A stretch of 64,000 nt of DNA from Beroe forskalii. Lineage: Eukaryota > Ctenophora > Nuda > Beroida > Beroidae. Below, in pieces: positions 1 through 64,000 of the stretch; within the stretch, counting starts at the first letter, position 1, and the number at the start of each line of letters is the position of its first letter. The DNA lies in the NCBI GenBank assembly GCA_011033025.1, contig WFMF01000046.1:682001-746000 (forward strand), written 5' to 3'. Position numbers and translations under genes: made by a program. The notes under the pieces were generated by a model, which saw nothing but the letters and a program-made list of their open reading frames with translations, made no database searches and had not been told where the DNA came from.

Positions 1-2288
1 AGATCTAAACAAAAATAGGTCGGACAGATCGTGAGTTTAGGCTTGCACAATGCACAGTACTTATACTCTTATAGCACAGCAATGTTTGTAGCATGGTTAT
101 GGTGGGGACATGGTGATAATCTTTCGAATTTTCTTTTTTAAGAGAGGGAATCAAAGAATTGCGAACTTTGAAGATAAGATCGAACTTTGACTCTAAGAGA
201 AATCCAACTATACACAAAAGCATAAAACATTAGGCAATATAAATACAGTTCAGTCCAACCAGCTGAACCTAGGCATGTAGGTATAACATACGGTATAGGT
301 ATAGCTATGTCTTGTAATGAATCAGTAGGTAGAAGTGGGGAGACTATGAATATAGCGAATAGTCAGAGAGCTGGGATACAAGCCCGTGACAAATTAGTTC
401 TAATTAAGAGCTTAGCACGTGTAATGTTGCATGCAGCCACTCCGCCCAATGAAATGAGTACTGTTTGCTGTATCAAAGGATCAGTGAGTGGTTTAGCAAT
501 GATCATTTTATGTGTATACTGTATATTGATGTCATGCTGATGTAGTCACTCCCGAATAATTTGACGATAATATTTCCCCTTCGATGGTCTAATAACCTGT
601 CCAAATCAAATGTTTATATTTCGCATTCTTAAAATTCCATTGGCAAGTGGCTTTTTTTAATTCCAAGATTTATACCCAAATTCAGAAAATCCAAGGGCAA
701 ATTCTCAAATTATTAATTTAGATCGCTCAAGGCTAGAATGTTTCTGTATTTGCTTCTTGACCTCCTGAAGCCCTGACAAAGAGTGACAAAATGAGACCAT
801 TCTACAAATTAAAAGAAGTCGTATCTTGCTCCTTTATAATATCATCGATCGTTTTCATGAAGTGTGCAATCGGTAGATGATGGTCTCCGGATTTCTGACC
901 TCTCCATACCTTTGCAGTATAATTTTATCATTACATGCCAAAATTATTATCCCCTCAATAAGTAGGTACCTGCCTCAATTTTGGATGCGAATTTTTGATG
1001 ATTCAAGCAGAAATTTCCCTTTACCAAAATTTGGATCACCTAATATATATATACCTACCTAAATATCCCTGATCGTAAGGCATATCATCGTAACTTACGA
1101 TCGTAATTACCCTGATCGTAACTTTTCGGTCAAAACTTTTAGGGGCCTAATAGGCAGTAGTGGACATGATTTCATTCCAGTGGACTATGATTTTTTGCTA
1201 ATTAGGTATGAAAGTTTGGCTTTATTGGGGTTTGATAGCTTCGAAGAAGCCATCAAACCTATAGGCAAGTAGGTAGGTAGGTACCTACCTTCCTACCGAC
1301 TTTCAAACCGTTTTTGCGCGTTGATACGGTTTGGTGCATGTTTGATCGTAGAATTATGAATATCTCCGAGGGATGACGACGTATATCATCAACTCATCAA
1401 GATGCAGCAGCTGACGGATCATTATTTCATTAGATTTCTAAATCAGAATATCTCAGAACACGTGACATACCAGCTTCACTAGTCACCAACAGCTGTAGCC
1501 GTTTCATACCAGCAAGACCATGTCATCAATGAATATCAGAGAAAGAGGGAAGATGTAGACAGGAACAGTGGTAACTGGTACCTATAACATCATGAAAATA
1601 TGAGATACCATTCTAGCATGAGTCTACGCGTGCCACTCTACCACAGATTCCTCACTACTACCACCCAAATTCCAGGATTTCCTCATCCCGCACGAATCTC
1701 CTCCCCTCCCTTCCCTCCTCCGGCCTCCCTTCCCTCCTCCCTTTCCATGGAATGCTACATGGGTCTTCTTCTCGCCTCCCCCTCCCCAGCTCACTGCCTA
1801 TCTTCTTTGTTCCCGACTCCGGAATGTGTACACGATCTACTTTCACCCCGGCCGTAATTTAATTGACTTCCGTACTGCGGCTCCCGTTCTATAATTTGAC
1901 ATTTTATACATGACGATACTACGTACTTTCTATAATAAGAACATTCCGATCCTGTTGACTATTCGTCAAAAGAGTAGTATTTTCCCGTCCACATTAATTT
2001 AATAACCTTAGGTGAAAACCAGTTGCCGGAATGGTTGGGCCCCTAATAATGGGTATATTAAAAAGTGGTGGCCGGCAGAGCCCAGTGGAGAGAGTGCCAG
2101 AGGAAGCGTTGCCTCGCGCCGGTCAGCTCAGTCCATTGATAGCAATGAGGCGCCAACAGCCCATCTCGAGTGAGAGCAGGAGAGCTCGGGGCCCCCTGTG
2201 CAGGAGGCTCACCTGAAAGGAGTCTGGGTGTCGCCAACCTGCTTAAATAGTCACACTATATCACTTCTGCGCTATACACAGCTTCAAT
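1..2288. other. Upstream non-coding stretch
   Basis: I see no convincing gene here. Small ORFs are short and low in complexity. Positions 1690-1745 are a C/T-rich tract that leaves frames open by chance. A short GTAG/CTAC simple-repeat palindrome lies near 1265-1300. Positions 2030-2230 are richer in G+C than the surroundings and may be the 5' flank or promoter of the TIMP-like gene. A TTAAATA word at about 2243 could be a TATA element, but this is weak. Confidence 0.4.
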
Positions 2289-5200
2289 ATGTTCAATATG
2301 TTCTGGTTAGTTGCTCTTGTCCAATTTTGTAGAACGATCCTCGGATCTGCGGAGAATTTCCTTGATACGGCGTACTTTGCTGACGGATACGATCGAATTC
2401 CACGACAGCCGGGTTGTTTCTGTCTCAGATCATCGCTGCACAACCACATGTGTCGAGATGACTTTGGTATGTCCTGCTTTTCTCCTCTGTAATTATCCTC
2501 CCTCTGATACGCCTTATTCCCCTCATATTTGTACCATCCTTTTGTCACAAATCCCCCTGGGTTGGTTGACGTATATAAGCCGTTCATTACGAAGTTCATA
2601 CTCCGTTCATGTGTGGCCTGACCTGTGTTAGCAGCTGTGCGGCCGGCTCGGATTTCAGACAACAACCCACGTAGACTGTCAGGTAATCGGATTACGGAGG
2701 TCCTCCGGGCCGTGTGCGGGATCAGAGAGCTCTGTGCGCCGACCAATGCAGTGAAGCTCATTCACTTATCATATTCCTCATGTTGTATATTATTAAATAT
2801 TTGGAGTGTGGGTACTTTCCCTGACCCTTGAATTCGTCTCTTCATATGACCAGCTCGTTTATTAACTTATCCGTTCTCAACTTATAGTTGATGGTATTAA
2901 CTGGACTGGCTTCGTACGCCAAGACCCCGCCTCTTAACACTCTTAGTTCACGAATTTTCCGACTATTTTGCTACTTTTCCTGAATATTACGGACAAAATA
3001 TTACGAGACATAATATTTTGCAGAATTGTGTCTCCAGTCCACTATACTCCAGGCTGTGGTGGTACTAATAAAGATATAAAATTCGATTATTTACTCCGTT
3101 ATTCGATACAGAATCCTCCCGGGTCTAGTCTGTGAAGTTGTTCATTATTTGTTGTTGGTTTTAAAACAGCCCGGAGAGGTCCCACCTGACCCCTGCTCTC
3201 AGGGCACGCCGTGGAATGTCGATCATGAAGGACTATTACACGTTACGTAGTGTGCAAATATTTTAAATAATTTGTAGCTCCTCGTCATACACATATAGAA
3301 CTGTTGTGAGCTTATTTTAATCATCGATAGCTGATCATTGATCCACTTCTACACTCGATTCATCCATCGGCCACTTCGGTGCACTGTGTATTGCAGTGTA
3401 AAGCTGTGGGAAACTGATAACCGAGGAAGGTTGGATAGAGCTGTGATTTAAAGCTGTGTACAGCTGTAGCAGCCTCTGAAATGCTGTGAAGCTGTGTACA
3501 CGTGTGTAAAACAGCTGTGTACTCCTCGCCTGGCTTAGCCTCTACTGTAAAGCTGTGAAGCGCCGACTTTGTGGCTCCATCACGGCTACATTGTCACAAA
3601 AATTATGTCTAATTCCATACTTGACGGCTGATAGCATGTTGAATATTTACATCTTATATATAATTTGGAGATGGCACGTGAATTTTGTCTGTTTGTGCGG
3701 GCGCACATTTTAAATTTGAGCTTGCCAAGAAAATATCAAGAGAAACGAATGCAAACGGGAAGAAAGAGGTGCCGTTGCTATGGAGATTGGATATTTGCGC
3801 ACGTGCAACATAAAGTAGTTCGTACAGTAGTGTTACTATTACGTTAGTGATTTAAGCTGTCGAGTTGTTGCTTTTAAATGTTGATGTTTTTAAATCCGTA
3901 GTTCATGAGGCATGTAGGAATATTTTGGACGACAGTTATCGGAAGTTTAGGAAAGTAGGAAGTTAACAAAAAATCTCTAAGCAGTAGAGTTCAACCGATT
4001 AATTAATAAATTCGCATCGAACGATGTGCCTACGTCTCGGTGTGTTTCAAAATTAATGAGAAGTTCACGAATTTCGATTCAGAACACTTCACGTAAACGT
4101 AAGGGAAAACAAAATTGTTGAACTACCAAAACACGACGCGCGCGCGCATTTTAATCTTGCGCGCAACGCAGAAACTCTGCGCGCGTCGCAAAGTTATTTC
4201 AGATATACAGTCACTGTTCAAAAAGAAAAGTGATTTCGAACTTACAAGAAGAAATGCGCGGCGTAAAATTATGAATTTGCGCTTAGTCTGAGCGCGCACC
4301 AGGCAAGGCCTAAAATTAATATTTAATTAATTTCCATTTCTAACGCAGCTTTATTTAGTAAACGAATGAAGGAAAAATCATAATTCACAGTAAGACCATT
4401 CAAACAATGCGTTAGTGTTTCCTAATGCCTAACCACGAGCGCGTCGCAACTTTCGTCGTTTGCTCCTTTGAAATCAACATTCACCGGGCCTGCTAGTATG
4501 TAACATAAATCTCATCCGCTTTATATACGGAGTGTTATAGAGTGCTCCAAGTATTCGTCCAACGGGGCGCAACATACTTCAAATCCTACAATAGTGGGAG
4601 CTGTATCCTGGGAACTTTTACCAGACACTTTTCACAAGTTCATGATGAGGCTTTGAGAGCTGCGAGGCAGCTGTCAACTGAGACTCAAACAGAGACAACT
4701 TAATATCCAGGCCTCACTTTTACTGGAAACAATCTCAGATCAAGTACCTACATTCGTACTCAATCGAATTATTTCTTGTCAAGAGTCCTTCGAATTTCGT
4801 TCATGATCACAGGGCCTTCATTGTACCTCTGTTGTAACTTTGAAGACGTTTTCCGCCTTTTCCACGCATTGTTGAGTGTAACGATCAGTGTACACCCAGG
4901 AAAACACACAGTCCCCCCTCCCTTTGTAACCCGTATCCCTGCTGTAATTCCCAGGCTGTTTACAGAATGGACACCTCTTCCATAATCGGAGAACGTCCTC
5001 CCATGTCACACACATATTACAAATCTTTATGCAGATTTATGTCTGGGTAGTGTGTGTGTGCAGGTACTGTAAATCGCAGGGAATATGTGGCACGGCATGC
5101 AGCCCCGCGCCGGCCAGTATGTCAGTCTCCAACTCTTTTTACTGACATCCCACTTCCGGGCTACTGTCACTTAGCTCGTCAATCATCATAAACTCATTAC

Positions 5201-8200
5201 CCTGCCAACCACTCTTCCACCAGCAGCCTCTTATAATGAGAAAAGTGGCAACATAAACCCATCTCCGCTAATTTGATTAATATATAACAACAGAAGGGCT
5301 CGTCTTGAGACACGACTTGGGAAGCATTTGTCAGTGTATTTTCAAGGTCTATGTTCCTTGTACTGAAAAGACACTTTCTCTGTCTCTCTCCTTTGAGTGT
5401 AAACACTAAATAGGATCTAATTTTTTCGGATATGTGTGGGTAATTCCATTCATGATATGTTACATTCCTTGGCCCGTGGGCGACTGGGCGCCACTGAGTG
5501 CTTTGAAACCGAAGCCGAAATGTACACTACTCCAACATCTCTCTGCTGCTCTGTGATACACCTCCCCACATTTACAGATGTAGCCACGGTCCCTCTTCAT
5601 GGTCCATTCTTTGACTGGCCAGCCTCTTCACTTCCACTCCGGGACACGTGCAGACCATGCATGATTTATCTTGCGGTATTGTATGCTTTCTAATGAAATA
5701 CACAGCCAGCATCCGCCCTAGGACGCCCTGTGGGCGATGACGCGATTTTCAGAGTTTTAAAACTCAGCAATTACTCTCGAATACCTACACTCTACAGGCT
5801 AAAAATGAGAAAATGTCCTTTTTAAGAAAATTTGATTATCACCAGCGACTTATCAATTACAATATCATGTAACTTGGTGTAATGAGTGATTGTTCTCAGT
5901 TTCGTCATTTTCAAGTTTATAGTTTGAAGTATCGATTCAAAATGCAATGATATTATGAAGGGGTTATGATAAACTGATGAAGGATACTTGTTCTAAGTTT
6001 TTCCTTGCCCATCACTTCAGTATAAAATGAGGAAATCTCCTTATTTATGAATCATTTAGTGCCATTCCAACTGTTCTAAAGGTTGCATGAAGCTATGGAC
6101 CCATACTGTTCCTTGCTAGAAATGAGCTCCTTGAATCTTCTAATTTTGACAGCTTTGTTCATTTTATCATCAATAATGTGCCATTAGAATTCAAAAGGGT
6201 ACATTCTTCCTGAATATATGCATAGTTTCACAAAATATCTAATTAAATATCTTTTGTGACATAATGCCATGAAACTTCATCAGTTAAATTGTTTACAGAC
6301 ATTGAAAGTATGCATACTAGAAATCTATCAGTTCACATGCTGCTGTAACGTCATTTCACATTAAGATATTAAATATGCAGTATGGTTATTTGGAGCTTTG
6401 TATTTGTAAGTTTGTAATCTGTATATCAGCTCATGGTTATAGAGGTGCGATAAGCTGAGTCAGGACAATCCTGAATAATCATCCTGGATTTATCATAAGC
6501 TCCGCAATATATAACATGGTCATAAGTCCTGCGCCTAATGCTGTCCACACACCGTGTTTATGATTTGGACGTGGCCCAGGGGATTGTGTGCAGGCATGAC
6601 ACATGTCCAGGTGAAGACTGTGAGTTGCTACAACTGAGCTCACACAGTGATCAGCGGATAGTGCCAGCTTCCAATCCTGGCACGTTGCCCTATCAGTTGG
6701 AGGAGCCGTTACTGGAGCTATAATTATATACCTCCGGACCCAATACCAATCAGTACATGACCAGCTGACGTAGCCTCTTAAATTGGCTTGGGAGAGCGTC
6801 ATTAATCTGGGAACTACACTTTAGTGGGCTGACACTGTGGTCGGAGGCAAGGGAACCCCGCGCGCACTCGGCTGATTGGCAGTCTCGGGATGATGTCATT
6901 ATCAGGGCTGTAAGCAGTGAATTGTTGACACTGAAGCGACTATATCCTGACACGGTGGGTACCGCTGTAGCCTCGTTAGGCTCTGTTCCCATGATTAATA
7001 GGGGAGTGCGGCTGGCGGGCGTTCATGCCCACTTCCCCCTCTCTCTAGAGCGAGGAGATGGTGCACTGACTCCCGATGGGGAGTAGAGATTCCCCGGCCA
7101 CCTGTAACCCAGCCATTACCATCTCTTGACCCCCTTCTAATGGGGCATGTCAATTACCCGGTCATAATGTTCCGCCTTCACTACGACGCGAGCCCCTCGT
7201 CAGTAACCAGGAGATTAAACCCCATCAACACCCCACTTTAAAGCATCATAATGACGTCACTGTACGCAGCTTATTTCCTGAGTGGGCCCCGATCTGCTCA
7301 TGACTTGTCCCATTCCAAACACCTCTTCCCCCTTCCGTTTTCACACCACTTAATCACGTAGTATGGACGTCTTGTTTCACATGAATTCAATAACTAACGT
7401 GTTAATCATTTCAGTTATCAAAGCAAAGATCCTGGACGATGGCATGGGTCGGAGAGCCCAGCACACGCTACATGGTTATCAGGTACGGAAACCACTTCTG
7501 GGAAGAATTTAAATATAGACTGCTATCAATATTTGTATATTTGGCGCAAGGAAGGAAATCTCATTCACTATTATTTGAAATTTAGATAATTTGGATTGGT
7601 CATTAGATTTCTGAGGAAGTATGACCAAGGCATGTTAATAATACCTTTCTTTTATCATGCGAACTTTTCCGGACTTTTTTCTCCTATTGAGGGAGCCGGG
7701 TGGGTTGTCACTGAAATATGCGCCCCCAGAACTGGTTGATTGACAGTGTCGTCATAATCAGGGGCAAAATACCATATTATATAATGAGTTGAACTGTTGA
7801 TATTTCCCCCCTCGCTCCCTTTCTGCACAGTCAAATGCTTGCAGTCTGCAGCTATTCAATCAGTTATTTGCCGTCTGCATTCTTGCCTCTTAATCTTACC
7901 TCACTTGTCATATAATTGGGGGGCAGTCCATTAACTTTCCCATAACTCACGCTTCATGTTGTGGAGGAGAAAGTTTACTCCTCTTTAAATCACTGGATGA
8001 CGTGATCTGGAATGTTGCCGGAAACTTGTGAAATGTCATGGCCATGTGCGGAATATAGAGTTCCTTTCTTCTTTTTATGGCGTTTTGACATGCTAGGGCG
8101 GCCAAGTTGATGTGATCATTTAAATTTATAATCATGGTCGACATGCCCGTTTTAAGCGCGGTGGATCAAAATGAAAGGAGTCATCCAAGAACAATAAAAT

Positions 8201-11200
8201 CATTGCTTAAATCAGTGAACCCAACCCACAGAAACTTAATTAGCCGAATTTAAAACCAGAATGAATTTGTCGCGAATTTGTCACATCACAATTTGTCGCG
8301 AACAAACAAGCAACAACAACTCTTCGAAAAAGTTCTATTCCATTTCTGCCCATTTAGCCCATCTAGCATTTTCATGATAAAAACCAATTACCAATTGCAA
8401 CTTTCGACCAAGGCCTAAAAAGGACTATTTCCAACATAAAATCCTTACACTGTCTCCTTTTCAGATTCTAGTTAAGGAGATATTCAACCTGCCCCCTAAC
8501 GATAAGCTGAAGGTGGGAGAGAAGGTGGCTCTCTACACGCCTGCCAGCGTGGACTTCTGTGGGACCACCCTCCAGAGACGCGGCACTTACCTGCTTTCTG
8601 GTCGGATTGTGGACACAGCCATTCTCGTTGTGGTGAGTCAACTCGTGCCCAGAATGCTCAGAATAATAATGTTATAGTGTGTGGGTACTGGATATTTATG
8701 CTTTTATGTAAGCAACATCTGAAGTTTAATAGTATTTCAGCTTACCAGCTGATTGTATGCAAAATAGGGTACAAATTAAAAAGGATATCGCCTCGAATGT
8801 TAGAAATAAGAAAGTTAGAGTTGATGAAGAATTCTTCCAGAGCATTGCACGTGTCTTTTATATTATACACTTGTGAATAAATCCGTTTCAATTGCTGGAA
8901 TTGAATTATTATTAAACAGATGCGTTGACGTTTAGAATTGATGCTCTAGCATAAAATTTGAGAAATGAATAATTGGGGCTACTGGCTTTTCAACTAAATT
9001 GTCACGACAATCCGCGTGTCCTTTAAACAGAGTCTTCCTGAAGATTACACTAACCCGCCATGAGCAAGCATTTCCCCGTCTCACTTTGCAGTATTGCTGT
9101 CCTAGCGGCTCTCCATGCTTGTCACATTATAAAATCTAACATTAATGATACAAACTTTAGTCGCATCAATCCGGCCAAGTCGTCTGCATTGACATTCGCG
9201 AGCTTTTCCATGTGAACTGTAAACACTTTTTTATTTGTTATTGGTAAGCAATGTAATTGGAGTGCATGGAAAGGCAATTTATTTTAACATTTCGGCAGAG
9301 TCGTCGTCTGTGGCGGCAAAGATTCAGCAAAATCTTTTATGTTACACCGCGTAGCATGTAATTTCAATTAATATATTTATCTGGTATATTGCAAGATGTT
9401 TAAACCTGGCCACGACATTGGCACCATCGCCAGCTTTTCGTGTAATTTTCAGCTTTGGGTATTTTAAAATATCCAGAGTTCTGTAACGCAAAGGGAATTT
9501 TTTGGGCTATAACGTTTGATTTTGAAATTCTATCATCGATTTACATTTTACATTCACAACATTACTTTCACACCTTTCCACTCACACCACCCCATTTCCT
9601 CAAACCACTCCATTCACATCCACTCCATTCTCCCCTTCATACCACTCCATTCTCCTTCAAACCTTCACCACTCCTATCCCCCCTCCCCCTTCACCACTCC
9701 ACCTTCACACCCTTCCCCTTCACACCACCATTTCCTTCAAACCAATCCATTTCACATCCATCCATCTCCCCCAATCCATTCTCCCCACCCCAATCCATTT
9801 CTCCCCTCACACCCATTCACACCTCCATTCTCCCCCACTCCATTCTCTCCCTCACCCCCCATTCTCCCCTCACACCATTCCCTTCAAATTCCATTCTCCC
9901 TTCAAACCATTCTCCCCCACACCCACTCCCTCCATTCTCCCCCTCACACCACTCCATTCTCCCTCACACACTCCATTCTCCCCCTCACACCACTCCATTC
10001 CCCCCTTCCATTCCCCCTTACACCACCCCATTCTCCCCCATTCTACCACACCTCTCCCCTCTCCCACTCCATTCCCCACACCCTCCATTTCCCCCCTCAC
10101 ACCCCCATTCTCCCTCTCACACTACTCCATTCCCCCCTCACACACCACTCCTCTTTCTTCCCCCCTCACACCACTCCATTCCCCCTCACACTCTATTCTC
10201 CCTCCCACCATTCTCCCTCCCTTCCCCTCACTCCATTCCCCTCACCCTCCATTACACCACTCCATTCTCCCCCTCACACCACTCCATTCTCCCTCTCACA
10301 CCACTCCATTCTCCCCATCACACCACTCCATCCCCCTCACATCAGCCTCACCCCATTCTCGTTGTGACATCGTGTGACTATACCCGGAAGTGGACGACCA
10401 TCACGCCCTCGATAGAGCGGGCGTTGAAGCAGCTGAGTCCCAATAAACGGCACTGCGGCTGCAAGATATTCGGGTGTAACGGAGAGATATGTGGCTCTGA
10501 GGAACAAGCCAGTGCCTTCAGCCTCTTCGAGACCAGCAAGTGTGCTTCCAAGAGGAATACGTTACAAGAAAGGTACGTTTTCCGTGCACGAATATTGTTT
10601 TTTAAATATGTAGTTACTGAAAATGCATATTTCATTCGTGAATAATTATTATTTTTTCGAGATGTTTCGATTCCAGACGTGTACGTCATTGAACGTTAAA
10701 ACTATGTTACTGAGTAAATTGATAATTGCTTCTGAAGTTAAAACTCGTTGTTTTGCCTGTGTGGTTTCCTGCCACCTAAACACCGGGAGCAAATTGTGAA
10801 TGCGTTTCGAAATAACGTTATTAACATGCAATTAATATTTAATGCGCATTACAAATTTGTAGATAAAAATACACTAGCCTACAAGTAAACTACAATTTCA
10901 TTACTTTCCTGCAGCCTCTCCAACTCCCTAGGCCACTTTTTCTCCCCTTCCATATTCCTTATCTTCCCCATTTAACATCCCCCACTCCTCTTTTTATTGT
11001 CTCTTCCTCATTTCACTAGCATTTTATTCTGCACTCCACACCCCATCTTTCCATCTTTTTCCTCTACTCCTCCTGTACCCCATTCCTTGATACTAAACTA
11101 ACACCTCCTCATCAGGTGTTACGAGGACTACGGGGAATGTCGCATGAACAACAGGGGCCAGTGCGTGTGGAAGAGTCTCCGGAAGCCCAAGGCGTGTCTC

Positions 11201-11251
11201 AACGTCTCCCGACGACGAATGCGATCCACGGAGGACTTGATCCTAACTTGA
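2289..11251 (+). CDS. TIMP-like netrin-domain (metalloproteinase inhibitor family) protein, 5 exons
   Basis: Exons by GT-AG signals: 2289-2466, 7415-7482, 8465-8632, 10346-10572, 11116-11251. They join in phase to 258 residues plus stop. Exon 1 holds a secretion signal (about residues 1-21) and a CFC motif at 43-45 with a third Cys at 55. Exon 2 continues with VIKAKI, exon 3 has YTPASVDFCG (about 106-115) and YLLSGR, exon 4 has SCDY and HCGCKIFGC, and exon 5 has the C-terminal Cys set ending in QCVWKSL and KACLNV. This matches tissue inhibitors of metalloproteinases: OB-fold N-domain, then a small Cys-rich C-domain. The Cys spacing fits once a 7-residue extra segment (PHPILVV) at the exon 3/4 join is discounted. 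The protein is probably secreted and extracellular. Oddities: about 21 residues lie between the likely signal cleavage site and the CxC whose N-terminal Cys binds zinc in true TIMPs, and there are two extra cysteines. Inhibitory activity is therefore uncertain; family membership is firm. Confidence 0.88.
3395..3560. promoter_or_regulatory. Cluster of AGCTGTG words with CAGCTG E-boxes
   Basis: Within about 165 bp the word AGCTGTG occurs repeatedly, and CAGCTG is seen at 3461-3466 and 3512-3517. CAGCTG is a bHLH E-box core. The patch lies in TIMP intron 1. It could be an enhancer or simply a decayed short tandem repeat. The regulatory reading is inference. Confidence 0.2.
3653..3815 (+). repeat. 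Dispersed repeat, copy A (mate at 14480-14645, minus)
   Basis: About 160 bp here match the reverse complement of 14480-14645. Shared pieces include TTTGGAGATGGCAC, TTTGTGCGGG, AATTTGAGCTT and CAAGAAAATATCAAG. Both copies are diverged, so this looks like an old interspersed repeat of unknown class. A small ORF at 3665-3847 lies inside it and is not supported as a gene. Confidence 0.6.
9539..10344 (+). repeat. G-free C-rich minisatellite in TIMP intron 3
   Basis: The plus strand contains no G for about 806 consecutive bases. Most of the tract consists of degenerate units of about 22 bp built from CCATTCTC, CCCCTCACA and CCACT. The only stop codon possible in a G-free strand is TAA, so long Pro/His/Ser-rich frames (9455-10645, 9516-10367) stay open by chance and are not genes. 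The array runs directly into the splice acceptor of exon 4 and would act as an enormous pyrimidine-rich tract. The minus strand is G-rich. Confidence 0.95.
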
Positions 11252-12950
11252 GACTTAGTGGAGTGAGCCTCCTCCCCGACACACACTCCAATCCCACGAT
11301 TCTTCTGACGCGTACTGTCTGGCTAAATTGTGACGAATACACGTAGCGATCCTCGGTTAGGCTAGGAAGGCAGGCTACCATTAATGGGACTAAAGACGTC
11401 GAGATATAGCCCTCTTTACCAACCAAAGACTATATGACTGGTCCGTAATCAGCCCGTTAACCGCAAGCAAGGTGACAGCCATACGAGGTGAAACGAACAC
11501 TTGGACAAGTGACATTAGACTCCCCAGTGTTTATATATATATCTATATATGATTAGATGTTTTCTTGCCGAATTCTTAATTTGATGTGTTTTGTAAATTC
11601 CCGTAATTTTATGGCTTACGCCTGTTTTAGGGTGTGCCAATATATATAATCCATTATATTTGATTTTAAACTGTGCATGTGGATATTATACTTGTAGGGA
11701 TCGGTATTTCAACCGCAATCTGTGTGCAGACACCGGGCCGCGGATTGGCATGTAGGTAAGGGCGGGTTCGACATGATATAATCGTATTGGATATCATGGA
11801 AGAGGCATGTAACAATGTAACCGTGTAGTTGTTGTTGTTACAATGCACCAAACACAGTCATGCAACTCCTGCACTCCACTCTAAACTTAAAGCCTGATGT
11901 GTGGACTGATTTCAACCATCCCAAGCTACTTACATTCCAAGATGCATCTTTAAATCTGTCAAAAGTGGTGTAATTTCCAAACTCATCATTGAGGACACTT
12001 GAAATATGAAGGAAGTCTTTCACAGAAATTTAAGGGGATCTGATTTTAGAGATTTTGTGCTTAATTTCGTACTCAAAGTGATATCAAGCTCATACTCAAT
12101 AATTTATGTTTTTGAGTAGTATTATAATACAAGCCGACTTCCCCACGGTTTTGAATCTTAATCATAAAGTTAAACCCCTAGTTCACGTTTAACTTTAATG
12201 TTGAAATATCTCCTAGTCCTATCATAATATTTAAAAACAAAAGTCTTAATAGGTTTCCGATAGGAACTTTTAAATTGAGATATTGCACTAATAAAGTTGC
12301 CTGACTATTATTTAATCATTAGATGCCATATTTAAATTTAGGGTCGTAACTGGCTATCTTAGGTTAACGAGAAATGCAATGAATTAACTACAATATTTAA
12401 AATTTTTTGAATGTATCTCTTTTCCAAGGGTAAGTCTAACAGGTGTCGCCACATTGCATCGAGAAATGAGAATCATTCTGAAATTTCCAACTCCAAGTCG
12501 TACGGCTCTGGTAGTGGTAGTGGTCGTGGAATGGGAATAACGGTGTCGGGTAGAATTAGAAATTTCAGAATCAATCTCATGATCGTAGTTTGAAATTGTT
12601 GAATCCTAAGCTATGTCAAAAAGGTTCATAAATATTTTCAATCATGATAATGATATTGATCCATAAACAATTGTACCTGCGCAACATTGGATTTGTTTCA
12701 GATTCCGCTGTTTCTTTGTCATTAAATTTAATAGAAATAGAACTTCTTGCTTGTTATTTCAAATTTGAAGTTTGAACTTGTTCATCATACTGCATACTGT
12801 ATCTTAATTCGTATGTCGATATGTCCCATTCCCAGTTTCTATGGAAGTGTTACTTTCATTGAAGGCATACTGGCACAGATCAACGCCCGACAGAACGGGT
12901 CGCGGGCATTGCGAAAATACTTAAATGATTTATAATTATAAATTAAGAAA
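11252..12950. other. Non-coding stretch downstream of the TIMP-like gene
   Basis: The 3' UTR of the TIMP-like gene should begin here. No clean AATAAA was found in the first few hundred bases. The rest is AT-rich without recognisable genes. One imperfect inverted repeat pairs 12468-12487 with 12559-12578 (18 of 20 positions, about 70-bp loop). Confidence 0.5.
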
Positions 12951-13073
12951 TTATAAATATAATTTCCGAAGACGCCAACCCAAAGCAATTAAGCAAAGGC
13001 TAGGTGAAATTGAATGTCATGCTTGGTCATCGTGCAGCTTATTCAATTTCAAATTGTCTTGTCGCAGCTGGCG

Positions 13074-13115
13074 TCTCGAGAATCAGCGCCGCGCGCGCGG
13101 CGCTGATTCTCGAGA
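13074..13115. repeat. Perfect 42-bp palindrome
   Basis: The left half reads TCTCGAGAATCAGCGCCGCG and onward, and the right half is its exact reverse complement, meeting in a GCGCGC centre. Related half-sites (CTCGAGAATCAGCGCCGCG, GGCGCTGATTCTCATCGACG) are scattered at 13.18 kb and 27.82-28.09 kb. Confidence 0.95.
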
Positions 13116-13436
13116 GGGTCTGTCAACGCCAGACAAAAATTGTCCGGTTTCATGATGTTTGTCTGACGTCGACAGACCTTCTCGAAAATCAGCGCCGCGG
13201 CTGGCGTCAGCAGGTTATACATCGTACGACAACATGATGTGATGTGATCTCGTAGGATGTTACCGTCGGTCCGTCGAGATGTATTTCGCATTATTAATTA
13301 ATTGCAATTGTCATTGTGCAAGAACGCGCGTCTTTGCCTGACCGTGATATCATTACCAGACCCGCTGTTCGGCTGTTGCCTATCACTATCAGTTTCCCCT
13401 AACCAGGGCCGGGGTGTCGCGTCGTCGCAAGGCGCG

Positions 13437-13628
13437 TTGCTAAACACGTATATCCCTGTGTGGCTCGCGCGGCGCACTTCCCCAGCGGCGCGTACACACA
13501 CCTATGCGGGCTTAGGAACAAGGCGCGGCGCGCGCGGAAAACTAGGGATCTGGTTAGTGGTTCCTAAGCCTGCATAAGTGTGTGTACGCGCCGCGCGAAG
13601 CGATAACAGGGATACACGCGTTTAGCAA
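13437..13628. mobile_element. MITE-like inverted-repeat element, TTGCTAAACACG ends
   Basis: The left end TTGCTAAACACGTATATCCC is mirrored at the right by GGGATACACGCGTTTAGCAA. Inner arms also pair (CACACACCTATGCGGGCTTAGG against CCTAAGCCTGCATAAGTGTG-type sequence). A second copy is at 27727-27982 and a partial one at 44132-44262. No coding capacity. Probably a non-autonomous DNA element; no target duplication was identified. Confidence 0.6.
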
Positions 13629-14059
13629 GGTTAGTGGTTAGAGCAATTTGCCAGTGTTGCCAGACTGCAGACGTTGTTTGATGGATTTCTCCCATCCCTA
13701 GCGCGCAACACTCGGAAGTTTGGAAATTTGAGGGTCGTGTTTGGCGTGTTTGCCAGACGTTGCCTAGCCTGGCCTTGCCTTCGGCGGACGCGCACGCTTC
13801 GCGCGCGCGCGCCGAAGGCGTAGGGGTCAGACAACGTCTGACAATCTATTTCCGAAGGCGCAAAGTGACGTCCAAATGTTGAACGTTGCGCCGCGCGCGC
13901 GAGGGTAGGGTAACATCCTACGAATTAACAGATTAATTTATGCTCTGGTTAACACTTCTTTGCATTATTATTGTCTGACGTCTGCGAGTCGTGGCGCGCG
14001 CGCTTTGCGCGCGCGAGGGGGTCAGGCAACGCCTGACAACATTATTGGCTATTGCAGGT

Positions 14060-15178
14060 TTTGTTATATAGATTTAATTTAAATTTTCAGTATCTCATTA
14101 GCGGCTGGAAGATCCAGTTAAAAGTGGAAGTTTGATGGTAGTTCTATATGAAAAAAGTGTTGATGTGCTTATCAAAACCATTTATTTTATTTTATATTTT
14201 GTTATGTGCAAAAATCAAATATTAAAATGAAGGAGCAGAGTGGAAAGTAGATCAAATTCGTCAGTTAGTCTTAGACGTGCTAAACCATGTGAGTTTTGTT
14301 CAATGTTCCAGCGTTCGGTTTTGATTGCAAGATGATGTTAATTCTGGCACTGACATTGGATAATTTTGTTTGGATAATTTTCTCCATCTTGAGATCTTAA
14401 ATTTGAAGTTAAGGAAACGTCAAAAATTTTCAAGAAGCAACAGCACAGCATTAAACAGTCATAGTGTAATAGAAAGCACTTGCATAGAACTGATCATAAT
14501 CTGCACGTGCAAAAAATTGGTTTCCATGGCAACTAAGCCCAGCTTAGCCTTCGTTTTCCTTGATATTTTCTTGGTAAGCTCAAATTTTAACTGTGCACCC
14601 GCACAAACAAACAAAATATATGTGCCATCTCCAAATTATCTCCAAGATTACCTAATTATCTTCAGGACCTCTGTGGGAATGTTATTCATCCTGATTAATC
14701 AAAGCAAAAAGAGTTTAAGGTTGACAAAACCAAACCAAGAAAAATAATGTCTGATAGGTGAGCTAATTTCCCCCTTTTGGTAATGAAATTATATAGTCAT
14801 CTAACTAGCTTAGAGTTGAGAGCAAGTTTTCATATCCTATCAGTTATAAGTTTATAATGCTTCTTTACCTCTCATGCAATTTAGATATGATATGATTTAA
14901 ATAGGTATCATTTAATTTTCTCTTTATTGTGGTGGCCCTATAAACAGATTGTAAATCTTACTCATGATCCCCAAACTCCACATACTACTTTCTTTCAATC
15001 ATATCCCAATGACCAATCAATCAACCATAAGCCAAGAAAAATAACATCTTATATATACATGATACTTTAAATATACTTAATAAATACTTAATAAATAACT
15101 TTAGCAAGTAAGGATAGAATATTCATTAAGAAACCATCTATTTCTAATAAGATAATTATTTTATAATTTACACTGAAA
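14060..15178. other. AT-rich non-coding stretch with dispersed repeat copy B
   Basis: Positions 14480-14645 (minus orientation) are the mate of the repeat at 3653-3815. The 125-aa frame at 14370-14747 overlaps it and is not supported as a gene. Nothing else is recognised before the LINE tail at 15179. Confidence 0.5.
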
Positions 15179-17998
15179 TAATAATAATAATAATTGAAAC
15201 TTTTATATTATAGTGGCACATCAACTTAATTAATTGCACAGCTGTGCCACGAAAACAGCATATTCGGAAAAGGGTGACAGTGCACTAACATAACTTAAAG
15301 CATTCACATGAAATACATTTGCAAATTAAAATCAATGGCATTTAAGCACTGTCAGGTTAAAAACAAAAACCTTATATACATAAAATAAATGAGTTAAGTG
15401 AATAGATTAAATTAAGATGATTCAAAGGCCAACTTAAATAAATAGCTTTTAAGAGCAGTCTTGAATATTTCAATAGTAGAACAACTTTTTAATTCTGAAG
15501 GAAGACTATTCCAAAGTTTAGGACCACTCTTCTCGAAAGAACGTTCACCATAATGTGAAATAACTCTAGGTTCATAAAGATAAATTGAGTGACTGTAATC
15601 AGCATATCTGAACATAGACATCAAGTAACTGGGTCCAAGGCCATTTAAACATTTATAAACTAGGAGGAGTAATTTAAACTGAATTCGAAACTTAATAGGT
15701 AACCAGTGAAGTTCTTTAAGAGTTTCGCCAAGATGGTCATGCTTGTAGAGGCCCACAACAGCCTTGGCTGCTGCATTCTGAATTAACTGCAGTTGATTAA
15801 TAAGTTTTTCATTGATACCAAAATACAGAGCATTGCAATAGTCAAGCCTGCATACAACAATACTGTTAATGATAAGTTTCATTTGTTCATTTGAGAAGAT
15901 GAACCTTTTCTTCACAGCATTTCTGATGAGACGAAAACAGTCTCTTTTCAGAGCATTAATATGGCTGTCAAATGAGAGTCTGTTGTCTACTGTTATACCA
16001 AGATTCCTTACACTTGAAGTAAATCTGATACAAATATTACCAGGGAGGATGATCCCTCCAATGTCTATCTGATTAAGTATGTTGGGAGGTCCAATCACCA
16101 TAACCTGGGTTTTTCCAGGGTTAAGCTGCAAGCAAAATTCAATCATCCAATTTTGAATTGTTTTGAAACAATTCATAAGCTGGGAGTTGAGTGTTTCTGC
16201 CTGATCACAAGCGACAAAAGATTTATAAACTTGTTGGTCATCAGCATAGCCATGTACCTTGAAGCCCATTTCTTCAATTGCCCTGTACAGAGATCTAATG
16301 TAGATATTAAACAATATTGGCCCTAGCACAGAGCCTTGGGGGACACCAAACTGCAGGATAATAGAGTCACCACAACACTCCCAAGTCTGGTGCGCTGAGA
16401 CCTACCCATCAAAAAGCTTTTTAAACCATTTAAGTGCTGTTCCTCTGATTCTTATTTCTTTACTAAGAATTTCAAGCAGCTTGTAGTGGTCCATAGTATC
16501 AAATGCTGCTGAAAGATCCAGCATCATCAACACTGTAGCTGATCTGTTATCACAAGCAATAAGTAAATCATTTGTGACCTTGAGAAGAATTGTTTCAGTG
16601 GAGTAGTTTTTCTTGTATGCTGACTGCTGTGGTATATTCATGTTATTCTTCACAAGATGGTCATTGAGTCTAGAAAGAACAACACGCTCTATAAGTTTAC
16701 CAAGGAAAGATAGGTTAGAAATTGGGCGATAGTTTTTGAAGTCATTTGGGTCAAGTTTGGAGTCTTTGAGAGTTGGAATGATATCTGCAATCTTCAAGCC
16801 ATCAATTGACCCAGTGGAGAGTGACTGATTGACTAATTTACACAATGTTGGAATAATAGTTTCAATGTTTTCCTTCAGTATACACTCAGGTAAGAAGTCA
16901 GTGGGTGCACACTTGATTCCACTGGTTTTAATGATCTCACTGAGTTCTTCTTCAGTGCAAGGTGAGAATTCATTCAAATAACCATCTGAAAATACAGGTT
17001 TGGGTTCAATGGTGGAGGAATTGAAATTAGAGGGTAGAGTCTCGGATCTTAATGATTTTCTCATTGAAATATTCATTAAGTTCTTTGCTGAGATCACCAA
17101 TATCCAGAGCTTCAGGGAGTGTGTTCTCTTGTTTTCTGTCTAGCTCACGATTCACAATGTCATATATTGCCTTTATGTTGCCTTTATTTTTCTCTAGCAA
17201 GGAATTATAATACTGCTTTTTCTTGAGATTTGCCATGATGGTTGTCTCAGAGCGAATTTCTTCAAAAAGTGTTCTGTGGTAAAGACTTCTGTTCTTATTT
17301 TTCTCAGCTTTCCTCCTCAGCTTCCTTTGATTTTTTGTACTCTGAGTCAAACCATGGTGCATGCACTGCAAAGGTGATAGTTTTCTGTACCATTGGTGCA
17401 TGATGGTCAAGGGTGTCATTGAGTTCTCTGAAGAATGAAGAGCATGATTGATGGAATAGGCTTGACAATTTAAAGTTCGATAATGAATTGTTGATTTCAC
17501 TACATAGTAAGTCTTTATCAACTGTCTTAAGGTCTCGCATTGATATAACTTTTGGCTTTTTGAGATCAACATGGAATTCCTTAGTAGCACACAAAATGGG
17601 AAAATGATCACTCAATGTGGAGTCATTCTGAACATGTAATGAAGAACAATCAAGAATGTTACTGTTATCAAAAAGAAGATCTATCAATCCACCATTGACA
17701 TGAGTAGGCTGTTTTACGATTTGAGTGAAACCATATGAAGCAGCCACTTGCTCTAGCTCAGTAGAGTGATCATTCACTGATTCCATGTGGATGTTGAAAT
17801 CACCTCCAATTAACATGTAGTCACTTCTCAAACTTGCAACACTGAGTAAGTGATCTAGCTCTTCAAAGAACTTTTTGATGATAGGACCAGTACGATAAAT
17901 TGTGATGAGGAGAATTTTCATATCCATAGAACAATTCAGTGAGGCTGATGTATATTCAAAAGTACTGATATTATTTGATTTCAAATGAACAGGGTTGA
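15179..17998 (-). mobile_element. CR1/L2-group LINE, copy 1: 5'-truncated and frameshifted
   Basis: This is the same LINE as at 45.5-50.3 kb, nearly identical at nucleotide level. The 3' end is at 15179, with a short TAA/ATT microsatellite tail. Homology to the intact copy stops abruptly near 17998, so ORF1 and about the first 80 residues of ORF2 are missing. Compared with the intact copy there are four indels: one extra T at about 17331-17336, a 2-nt loss near 17036, one extra T near 16420 and one lost base near 16370. The RT keeps its YADD motif in the piece at 15412-16329. It is a dead copy, inserted recently, and abrupt 5' truncation is typical of target-primed reverse transcription. Confidence 0.95.
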
Positions 17999-18122
17999 AA
18001 TATATGAATATCAAATCAGAAATGTTCTTAAAATTATTCAATATGAGAAGAATTATAATATATTACTGAATTATAATATATTACTGAATAATGAAATAAC
18101 ATTCTGTGACCAATGATAAAAT

Positions 18123-18177
18123 GGCAAAATATCATAGACCATATTATCAATGATAGTATGGTCAATGATATTTTGCC
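18123..18177. repeat. Near-perfect 21-bp stem hairpin
   Basis: The arm GGCAAAATATCATAGACCATA pairs with a downstream arm ending in GATATTTTGCC at 20 of 21 positions, with a 13-nt loop. It lies between the truncated LINE and the glycosyltransferase. It is probably a small foldback fragment. A longer precursor would be expected for a microRNA, and I do not claim one. Confidence 0.6.
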
Positions 18178-18930
18178 CATATATGAGTATATGTGTATTG
18201 TGTGCACATGTAATAATAATAATAATATCAATTTTTTACAGCACTCATTCTAAAAATATCCTTTCTTCCCGTATAAAAAGAGGCAAATTCCGTGTGCTGA
18301 GGGCAGACATCAAGTCAATTATGAAAACTGTTAAAAGAGTCACCCACTATGGACTTATAATAGTTATATGGTTAATCATATTGAAAATAATGAAAATGCA
18401 ACTAAGAGTGTACTCTTTGAAACTAGTACATACCATGTATTGATTGATGAAGGGATTTATAAAGATGTACATAAAGATGTACATTTTACAGTGTGTACAA
18501 TTTACTTTTCATAGAATTCCTGTTGTATTTTACGATTTTTATTCATCAATCCATGTGCACACATATATGTTAGACTAGTTAGAGGGCAGTTTCCATGCTT
18601 AAAACAATATGACACAACCTAGGTCCCTCGGAATTTTGACATCGGTCGTATCTTGATTGTGTTAAGTAGTGTTGTATACCTCAAATGATGATCATTTGTG
18701 ATTTGGGGTATAAGCAGTTCGATACTCTACTGCTTAGGTAGGCTGATAGGTACAGTTCATTATAATGTAGTAATACAAGTTCTGCATACATGCACAATTG
18801 TACATGATGTAATGATATATATTTTGAAGATGCACCATCATAATTCTGCAACTTACTAATAGTAATTAATAATATTAATTCATCAAAAACAAAAACCGTA
18901 ATATGAATTGATATTTTTGATTGAAACTTT

Positions 18931-20385
18931 TCAAAGTTTGTTACGTAGTGTAACTTCCTCAATATTCCAAATATTTTCAAATATACGCTTCATTGAACCT
19001 AATCTAGATCTTCGAAGCTTTGCATATGATTTGTTTGTTGCTTTTTTGTTGATGACCTGAAAATCTGGACAAAATGCCACTTTCTTACCAGCAGCTTTCA
19101 GTTTGAGGAAAATATCTTTGTGTTCACCAACTTTCAGTTCTGAACTCCAGCCACCAACTTCCACAATGTCAAGTCTTTTAGCAATAAAAACATTTGATGT
19201 TATATCACATTGTAAACAGGAAGGAAAGTTCACCACAGTTTCATTGAGAGTATCACATCCATGTCGTATGAGACTCAATGTTCGTCCTTTTTTTCTGTTT
19301 TCAAAATACAGCAATCCGTCATAACCATCATTGTTTGCAAATTTACCACCAGCCAAGGAAAGATCTGTTGTATCAAGCATCTCAGTCATGAGTTCGACAA
19401 TTGTGTTATTCTGCATGAATATCGCATCATCATCAACAAGGAAAATATATTTAGTTTTTGCTAGTCCAATAGCCAGATTTCTTCCTAAGGAAATCCCTGA
19501 ATCATTACTTTCAGTTACTGAATACATTATGTTGGGATACTTTTTGAGATCACTTAAAATATTCTCTGGGTATGGAATACCTGGGCTGTCATCGATAGCA
19601 ATAATAGGAAGGTCGTAGCCTTTTACATCCCTGAATGACTGGGCCATTCTCAAGACCAAATGAAGTCTCCGGGCAGTTTTTGTGACTATAGTTACACAAT
19701 CAGTTAGATTATTACATCTATTGATTTCATTTTTATTGAGTAGATTTACTGGACTTGGTCTTTCATTGATTGAACATGCAGAAAAATTACAATTTTGTGG
19801 TAATATCCCTGTGAAAGGCTTCAAAAGAGCTTTCCTTGTTAAACGAAAGTGCTTTTCCTCGATAAGCTTTGTTGTTTGGCTCAGGTCTTTACAAGTATCC
19901 AGGCCTACTTTACTGCCAATGGCATTGGCTGACAAGACTGAAAAACATAATTCTGATTTGCTGTTTTCTTTATCAGTCACTATAATTGATGAGTTAATTT
20001 GTAGTTTTAATTGCAGAGTATCCTTGTCACAATTCCCTGTTTTCAATTGGGAAAGATCGAGTTCATCCCTTATTATGCACTCACCTGAGGTCTTGTAAAC
20101 AATGTTTTTATTGTGATTAATTGTGAAGACATCAGGATTTGTGGGATCACAAAATGTGACTTGTAAAGCAGAGTCCTCTGCAGAACCAATGCATGTTCCT
20201 TCTGGGAGAAATTGAAGTCTGAATGTTGGCATATAATCCACTCTTTGAGAGATAACTGAGCTAAGTCTTGATTTAGTGAAGAATTTCCATGAAATAAGGA
20301 ACATGTTCATACCAAGGCACACAATACTTAAGTAGCAAATACTCTTGCTGCTAAGCTTCATCTTCATTATATTCAGCATACCCAC
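18931..20385 (-). CDS. Golgi-type II membrane glycosyltransferase, family GT2, B4GALNT-like
   Basis: One open frame of 484 residues with no intron. Residues 1-14 are short and basic, 15-35 form a single membrane anchor, and the rest would be lumenal. Residues about 53-170 are Cys-containing and resemble a lectin-like beta-trefoil (weak). The GT2 domain starts at VTIVTKT (231-237), followed by IIAIDDS (261-267), GISLGRNLA (298-306), the metal-binding VDDD (317-320), and GGWSSELKVGEHKDIF (411-426) with the likely catalytic acidic pair in GEHKD. This layout resembles the beta-1,4-N-acetylgalactosaminyltransferase (GM2-synthase-like) group. The donor is probably UDP-HexNAc; the acceptor is unknown. 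The start at 20385 places the anchor close to the N-terminus; the Met at codon 7 could also serve. The lack of introns contrasts with AK8 and may mean a retrocopy, or a family that is naturally intronless here. Confidence 0.85.
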   Translation of the reverse strand: MGMLNIMKMKLSSKSICYLSIVCLGMNMFLISWKFFTKSRLSSVISQRVDYMPTFRLQFLPEGTCIGSAEDSALQVTFCDPTNPDVFTINHNKNIVYKTSGECIIRDELDLSQLKTGNCDKDTLQLKLQINSSIIVTDKENSKSELCFSVLSANAIGSKVGLDTCKDLSQTTKLIEEKHFRLTRKALLKPFTGILPQNCNFSACSINERPSPVNLLNKNEINRCNNLTDCVTIVTKTARRLHLVLRMAQSFRDVKGYDLPIIAIDDSPGIPYPENILSDLKKYPNIMYSVTESNDSGISLGRNLAIGLAKTKYIFLVDDDAIFMQNNTIVELMTEMLDTTDLSLAGGKFANNDGYDGLLYFENRKKGRTLSLIRHGCDTLNETVVNFPSCLQCDITSNVFIAKRLDIVEVGGWSSELKVGEHKDIFLKLKAAGKKVAFCPDFQVINKKATNKSYAKLRRSRLGSMKRIFENIWNIEEVTLRNKL

Positions 20386-20636
20386 TCTTCCTGAATTTGG
20401 AAGAATTGTAACATTCGAGTAAATATTTTATACGTAAATGTACACTCAATACTTATGTCAGATAGTGAATACTTAAGAAATCTTAATTCTCCTTGCAGTA
20501 TTCATCACATGCCTTACAGTGCCTACTTACATACTGGTACGCCATGGCAATAGATTACTCGGGAGTGTTACGATAAAGCAACAAGAGATAAGATCAATAG
20601 AACTCAATGAAACTCAATTTTGAATCTTGTCAGCCA

Positions 20637-20730
20637 GAGCAAGATGGCTGAATGGGTACATTTCCAATTCACCATGCTCATGGACCAGTATGATGCATGT
20701 GCTTGATCAGTGTTTGAAACCTACATTATG
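20637..20730 (+). pseudogene. tRNA-Ser/Leu-like pseudogene or tRNA-derived SINE head
   Basis: AAGATGGCTGAATGGG fits a type II tRNA A-box (TGGCNNAGTGG-like), and GTTTGAAACC about 65 bases later fits a degenerate B-box. The spacing suits a class with a long variable arm. A T-run at about 20748 could be a Pol III stop. The acceptor stem does not pair well, so it is not a working tRNA gene. It is either a decayed copy or the head of a SINE. Confidence 0.4.
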
Positions 20731-20739
20731 TAAATAGAC

Positions 20740-23700
20740 TGCTACAATTTTTCCTTTGTGGTGCCCCAAGCGGATTTGCAATCATGATTTGTTGTCCGGA
20801 ATTACCGCCTTAATTAAATGCAAGATCTTGTGAGTGCATTCATTGGAGAAACTGCATGAGATTGCGAAAGCAATCACGATGGTAATTCTAACACCCAAGT
20901 GTGCATTTACAGTATTATTACCCTTTTAAATACGCAACAACCATAGCAAATGCTATAAAAGCAATTCCTGATCATATCAAGTTAAACTTGAATATGAATC
21001 AGTGTTTCATGAAAAGTCAATTCAATGTAGCATAAATCATTACCATTGTGACATGGTCATTCAATGAATATGTAAAAATCACAAAGGCCTAATGATTGAT
21101 ATATGAATAATGTTTACAGTGAAAGTACCGGCAAAATCTAAGCGGGAGTGCAGGATAAAGTGCCTAGAGCAATGAGCACGGTAGCACAATGCATCCTTAT
21201 CTTTATAACTGAAAACTCGAGAAATAAACTCTCACACATAAAGCACGGCAGCAAAAGGAATTGGTAATGAAAATAAAATCCTAAAATGGAGCCATACACC
21301 ATGTATTCATGGCGCCACAAGTCCGTGCTCAAATGTGTCATTTTTATCTCGATTGCAAGATCAGAGATTAGCTGATAAACCTTGTCACGAAGTAAACATG
21401 ATAACACGTATGGAGTGATCAACCGCTTCTGCATGCCATTACACACTTTTTCGAGCTAGTGGGGGCCAAGGCCCCCCTAGATTTTTTTCTAGGAGGGGGG
21501 GGGGCCTTTTGAAAATAAGGGGGGGGGGCTAAACTTTCATAAGTGAATTTTCACATTCAAAAGCCCTAATTTGTTTAAAAATACAGATAAAATCATGTTT
21601 ACTGTTTGTGTTAATTCCGAAAAGATGGATTTCCAGGAAACTTCAGTTTATTTGAACTTGATTTAATACTTAATTTTGATGTTCAAATTTTTGAGAAAAT
21701 CTTAGGTAGGGCCAAGGCCCCTGGTAAGATCTGTACTATTTAAGGTAGTAAGTGCGATAGCAGCTTAGAGTGTAAGAACAAAAGGGGCCAAATTGTAATT
21801 TGAATGTACTCATATTACTATTTCCAAAGTTGGATATAGTAATTGGAGTAAATTTAGATTACAGTTCTGTTGGAGTAATATAGTAATTCAACAGTTGGTG
21901 TATAGTAATTACACACTTGAACAGTAATTCAACTGCTGGGTACTATATTACTATGCAATATCAAACACAAAACCGTGACTCATTGAAAGCTGTTTTGTGC
22001 CATTAGCTGATGAGGTGCTATTTAAAAGAAACCAAATATTTACATAATCTTGTTGTTATAATAGCACGTGAGTAAATAGGGTTTATCAACCGAGTACATG
22101 CATAAGTACAAATGTTGAATTAAAGATGCGGCCAAAGGCTGCATATTAGGTTATCAGGAACAGGATGATTATCTTATCAGCATCCACCGAGTCAGCCGTT
22201 AAGTTGATGGTGAAATTTGATTTTGACGATATTTACAGTCTAGAAAAGTAGAAACCATATTTTTCAAAATTTATCCGGGGGCCTCTGCCCCTAACCCCCA
22301 CCGCTGCGCCCCCAGACCTCTGCCGCAGCTTACTCGCTTCGTTCGGAAAATATCCTGGCTACAAGCCTGGTCAGATTCTGACCTTGTCCTGGAGAAAATT
22401 CGAAAATTTTCGTCCTAACTCTCAAGGGCCAAAACCGCTTAAAACAACATAAAAATAACGCGATTTTCGTCCCTGTAGCTATTTAGGAACGTTTGATTTA
22501 ATAAAAGGGAAGTTAAATGAAAAGGTCAGGTGAATAAGGACCGATAAAATAGAATAATTAATTATAATACAGTATAGGATAATCAATCACCCTAACGATA
22601 CGTTTATATGAATTATAACACGAGCGAAGCGAGTGTGATAATTTGAATTATATAACGATATTTAAATTATATAACGATCGTTATATAATACCATTAATCA
22701 AACCCGGCAGACAACTATTGGAGTAAAATCTTAATAATGTGGTAAGTGTAAGTAATAATAATAATAATAAGAATGAACTTATACTCCGCTAAACCATGAT
22801 TGAGCAAGTATTTATTATACATCGAATACAAGATTACTATAGAGTGATTTGAACTCTACTCCCTTCCAAAACGTTTCATTAAAACAAAGTAAGAGAAATG
22901 AAAAAAATGAAACAATGGACTGGCTCATAGTCTTTGTTATGTTAGAACAAGGAATTAAAGGAGACATTGATTCAACTAACTCGTATGTGCTTATACTGTA
23001 TTAAAGAGTTGAGGAGACTTAACGGTTATAATTCAGTATTATAATAACTAGTTAAACCAGCTGCGGCAAGAGGAACCCCTGTTAAATTGGAAACAGGATC
23101 TCGTGGCCAGATCAACTCCGAAAAAAGACGTTTTTGGGTTTATTTGCCAATAAGGGCTGAGTCGAGCTAGTTAGCAGTAACCGAAACCTTATTTCAAAGT
23201 ATTTACAATCTGGTGTCAAGGCCAAGGGTCTAATTTCACGTCTTCTGACACAGAGTGGTGTCAGACCGGACAGACGCCAGACAAACATAATAACATAGAT
23301 TAATATATATTTGTGAAATTTACAGTATATATCTTGAAGCATCTAAATTAGCCGAATAAATTATCACAAATTGTTGAATGTTGAGTCTGTCTCTAGTTTG
23401 ATTGTACGAATATGCCTTCGTCTTTAATTTACTTCTATAATGCCTAGGGGATTAAGAACGTCCAGAACTGTGATGCGTTTTTTACTGTAGAATATTATGG
23501 ATCGTAATATAGGCAATCCATTTCAGCCCATGTTTCGTACCAGAGAAGCAGAGAGGTTCAATGAGAGAATCTGACCACGATAATTACATGATTTCGAAGG
23601 CTTCTTATGAATATACTCTTCGAATTTCAGTTAACCAATTATATGTGTGCCCATGCATCGATCCATTAAGGGATTGAATGATTGATAAAGACGCGCATTT

Positions 23701-23877
23701 TTCAGTGTGCGCAATTAACTTTTCATACTTTCATAGAATTTCTGTACATTGAGGGTGTATCGGTCGACTAGTCATTTGCCTTCTTACTTTGTGATGAGGC
23801 AAAGTAAAATCTAAAGTGCTTTTAGCTTTTTAGATGTTAAAAATTACTCATGATAAGAATTGAAAAATGATCAGAAA
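20740..23877. other. Non-coding repeat-rich stretch
   Basis: No gene is recognised. A G/C hairpin followed by a G-run lies at 21460-21530 (GGGGGCC / GGCCCCCC arms). An AT-rich stretch repeats TAGTAAT words at 21800-21960. A C-rich piece (22270-22330) is followed by GAGCGAAGCGAGTG palindromes at about 22620, typical of short transposon debris. Nothing codes. Confidence 0.4.
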
Positions 23878-24074
23878 ATGGTCAGTAGAGGTTCACCAGG
23901 GGGTCAGTAGGGGTTCACCAGGGTGTCAGCAGGAGTTCAGTAGGGGTCAGCAGGGGGTCACTAGGGGGGGTCAGTAGGGGGTCAGCAGGGGTTCACCAGA
24001 GGGTCAGTAGGGGGTCAGCTGGGGTTCAGTAGGGGTTCACCAGGGGGTCAGTAGGGGTTCACCAGGGGGTCATT
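23878..24074 (+). repeat. G-rich 22-bp minisatellite
   Basis: Units of about 22 bp alternate GGGGTTCACCA and GGGGGTCAGTA, about nine in all, with small indels. Runs of 4-7 G are closely spaced on the plus strand, so G-quadruplex folding is plausible. Flanks are AT-rich. Confidence 0.9.
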
Positions 24075-24954
24075 GGTATACTGTCATACGACCCATTATT
24101 TTTACACGTTTTTATCGCGATCGATCGATTCATGTCTACACATACAATATTTAATAAGCCTTTTAAATTCTATCTTTAAAGTATGTGCGTAAGATCCCGA
24201 TAGCTAGAGGATGTCAGCAGTACGAGATTTGAAGGATACGAGTGAAGTTCAATGAAATGACTTATCAGTCAATTGAGCTACTGAGTCAGTGTCATATTTT
24301 GTTAAACAAGAGAAAATTATAGGATTACGTCCAATGCTCGCCCTCAAGCCCTTCGGGCCCTCGGGCTCGCAAACCGCCGCGGGGGGCTTGCCAGCCCCCT
24401 GATGAGAAGATTTGTTGGGAATCATGATACCTAGACCCTAGTACCTACATTAATCATCTACCTACTTGTAAAATTTCTTATGCTTCCAAAAGCCTTCCCC
24501 AGTTTTAAATCAAGCAATCAGTAATTCGTGATCGGGCACATCCTCTATGTCTGGGATGTGCCCGGGATATGTCCCAAGTGTGCACCCTTCCCGAGATGCG
24601 TCCCAAATGTGCCCTAGAAAGCTAGAAGTAGGTATTTTTAAGATCCTGAGGGCCATGTTCCTGGTATTTGAATATATTGTTTAAAATCGTTTGTTTCAGA
24701 ATCCAGAAGCAGTGTGGAGTGACATAGATACAATGACAACCTTGTGACAAGCTCTGCTACAATCTTCATCTTGGCTAAAATCTCATCTTGAATAAAATTT
24801 CATGTGCCACAATAGTAAGCTGGACTGACATCGTACTGCAATATCATTTAACTGCTTTCCGATGAGAAAAGAAGGTTTACATGTTTGAAATAGAGCCTAG
24901 CCTGCGCTATAAGCTTATAAGTACATACATACATTTTAATACATTTTGAAGGGT
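24075..24954. other. Non-coding stretch
   Basis: A GC-rich inverted repeat lies at 24345-24405 (GGGCTCGCAAACC area). Short repeats of GGGATGTGCCC-type words lie at 24535-24615. No gene is recognised. Confidence 0.4.
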
Positions 24955-25835
24955 TTAGCAGGGATCGCAGCTAGAATCAGTGATGTCTACGCACTCCATC
25001 TCCTCGTTCACAGCTCCAGTTGCTGTTCGGGGTGCCGGAACCGATGGCTTATCCGGGTATTGTGCGATGAGGTCTCCTAGGGCTATTTTAAATGCCTCTA
25101 GGACTGTGGTGGAGTTGACTTGCTTAGAGAGCAGGTTCCAGAGAGGAACAGATTTCACCCCGAATGAGTTGTCCTATGCAGTTGAGACTGAACAATGTGC
25201 CTTGTGCTTTAATGGCAGAATCTTAGACCGTATTCCAAAACGTTTATTACTATAGAACTCTAAACCATTAATATTTGGGGCTTTGTTCTACAGGGTCTTC
25301 CATTCTTCCAAATATGAATTATGGTGTATCGTTCACGTCTACACTGGAGAGACATCAATCGCAGCTTCTTAAGCCGATCCCAATAGTCCATATAGTTGGC
25401 TCCAACAATGCGCTTATTGTAGTAATGCTGGATAGACTCCACTAGCTTGATGTCCTTAATAAAGTGGGGGATGCCACACAGGGTAACAGTTCTCCAGTCT
25501 GCTCCGTATCAAGGACAGGAAGAGGGTCAGCATTGTCAGCTCAGACCTGCCCCAGAAAGTCCCAAGGACCCATGATGCGATCTTACGTGAATTTCTTACA
25601 ACATTATTCACTTGAAGGGTTCAGCTACAGGGTCGTCAGTGATGTAGACACAAAGGTCCCTGACAGGTTGACAGATGATGTTGGCTGAAGGATATTTCAA
25701 CCGGGTGTCGTGTTCTGACTCAGCTCCGCGGTGAAAGGGAGATTTCTTGAAAGGTAAGAGTTGTTGAAACAGAAGTTCATTACCTCGAACTAATTCTGGT
25801 AGAGCACCATGTTGTTGTTGTTGTCCAGTGACCAA
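24955..25835 (-). pseudogene. Decayed LINE reverse-transcriptase C-terminal remnant
   Basis: Three minus-strand frames read like the tail of a CR1/Jockey-group RT protein: 25608-25835 (RDLCVYITDDPVAEPF), 25260-25442 (NKRIVGANYMDYWDRLKKL, then LMSLQCRRERY) and 24955-25158 (VKSVPLWNLLSKQV-type ending). They are in different frames separated by stops. This is an old, dead fragment, unrelated in detail to the two recent LINE copies. Confidence 0.7.
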
Positions 25836-25839
25836 CGAT

Positions 25840-27640
25840 TATTGCTAGGCAATTTTAATTATCTTTTCTATCACGTAAAGAATGAAGAAACTTTTAATAT
25901 GGGACACAGAACACTGAACAGTTCCTTGGGCTTGGGGAACACCACTCTCTAATTTCAATGGGCACTGAATTAGGGACTACTGCTCATTGCTGCCTCACTC
26001 AACACAAAAAGAGGTAGCACGTGTAAATGAAGCACTCCAAACAACACTTCCTCACCAAGTGGCAATTGTCAATGAGCCTTTGGGAAGTGGTTTTTATACT
26101 CAGTAGCCTATCTAACGACCGACTCTGCCTTGTCACATGCTAACAAGAAAAATTCAAAACTTTACAACACAAATTTTCAAGGATGTATTGGTTGGGATCA
26201 GGTTACTAAGCATCCCAAGTAATTCATTAATTCATATTTTATAGTTTCTCTTCTTCACAATATTCGTATATCGAAATGAAAAAGTATAATCATTTATCAA
26301 AGTTTTAGCTCTATGTACATGGACAAGAACACCCTCATGCATTAACTCAACAAGGTATTAAGGTTATCTACATGAGTATGTCCATCCTCGACTTTTATCT
26401 TTTTATTCGCGGTTGCAATTATGAAGGACTAGGTAATTGCTCGCAATTCGCTTCATAGAATTTCTATAGTGCAGCGCTTTTAAACCGTTTCATATTAGCC
26501 AACCGATATTCGCTTGCATTGTATTGGATACCTTATTTAGTCGGACCTTTCTGAAATTTGTTCCACAGAGCTGCTTTAAAAAGCCTGTTAAGTTTAATAA
26601 GGTCAGAAAATTTTGTGATTCTGGTAAATATGGCCTGCTAACATGGGCCCGTTAATAACAAGAGAATGAGGGCCGCTTTGCTGAAATAAACCAAGTTTTG
26701 AAAAATGAGTTGCATAATTCATATAAAAATCATGACTATATTATTCATAGATTATTCATAGATTCACAGATAGTCCCTGTGCAGTTCCTTGATATACCTT
26801 TCCTTGATACACCTCGCTACCTGGATACTGAGGAAGAACTCTAAAGAGATTGAAATTTAAAGCATAATCAAACGGTTAGAAAGTAGAAAGAGCCGATGCA
26901 TACACAAAAACAAATAATTTAATGAAGTAATGAGTAGCAACGAACTGCGTAAAAACATCAACTGTCTATGGAAAGCCGGACACATTCCTCTTTCCAAGTG
27001 CTCAGCAGATAGTTTATTCATATGGGTATCACCTGACAATTATTTCAAGGAACGCCTGTTAAACCTGACCTACGTCATCACTTTATCCAACGCGATTTGG
27101 AGGATCTCAAAATATGGTCATCTCTGCTAGAGTGACTCTCTCAACCTAGAGCGGGCGTACGAAGACTCAAACAATTAATGCCCAAATATGGTTGAATCAC
27201 TTAATAGGGCGTAAATATGCGCCTTGAGCTGAGAGCGAATCTTGCCATTGTTGCGTGGCCCTGTTTGTGACTTTTCTACGAAAAGCGCGCGCAAGTGCGA
27301 ACAAACAGGGACACGTAACATGTGGTAAAGATAACATAATGATTGATTCTGATTTAATATTTCATTATTTCAGGAAAATCTACAAAATTCAGGAAAATCT
27401 ACAAAAATATCCAAGTGTATAGCATTGATTATGAACCAAAACAAAATAAAATAGATACATTGATGATTACATCAACATTCTTGTCCAAATATCATATATT
27501 ATCAATGTTTCATTATGCTGGATCTTCCAGCCCATGTCAACGTTACTAAAACTTAACTCTGAAAAATAAATTTCAATTATGGGATTTAATTGTTATAAAC
27601 TTAACTGTCAAAAAGTTTAAGGAATATTGGTTTTGAGGCA
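25840..27640. other. Non-coding AT-rich stretch
   Basis: No gene is recognised. A hairpin at about 27253-27319 pairs CCCTGTTTGT with ACAAACAGGG around a GCGCGC core and may belong to the CG-rich repeat families. Confidence 0.4.
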
Positions 27641-28230
27641 AATTCAGGTGCACGCGCCAAGCAGCTGGCATCAGAATCAGCGATGAGAATCAGAGCGCGC
27701 ATGGAGCCGCCATGGTCAGCCAAGTGTTGCTAAACACGTATATCCCTGTTTGCGTTGCGCGTTTTCCCAGAACAGGGAAGCGCCGCGCGCGCGTACACAC
27801 ACTTGTCTGACGTTGACAGACCCTCTCGAGAATCAGCGCCGCGCGCTGATTCTCATCGACGGCGCGGCGCTGATTCTCATAAACGGCGCTGATTCTTATC
27901 GACGCGCGCGCGGCACTTCCTAAGCCCGCATAGGTGTGTGTACGCGCCGCGCGAGCCACACAGGGATATACGTGTTTAGCAAGCGCGGCGCTGATTCTCA
28001 TCGACGCGCGCGCGGCGCTGATTCTCATCAACGCACGCGCGGCGCTGCAATTCTCATCGACGCGCGCGCGGCGCTGATTCTCATCGAAGCGACGGCGCTC
28101 ATGACGCCAGCCAGCGATGTATGACCCGCTGCAGCTGACGCGGCCAACTGCTTCGCGGGCGGCGTGTCCGCGTCAGCGGGTCATACATCGTACGACAAAC
28201 GCACACCTGCACCTGGGGCCACGCCCGCGT
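27640..28230. repeat. CG-rich palindromic repeat island 2
   Basis: It carries a second TTGCTAAACACG element (27727-27982). A run of about five units of GCGCTGATTCTCATCGACG with CGCGCGCG spacers follows (27825-28090). An inverted repeat then pairs GATGTATGACCCGCTG with CGGGTCATACATCGTACGAC (28116-28197). ATACATCGTACGACAA also occurs at about 13216 in island 1. No coding capacity. Confidence 0.8.
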
Positions 28231-28637
28231 TAATTGAATATTTTTCAGTACTTACACGCATTTGTGATTTTCATATCAAAACTCATCTTGTATGGTTCAT
28301 CGCAAATGCAATGCAATTTAAAATAGAAATTAGAATGCAAACGTACAAATATAAGTAAAACTGGCTGAATCCGTGATCAAAATCTGGTGTTTGAAATTGG
28401 ACATAATATGAATTTAGATTTCCTTCAAGAGGCAATGCAATGTACTACATTAAACTTAATCATAATGTACTGCAATAACGATATGAATAACACTGAAATG
28501 TCATTTCCTAGCTCTGCTCTCAACGACTAGGGTGACGTGGCGGTGAAGCAGACTATAAGTTACGTATTTAACCCGAAAATTCACAGAACTATTTACAGAA
28601 AAGTTACAAAATCAGTGATCTGTACAGAATGATAAAT
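28230..28637. other. AK8 3' flank
   Basis: Positions just below 28638 should hold the AK8 3' UTR. No clear AATAAA is visible on the minus strand. Otherwise nothing is recognised. Confidence 0.4.
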
Positions 28638-31600
28638 CTAGATGGCAACTCGTAGGGTCTGTTTGGGGAGTGGTTTGACCAGCAGGGACTCCAGACTCTC
28701 AAACACAGTGTGCGGATCTTGGTCGGCGTTGATGGTCTGAGCGTTGGAGTAGTAGTCGACCAGCTCCTCCAGCGCACTCTCATACGATACGATATCCTCG
28801 TCAACAGCTTGTTCTGCGTCTTTAGGATTCTGTAGAGAGGGATTAATCAATAGATAAAATGCATGCTAATTAAAAGCCCAAAGTAGATGAATTGATAAAG
28901 TTGTAATTCGCATTGGGATCAAAATAGACGGGGGGGGCGGAAATTACCGGGAGGGTTTGTCTCCCACATTATCACAGCTGTGTGACAGTGGACTGTAATT
29001 TCTTACCGTTCTGAGTCTCCTCTTCATCTCGAGAGAAGGAGGCGGGTTGTAGATGAGATGGGACGCAATTCCGGTCACGGGATCTGTGCGACGGAGGGAC
29101 AGTCTCTCTACTATAGTATCAGTGGGACAGTCCAGGAAATAAACTCTGAGGAGGAAAGAAGTTAGGTAACTTACTATTTGGCGTTTTGATGCGGTCAGTG
29201 ATGTGATCAGTGATGCAAGGGATGTCTAAAATTCAAGTTCATTAAACAGAGCTGAAGAATTTTATTAAAAAAATACCAAATCAGAGAGAGAATAATGCAA
29301 TTCAAATTTTAGGAATTATCAAATTTAAGACATAATACTAAATGCTATGCACCTGTTAGGAGCATATCCGGCCTCTGACAGTGCTTCTGCTTGGTTTCTG
29401 GATCTGGGGTAGCCTCTGAGGACCCAGCCTTTGGAGGCGCAGTCTAACTTAGATAATCGCTCCACTAAGCACTTGAGTACGATGTTGTCAGGCACTGCAG
29501 GGGAAGGGAAAGAGGATTTAGACGCTTATAAATGGGATGACATATTATATGCTGTGTAATTAGTAGCGAAATTGCCTGAAGATTGTGGATTAGATTAAGA
29601 AGACTCCTTTTTGCGGATGTCACAGTAGTGGATGAACAATTGGTTGAAATGCTTCTTTATCATAGTTATAAAGACTTTTCTAGCAATTATCATCAGTGGA
29701 TGGTCTGAAATGTTTTGTCATTTGAAATTCGAGAGTGCTTTAAATTGCTACATTATTCTGAAATGCTTTACAGCATTAACCCTTACAGCTAATAAAATCA
29801 AAGTGCGTGTTGTCGCGTTTTGTAATAAAAGTGAGCTCAGAGGGATTGTTTTAATGTTTTCAAACTTTAAAACGGTGCTATGCTTCGCTCTTCTTTGATG
29901 ATTGCATTTCACGGAAACATCAGTGGATTAACGGACTGAATCTATTATAGCGGGGGTATTATCAAAGATGCTGTGTATGGTTGAAAAGTAATAGTATTTA
30001 CTGCACTGCTAAGGTGCTCTCGAACAGCGGCTGGCGATACAGCATTTATATCTATGTGTTTGTGTAACATGTATACCTTTATACATGTATTTATGTATGC
30101 AAGTATGTATATCTGAAAGTGCTCTAGGATTTCTCTACTTACAGGGACCAACTTCGCTTAGATTTCCTTTAAAACTCGTTACTCCTGAACGAGTCTTTAC
30201 AATGCATGGTATGAAAAGTGAAAACAAATAATAAGAAATACGAAGGAACCAAAGCAAAAAGCATAGCGCAGATGTCGTGAGTTCTGAGAACGCATTCTGA
30301 AATTTCCACAAGACCGCCATCTGTACGTACGTGATACTGACTGTACACGTACGTACCAGGCAGGAATTTCAGAAAGATTGTTATTTCTCAAAGTCGCGAC
30401 ACCAGAGTAAAGGATGCCCTGCAAACATCACTTACCCATCATTTTCTTGTCTATGTAGGTGCTCATCATGTTTCCGACCTTGGAGTTGTCAGCAATCGCT
30501 TGTTTGATCAATTCAACCATAGAAACTGAAAAGCGAACAAAATGTTAATTGTTAGAGCTGCATAATGGCGGATAAAATGAGTTTTAGATTACAGACTTTA
30601 TAGACTTAGAGTGCAGGGTTCATTTTGTTCATGACTAAAACTTCTTCTTACATTTTGAGGTGAATCAGTTAAAGAATGTTTCAATTGTTTCACTGGGTTC
30701 ATATCAGCAAAGAAAGGAATATATTAACATTAACGAGTCCGTATTTGGCAGCCAATAGAGCGGCTTGAGTTCCCTTGCCACTGCCCCGGGGACCCTGTAG
30801 GATGACTCGCGGACATTGTGGAGCCACCGACCTCGGCTGCTGACACAGGAAGTGGTACACTGAGGAAGGGGGGATAGAATCACTCATATATCTACACTGA
30901 GGGAGGGGGATAGAATCACCGATGCACATCACAATATGAACAAGGAGTTACGGCCTGAAACGATTGATACCAGAGGGTACATCTTCACTCATAATTTGAT
31001 TAAAAGTCCCGATGTTGGTCTAGTTGCCATAAATTGAACAGCATTTCATATCCCAATCTATTGGAGTAAGCTAGTTACCTTGAGCGTGGACGTCTGTCTT
31101 GGGCTGATCGGCGTTTATTGTTTTTGTTGAACCCTTCTTCACGGCATCACAGATTCCTTCGATATTCCTGAGACAAATTAACATCTGAATTTCCAGAGTC
31201 TTAGTTTGTAGATCTTAATAGAGCAATTATAGGTTACACTTACTCAATTCTATGACATGTTCATGAATTTTCAATAAACCTCAACTCTGAATAAAAACAG
31301 AATGACAGATGAGTATGGCTTAGCTGTCAATTCATGGAACAGCACACGTTGCAATAAGGCTTCACGGTTATTTCACCTGATCCTACACCACATATTAGCA
31401 TGCGAAAGTGCCAAGTTTATCAACAACACAACATGAAGATATATCGAGATATGCTTATCACGTGATATATAGATGTCATGATGATTGTGTTCTTGTGAGC
31501 ACTGAGTAATGTTCATCAGATGTACAAGTGTGATGAGAGTTGGAAATAATACTTGAGAAGGTGTGTGGTTGTGTCACTGATATTGATTAGGAGTATTAGC

Positions 31601-34600
31601 GCAGGTACTGAGCATCAGTGATGAGTGACATTGATCGGAGATTCTTGTTAAACAGAGACTTGAAACTGAGAGGACGAGAGGTTTCATACCTATTGTGATT
31701 TGCGATAAACCCGCATAGATTAAGTCTTATGTCGTATCTTAATGACGCGAGTGAAGTGTACAGTGTACATGATGTAACGTTGCTCTTCGAGTTTTGAGTT
31801 TTTATAACACCTTAAAACGTGCGTGCCATTCCACACGAATAATCATTAAAAATTGATAAAACTGATGAATTATACTTTTCATCATTCCGATACTGAATAA
31901 AAATAATCTTAAAATGAGTCATAGTACTGATATATCATGAAGTTGCGTGGTTGTTGTAAGCAAAGAAGACACCATCATGCAGAATGAGTTAAATTGAGTT
32001 TGCACGACACTTGTGATTTGCACAGTGACACGTGAGTTGCTAATAGGTGTGTATTGAGTATAAGACCTAATAAATCAAGTATTGCAGCTTCGTTGGAATC
32101 AATGAAAAAAGTATCAAATTATCTAAGTATCTATAAAGTAAGTGCCCAACATCTTGAAAATTTTCCTATGTTCATTAACACCAGCAAAGTGATGATCAAG
32201 TCATCGGACACGTTACTGCGTAAAGACAACAAAACAACAATTGATAGTCAATTGATGGTCACGGTATATTCTAGTCTCTGACCTGTGATAGTGGATTAGC
32301 TGTTTTCTGATGTGTTTTTCACTCTGATTATCAATGGTTGCGAGTCTGCGATTAACTTCAGGATTTTCAGGAGGCTCGAACGTTACGTGGTAAATTTCTG
32401 AAATGTTACGTTTTGAGAAGTGACAAAATGTGAAGTTTCGAAAAAATGGATTTGAGAAACTAAAATGTAAACAAAATTCTGGTCCTTATTTAAGACAAAT
32501 TGTTTGTACAGTAGTGAGTATATGCTTGAAGACTCATATAAATATACCTCAGAAGAAAGGAATAAAACCCTTCCCAATACCCCGCACACCTACCTCCAGT
32601 TTGGGGGTCAATACGTTTCCCCATAAACCGTTCAATCAGCACAACGTCAGGCGCCTCCATGAACACTGAAAGGTGTGTGTTTTCAGACGCAGAGCAATAG
32701 TTCAATCATCAATGAAATGAGTGTTATCACTTATCACACACAGAAGATGTTGGGCGAATAATTTACATTGAGAATCGTGTTAAGAAACAAATCAAACAAG
32801 AACATACCGATATGCTTGGCGAATATTCCATGTCGTTGAAGGGCCAAGGCTTGGTCACGAGTCTTGGGGTATCCCACCAAAACCCAACCCTGAAATGGAA
32901 AGGATAATTGCAATGCCCCAGTCGCTGATTGCCGCTGTTTGATACGATGACAGTACAATATAATCATGCAAAACAGCGAACAGATTTGGTTGCAAGTTCC
33001 CATGGCTACGCGCGCGCTAATTGCTAAAGTTTGCAGAAGATTTGTTATGCGCGTTCCATTTATGTCGGCAAAATTGATGCGCGCGTGCCCCAATGGCCCA
33101 ATTCAGTGAAAAGCTTTCCGATCACAATAGAATTATGCTCCGATGAAGCGTTTAGATGACTCAGTTTGGGGAGAAGATTGGTCATTTTAGCGGCGAGAGG
33201 TCGGATTGGTAAGTCAGAAGTCTGTACATTCTTACATCAATTTCGATAAGCATATGGGTCACTCGAGTAGGTAATGAAATGTGTCGCAATTTTTCACGGT
33301 GGGTTGGGGAGTTTGGGACCAGGGATTGAACAATGAAAATATGGGCAATTAAAACCTTTCACCGCGAACATCAAATTACAGTCAAGAAAATTCCGATTCC
33401 AGAAAAGCGAATGAAAAATATTGTGAAGGAGCAATCTGAAATTAGGAAAATCCCCATGGCAACGTGGGGCCCGTATATCCCTGATTACCTACTCATTTCT
33501 TACCCCCCGCTTTGCTTACTGTTACTACTGCTGAACTTTGCTTGCTATTTGAGATGAAGATGCTGAAGACAATGAAGAAGAAAGTGACTAAATGTTTCAG
33601 GAAGAAGAGGAGTGACAGGGTTTACGTATACGATGAGGAGGTAGAGGCTTATAGGAGGTCCAGGTTTGCAAGGTTCTACGGGGCGTTGGGGTTCATCCAC
33701 GTTCCGCGGAGACAGAGGTACCAGCCGGAGGTGTGTAGCCAGGAGGTGAGGGGGACTCCACTCCCACTCACCCCCCTTGCTGGGGAGGGGGAGGAGTGGG
33801 AGGTGGAGGGGGTGGAGTGTCTCACTCTCGAGGGGGACATGCCACCCAGGACAGAGGAGGGGGAGCAGTGGGATCCTCTCCCTGTCATTATAGCTTGGGA
33901 GTTCCCAGAGGAACAGATGCCTGTTTTTCTGATTTCCACTATTTCCAGTATCTTGACAGGGTTACTATGTTAAGGTTTATTAGATATTTTGACGGGGCCA
34001 TTTTCATAATATGTTCTTAGGTTCATGTCAACTCAAACATATTCAGATATTTATGACGACCAATTGGTCTGATGTCGTTTGATTTTGTTTGAGAAAAGTT
34101 GGACCAGACATTCCATGATGGGAAATCATAGACAATAGGGATCTTGAATCTTACTAAAATTTGGTGAAAGGATTGTATATATATCATCACTAACCATACT
34201 TTGCAGCAAACAGGTAGGTATTAACCATTTCAGGTTTCAGACGAGTTGCCCTTCACTAGTATCATCAGGTAAAAGTCATTTCATTTGTTTTACATTTCAC
34301 TTTCAGCTTATTTTTCCTGACGTTTATTTCTAGTCATGATTTGTTTGCAATTAAAGTCATGGATTCTGCCTTTATTTCATTTTCAATGCACTGTAATATT
34401 ATTTTGATTCTTAACATCAATTTCATTTCAGGGGACAGGGGCCTATAATCTTTAGGCGATCAACACAACCAGCTACACTCGGATGTCATTGCTTCAGCCA
34501 ACACTCAGATTTAGCAGACAGATGACGACGCTAGCACGGATTCTATCGACGACGAGGACTAAAAAGATCACAAAGAAGACAGATGACGACAGGAATTCCA

Positions 34601-37600
34601 TCAAAGACTGGGATCAGAATCAGATCTACCAAGAAGACATCGAATTCATTATCAATTATACCTAATCATCCATATCATGTTTTACTCATTTTGAGATTTT
34701 CGAACACAATTCAATCAACGACTTTTACTGTCTTCAACGTTTAGTCTGATGTTACCTGGTGAAAGGTTAGGGCTCAGAACAAAAGGTCAGTGGGTCACTT
34801 TATGTTAGAACATGGGTCAGTTGGTCACTTAAGAGGGTGGGTTACGCGCTGATAAGGGAACATGGGACAGTGGTAGCTTTGTTTACAATGAGGCAGCTGA
34901 GAGGGAATTACTTTAGGTTAGAACATTGTTTGTTGTAATACAAAATAGGGTCGGTTCTGTTTTTTAACTGATAGGGGTCACTTTAGGTTATGACATGGGT
35001 CAGTGGGTTTTGTTGAATTGATTACACGTGTCACAAAAAAAATGGTCACTTGAATTTAGGGCAAGCAATGAATGTGGCTTACTTCGCAATCTAAAAGGCA
35101 TCCATGGAAGTTTTGATAATATTGTGAATTGTTTTCAGTAGCTTATTTCAAAGAAATGGTTTTGCAATATCTGTAGATGTGAATATGTAAACAAATATAC
35201 AGGTATTTGTGGTTAAAATGGTACAGGTTTATTCTTTACCTGATCCACGCAGTCCTTCTTTGAGATCCTGTTCTTCACAACAGCTCCCAAGACGTCCCCA
35301 GGGATATCAATGTTCTTGTCCATGCAGTCCTTGAGCTGTGAAAAGATGGAATAAGTCCATGACTTATGCGATTCATTTCACCCGTTTTAAGTTGAATTCG
35401 ACTCGGTCTACTTTTCTACAGACAGATGGTACAGGTGATAGACGAGTAGACAGCTAAAGAAGTTGTTTGGACAGGAAAATCACATACCCAAATTACTTGT
35501 AGTACTTTTCACAGTTCCATGGTGGCCTAACCCTAATGTTATGCTAACATATATTGCAAATGCTTGTTATTCATCATTTATGTGAAATATTCAAAACATA
35601 AATAACGTGCACTCTCATACTCTAATATAATCCAAGGATTATATTTCTTACTGATATTCATTAAATTTAAACAAAACTAATTAAATCTAATTGTTCTGCG
35701 AATGACGTTACTTTTCATATTTCGTCCTTTAATTTAGGAAGAAAATGACAAAAGGACTTGTTATTAAAGCAATGCCACTTGCATGCCATTTAACATAAGA
35801 TTATGGCATTATGCCGGATTATGTGGAAAGAAAAGCTAAATGAAGCTCATCCATTTAGCACCCATTCAATTTAAGTACTATTAAAAGAGTTGGACCGACA
35901 AATTGGCTTACTGTATAGGTCAAATTCTTCACTAAATTGGCGCATAACAAAATGTTGACCGTTTAATGGTCAATAACTCACAAACCTATAACATTCACTC
36001 AAATGTTTGGAATAATGGGCGATGAAGTAACTTTGCTCCGAACCTGTTTGGTTTGCTCAATGTCCACTGAGAGAATTTCCTTATTGTCAATCTTCTTAAT
36101 CCCGCTCTCTTTACATATCAGCTGTGCCTGAAATGATACAAACCGTGATAACGTGACGAATTTATCAAACCTTCAAAATATTGTAGATCACAGACTCACA
36201 GATATCAAAGTACCAAGATATTTGGCCTTTATATTCGCCTGAAATGCATCATGAATATTGAATAATTTATGGGAATAAGACTTGACCATGGAATTTCTCC
36301 AAAACGCACGAGTAAATTAGTAAATTATAAGAGTAAGACTTACGATGCTTCCTTTGCCGGATGCAGGGGGTCCGATCATAACGATCTGAGGCACTGAGAG
36401 AAATGTTTGGTGAAATAAAGAGCGGAAACTCATAGATTAGTTAATCAACTTTTTAAAACGCAGGATTGTACACATTTCTAACGCAATTCTTCACAAAAAG
36501 AGCGTACCATCATCGTTTTGTCGGTGGAGGAAGTTGATCATGTACTCGAGAGGGTCTGTAGGTTGGGATACCACGACTTCTTCGATCATTCTCTGAAATG
36601 AACACAGAAAATCAGTATCGTTGAGGTGTGGGGACTTATAATTTCCTTATTTAATTTGAGCTTCAAGTTCTGGTTTTGCCAGTTATTCTCCTATATGTGT
36701 CGATCTGCCTGCATGACTCTATCTAAGCATGATATGCTTATACAACATATTATGGAACGAATATTTGTCTTAAAATCAGAGATGCATGCCACAAATAAAC
36801 TCTGTGTACAAATATTTCACGTCACGTGCCCCTTTATATTTCAGTTCATTTAAATGGCACAGAGCGTGACCTGACACCCAGAAATCTCTGAGAGTCTTTG
36901 ATTGTTTGATATGACTTCGTAAGCACAGCAGGCCAGACAGAGGACTGACTTATAGCACGTACTATTGTTTACTAATGTCCGCAATAAATTCCTGATTTGA
37001 CATATCTAAGTAACATTTAAACATTCAATTGACAGCTTTCTGGCTCGGCAATAGGTAATTGGTATGTCTTTTGCATGCTCAACAAAATAACATATGTCTC
37101 TTGCTTGTTGTTGACCTGTGATGACACTGGCAGCTTGGCAGCCGTCTAATTCTCGACATATATCACTGCTAGAGCAGCTAGTACTAAGTTCCTACACCTA
37201 CACAGAGCTCAGTGAAATATCACATGACATAACTTGGCAGCGCTCAGGCACACATTGCAGTAATAGATACACGCACACACCAAAGAGTAGGCAATATGAC
37301 GTCACGAACTCACGATATCGGCTCGCAATAATGACACTTCTTTCAACCGAAGATTATTTTGTATAGCAAATAACGGTAATAACTAATAGACTTACAAAAT
37401 CTCTCACGCTAAGAATACTCGAATATGATTATGTGGTGAGTGATCACTGGACAGTATCTCAGAAATTATCTCGGAAAACTTGAGAACAGGAGAACATAAT
37501 ATGTCAGCAAATTTTACCTCGTAAAGTGAGAAAAGGTCGTTTTTCTCAGCGTACATAGTAAACTCAGGGGGAATTCTGAGGGGTCGTTTAGTCTCGTCCA

Positions 37601-37601
37601 T
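28638..37601 (-). CDS. AK8: Adenylate kinase 8, 15 exons
   Basis: Exons (high to low): 37518-37601, 36508-36592, 36344-36393, 36200-36238, 36044-36127, 35240-35335, 32808-32889, 32594-32665, 32283-32397, 31079-31167, 30728-30859, 30436-30525, 29353-29494, 29007-29145, 28638-28829. They sum to 1491 nt, 496 residues, close to the 479 of human AK8. The start [14 protein letters not shown] matches the AK8 N-terminus. There are two adenylate kinase domains. The first has P-loop [23 protein letters not shown] and a [16 protein letters not shown]. The second has P-loop [29 protein letters not shown] and LRRTDPVTG. The C-terminus [12 protein letters not shown] is diagnostic. AK8 transfers phosphate between nucleotides and is associated with motile cilia in vertebrates. 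All junctions are GT-AG and in phase except exon 11/12, where frame and homology need a cut after AATG at 30728 but no GT is there. The downstream neighbour on this strand is far; TTLL lies upstream on the same strand. Confidence 0.95.
33554..34525 (+). CDS. Possible small gene nested in AK8 intron 6 (hypothetical)
   Basis: A plus-strand model inside the 35239-32890 AK8 intron: exon 33554-33745 (ending GAG before GTGAGG), 34234-34268 (after TTTCAG, before GTAAAA), and 34432-34525 (after TTTCAG). It reads about 106 residues. The start is strongly basic ([19 protein letters not shown]), then comes [20 protein letters not shown] and a C-terminal part with [11 protein letters not shown]. The three splice sites are well formed and keep frame, which is the main support. 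The unspliced frame to 33973 is the alternative. I do not recognise the protein. Confidence 0.35.
34780..35010 (+). repeat. Degenerate minisatellite in AK8 intron 6
   Basis: Words such as GGTCACTTTAGGTTA, GAACATGGGTCAGT and GGGTCACTT recur four or five times over about 230 bp with irregular spacing. No coding content. Confidence 0.55.
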
Positions 37602-39465
37602 CTTACAGCAGAGCTAATTGGGAAGAGGAAGGAATTAGGAAGTGAGAAGAGCAATAGGTTGAGAAATGAGGGAGTGAGGGGTGGGTAGCACTGCCCCATA
37701 ATGGAAGAAATTACCAAATTACGGAAACACTATGAAGAACGCAGCATTTTTCTATACTGGTATTCATTTGAAAAGTTGATTTGAATTATCAAATATGAAT
37801 CTACATTCTATAAGTAATGTTGAATTTTTGAATTGGTAAAACTTGCTTGGCAAGTGTGGCGACACAAATAAAAACAGTCGAATTATTGTACAATTATCAA
37901 GCTAATCAAATTCAAACAGGCTAAGCAATAGAATTGCTAAGAGATTTATATTTAGTGAAGATAAATATATAATCTATATTGTATACCAACACCAAAGTTA
38001 TATCAAACAATGTAGCTTTATGAATATGTTAAAACAAAGTCTAAAATTCCGATTGCTGGAAAGATATAAAATTCTTGAAGTGCCCACAATATTCAAATAT
38101 TTAAGCATACATGTAAAAATAGACCTTCTTTAAGTTACATGCCAGTAAATAATATATTTATTTACATGGCAGTAAATAACTAAACAATAATGAAGATCCA
38201 TTCCTAAAATATTTTCCATACAGTATAACAATAAATAAATAATAAACTGTTTCTCCACACACAACATATTGCATTGTTAAACATAATCTTGATAATGCTA
38301 TTAAAATGGCATACTCCATTCAGCTACTCAACTATCGAAATAAAAACTTCGGTGCCCAATATATTTCTAATCATGGAAACGTCATGATACATGAAGTCGC
38401 TCAATGGTTGCTTATCATTGAAATAGTCTTTGAACCTTGGTAAGGACATATTTCATTTTAATCCATTCCTGTTTGAAATGAATACATCAATATATGGGTG
38501 TGGGAGTAGCTTTTCAAATATAAACAATAAATGGGCACCAGCATAATAGAATGTTAAATATACAGGCATTAAGCATAAACATTAGTTCAACACAATCCTT
38601 TTCTTGCAGAGATAGATATAAGACATTTCAAAAGCATGCAATGCATTGTAACTTTATAATATCAATTCATTCAATGGAAAATTTCCTATTTTTATCAAGT
38701 CAAAGAGCTTAGAACAGAGCTCATTACTCAATTATTTCATCACAATGATTTCAAACGATATATTGACAAATTACCCAGATCTGAAAATTTTTTAAACCAA
38801 AAAATTTTCAAATTTTATCAAAATTTTTGGAAACAAGAACTTAGTTTTAAGCTTAATTTAACTTAAATAATTTTTGATTATTATAATATAACAGATTTAA
38901 TTAATCCTCACTCATCAAGAGTGTATTTCATCCAGAAAATTTAATTTACACTGGAAATATAGAGTAGCGACTGTGTGCCTATACATACTTACATAGAAAT
39001 AAAAAAGAATTGATATAATTGTGAACATGCCATTTTTTAGGTAATCTAAAGTAGAATTAATAGGTTCCACAACAACTTTGCAATTGCAAAATCATTTCTC
39101 AAACAAACAAAAGACTGATAGTTATACAAATTCGTGATAGTATTTTTGTAGGTACCCATTCAGATATTCTAAAGTTCTAAGTACCTACTAATATAAATAT
39201 GAAGAACTCGTTAACTTAGATTCCATAAATTGAGGATCAAAGAATTACCTAAGTGTATAAACTTATAAACATCCAAGTTAAATCCATTCTTATGTATTCA
39301 TTTCACTGATGGTAAATGACTAATCATACTAGTTTAAAAACTGAACAAGACAGTAAATAGCTTTTAATTTGGTATTTTAATAAAAGATCTCAAACCTATA
39401 ATTCTGTTACAATATTTTTTGTTATTCTATAACAATAATTTCTCAGCTAATTATTCAAAAGATAA
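37602..39465. other. Spacer between AK8 and TTLL
   Basis: About 1.86 kb of AT-rich DNA containing the AK8 5' flank and the TTLL 3' flank. I see no ORF, repeat or RNA gene in it. Confidence 0.5.
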
Positions 39466-41553
39466 CTATCTGTAAGGCTTCATGTAGCTGCTTTTAATTT
39501 TTGCGCAAACCTCAGGACATCTACAGAAACGATTGTGGCTTGAGGTTGAAGCTTTGCTTACAACACGTTTATCTATACTCATAGTTTTATCACTGAGATT
39601 GTTGATATTGCACGATAACAGTGATTTATGTTTATATTTTATTATTGAATTGAACACAATCTTTTTTGATCTAAATGGGACTGAAGTGAGCGCGGAAGTT
39701 TTTTTTGGTCCACCAATGTACTTTCCTTTAGGTTCAGGGGTGTCTTCCTTGAAAAGGGAATCAATCTGCTTAAGAAGGATGGCATTGGATTTCCTGAGAG
39801 ATGTCTCAATATCATCTGAGTGAAGCTTTAGTCGCCTTGATCGGAAATTTGATCTGATAGAAGAACTCTCCTCATTTACTGGTGTACCACTGCTGAATGA
39901 TGTAGGAGATGTTACATACCTGGAAAATGGAAATGGTGATGGAGGAGGAGATGACCATGGTCGCATCTTATTATGGAGAGGCTGCATTTTGACAGGAGCT
40001 TTATTCACTGGTGGATTTGCTGCAGTGGCAGCAGCAGCTGCAGCAGCTTCAGCCTGGGCACTTTGAGCTTCCATTTCATCGTGTTCACACTGTTGTAGCA
40101 TATCAAGCAACTCAGATTCTCTAAGATGCTGCAACATCCCTTGGTGTGACTTAGGTTCTAACAAGCTGCCACGACCAGCAAGGAAAGTCCTGAATGCAGC
40201 ATTCAGAAGATTCACATATTCAGTTTGAACAGAGGTGCGAGCTGGGAATATTCTACAAAACTTTCCACAGTTATTATCTTCATACTTAGTTTGATCTGAC
40301 ACTCGTCTTAGTTCAGATAGTTGAGATCGAAGAAGGGTTTTCCTCACGTCAAACTGAGTTTTTCGAGCCAAACTATTCCTAGGCCTCAAAAGTCTTGCCC
40401 TACTAAGTTCCTTTTGTGCAGCTAAAGCTCTCTTTTTCTCGCCTGGTTTGAGATTGAGAAGTGAAAATGCTGTTTTGATAACATCAAATTTGATATCAGC
40501 ATCAACTTTACTGTCACAACCAAAGCTTGGGCTTCTGTTGACTTCTAAAAGCCATGGACGCAATTTTCTATCAACAAAGATATCCATACCCAAAACTTCA
40601 AAACAGACACTACTTGTAGAGGCAGATGTTGTACCAGGACGGGCCATACGGTATGCATGTAACAAGTAGGGTTCAGCAACAATCATAGTTTTGATGACAA
40701 TATCTATGATACTATTCCAGAGTGTTGTGAAGCTATAGTTATGGCTTGCCATCCATGATTTCAAGTACTTGATGCTTCTTTTACTGCCTTTTGTTTCATC
40801 ATCACAGTTTTCATAGTTTTCATTAGATTTATTGATGCTATAATTAGTCAAATGCATGAACATGTTGTCAATGTTTTTCTCAGAGGGTGGGGCATATTCA
40901 CTAGTACTAAGTCTCATTAGACCATCATCATACAGGAAAACTTTAAGAGGATCACAGGACAGAACAAGAACATAGATCCTCAAATCAAATTTCATTCCAT
41001 CTACAATCAGTGGTCTGTCTAGGTACTCTTGAACAACCATATGGTCATGCATGCCAATTTTTTCCAAATTTTGTAATAGATGAATACCATTGCCCATAGC
41101 TCCATTGGCTGGTTTGCAAATGAAGGTTTTGTTTTTGCGCCTTTTCCTGAGCTCATGGTAATGGTTCATCAATGTTGTATAATCTGCAGGCAGAGTCCAT
41201 GATCTAGGGAAGAAATCATAATCATCTGAGTAGATCCTTTGCATTTTTTGGAGGTTTCGTGCCAGACAGTCTTTCCTAGCAATTTCACCCATGCCAGGGA
41301 AGTGATTGATTCTTTGATAAGGTTTCAATTCTGCACATCGTTCTGCAGTAACAGTGCTATCAGACCAAATGATGAATGAATCATCATTTTCTAGTGTTGT
41401 AGAATAGCCAAGTGATTCAGCAACTCTTTTCACAACATCATATCTAGTAAAGCTCAAATTTACAGATATAACAATGCGCTTTTTGGTCTTATTCAAGTTA
41501 ACTGTGCTCGAATTTTCATTCGAAGATTCAGTACTACCTTCCAATGACATCAA
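39466..41553 (-). CDS. Tubulin polyglutamylase, TTLL6/TTLL13 type
   Basis: A single intact exon of 695 residues. The TTL ATP-grasp domain covers about 25-385. Visible motifs are YQRINHFPGMGEIARKDCLA (79-98), the nucleotide-binding KPANGAMGNG (147-156), VVQEYLDRPLIVDGMKFDLR (173-192), MHLTNYSINK (233-242), FEVLGMDIFVD (318-328) and RPWLLEVNRSPSF (332-344). These match TTLL6/13 polyglutamylases, which extend glutamate side chains on alpha/beta-tubulin tails in axonemes. The basic stretch after 370 fits the microtubule-binding extension. The C-terminal 270 residues are low in conservation and include an Ala run (about 487-505) and Ser/Pro-rich parts. The start MMSLEG at 41553 leaves a normal 30-residue leader. 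The gene has no introns, unlike AK8 next to it, so it may be a retrogene. A foldback element begins about 108 bp upstream of the start codon. Confidence 0.95.
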   Translation of the reverse strand: MMSLEGSTESSNENSSTVNLNKTKKRIVISVNLSFTRYDVVKRVAESLGYSTTLENDDSFIIWSDSTVTAERCAELKPYQRINHFPGMGEIARKDCLARNLQKMQRIYSDDYDFFPRSWTLPADYTTLMNHYHELRKRRKNKTFICKPANGAMGNGIHLLQNLEKIGMHDHMVVQEYLDRPLIVDGMKFDLRIYVLVLSCDPLKVFLYDDGLMRLSTSEYAPPSEKNIDNMFMHLTNYSINKSNENYENCDDETKGSKRSIKYLKSWMASHNYSFTTLWNSIIDIVIKTMIVAEPYLLHAYRMARPGTTSASTSSVCFEVLGMDIFVDRKLRPWLLEVNRSPSFGCDSKVDADIKFDVIKTAFSLLNLKPGEKKRALAAQKELSRARLLRPRNSLARKTQFDVRKTLLRSQLSELRRVSDQTKYEDNNCGKFCRIFPARTSVQTEYVNLLNAAFRTFLAGRGSLLEPKSHQGMLQHLRESELLDMLQQCEHDEMEAQSAQAEAAAAAAATAANPPVNKAPVKMQPLHNKMRPWSSPPPSPFPFSRYVTSPTSFSSGTPVNEESSSIRSNFRSRRLKLHSDDIETSLRKSNAILLKQIDSLFKEDTPEPKGKYIGGPKKTSALTSVPFRSKKIVFNSIIKYKHKSLLSCNINNLSDKTMSIDKRVVSKASTSSHNRFCRCPEVCAKIKSSYMKPYR

Positions 41554-41660
41554 TCTGCCTCAACATTATCTAAACAATCTGATGATGTGATTATTAAGAA
41601 TTGAAAATGTTGATCAAAATATGGAAGGAAGGTTTATTAGGTAACTTCATAGAATAAGTT

Positions 41661-43471
41661 TGTGTGGCATAAAGACAAACTTAGGTAAAAGTGTCACGAG
41701 AGTCATGAATTTTCACAATTTTGTCCAATGGATCCATTGGATCCATCATATCCAATGGACATGTCCAATGGACATCCATTGAACATGATGACCATCGGTA
41801 AAATTGTTCAATGGATCCAATGGATCCAATGGATCCAATGGACATGTTCAATGGGTCAATGGATGTTCAATGGATCCATCTAAGTGGATCCAATGGACAC
41901 AATCACCAAACATGGTTTGGTAGATGAACATCAGTCTGGTATTTATGTTCAATGGATCCATTGTGTCCATTGGATCAAATGGATCTACTAGTGCATGTCA
42001 TAATGATTTGCATGTAGCCAAAGAATGTCTTCAAAAATACCGAAACTGAAAAACGACTATTGCAACTTTTTATATGAACCACTCCGGTATTTTTTGCCGC
42101 TCGGCAGGGTTCTAGGAGCTTCAGAGGTTTTTTAACAGATGAATAAAGTACTGAAGCATTTTATGCCGCTTTGCGTCACATAGTGTTCCCTTAGAGTGAT
42201 AGAAATCACTCTATATCCTTTTGTGCGAACTATTTAGACTCACGAGGACTTCACCATGTTGTAGAGCTTAAAATTCTGATATAAAGTATTATCAAAGGAA
42301 TCCACCAAAACCAAGAGGATCCACAAAAATCCAAAACTCGCAGTTAAAAATTGAGGTCGGGAAATTTGCGTGGCTTTATATCCCAAGAGAAAGAAAAATG
42401 TCCATAACTTGTCCAACTATGGTTGCATATACGTCCCGTTTGAAAAATATGTTTATCATGCCAAGCACCACAAATGCTGTGAAATTGAGCAACCTAACCC
42501 TTAAAATGCGCCAGATAAGAATTTTTGAAGTCCATCTTCTTATAGATTTATGAATTTTCTAAAAGGCGTCGAATAAAACTGAATAACCTTGCCTTTTTAT
42601 ATCCAATTTGAATATGATTTTGCGAGGTCACTCGTGTTATTTATACCTTGAATTGGTATGAAAATCGTTAAGATCAGACCACCACAATTTGAGTAATGTT
42701 CGTTCCAAAATACAGGAAAATTATTTTATTAACAGTGACACAAAGCGTTGATGCAATCAGAATTCAAAAAATACTTCAATCAGCTATTGATTCTATGATA
42801 AAATTAAGATGAGTGACTGTTTCTGACGTAAAATTGTCTGAAAATTATCGCTCAAGCATTATTTTTTAGTTTACTGTTACAGGTCTTGATCTAGGCTCCA
42901 AGTGCAAATCATTATGACATGCGCTTAGTATTGTGTCCATTGAACACCATTGGAAATGTCCATTGGATCCATTGCACACTGTTTCCATTGGATCCAATCG
43001 ATCCATTTCGTCCATTGGACACAATGGATCCATTGGACAAAATTTATCCAATGGAAACAATGTGCAATGGATCCAATGGACATGTTCTATTGTGTTCAAT
43101 GGACACAATGGATCCATTGGATCCAATGGACACAATTGATCCATTGAACAAAAACACCAGACTGATGTCCATCTACCAATCCATGTTTGGTGATTGTGTC
43201 CATTGGATCCACTCAGATGGATCCATTGTACATCCATTGGATCCATTGAACATGTCCATTGAACATCAAAAATAGATCCAATGAATCCATTGGATCCATT
43301 GAACACCATTGGACAATTTTACCAATGGATGTCCATTGGATGCCCTATGGACGTCCATTGGATCCATTGAACAATTTTACCGATGGTCATCATGGACATG
43401 ATGGATCCAATGGATCAATTGGATAAAATTCACAACTCTTGTGACACTTTTACCCAAACTTATGCCACACA
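41661..43471. mobile_element. Foldback-type element with long inverted repeats rich in ATGGATCCA
   Basis: The termini are TGTGTGGCATAA at 41661 and its complement ending at 43471. Left arm about 41661-42018, right arm about 42898-43471. Each arm contains AGGTAAAAGTGTCAC-type outer sequence and then dozens of the words CAATGGATCCATTGGA and AATGGACA. Both inner ends share GCATGTCATAATGATTTGCA. The right arm is longer because its repeat block has expanded. The central 880 bp is unique and lacks an ORF. It is probably a non-autonomous foldback DNA transposon. No clear target duplication is visible. ORFs in the repeat blocks (Met-Asp-Pro words) are artefacts. Confidence 0.8.
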
Positions 43472-43794
43472 ATAAAAAAATAAAATAAAATAATTGTTTT
43501 GATGAAATACATCAACACTCTTGTCCACAAAATATCTGTTTCATTAAACAGTACACAAATAAAAACTGCAACTGTAAGATCGTAATTCCAAAAGAACTTA
43601 TCATTGACTGAAACAATATTTCAGTTAGCTAGATTGCAAACAACACTACATAATGTTTGATGTGATTGATCAAATATCAGTGAGAGATACAAAAATCTTA
43701 CTGGAATCAAGCTCACCACAATTCAACAGCCAGTTTTTTCAGGAAGTCTAGAAAGTGTGACAAAAACCCTTAAACTTTATCTTAAAAGAAAAGT

Positions 43795-43935
43795 AAAGTG
43801 AGCATGATGGTGTTCAACAAATCTCTAATCTCATACTCATTTGATCAATATCAAAATTATTTAGTACCATTTGTCCATTTCTCTCCAGTGCCCTAACAAG
43901 GACCCTGGTTTTGCAACGACCATGGTTAGGGGTTA
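43795..43935 (+). repeat. Dispersed repeat (mate near 58930-59055)
   Basis: AAAGTAAAGTGAGCATGATG, TCTCTAATCTCA, TTTGATCAATATCAAA, ATTATTTAG and TCTCCAGTGCCC recur in order at 58930-59055, where they lie just beyond the 3' side of a LINE remnant. It may be a LINE 3' region or a SINE sharing it. Confidence 0.5.
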
Positions 43936-44119
43936 AATAATTAGTGTTTCAAAGGTCTTAGATCATGTTCATGTTCTTGAGTGCACTATTTATCCATCAG
44001 ATAGACATGCAGTAAATTAATGCCAAAAATAAGAAATTGACGACAAAAACTTAAATTAAACCACATTGATATGATAATAACATGCCAATATGAATGCCAG
44101 AATCGAATACAAACCTATC

Positions 44120-45240
44120 ATATATTCTTTTTAAGCCCGCATAGGTGTGTGTTTGTGCCGCGCCGCGCGCTTCCCTACCGGAAAGACTGTTCCTGTTCTG
44201 GGAAAGCGCGCAGCGCAGCGCAACGATATGATATAGATAACAGCGGCATACGTGTTTGGCAAATCATAATATCATATTCGAAGAGTATAAAATTGTTGTC
44301 CCGTCCCAGCATTGAAGAAAAATAATTCTTAGATACAAAGTGCGCGGTGCGGCAAGCGTCAAACGCATAACACTCGACGGACGTTGCCCGTTTCCCCAAA
44401 CCAGGGTGCCGCGCCGCGCACTCCGTGCGCGTAACCAGGGCCCTGGTTAGGGCAAGTTGCCCGTTTATTTAACTTCTGCTCTGACATGGGCGCGGGCCGA
44501 AGGCGTAAAGTGACGTCCAAATGTGCATGAAATGTGGAACGTTGCGCTGTGCGCGCGAGGGTAGGGTAACATCATACGAATGAACCATTGATATTGTATT
44601 AAATACATGTTGATGTAATATCATAAAATATTTTATTCTATTTCTATATTTTGTGTCAAAGAATTTGTTTTTTGAATTGAAATAATTATCCTTTAATCAC
44701 TTATATCCACTTCTCGACGGGCGATGTCCGTCCCTTTCTTCTGACTTGTTGTTGGACAAGGCGCAAAGTGACGTCCAAATGTGGAACGTTGCGCCGGGCG
44801 CGCGCGAGGGTAGGGTAACATCCTACGAATCCACTTCCCCTTGTTCATATTAAATCATTGTAGGTATGCATTCTAATGTATTAATCATTCTATGTATTAA
44901 ATTTCTGTAGTTCTTATCCTACTTTGTTCAGATTATACGCGTTAATTAATTAATTAATATATCTCATACGCTCCTACTTGTGAGCCCAACGAACAATATT
45001 ATACGCGTTCTATACTACCATTTGATATTATTTGATGTTTGACTATGGTGGCCGAGGTGGCTCACTTGGGGAAAAATTTTTGAAATTATTTTTTAGGCCC
45101 AAATTGTTTTAAAAGTGAGCCAATTCGGCCAAACCTTGGCCGACGAGGCTCATTTTGGGTACCATGACCAAGTTTTCGCGCATTCAGTGATCGGTGTGCG
45201 CGGCGCGCGCGCGGCTCAAATTTGAATAATTTTTGTAATT
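44120..45240. repeat. CG-rich palindromic repeat island 3
   Basis: It contains a partial TTGCTAAACACG-type element (44132-44262) and two copies of a module of about 75-84 bp (44500-44583 and 44756-44831). At 45048-45180 an inverted repeat reads TGGCCGAGGTGGCTCACTT forward and again, as TTGGCCGAATTGGCTCACTT, on the other strand. A third copy of the module is at 13850-13926 in island 1. No gene. Confidence 0.75.
44500..44583 (+). repeat. Conserved module GTGACGTCCAAATGT...GGGTAGGGTAACATC, copy 2 of 3
   Basis: The three copies (13850-13926, 44500-44583, 44756-44831) share AAAGTGACGTCCAAATGT, GAACGTTGCGC, GCGCGCGAGGGTAGGGTAAC and ATCNTACGAAT. They stay similar while the flanks differ, so this is a discrete repeat unit. 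The reverse word GTAGGATGTTACC also appears at about 13253. Confidence 0.85.
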
Positions 45241-45724
45241 TGAATATTTTACAATAAAAATTACACGAATGTCTTGGAAAAATTTTGTTATTATCATACA
45301 ATACAATTTTTGTGCTATTCTTGTCTTGGCTTTTGTTTCTGAAAAAAAATCTGATGAAAAATCATCAGCACAAAATATTTTGTTGATGATGTGCTGTTTT
45401 AAACTTAACAACACTACTAATTACAATCAAATTTGAGAATGTTGTGTAACACTATGTGGAGTTCCTGAAGAAGAGATATTTTTATCTTGAAACTGAATAA
45501 TAATAATTGAAACTTTTATATTATAGTGGCACATCAACTTAATTAATTGCACAGCTGTGCCACGAAAACAGCATATTCCGAAAAGGGTGACAGTGCACTA
45601 ACATAACTTAAAGCATTCACATGAAATACATTGGCAAATTAAAATCAATGGCATTTAAGCACTGTCAGGTTAAAAACAAAAACCTTATATACATAAAATA
45701 AATAAGTTAAGTGAATAAATTAAA

Positions 45725-48562
45725 TTAAGATGATTCAAATGCCAACTTAAATAAATAGCTTTTAAGAGCAGTCTTGAATATTTCAATAGTAGAACAACTT
45801 TTTAATTCTAAAGGAAGACTATTCCAAAGTTTAGGACCACTCTTCTCGAAAGAACGTTCACCATAATGTGAAATAACTCTAGGTTCATAAAGATAAATTG
45901 AGTGACTGTAATCAGCATATCTGAACATAGACATCAAGTAACTGGGTCCAAGGCCATTTAAACATTTATAAACTAGGAGGAGTAATTTAAACTGAATTCG
46001 AAACTTTATAGGTAACCAGTGAAGTTCTTTAAGAGTTTCGCCAAGATGGTCATGCTTGTAGAGGCCCACAACAGCCTTGGCTGCTGCATTCTGAATTAAC
46101 TGCAGTTGATTAATAAGTTTTTCATTGATACCAAAATATAGAGCATTGCAATAGTCAAGCCTGCATACAACAATACTGTTAATGATAAGTTTCATTTGTT
46201 CATTTGAGAAGATGAACCTTTTCTTCACAGCATTTCTGATGAGACGAAAACAGTCTCTTTTCAGAGCATTAATATGGCTGTCAAATGAGAGTCTGTTGTC
46301 TACTGTTATACCAAGATTCCTTACACTTGAAGTAAATCTGATACAAACATTACCAGGGAGGATGATCCCTCCAATGTCTATCTGATTAAGTATGCTGGGA
46401 GGTCCAATCACCATAACCTGGGTTTTTCCAGGGTTAAGTTGCAAGCAAAATTCAATCATCCAATTTTGAATTGTTTTGAAACAATTCATGAGCCGGGAGT
46501 TGAGTGTTTCTGCCTGATCACAAGGGACAAAAGATTTATAAACTTGTTGGTCATCAGCATAGCCATGTACCTTGAAGCCCATTTCTTCAATTGTCCTGTA
46601 CAGAGATCTAATGTAGATATTAAACAATATTGGCCCTAGCACAGAGCCTTGGGGGACACCAAACTGCAGGATAATAGAGTCACTCACAACACTCCCAAGT
46701 CTGGTGCGCTGAGACCTACCCATCAAAAAGCTTTTAAACCATTTAAGTGCTGTTCCTCTGATTCTTATTTCTTTACTAAGAATTTCAAGCAGCTTGTAGT
46801 GGTCCACAGTATCAAATGCTGCTGAAAGATCCAGCATCATCAACACTGTAGCTGATCTGTTATCACAAGCAATAAGTAAATCATTTGTGACCTTGAGAAG
46901 AATTGTTTCAGTGGAGTAGTTTTTCTTGTACGCTGACTGCTGTGGTATATTCATGTTATTCTTCACAAGATGGTCATTGAGTCTAGAAAGAACAACACGC
47001 TCTATAAGTTTACCAAGGAAAGATAGGTTAGAAATTGGGCGATAGTTTTTGAAGTCATTTGGGTCAAGTTTGGAGTCTTTGAGAGTTGGAATGATATCTG
47101 CAATCTTCAAGCCATCAATTGACCCAGTGGAGAGTGACTGATTGACTAATTTACACAATGTTGGAATAATAGTTTCAATGTTTTCCTTCAGTATACACTC
47201 AGGTAAAAAGTCAGTGGGTGCACACTTGATTCCACTGGTTTTAATGATCTCACTGAGTTCTTCTTCAGTGCAAGGTGAGAATTCATTCAAATAACCATCT
47301 GAAAATACAGGTTTGGGTTCAATGGTGGAGGAATTGAAATTAGAGGGTAGAGAGTCTCGGATCTTAATGATTTTCTCATTGAAATATTCATTAAGTTCTT
47401 TGCTGAGATCACCAATATCCAGAGCTTCAGGGAGTGTGTTCTCTTGTTTTCTGTCTAGCTCACGATTCACAATGTCATATATTGCCTTTATGTTGCCTTT
47501 ATTTTTCTCCAGCAAGGAATTATAATACTGCTTTTTCTTGAGATTTGCCATGATGGTTGTCTCAGAGCGAATTTCTTCAAAAAGTGTTCTGTGGTAAAGA
47601 CTTCTGTTCTTATTTTTCTCAGCTTTCCTCCTCAGCTTCCTTTGATTTTTGTACTCTGAGTCAAACCATGGTGCATGCACTGCAAAGGTGATAGTTTTCT
47701 GTACCATTGGTGCATGATGGTCAAGGGTGTCATTGAGTTCTCTGAAGAATGAAGAGCATGATTGATGGAATAGGCTTGACAATTCAAAGTTTGATAATGA
47801 ATTGTTGATATCACTAAATAGTAAGTCTTTATCAACTGTCTTAAGGTCTCGCATTGATATAACTTTTGGCTTTTTGAGATCAACATGGAATTCCTTAGTA
47901 GCACACAAAATGGGAAAATGATCACTCAATGTGGAGTCATTCTGAACATGTAATGAAGAACAATCAAGAATGTTACTGTTATCAAAAAGAAGATCTATCA
48001 ATCCACCATTGACATGAGTAGGCTGTTTTACGATTTGAGTGAAACCATATGAAGCAGCCACTTGCTCTAGCTCAGTAGAGTGATCATTCACTGATTCCAT
48101 GTGGATGTTGAAATCACCTCCAACTAACATGTAGTCACTTCTCAAACTTGCAACACTGAGTAAGTGATCTAGCTCTTCAAAGAACTTTTTGATGATAGGA
48201 CCAGTACGATAAATTGTGATGAGGAGAATTTTCATATCCATAGAACAATTCAGTGAGGCTGATGTATATTCAAAAGTACTGATATTATTTGATTTCAAAT
48301 GAACAGGGTTGAACTGAAGATTTGACTTGAATAGGAGTGCAGCACCACCACCCCTAGTGTCAGATCTATGGTCATGTAGTATAGTAAATCCATATGACTT
48401 GATGTCAGCAGTTATTGCATTAGATTGATCAGTAAGCCAAGTTTCAGTGACAAATGCCACATCAATTGCATTGTCTTGTAGAAGACACATAGTGTCTGCA
48501 CACTTATTGTTGATGCTTCTAGAGTTCCAGACAAGAAATTTAAGTTGTGATTGAGGAACCAT
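45725..48562 (-). CDS. LINE ORF2: AP endonuclease plus reverse transcriptase
   Basis: 945 residues, uninterrupted. Residues 1-230 are an APE-type endonuclease: VWNSRSINNK, TETWLTD, RGGGAALLF, GGDFNIH (about 150) and LSDHFPI. The RT core spans about 430-720: NYRPISNLSFLGKLIERVV, LDLSAAFDTVDH (about 581), [17 protein letters not shown] and YADD (about 667-670). The C-terminal region has [20 protein letters not shown], a signature of the CR1/L2/Rex1 group. It nicks target DNA and copies the element RNA. The start MVPQSQLKF is 11 nt after the ORF1 stop. No RNase H domain is visible. Confidence 0.97.
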   Translation of the reverse strand: MVPQSQLKFLVWNSRSINNKCADTMCLLQDNAIDVAFVTETWLTDQSNAITADIKSYGFTILHDHRSDTRGGGAALLFKSNLQFNPVHLKSNNISTFEYTSASLNCSMDMKILLITIYRTGPIIKKFFEELDHLLSVASLRSDYMLVGGDFNIHMESVNDHSTELEQVAASYGFTQIVKQPTHVNGGLIDLLFDNSNILDCSSLHVQNDSTLSDHFPILCATKEFHVDLKKPKVISMRDLKTVDKDLLFSDINNSLSNFELSSLFHQSCSSFFRELNDTLDHHAPMVQKTITFAVHAPWFDSEYKNQRKLRRKAEKNKNRSLYHRTLFEEIRSETTIMANLKKKQYYNSLLEKNKGNIKAIYDIVNRELDRKQENTLPEALDIGDLSKELNEYFNEKIIKIRDSLPSNFNSSTIEPKPVFSDGYLNEFSPCTEEELSEIIKTSGIKCAPTDFLPECILKENIETIIPTLCKLVNQSLSTGSIDGLKIADIIPTLKDSKLDPNDFKNYRPISNLSFLGKLIERVVLSRLNDHLVKNNMNIPQQSAYKKNYSTETILLKVTNDLLIACDNRSATVLMMLDLSAAFDTVDHYKLLEILSKEIRIRGTALKWFKSFLMGRSQRTRLGSVVSDSIILQFGVPQGSVLGPILFNIYIRSLYRTIEEMGFKVHGYADDQQVYKSFVPCDQAETLNSRLMNCFKTIQNWMIEFCLQLNPGKTQVMVIGPPSILNQIDIGGIILPGNVCIRFTSSVRNLGITVDNRLSFDSHINALKRDCFRLIRNAVKKRFIFSNEQMKLIINSIVVCRLDYCNALYFGINEKLINQLQLIQNAAAKAVVGLYKHDHLGETLKELHWLPIKFRIQFKLLLLVYKCLNGLGPSYLMSMFRYADYSHSIYLYEPRVISHYGERSFEKSGPKLWNSLPLELKSCSTIEIFKTALKSYLFKLAFESS

Positions 48563-48573
48563 TTTTGGCTTAG

Positions 48574-49938
48574 CTAGTTTTTTGAATAGTAAGAGAGTGA
48601 AGCTTTTAGTTTCTCCTGTTTGGCCTTGTATTCAGGGCAATCATGAGAGAAGGCTGGGTGTTTCACATCATCTCCTGTTTTACCAGCTCTAGAACAATTA
48701 CAGCAGCTATAAACTGATTCAATATCAGACGAGTTCTGGTGGGTACAATTTTGAGTTTCATGCCCAGATGAGGCACAGATTCCACAGCAAGTTGATTTTG
48801 AGCAATCTTTGGCATAGTGACCAAAGCCCTGACATTTGTGACACCGTTTAATGTAAAGTTGATCATACACAGGACAGGAAACAAGACCATAGAATAGCTT
48901 ATTGTTATTGTTCCTGATGGCATACCTGATATCATCACTGAGTTTGATGATAGCTTGTTTGACATTGTCATTTGATTTCAATGGCTTAACAGAGAGTATT
49001 TCGAATACTGAGGAGCTGTTTTTCAAACAATCACCAATGTAAGGGTTTTGACTAAGAAGAGTATTGAAAATAATGTCACAATTGTCCTTAGTGAGTTCTT
49101 TGGGTATACCAACAACTGCAATTGCAGGGCACTTTTCCTTTGGCTCCTTGAGGAGGTTAGATGTTACACCAGATGAAGTAAGCTTCTGCTTGAGGTTGTC
49201 TCTTGATGATGCATTGGGGCAAACAATAACAGTGTCTCCATTTTTGTTAACAAATTTTTTCTGGACTTGTATACCATTTTCAATCACAGTTTTCTCCAAA
49301 TCAGACCCTTGAACATTGGCATCTTTAGCAACAACAAGTAAAGATTTAACTCTATTTTGATCTAGCCATACATTTCCAGATTGACCAGAGTTATTAGGGG
49401 TCTGAGAGTGGTTAACAGGGGTGGATACACTGATAGGTGATTGAGTAAGGTCAACAGCTAGGGGGGATGGACATGTGGGGGATAAAGAGACACCATTTTC
49501 AGAAGGAGTTTTGCCAACAACAGATTTCAATAGCTTTTTTATCTCAGAAACATCATCAGCCAGATTTGTAACTCGATTGTCCAAGATATTGACCTTATCA
49601 TTAGTATCACAAGCAACACTATTTTCATGTTTTGTCAAGCAATGATCACATACAAAAACAAAACTGCCAAATCGCTTGCTCTTACTTTTATTGACCACAC
49701 CCTGATTAAATGCATTCAAGAATGATTTAGTGCAAGCATTATCAGAAAAGAAATCTTTCTTGTTATCTTTGAGAGAAAAACACAATGCATGAAATTTTAC
49801 CTTGCAGAATAAACAGCATACGGAGTCATCAGTAGTACTTTCAGCATTGCAATTACTGCATATGCCTTCTTCATTGATCTTTCGCAAGTCTTGTAGGTCA
49901 TTTTCAAGGTCATTGTCAGTTGCCTGAAAGAGTGACAT
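48574..49938 (-). CDS. LINE ORF1: PHD-finger and zinc-knuckle nucleic-acid-binding protein
   Basis: 454 residues. The N-terminal part has a PHD-type Cys/His pattern (ICSNCNAES, VCCLFCKVKFHALC, VCDHC; about residues 31-100). A middle region follows. The C-terminal zinc knuckles are CHKCQGFGHYAKDC and CGICASSGHETQNC, with a further CCNC...HDC cluster. PHD-bearing ORF1 proteins are known in CR1-like LINEs. It probably packages the element RNA. It precedes ORF2 on the same strand by 11 nt, suggesting re-initiation. The truncated copy at 15-18 kb lacks it entirely. Confidence 0.93.
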   Translation of the reverse strand: MSLFQATDNDLENDLQDLRKINEEGICSNCNAESTTDDSVCCLFCKVKFHALCFSLKDNKKDFFSDNACTKSFLNAFNQGVVNKSKSKRFGSFVFVCDHCLTKHENSVACDTNDKVNILDNRVTNLADDVSEIKKLLKSVVGKTPSENGVSLSPTCPSPLAVDLTQSPISVSTPVNHSQTPNNSGQSGNVWLDQNRVKSLLVVAKDANVQGSDLEKTVIENGIQVQKKFVNKNGDTVIVCPNASSRDNLKQKLTSSGVTSNLLKEPKEKCPAIAVVGIPKELTKDNCDIIFNTLLSQNPYIGDCLKNSSSVFEILSVKPLKSNDNVKQAIIKLSDDIRYAIRNNNNKLFYGLVSCPVYDQLYIKRCHKCQGFGHYAKDCSKSTCCGICASSGHETQNCTHQNSSDIESVYSCCNCSRAGKTGDDVKHPAFSHDCPEYKAKQEKLKASLSYYSKN

Positions 49939-50280
49939 CCTATCTGAAGAACCCCAGGAGAGAAAATTTCGGCTAGGGTATCAGACAGGACAAGCAAAGT
50001 GCTTTTGCTGATGAGTTCAAGCTCTGCAAGCAGAACTTTAGACAATAAATTTGACTGGGGTTCCTCAAATTTGTTTGTATAAAGTAGTGTTGTAAAGTTT
50101 AAAACTTGTTTGTAGATTGTTATTGACTTCGTCTCTGGAGAACTAACTTGTTTCTTCAAAGCAGCAACCTGTTTATTGCGGATTGAGTGCTGATTAAGTT
50201 TGTTGGTTGTTGGCAAATATTGCATTGCCAAATATTGCACTGTTAAATATAGCATTGCCAAATATTGCATTACTCATATA

Positions 50281-51436
50281 CTATTTATTCATTTCTGATA
50301 CACTTCCAGCAGTTCTATTCTCTATCCTTAGGTCTTGATGGGATGCCTCCATCATAGCCTTGGTAGTTTGAAACAGGGCAAAATACTTTAATGATTGGTG
50401 AGGCAACAAATTGATATGACCATGTTTTAAAAAGCTAACTACGTCACATGGAGTACAGACTAAGAACATGCAAGGTCCGAATAATAAAATGCTTGCAGAA
50501 GGTACCTAACCTATTAACTTAATGCCCCCTACCACAATGGAATGTGTTTGTTTCATGAACTTCAGTGTCATAAGTTGATACTTGTGCATTATTGGGAATT
50601 CTTTATTGGGAAACTTTATCTGGTCAGACAAGATCAAAGTATCAAGTCAATTGTCACTAGAAATAAAGCCCTATCACACTTCTGAAGACAAATTTCAAAA
50701 ATGCAAATGTTTAAATTGATTAGATGAACACCATAATACTCTTCCTACCACAATTTAGTGTATAGTTTCATAATAAGTTTCATGTTCATTTGGTATCAAA
50801 GTTATCACTTGTCTTTTCATCACATCTAGATTTGAGCACAATACATCAATCAACAAAAGGTTGTACACAGTACAGGGAATCTGACAAATTTTCATTGCCA
50901 TTAGTGGCAATGTTTACAGTTATGGACTAACTTTCTATAATTGACAATGAATCACCAGTGTTGACAATGAACCATCATTGTTGACAATGAATTCAATATG
51001 ATTGTCATTGTCAAAAATGGATCTTTGGTAACGAAAATGAACTTTAACTTATAAATCCGAACCCTAAACAAACCTCACACTTCATTTTGGCTTGTGTTAG
51101 AGTCAGGGTATGACTCAGGTTTCACTGATTACTATGACGACTTTTTGCCAAGGCAGCTTTGATTTTATTGTCAGCAATAGCAATTCATTGAATTGCTATG
51201 AGCGTTCATTGGTGAAAATGGTGAAATTGAATCTATTGCCAATAAGCATGATATGTAATGGATGGCAGTGGCAACACTGAATTGTAAGTTATGGCATTAT
51301 GGCAATTAATTGTCAACTGTGAATCTATTTTGGACTATATGGCAACAATGAATTAACAATAAATCATCAATAAATTGACACTAAAGCACATTTCAAACTG
51401 TCTGAACCATATTTTGATTCTAACAGGGTCAGTCTA
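50281..51436. repeat. Non-coding stretch with TTGACAATGAA / GGCAAT words
   Basis: At 50890-51400 the words TTGACAATGAA, ATTGTCAA, TTGCCA and CAATGAATT recur in both orientations, as in a decayed inverted-repeat element. I could not fix its ends. No gene is recognised. Confidence 0.4.
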
Positions 51437-52567
51437 GCCATATAGAGCATTGATATCGCCTCAGTGGAATCAGTTGTCGCCTCCTCCTGAAAATTGTCGC
51501 CAACATTTACAATGTTTGCGACAATTTCTAAGTAGGCGACCATTTAGTTGTAACTTTGTCGCCTATAATCTATTTTTTGTCGCCTAAGTAGTACAGGATT
51601 ATCATAATTTGTCGCATGTCACAGGAAATAATCGCCTTCCAGGATAAGTTGGACTATGTCCAAGTCTTGAGCAAATTTGTCGCCTCATGTAATAAATTGT
51701 CGCTTACTCTGGTGATGCAATAAATCTGTCGCCTATAAGATAAAATAATCGCATGTGATATTTTCGTAGAATATCCGAATTATAGATTAAAATCGTCGCA
51801 TATCCTGGTTGATTGTCGCTTCAGGAATCGTTTGGAATTTAATAAGAATATATAAATTATGTTGAAACAACGTGTAGGTTACATTTTACACACGACAGGG
51901 AGAGAGAGAGCTCGAATTGAAACATCTTTCACAGTTTCATGAAAATTACGATACAGTGGATTACAGATTAGCAAAGACATGACATTTAGTTACCAGTTAA
52001 TTGTTTATGTACTTCAACATATTCCTTAATTTGATAGGGAAGTAGATGCGTATTCTTCAGAGTTCAGAGTGAATTGTTTATAGTTGTGTCTTCAGTACAT
52101 CAGTTGTACATCAGTTGTTTGATGTTTCAATGACATATAAATTTACCTTAATTAGCAGAGCTAAATTAAAGTCAGTGATGTACGCTGCGTACATCTTCCT
52201 AGATCTGTCCAAACCCTATTGCACCATCAACGTCTGCAACATGGGAAAAGAATTAAAACCTGAAACACATTCGTTTATCTTCAAACTGATCTCACCAAGC
52301 GATATTGCGTCATTAGTCATCCTCCTGTGAAGCAGTGAAGTTATACGGAATTGTAATACTCTACTCACTACTGTAATCACACACTGCTATGGTTAAATAA
52401 ATACCACACAATCGTACAAGGTGCAAGGTGTAAAATTACGAGATAATAAATAGGCAGATACGATGACGTTGATATCATTGTCGGAAGTAGTATGTAGATG
52501 AATTCTTGCCTGTCATTTTGGAGGCTGTGGCTGCAGCTAATTAATAAATATACCGGATTCCGTTCAG
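51437..52567 (+). repeat. Left terminal inverted repeat of the large foldback element
   Basis: 1131 bp. The first 400 bp are AT-rich with TGTCGCCT words, mostly in one orientation and some inverted. Near 51900 is a GAGAGAGAG run. A 71-residue frame (52115-52330, starting MFDVSMTYKFTL) is open here and in the mirrored position of the right arm with one residue changed. It has no known domain. Confidence 0.9.
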
Positions 52568-53019
52568 AGAAATAATAAGTTAATAGCTCACACCCTCCTA
52601 ATCCTATATTTGAGGACACATTTGCGGTATGTAAACATTGGCCGTGGATGAAAATGGCAGAGCTACTGATTACTAGACGAATCAAAAACCGTACTTATCA
52701 ATCAACTGAACTTGTGAAGAAGGGGATACGCCATAATTTCAAAATCTTTGTTCGTACCCAAACGAGATCTAATGGACTTGCAGCTTATTCCAATTGATAT
52801 TTGGTCAACTTTGTTTTTTACATACATGTTTTTTACATACATGTTATTAAGTTACGATGAGAGTTCATTGACTCAAAATCGACTTCAGCCTGTCTGATTC
52901 TTTGATTGAATGAAATTCGTCAATACTCTGATCTCCAGATTCCTGCTGATCCAATATGGGGTAGTACTCAAGCATTTGTTAGAGTCAGATCAGTGGCTGT
53001 CATTTAAATTTCAAACAGA

Positions 53020-56000
53020 AGCGTTACCGTGTAACACAGAGACGTTACCGTGTAACGCGGAAACTTACCGTGTTACAGCTATGCAGAAACATTACCATGT
53101 AGAGCGGAAACTTTACCATGTAACGCTGAAACGTTACCGGGCCGTGAAACACTGAAACGTTACCGTGTAATGCAGAAGGGTTTCTGAATTATATGAGTAT
53201 ATGTGAGCTTTATTCTTTTATTGTGTAACACGGAAAGGTTACCGTGTACGGTGTAACTCGGAAACTTAACCGTGCAACTAGGAAACGTTACCGTGTAACA
53301 AGGAAACGTTACCGTGTAACTAGGAAACGTTACCGTGTAACTAGGAATCGTTAACGTGTAACTAGGAAACGTTACCGTGTAACTAGGACACGTTACGGTG
53401 TTACTCGGAAACGTTACGGTGTAACTCGTAAACGTTACGGTGTAACACGGAAACGTTACTATGTAAAACAGAGACGTAACTGTGTAACGCGGAAACGTTA
53501 CCATGTAACGCGGAAACGTTACCGTGTAACTCGGAAACGTTACCGTGTAACTAGGAAACGTTACCGTGTAACTAGGAAACGTTACCGTGTAACTAGGAAA
53601 CTTTACCGTGTAACTAGGAAACTTTACCGTGTAACTAGGAAACTTTACCGTGTAACTAGGACACGTTACGGTGTAACTCGTAAACGTTACGATGTAACGC
53701 GGAAACGTTACTATGTAACACAGAGACGTAACTGTGTAACTAGGAAACGTTACCGTGTAACTAGGAAACGTTACCGTGTAACTAGGAATCGTTACCGTGT
53801 AACTAGGACACGTAACGGTGTAACTCGTAAACGTTACTATGTAACGCAGAAACGTTACCGTGTAACTCGGAAACTTTACCGTGCAACTCGGAAACTTTAC
53901 CGTGTAACTAGGAAACGTTACCGTGTAACTAGGAAACGTTACCGTGTAACTAGGAAACGTTACCGTGTAACTAGGAAACTTTACCGTGTAACTAGGAAAC
54001 TTTACCGTGTAACTAGGACACGTTACGGTGTAACTCGTAAACGTTACGATGTAACGCGGAAACGTTACATCGTAACACATAAAGACTAGCTTATATAACA
54101 TCAAATTGGAAATGAAATAGTACTGTGTGAGCATCAATTGTCAAACGCAAGGAAACATTTCCATTAGACAGAGCGTATAAAGCCAACTTTCGTCATAGTA
54201 ATAATGGGTGTCTAAGTGCCTAACCATGGTGAACTCAGTGTAGATCCTTGCTGTACGGCATGTTAAACAAGGAATCGAAACTGAGGGGCTCCGTACAGGA
54301 CATTGCTATTGTGACGAATGTGATTATACAGATAAGATTTAGATTGATTCCGTAGTCCGGTGAGCTGTGCTTGATGGTCGGTTCTTCCGCCTCGTCTCTC
54401 ACATAAAGACTAGCTTATATAACATCAAATTGGAAATGAAATAGTACTGTGTGAGCATCAATTGTCAAACGCAAGGAAACATTTCCATTAGACAGAGCGT
54501 ATAAAGCCAACTTTCGTCATAGTAATAATGGGTGTCTAAGTGCCTAACCATGGTGAACTCAGTGTAGATCCTTGCTGTACGGCATGTTAAACAAGGAATC
54601 GAAACTGAGGGGCTCCGTACAGGACATTGCTATTGTGACGAATGTGATTATACAGATAAGATTTAGATTACTATGTAACACAGAGACGTAACTGTGTAAC
54701 TCGTAAACGTTACCATGTAACGCGGAAACGTTACCGTGTAACTCGGAAACTTTACCGAGCAACTCGGAAACTTAACCGTGCAACTAGGAAACGTTACCGT
54801 GCAACTAGGAAACGTTACCGTGTAACTAGGAAACGTTACCGTGTAACTCGGAAACTTTACCGTGCAACTCGGAAACTTTACCGTGTAACTAGGAAACGTT
54901 ACCGTGTAACTAGGAAACTTTACCGTGCAACTCGGAAACTTTACCGTGTAACTAGGAAACGTTACCGTGTAACTAGGAAACGTTACCGTGTAACTAGGAA
55001 ACGTTACCGTGTAACTAGGAAACGTTACCGTGTAACTAGGAATCGTTACCGTGTAACTAGGACAGTAGGACACGTTACGGTGTAACTCGTAAACGTTACT
55101 ATGTAACGCAAAAACGTTACCGTGTAACTCGGAAACTTTACCGTGCAACTCGGAAACTTTACCGTGTAACTAGGAAACGTTACCCGTTACCGTGTAACTA
55201 GGAAACGTTACCCGTTACCGTGTAACTAGGAAACGTTACCGTGTAACTAGGAAACGTTACCGTGTAACTAGGAAACGTTACGGTGTTACTCGGAACCGTT
55301 ACGGTGTAACTAGGAAACGTTACCGTGTAACGCGGAAACGCTTCTATGTAACATATAGACGTTACTGTGTAATGCGGAAACGTTAACGTGCAGTGTAACA
55401 CGGAAACGTGACCTGTATTGCAGAATTGTTACCGTGTTACGCAGTAAAGTTACCGTGTAACATGGAAACGTTACCATGTAACGCGAAAACGTTACCGTGT
55501 AACTTGGGAGCGTTACCGACTACCGTGTAACGCGGAAATGTTACCGTGTAACTGTGAAACGTTACCGTGAAACTCTGAAACTTTGTACCGTGAAACTCGG
55601 AAACGTTACCGTGAAACTCGAAAACGTTACTGTGAAACTCGGAAACTTTACCGTGTAACTCAGAAACGTTACGGTGTAACTCGTAAACGTTACGGTGTAA
55701 CACGGAAACGTTACTATGTAAAACAGAGACGTAACTGTGTAACGCGGAAACGTTACCATGTAACGCGGAAACGTTACCATGTAACGCGGAAACGTTACCG
55801 TGTAACTCGGAAACTTTACCGAGCAACTCGGAAACTTTACCGTGCAACTAGGAAACGTTACCGTGCAACTAGGAAACGTTACCGTGTAACTAGGAAACGT
55901 TACCGTGTAACTAGGAAACGTTACCGTGTAACTAGGACACGTAACGGTGTAACTCATAAACGTTACTATGTAACGCAGAAACGTTACCGTGTAACTCGGA

Positions 56001-57075
56001 AACTTTACCGTGCAACTCGGAAACTTTACCGTGTAACTAGGAAACGTTACCGTGTAACTAGGAAACGTTACCGTGTAACTAGGAAACGTTACCGTGTAAC
56101 TAGGAAACGTTACCGTGTAACTAGGAAACGTTACCGTGTAACTAGGAAACTTTACCGTGTAACTAGGACACGTTACGGTGTAGCTCGTAAACGTTACGAT
56201 GTAACGCGGAAACGTTACTATGTAACACAGAGACGTAACTGTGTAACTAGGAAACGTTACCGTGTAACTAGGAAACGTTACCGTGTAACCAGGAATCGTT
56301 ACCGTGTAACTAGGACACGTAACGGTGTAACTCGTAAACGTTACTATGTAACGCAGAAACGTTACCGTGTAACTCGGAAACTTTACCGTGCAACTCGGAA
56401 ACTTTACCGTGTAACTAGGAAACGTTACCGTGTAACTAGGAAACGTTACCGTGTAACCAGGAATCGTTACCGTGTAACTAGGACACGTAACGGTGTAACT
56501 CGTAAACGTTACTATGTAACGCAGAAACGTTACCGTGTAACTCGGAAACTTTACCGTGCAACTCGGAAACTTTACCGTGTAACTAGGAAACGTTACCGTG
56601 TAACTAGGAAACGTTACCGTGTAACTAGGAAACGTTACGGTGTTACTCGGAACCGTTACGGTGTAACTAGGAAACGTTACGGTGTAACTCGAATACGTTA
56701 CCGTGTAACGCGGAAACGCTACTATGTAACATATAGACGTTACTGTGTAATGCGGAAACGTTAACGTGCAGTGTAACACGGAAACGTGACCTGTATTGCA
56801 GAATTGTTACCGTGTTACGCAGTAAAGTTACCGTGTAACATGGAAACGTTACCATGTAACGCGAAAACGTTACCGTGTAACTCGGGAGCGTTACCGACTA
56901 CCGTGTAACGCGGAAATGTTACCGTGAAACTGTGAAACGTTACCGTGAAACTCTGAAACTTTGTACCGTGAAACTCGGAAACGTTACCGTGAAACTCGAA
57001 AGCGTTACTGTGAAACTCGGAAACTTTACCGTGTAACTCAGAAACGTTACGGTGTAACTCGGAAACGTTAACCCC
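53020..57075. repeat. 21-bp satellite array (AACTAGGAAACGTTACCGTGT family)
   Basis: Tandem 21-bp units vary at a few positions (CTAGG / CTCGG / CGCGG; CGTTACC / CTTTACC / CGTTACG). Each holds the small dyad GTTAC-CGT-GTAAC. Longer blocks are themselves duplicated: about 55270-55600 recurs at about 56630-56980. Because 21 is three times seven, several frames stay open and yield heptad ORFs (FPSYTVT on minus, RKRYRVT on plus), up to 405 codons. These are artefacts of the period. The array is split at 54076-54669 by two non-satellite direct repeats. Confidence 0.97.
54076..54669. repeat. Two identical 270-bp direct repeats inside the satellite
   Basis: 54076-54345 and 54400-54669 are identical over 270 bp and are separated by 54 bp of other sequence. 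They begin CACATAAAGACTAGC and end AAGATTTAGATT. They contain no satellite units. This is a recent segmental duplication or an assembly duplication. Confidence 0.95.
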
Positions 57076-57557
57076 TAAATTAAATTCTCATTGAGTATTG
57101 AGTGTATGACTGTATGAGTCGCAGCTCGCACCAATTTTGGATTGGAGTATCATCGTGAGCTCCGATATCCTTCAGGTTATGTAGGTATATTATAATGAAA
57201 GTCCAGCTGATCTCATTTAAACCAGAATTTATCTTGTACCAGGCAGTTTCCTACTACCAATACTTCGGTCTTCGAGTCAAAAGTGAATGCCTAAATAATG
57301 TATCTTTCTTATTGATCTCGTTTAATAAGCTTAATAAGTCACAATTCCGAATTGGAAATTTTGTTGTATCCGTACTTCATGTAACTACGGTTTTTTCAGT
57401 TTCCCTCTAACAAAAATTTAGCAATTTGAATCGATCTGATATTTTCATCCAGGGCCAAAGTTCACACACCGCCAACGTTTCCTCTGATTTCAGGATAGGA
57501 AGGGTGAAAACTATGAAGTATGAACTTATCGTTATAATTCTCACAATCTCACATTCA

Positions 57558-58691
57558 CTGAACGGAATCCGGTGGATTTGTTAATTAGCTGCAGCCACAG
57601 CCTCCAAAATGACAGGCAAGAATTCATCTACATACTACTTCCGACAATGATATCAACGTCATCGTATCTGCCTATTTATTATCTCGTAATTTTACACCTT
57701 GCACCTTGTATGATTGTGTGGTATTTATTTAACCATAGCAGTGTGTGATTACAGTAGTGAGTAGAGTATTACAATTCCGTATAACTTCACTGCTTCACAG
57801 GAGGATGACTAATGACGCAATATCGCTTGGTGAGATCAGTTTGAAGATAAACGAATGTGTTTCAGGTTTTAATTCTTTTCCCATGTTGCAGACGTTGATG
57901 GTGCAATAGGGTTTGGACAGATCTAGGAAGATGTACGCAGCGTACATCACTGACTTTAATTTAGCTCTGCTAATTAAGGTAAATTTATATGCCATTGAAA
58001 CATCAAACAACTGATGTACAACTGATGTACTGAAGACACAACTATAAACAATTCACTCTGAACTCTGAAGAATACGCATCTACTTCCCTATCAAATTAAG
58101 GAATATGTTGAAGTACATAAACAATTAACTGGTAACTAAATTTCATGTCTTTGCTAATCTGTAATCCACTGTATCGTAATTTTCATGAAACTGTGAAAGA
58201 TGTTTCAATTCGAGCTCTCTCTCTCTCCCTGTCATGTGTAAAATGTAACCTACACGTTGTTTCAACATAATTTATATATTCTAATTAAATTCCAAACGAT
58301 TCCTGAAGCGACAATCAACCAGGATATGCGACGATTTTAATCTATAATTCGGATATTCTACGAAAATATCATATGCGATTATTTTATCTTATAGGCGACA
58401 GATTTATTGCATCACCAGAGTAAGCGACAATTTATTACATGAGGCGACAAATTTGCTCAAGACTTGGACATAGTCCAACTTATCCTGGAAGGCGATTATT
58501 TCCTGTGACATGCGACAAATTATGAAAATCCTGTACTACTTAGGCGATAAAAAATAGATTATAGGCGACAAAGTTACAACTAAATGGTCGCCTACTTAGG
58601 AAATTGTCGCAAACATTGTAAATGTTGGCGACAATTTTCAGGAGGAGGCGACAACTGATTCCACTGAGGCGATATCAATGCTCTATATGGC
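57558..58691 (-). repeat. Right terminal inverted repeat of the large foldback element
   Basis: 1134 bp, the mirror image of 51437-52567 with scattered substitutions. Its 71-residue frame at 57795-58010 (minus) starts MFDVSMAYKFTL. Beyond its end the sequence continues GATGTCGCATTC, adding one more GTCGC word that the left flank lacks. The true terminus may therefore lie slightly further out. Confidence 0.9.
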
Positions 58692-59255
58692 GATGTCGCA
58701 TTCTGGGTGGGGGCTCCAATTGTATTAAAGCATCCAGTTCACAGGGTTTTCACCTTCATTCATTGTGTGTTTCAAATTTTAAACTCTTTTTATGATCCAA
58801 TTGAGCAGGATGGCTAACATCCAAACAGAGATCCTGAAGATGGAATAATTTTCCGAAACTGTCAGTAGCATGGTCGTGTGAAAGGGTTCAATTCATATTC
58901 ATCCATTCATTTCATTACAGAGTTTACTGTTAGTAAAGTAATGTAAAGTAAGCATAATGGTATTGAACCATCTCTAATCTCACACTCAATTGATCAATAT
59001 CAAATGTTAACAATTATTTAGCACCATTTCACTCCGGTGCCCGTTCCATAGTAACATTAATAAAAAGCAATTTTACAATTAACAAATAAGAAGTTAATCA
59101 ATGTGATAAAATTAATTTTAACTTCCACAATGACAAAATATCAAAATTGATAAAAACACTGAAAAGCCAGTAAAAATAGTAAGTCAAATAAACATGGTCA
59201 AATTATACCAAATGAGCAAATGGTAGAATATAAAGACAAAATGCAATTTAATTTA
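58692..59255. other. Non-coding stretch with a dispersed repeat
   Basis: 58930-59055 matches 43795-43935 (TCTCTAATCTCACACTC, TTGATCAATATCAAA, ACTCCGGTGCCC). It lies on the 3' side of the LINE remnant that follows. Nothing else is recognised. Confidence 0.45.
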
Positions 59256-61046
59256 TCAAGTATAAATATTGATACCTTTCTTCTTGGCTACAAAAGGATT
59301 ATTTCTTAAGAATTCATTGAACTTTAGTTTGTTTCTTAAATAGCTATCGCCTTCAATTTTTTCAAGCACAACTGATGATATATACCAGAAATTACTAGGA
59401 GAGTGCATTTCAGTATTGTTCTTATAATGATCTAGTGAAACCTTAAACATGTCTACACAAGATGCTTCCCGTACAGTTTTAGGTAAGTCATTCCAATAAG
59501 GTCTAACTCTCTCTGAAATAAATCCATCATTTACTTTAGTTACTTCTCTTGGCAGCTTGCTACAAGATTTTCTACAGGTCAACAGGTTTCTTCTGCTTCT
59601 GCCTACTTTAAACCAAGTCTTACCATAGTCAACTTTATCATTTAATACCTTAAAAGTTTCAATGAGGTCCCCTCTAATTCTCCTCTCAGCTAAAGTAGTT
59701 ATATTCAACCTGTCCAACCGCTCACTGTAAGGAAGTGTACCTATGCCATTTATTAGTCTAGTGAAACGACGCTGGACTCCTTCCAGCTCCAAGATGGTAC
59801 CCCAGTTCCCATGGTGAGCAACCGGACTCCAAAGCTGGACACAATACTCCAGCTTTGGTCTTATAAGTGCTTTATATATTTTCAACATGACATCCATCTC
59901 TTTAGCAATGACATTACGACTTATCCATGCTATGGTTTTATTAGCATCTTTTATGCACTTTTCTACATTACAGTTCCAATTCAAATTTTCGTTCATGAAA
60001 ACACCTAAATCTTTCTCTAAACAGGTATCTTTCAAGACTGTATCATTCAGGACATATTCATTCCTAGGATTGTTATTCATATTTATATGCATAACCTTAC
60101 ATTTATCAATATTGCATTACTGCTCTCCACATTGCATTACCTAAAGGAATCATGTTGGTGTTCAAGTACGGAGTTGGAGAAAAGTCTTGCAGATTGATGT
60201 CTTGAAGAAAGATTTCTTTTTAGCTCAAATATGTTTTAACCCTGATTTTCAGGAGAAGCATCTCTCAAGATGAAGTATTGGATCAGGATGCATGCCACTC
60301 GCATTAATTTCATTAATGTGCAACGTAAAGGACACAAATGACCGGATCCATCCACGGTCCTCTACTTCTCTTCACTTAGTGTGTTGCTTAATTTCTTGGT
60401 GCTTGGAGTAAAGACAAAGACCAAAGAGCAAGTTTCAGATTCATTCAGGCAGGTGGTCACTGCACTTGGCGGTGCTATACCCTGGTACCAGGGGTGACTG
60501 CTGGGGCCTACCTCATAAAAAGCTCTTGCAATTTAAACACCCCGACTGAGGTAGGTATTGGACTGAAGATGCCTGCACCACTCATCTTGGTGTGACTCAT
60601 TAAGATCTACTGCTCTCCACATTGCATTACCTAAAGGAATCATGTTGGTGTTCAAGTACGGAGTTGGAGAAAAGTCTTGCAGATTGATGTCTTGAAGAAA
60701 GATTTCTTTTTAGCTCAAATATATTTATCAATATTAAATTTCAAAAGCCAAATTTCCTCCCATTTTTCAAGTGATCTCATATCAACATGATTTTCATGGC
60801 ATTGAGATGCATTAAAAACAATCTTAAGGTCATCAGCAAAAACTTTAGAAACACTCTTAATTTCTTCAGGCAAATCATTTATATAGAGGACAAACAATAA
60901 AGGCCTAATATTGAACCTTGGTACACCAGACTTGACCTTCTAAAATCAGACAGCTCCCCTAACAACAGTTCTCATAGTTCTATCAGATAAAAAGTCATTA
61001 ATAATTGCCAAAGTGTTCCCCTTTTACCCAGATTTTCTAGTTTGAT
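59256..61046 (-). pseudogene. Partial LINE (second family), interrupted RT
   Basis: 59256-60092 encodes 278 residues of an RT C-terminal region: EKDLGVFMNENLNW, ALIRPKLEYCVQLWSP, LEGVQRRFTRLI and RRIRGDLIETFK. 60715-60897 carries the preceding part with YINDLPEEIKSVSKVFADD, where FADD is the RT catalytic box. The two parts were one frame: NIDK is split by the insertion at 60114-60722. Further 5' sequence to about 61046 is decayed and then replaced by satellite. This CR1/Jockey-like family is distinct from the LINE at 45-50 kb. Confidence 0.88.
60114..60722. mobile_element. 609-bp insertion with 115-bp terminal direct repeats and 13-bp target duplication
   Basis: Identical 115-bp repeats (60118-60232 and 60608-60722) flank 375 bp of unique DNA. 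The host LINE sequence ATTTATCAATATT is present on both sides (60101-60113 and 60723-60735), which defines the insertion exactly. There is no coding capacity. It could be a miniature terminal-repeat (TRIM-like) element, or a partial tandem dimer of a short element. The 13-bp duplication is long for an LTR-type integrase and favours the second. The identical repeats suggest it is young. Confidence 0.8.
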
Positions 61047-61340
61047 ACTAGGAAACGTTACCGTGTAACTAGGAAACGTTACCGTGTAACTAGGAAACGT
61101 TACCGTGTAACTAGGAAACGTTACCGTGTAACTAGGAAACTTTACCGTGTAACTAGGACACGTTACGGTGTAGCTCGTAAACGTTACGATGTAACGCGGA
61201 AACGTTACTATGTAACACAGAGACGTAACTGTGTAACTAGGAAACGTTACCGTGTAACTAGGAAACGTTACCGTGTAACCAGGAATCGTTACCGTGTAAC
61301 TAGGACACGTAACGGTGTAACTCGTAAACGTTACTATGTA
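61047..61340. repeat. 294-bp exact copy of part of the 21-bp satellite
   Basis: Every base matches 56057-56350 in the same orientation, including rare unit variants (GTGTAGCTCG, GTGTAACCAGG). It is joined to LINE debris on the left and a G-run on the right, about 2.4 kb outside the foldback element. Confidence 0.97.
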
Positions 61341-61490
61341 GGGGGGGGGGGGGTAAGGCAAACTTTGGCAAACTTTGGCAAACGCTTCCACTTTTTTTGG
61401 GGTTTGCCAAAAAAAGTGTTTGCCAAAGTTTGCCATAGTTTGCCAAAGTTTGCCAAAATTTGCCAAAGTTTGCCAAAAATACCCCGAAAA
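61341..61490. repeat. G13 run and TTTGCCAAAG repeat with hairpin
   Basis: A 13-base G-run is followed by words TTTGGCAAAC and, in inverse, GTTTGCCAAAG. They form a stem of about 30 bp around GGGGTTTGCC, then about six tandem copies of the inverse word. ORFs through it (WQTLANFGK words) are not genes. Confidence 0.85.
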
Positions 61491-61990
61491 TTTTGTTATT
61501 TCTGGTTTCTTGTCCACTATGCATGCAGGACATGCGCATAATGGTTTTTGAGGGAGCTGAATCGATTTCCAATGCTTAATTTTCATTCATACCTTCCCCT
61601 TCGAGGCTTTACTGGTATCCACGCCTGGACCTTCCCTCTGCAAGCACCCCATTGTTTACAAAAAGGTATCCTTATTAATGACCAGGGTTAGCGAATTTCG
61701 AGAATCTTTTGGTTCAAGAAAAGAGATCTTTATAATTCCCAGGCATCGATATTGGATCCATGTATCTACTATCTACTACCAGTTCATCAGACAACGTTTC
61801 TTTGGCAGAATGGTACCACAGGATTATGACCAAAATTAGCCTTCATTAGCATCCATGGAGGCTGAGTGGAGGCTTATTTCAAAAATAAGCCTCCATGGAT
61901 GCTAATGGTTGCAATAAGCTAATTCTTGAAAAAAAGCCTCCACTGTGGTGGCTAATTAGCCTCCATTAGCCTCCTCTCAGCCTCAATGGA
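61491..61990. other. Short unique stretch
   Basis: No gene. Near 61840-61905 an inverted repeat (TTAGCATCCATGGAGGCT / AGCCTCCATGGATGCTAA) leads into the next satellite. Confidence 0.5.
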
Positions 61991-63285
61991 CGCTTATATT
62001 TCTTTTTCGCCTCCACTAGGCTCCAAGAAGCCTCCATTAGGCTCCACTCAGTCTCCACTAGGCTCCACTTAGCCTACATTAGGCTCCACCCAGCCTCCAC
62101 TAAGCTCCATTCAGCCTCCACTAGGCGCCACTCAATCTCCAATAGGCTCCATACACCCTCCACTAGGCTCCACTCAGCCTCCACTAGGCTCCACCAAGCC
62201 TTCAGTAAGCTCCACTCAGCCTCCACTAGGCTCCACTTAGCCTCCATTACGCTCCACTCAGCCTCCACTAGGCTCCACTCAGCCTCCACTTAACCTCCAT
62301 TAGGCTCCACTCAGCCTCCACTAGCGTCCACCCAGCCTCCACTAGGCTCCACACAGCCTCAACTCAGCTTCCACTAGGCTCCATAAACTTTCCACTATGC
62401 ATCACTCAGCCCCTACTAGGCTCCACTCAGCCTCCATAAGGCTCCACTTAGTCTCCACTAGGCTCCACTTAGCCTCCATTAGGCTCCACCCAGCCTTCAC
62501 TAGGCTCCATACACCCTCCACTAGGCATCACTTAACTTCCACTAGGTTCCACCCAGCCTCCACTAGGCTTCACTCAGCCTCCACTAGGCTCCACACAGCC
62601 TCCACTAGGCCCCAACCAGCCTTCACTAGGCTCTGCTCAGCCTCCACTAGCCCAAAAATAAGCCTCCATGGATGCTAATGGTTGCAATAAGCTAATTCTT
62701 GAAAAAAAGCCTCCACTGTGGTGGCTAATTAGCCTCCATTAGCCTCCTCTCAGCCTCAATGGACGCTTATATTTCTTTTTCGCCTCCACTAGGCTCCAAG
62801 AAGCCTCCATTAGGCTCCACTCAGTCTCCACTAGCCCAAATCAGCCTCCACTAGGCTCCGCAAAGCCGCCACTAGGCTCCAGTCAGCCTCCACTAGGCTC
62901 CAATCAGCCGCCACTAGGCTCCATTCAGCTGCCACTAGGCTCCATTCAGCCTCCACTAGGCTCCACCCAGCCTCTACTACTACTAGGCTCCACACAGCCT
63001 CCACTGACCTCGAGGCTCCACTCAGCCTCCACTAGGCTCCACCAAGCCTCTACTACTACTAGGCTCCACACAGCCTCCACTGACCACTAGGCTCCACTCA
63101 GCCTCCATTGGACTCCACACAGCCTTCATTAGGCTCCACTCGGCCTCCACTAGGCACCACTCAGCCTCGACTAAACACCACTCAGCCTCGACTAGTCTCA
63201 ACTCAGCCTCCACTAGGCTCCATTCAGCCTCTACTAGGCACCAATAGCCTCCACTAGGCGCCTCTCAGCCTTCACTACTTCACTA
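61991..63285. repeat. Second 21-bp satellite (CAGCCTCCACTAGGCTCCACT family)
   Basis: About 60 degenerate 21-bp units, unrelated in sequence to the first satellite. A 182-bp block (61880-62061) recurs identically at 62653-62834, and a CTACTACTACTAGG block occurs twice near 62975 and 63050. Heptad ORFs on both strands (STRLHSA, VEAEWSL) result from the period. Confidence 0.95.
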
Positions 63286-63646
63286 GTCAATTAGCATTCT
63301 CAACAACGCTGAGTGGACCAAGTACGCCACTTCATCTGGTCAGGAAATCCTCCCGGCAACAAGTGTTAAAGATCTTGGCATTATGCTCACCCCTGACTTG
63401 AAATGGTCGACTCAGGTCAAAACTGCTGTGGAAAGTGCAAACAAAATGGCCAACTGGTTGCTTAGCGTCTTTTCAGTCAGATGTCAAAGCACTATGCTCG
63501 CCCTCTTCAAGAGCATTGTTCGAAGCAGACTGGAATACTCCTGTCCAGTATGGAACCCCACGTTAATGAGTGATATCAAAAGGCTAGAATCGCCACAAAG
63601 AGCCTTCGCCCGTTACAACTCCAGCTGCAAAGGCCCAGTGGAATAA
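63286..63646 (+). pseudogene. LINE reverse-transcriptase C-terminal fragment
   Basis: A frame reading TSVKDLGIMLTPDLKWSTQV, KSIVRSRLEYSCPVWNP and KRLESPQRAFARYNSS is the familiar RT tail (DLG..., R..LEY..P.W, LE..QR...R) of CR1/Jockey-type LINEs. It starts exactly where the satellite ends and stops soon after. It is a dead fragment. Confidence 0.8.
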
Positions 63647-63833
63647 TATGGGGAATTTAGGAATTAAATTCCCGGTCAAACTTCCAAATAAGAAATCAAA
63701 AAAAGCTTAAATTCGAACGAAATAAGCTTTTCTGGACAAATTCTGTAATTGATGCACTCAAAATCATGAAATTCATTGAGCTGAATACCATAATCGACCT
63801 TTCTCGGTGCCTAATCCGAATCCAGCAGCTACA

Positions 63834-63920
63834 TTCCCACCGCATTCCCAAACCAGCCATCACATTCCCAAACCAGCCACCGCACTCCCAAACCAGCCAC
63901 CGCATTCCTAAACCAGCCGC
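63834..63920 (+). repeat. 20-bp minisatellite, about four units
   Basis: Units of CCACCGCATTCCCAAACCAG with one or two changes each. No coding content. The rest of 63650-64000 shows nothing recognisable. Confidence 0.85.
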
Positions 63921-64000
63921 GGTATTTCCTTGTGTTTGACTTTGGTCAAACTTTTTTAATTGAAAACTATCTAAGTAGCCATCATAAACATTTTAAAATA

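Follow-up and report, generated by a model that had tools for sequence, protein, structure and literature searches.

Known foldback elements and related systems

It has been suggested that satellite DNA can be nursed within foldback elements, and the combination of a foldback with a satellite is a known theme, represented by Tetris of Drosophila virilis. Tetris is described as apparently non-autonomous, with long inverted arms, internal tandem repeats and few complete copies (three), which lack conserved open frames; its repeats of about 220 bp lie within the arms and also form long arrays, and its target duplications are 8-10 bp (PMC4079207). Galileo and other FB-type foldbacks have kilobase arms with repeated transposase binding sites (PMC3688188). 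Duplications of 6 bp are known from IS3EU and GingerRoot, whose ends are TA..TA, or TG..CA in some GingerRoot (PMC10045372), and from intact vertebrate Mavericks (Polintons), where the arms are 46-1447 bp, the ends are AG..CT and a terminal (AGT)2 or (AG)3 repeat is common (PMC8097293). A minisatellite within an inverted-repeat element has been described in Porphyromonas gingivalis, in a bacterial element that the paper's title calls miniature (PMC4596501).

The family described here was found in a 64,000-nt stretch of the Beroe forskalii genome (the window). It resembles Tetris in its apparent non-autonomy, long inverted arms, internal tandem repeats, small number of complete copies and lack of conserved open frames, but its arrays have units of 21 or 13 bp and lie between the arms, and its target duplications are 6 bp. 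As in Galileo and FB-type foldbacks, the arms carry many candidate binding sites, but these are 5-6 bp long, number about 15 per arm and are paired at about 20 bp, the duplications are again 6 bp, and no enzyme is linked to the arms. The ends are AG..CT, unlike those of IS3EU and GingerRoot. Dada is described as inserting into small RNA genes; the five duplications identified here differ from one another, so that no strict insertion target is seen among them. Our search of published papers listed no such family.

Structure of the window copy

The inverted-arm structure with a central 21-bp array, which the sequence-only reading had placed at 51437-58691, is real, but its boundaries have to be shifted, as the true termini lie 24 bp outside the arms as first drawn. 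The left arm (51437..52571, plus strand) is incomplete at its outer end, where both the terminal 24 bp and the target duplication are absent. The right arm as first drawn (57554..58691, minus strand) continues into the right-hand terminal 24 bp (58692..58715, minus strand), which read inward as AGCCCCCACCCAGAATGCGACATC and are followed by CCAATT; thus, the window copy ends at 58715, with its right terminus present and no target duplication. The 24-bp terminus begins with AG, the element ends being AG..CT and reading AGCCCCCACCC. The arms were found as three abutting complementary pairs with 98-100% complementarity, and in global alignment they are 98.9% identical (1123/1135 aligned bases), with 12 differing sites and 2 gaps.

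The left interior (52572..53014, plus strand) has similarity to the C307, C253 and C469 copies. It is followed by the first block of the 21-bp array (53015..54068, plus strand; the initial 0.2 kb degenerate), a non-satellite segment (54069..54668, plus strand) that includes two 100% identical direct copies of one segment of about 270 bp, the second array block (54669..57070, plus strand) and the right interior (57071..57553, plus strand; 99.8% identity to copy B, 94.7% to the C307 copy). The 4-kb satellite, in which the sequence-only reading saw no gene, does exist and spans 53015-57070, but about 0.6 kb of it is not satellite. The long open frames of the window copy fall within the array and track its 21-bp period, and no Pfam family was matched by the three non-array frames tested, which are 85-105 aa long. 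No CENP-B box was found in the window.

Copy B, a second and nearly identical copy, is represented in the window by a fragment (61041..61340, plus strand); its right part and arm lie just past the window (C536:747085-749413), and an insert about 3.7 kb long interrupts it.

Family members and insertion sites

The arm sequence is not confined to this locus, having 45 matches on 21 contigs of the genome. The terminus pattern yields 26 matches, 24 of them perfect, and its reversed control none; the 24-bp end had no match in a scan of a viral collection. Nine copies have two arms; they are 3.8-8.2 kb long. Arms of the family measure 0.5-1.1 kb, and those of 0.9-1.1 kb with repeated, phased sites match the long, internally repetitive arms typical of foldbacks. 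Single ends lie, among other places, on C179, C227, C411, C253, C447 and C176. An outer module of about 0.5 kb is common to both ends across copies, and to subfamilies whose interiors differ.

All five copies with both ends intact are flanked by exact target duplications of 6 bp, the sole length that fits all five. Empty sites, with 40 of 661 candidates scored, were recovered for two of the five joined sites: for the C436 copy the uninterrupted joined site occurs at two places (99% over the full 200 nt), and for the C508 copy the junction is spanned by at least 28 rows at uninterrupted joined sites. The same 40 of 661 candidates contained no empty site for the other three. The duplications together with the empty sites define a family of long-TIR ("foldback") DNA transposons, in agreement with the suggested mobility of the locus. 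We consider it very probable that these copies belong to one family of DNA transposons whose inverted ends are long, that the family is non-autonomous to the extent that its copies have been read, and that it operates by the mechanism proposed below.

The young age proposed for the structure is borne out only in part. Paired arms are 98.9% identical in the window copy and 99.6% in the C307 copy, and arms of the one copy are about 97% identical to those of the other, but in four copies with 13-bp arrays the outer 480 bp of paired arms are only 94.7-97.3% identical, and arms may be homogenised.

Candidate binding sites in the outer arms

The comb of TGTCGC words noticed in the outer part of the arms is strongly non-random. 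In the left arm, the outermost 404 bp contain 10 TGTCGC/GCGACA words, with 0.18 expected, and none of 2000 dinucleotide shuffles reaches 10; the outer part of the right arm contains nine, again matched by none of 2000 shuffles, and the inner left arm contains none. With the motif widened to [G/A]TCGC, a choice made after TGTCGC had been seen, the left comb (51437..51840, plus strand) has 15 sites, counting both strands together, and the right comb (58288..58691, minus strand), its mirror image, also has 15.

These sites are regularly spaced. In the window arm, 8 of 14 successive gaps are 19-21 bp, compared with 0.8 for random positions; for strict TGTCGC the spacing P-values are 0.004-0.019 per arm, uncorrected. 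Over 20 arms, the site columns are more conserved (0.938) than their surroundings (0.864), and 5 of 419 circular shifts are as good. The length of a linker that separates two dyads is 48 bp in 5 and 38 bp in 10 of the 21 rows, a difference of one helical turn, while adjoining gaps mostly stay at 19-21 bp. Many sites about 20 bp apart, separated by linkers of varying length, suggest protein-binding dyads. The pairing pattern is absent from the diverged C255 left arm and from the C447 arm.

Coding content and search for the enzyme

No autonomous relative with a transposase encoded between the same arms, which the sequence-only reading had proposed to look for, was found in the copies as far as they were read (for single-armed copies, parts of the interiors). 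Nine non-array frames from seven of the nine two-armed copies gave no Pfam match. In a larger relative (C379:100209-110625) about 10 kb separates the inverted inner arms, and the 800 bases of it that were read contain no long frame.

The genome has 7 PolB and 22 Polinton integrase matches, none on an arm-carrying contig, and 46 MULE matches, none inside a two-armed copy or bounded by arms. Among the 150 rve matches listed (150 of 200 candidates scored) none lies inside a two-armed copy; some are on arm contigs, and the nearest ones inward of a single arm (C227, C508) are about 19 kb off and sit in retroelement-like long frames. KDZ transposase (Zisupton group) had no match in the genome, but the controls gave none either. 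A Polinton partner and a MULE partner were set aside after the PolB, rve and integrase searches had given no link to two-armed copies and none of the 46 MULE loci had proved to be bounded by arms.

Twenty open frames were searched that lie within copies, most of them single-armed, or next to them: three have retroelement domains, and there is one PIF1 piece and one LDL-receptor repeat (L046); four have sub-threshold matches (MULE, PHD/C1, DUF4834 and a chlamydial family), and the rest have nothing. The single-armed C1047 copy carries a PIF1 fragment (E 7.8e-11) 2.7 kb inward of the arm and, 4.1 kb inward, a MULE fragment that falls below threshold (E 0.0077); its interior also contains unrelated repeats that occur in the flank of the C411 copy.

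Alternative explanations

The combination of 6-bp duplications, AG..CT ends and arms whose length is inside the range of intact vertebrate Mavericks could mean that the family is a Polinton derivative, with Polinton-type termini moved by a Polinton integrase and possibly protein-primed replication, the more so as Polinton-type polymerases and integrases do occur in this genome, together on C346, C669, C818 and C913. We regard this as rather unlikely: none of these genes shares a contig with the arms, no (AGT)2 or (AG)3 repeat is present at the ends, and we know of no phased comb of sites in Polintons. Polintons also differ in size, being 13-25 kb long. Another candidate is a foldback of MULE or P type (FB, Phantom, Galileo, Tetris) whose duplication length is unusual. 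Its long arms would carry numerous candidate binding sites, as those of Galileo do, and the 46 MULE loci and the PIF1 and MULE fragments of the C1047 copy point in the same direction. Such an origin is unlikely, as the duplications are 6 bp in all five cases, compared with 8-10 bp in Tetris and 7 bp in Galileo, no MULE match falls in an arm-bounded stretch, and the C1047 interior shares its unrelated repeats with the C411 flank.

The comb could also serve a replication initiator or a host architectural factor instead of a transposase. Its sites are paired about 20 bp apart with conserved phase, and the EBNA1 dyad element likewise has paired sites 21 bp apart; still, we find this very unlikely, because the strict words crowd towards the outer end of the arm, with none in the inner left arm, and the module is common to subfamilies with different interiors, both as transposase sites would be. 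As for an inverted duplication that is made by the assembly or is a one-off segmental event, contigs C294 and C307 terminate inside copies, so the family is difficult to assemble. An assembly-made palindrome is nevertheless unlikely given the 12 differing sites and 2 gaps between the arms and the 6-bp duplication that flanks an independent copy (C307:13861-21515). Since copies occur independently, duplications are exactly 6 bp, empty sites exist and the arms differ by about 1%, we consider either origin extremely improbable.

Tandem arrays and the proposed mechanism

For the transposon family, we propose that the enzyme is encoded elsewhere and binds the comb, probably in dimeric form at pairs of sites spaced by two helical turns, and that it would bring the element ends together and insert the element with a 6-bp stagger. 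The interior would be dispensable for recognition and thus freely replaced; arrays would originate and grow there through slippage, unequal exchange or repair of the palindromic element, and would move along with it. The phased site pairs lead to a directly testable prediction on how long-arm transposons recognise their ends.

Each of the nine two-armed copies has a tandem array at its centre. The idea that other copies also hold satellites is thereby borne out, except that the 21-bp unit is limited to two of them; seven have a 13-bp unit, and the units are unrelated. The 21-bp pattern has 103 matches, and among the matches listed all are on C307 and C536 inside copies. This satellite thus travels with the element, but its unit is unseen outside copies and no escape is observed; the proposed vehicle for spreading satellites is therefore not supported for the 21-bp unit and is at most a possibility for the 13-bp unit. 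In our best explanation the window's array is an internal array and not a captured widespread genomic satellite. The arrays show no similarity to their own arms above shuffles, which leaves an origin within the element as a proposal.

A more far-reaching reading is that the end module (about 0.5 kb) is a chassis whose interior is exchangeable but always an array; its [G/A]TCGC dyads would be helically phased, and the enzyme, cutting with a 6-bp stagger, would come from a superfamily that has yet to be linked to it. We find this quite doubtful; if true, the array would be a functional or obligatory part, serving as a spacer, as a replication aid or as a silencing decoy, and new satellites would be seeded when it escapes to arm-less loci. 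The 13-bp array is also present on two contigs without detected arms (C24 and C180), which could reflect escape, lost arms or contig ends. Since related ends enclose two unrelated arrays, and an array is present in every two-armed copy, the start, expansion and exit of satellites can be traced copy by copy in one genome.

Structure and copies of the foldback family

The inverted arms at 51437-52571 and 57554-58691, first noted in a sequence-only reading, are identical at 1123 of 1135 bases with two gaps (end-to-end alignment), and the 21-bp array described between them is present at 53015-57070. It is broken at 54069-54668 by 0.6 kb of non-array DNA containing two identical copies of one segment of ~270 bp. 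The element boundary proposed earlier holds only in part: the right side is an element end, though the actual one lies 24 bp farther out, at 58715, while the left terminus is absent. The window copy thus lacks a target duplication and is a damaged copy of its family.

Searches covered the 216-Mb assembly (1134 contigs, designated C, window included), which holds non-LTR retroelement and Polinton genes. The left arm yielded 45 matches on 21 contigs. Comparison of the copies showed that similarity runs 24 bp past the arm as originally delimited, giving AGCCCCCACCCAGAATGCGACATC as the true terminus; a 29-base terminus pattern has 26 matches in the genome, 24 of them perfect, and its reversed control has none. 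Nine two-armed copies are found among the fetched loci (designated L): the window copy and those on C307, C1, C508, C436, C1091, C691, C189 and C255, the last being the most diverged. Both ends are intact in the first five of these after the window copy, while one or both are damaged in C691, C189 and C255. Inner-arm sequence also occurs at C187:220058-220180 and at C379:100209-110625, where it is present twice, inverted, ~10 kb apart; the C379 locus is a possible larger relative.

All five intact copies are flanked by target duplications of exactly 6 bp (TATAAG, TAGATA, GTGATA, CTTCTT and ATATAT), the sole duplication length common to them. When 100 bases from either side of each were joined and searched against the genome, empty sites were found for two of the five, a lower bound with 40 of 661 candidates scored. 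For C436, two places on C492 match the joined sequence at 99% across the full 200 bases. The C508 site matches a repeat family, with at least 28 rows crossing the junction (22 of these over the range 404-600; best junction-spanning row 95%). For C307, C1 and C1091, only their own flanks were recovered among the 40 of 661 candidates scored. The element family is real, and is mobile or was so once.

Tandem arrays within and outside the copies

A tandem array lies between the arms in all nine two-armed copies, so that the satellite content noted for the window copy extends to the others. The window copy and C307 have the 21-bp array; the seven remaining copies have an array built on a 13-bp unit (TCGATTCGATTCG and related sequences). 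The two groups have only the outer ~0.5 kb in common (about 87-88% identity), and comparison of their inner parts revealed no further similarity. The single-armed second C508 copy, C447, C176 and copy B (a second, nearly identical copy beginning at 61041) also have such arrays in or beside the part fetched or searched. The repeat finder detected no 21- or 13-bp array of this type in the fetched parts of the other single-armed copies, C253, C469 (twice), C227, C411, C658, C1047, C814 and the second C255 copy; in the last of these, CGAATCGA words abound in a short stretch of two 49-bp units. The C307 element contains a third array, seven 148-bp units between two 21-bp blocks (L035:3406-4434). 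The long open frames listed in two-armed copies overlap arrays. Nine frames outside the arrays (85-168 aa), drawn from seven of the nine copies, were compared with Pfam, and none matched.

Genome-wide, a two-unit 21-bp pattern (up to 3 mismatches) has 103 matches; all those listed (about 100) are inside element copies, on C307 and the window's contig, C536. A three-unit 13-bp pattern (up to 1 mismatch) has 1371 matches, the first ~100 listed being on C1 and C176, within or adjoining arms, and also on C24 and C180, where arm searches found no arm. The arrays on C24 and C180 may have escaped, may belong to decayed copies or may reflect contig ends.

Tandem repeats that feed satellites are already known from foldback elements, as described for Tetris (PMC4079207), and binding sites in long arms are reported for Galileo (PMC3688188); the family studied here varies this theme. 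It differs by the 6-bp duplication, by where its arrays lie and their exchange, and by the phased candidate dyads. Among the papers listed in literature searches, none names the foldback family in its title or abstract opening. The family is a good system for following the birth of satellites inside transposons, copy by copy.

Conservation and spacing of the comb

The dense comb of TGTCGC words reported in the outer arms is confirmed: the left arm has ten TGTCGC/GCGACA words within its outermost 404 bp, and the outer right arm has nine (dinucleotide-shuffle mean 0.18-0.19; observed value reached in 0 of 2000 shuffles). The inner left arm of the window copy has no such word, and the 21-bp array no comb site. 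In 20 arms (reference included), comb site columns match the window left arm at 0.938, compared with 0.864 outside the sites, a result equalled by 5 of 419 circularly shifted site masks.

Of the 14 successive site gaps in the window arm, 8 measure 19-21 bp; random positions would give 0.8. In five arms, the uncorrected spacing P is 0.004-0.019 per arm for strict TGTCGC and at most 8e-5 for GTCGC, the wider motif having been picked after looking at the data. One inter-dyad linker measures 48 bp in C253, two C307 arms and both window arms (5 of 21 rows), and 38 bp in 10 of the 21 rows, each of which comes from the 13-bp group or from a single-armed relative of that group; since the gaps on either side mostly remain 19-21 bp, the change corresponds to one helical turn. 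Two diverged arms, C255_L with 6 sites and C447 with 4, do not retain the spacing pattern.

Possible mechanism and candidate enzymes

The ends, target duplication, empty sites, arrays and comb are direct observations; beyond them, an enzyme supplied in trans would recognize the comb as pairs of sites and insert the element with a 6-bp stagger, while the interior would be free to change, with tandem arrays growing inside. The 6-bp duplications and AG..CT ends make the Polinton integrase a candidate for this enzyme, but all 7 PolB and 22 Polinton-integrase matches (the latter spread over 16 contigs) are on contigs other than those with arms, and the terminus has no repeated AG or AGT motif, a feature that vertebrate Mavericks commonly show (PMC8097293). 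IS3EU/GingerRoot was set aside by its TA..TA or TG..CA ends (PMC10045372), as opposed to AG..CT here. None of the 46 MULE matches in the genome, and none of the 150 listed rve matches (150 of 200 candidates scored), is inside a two-armed copy. Matches to rve do occur on arm contigs, the nearest listed inward of a single arm being ~19 kb off (C227 and C508). In single-armed C1047, a fragment of PIF1 lies 2.7 kb inward of the arm and one of a MULE, with a sub-threshold score, 4.1 kb inward, in DNA that also carries repeats found as well in the flank of the C411 copy.

One Polinton, with PolB and integrase matches, is at C346:50211-63500 (L061 from 59000); more of its frames resemble ATPase and capsid genes by eye, the one tested having no Pfam match. 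Three copies terminate inside or within ~30 bp of long open frames (L032:7441-9999, L036:4129-5307, L034:739-3021), two with retroelement endonuclease or reverse transcriptase domains and the third with sub-threshold PHD/C1 matches alone. A 150-aa frame beside the C658 arm (L046:4777-5226) matches LDL-receptor class A (E 6.8e-07).

Age of the copies and neighbouring DNA

The youth ascribed to the structure is partly borne out by the close match of arms within the window copy (98.94%) and C307 (99.56%), both above the identity between these copies (96.9-97.3%). It does not extend to every copy by that measure, as the outer 480 bp of paired arms agree at 97.3, 97.3, 97.2 and 94.7% in four 13-bp copies.

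Copy B lies to the right of the window copy, from which 2.3 kb separate it. Its pieces are 99.5-100% identical to the window copy, and no similarity was found between the right flanks of the two. The left part of copy B is absent, and it is split by a ~3.7-kb insert at 61341-65084 (64001-65084, beyond the window, being C536:746001-747084). The insert has TTTGCCAAA-type repeats at both ends and contains another 21-bp array, GCCTCCACTAGGCTCCACTCA. A segment of ~110 bp (CTGCTCTCCACATTGCATTACC...) occurs twice, at 60120-60230 and 60610-60720, with other DNA between, and the region around 60120-60720 resembles a decayed LINE reverse transcriptase by eye. A C-rich tandem region with 22-, 41- and 69-bp units occupies 9751-10341, and GC skew is near -0.5 between positions 9 and 11 kb.
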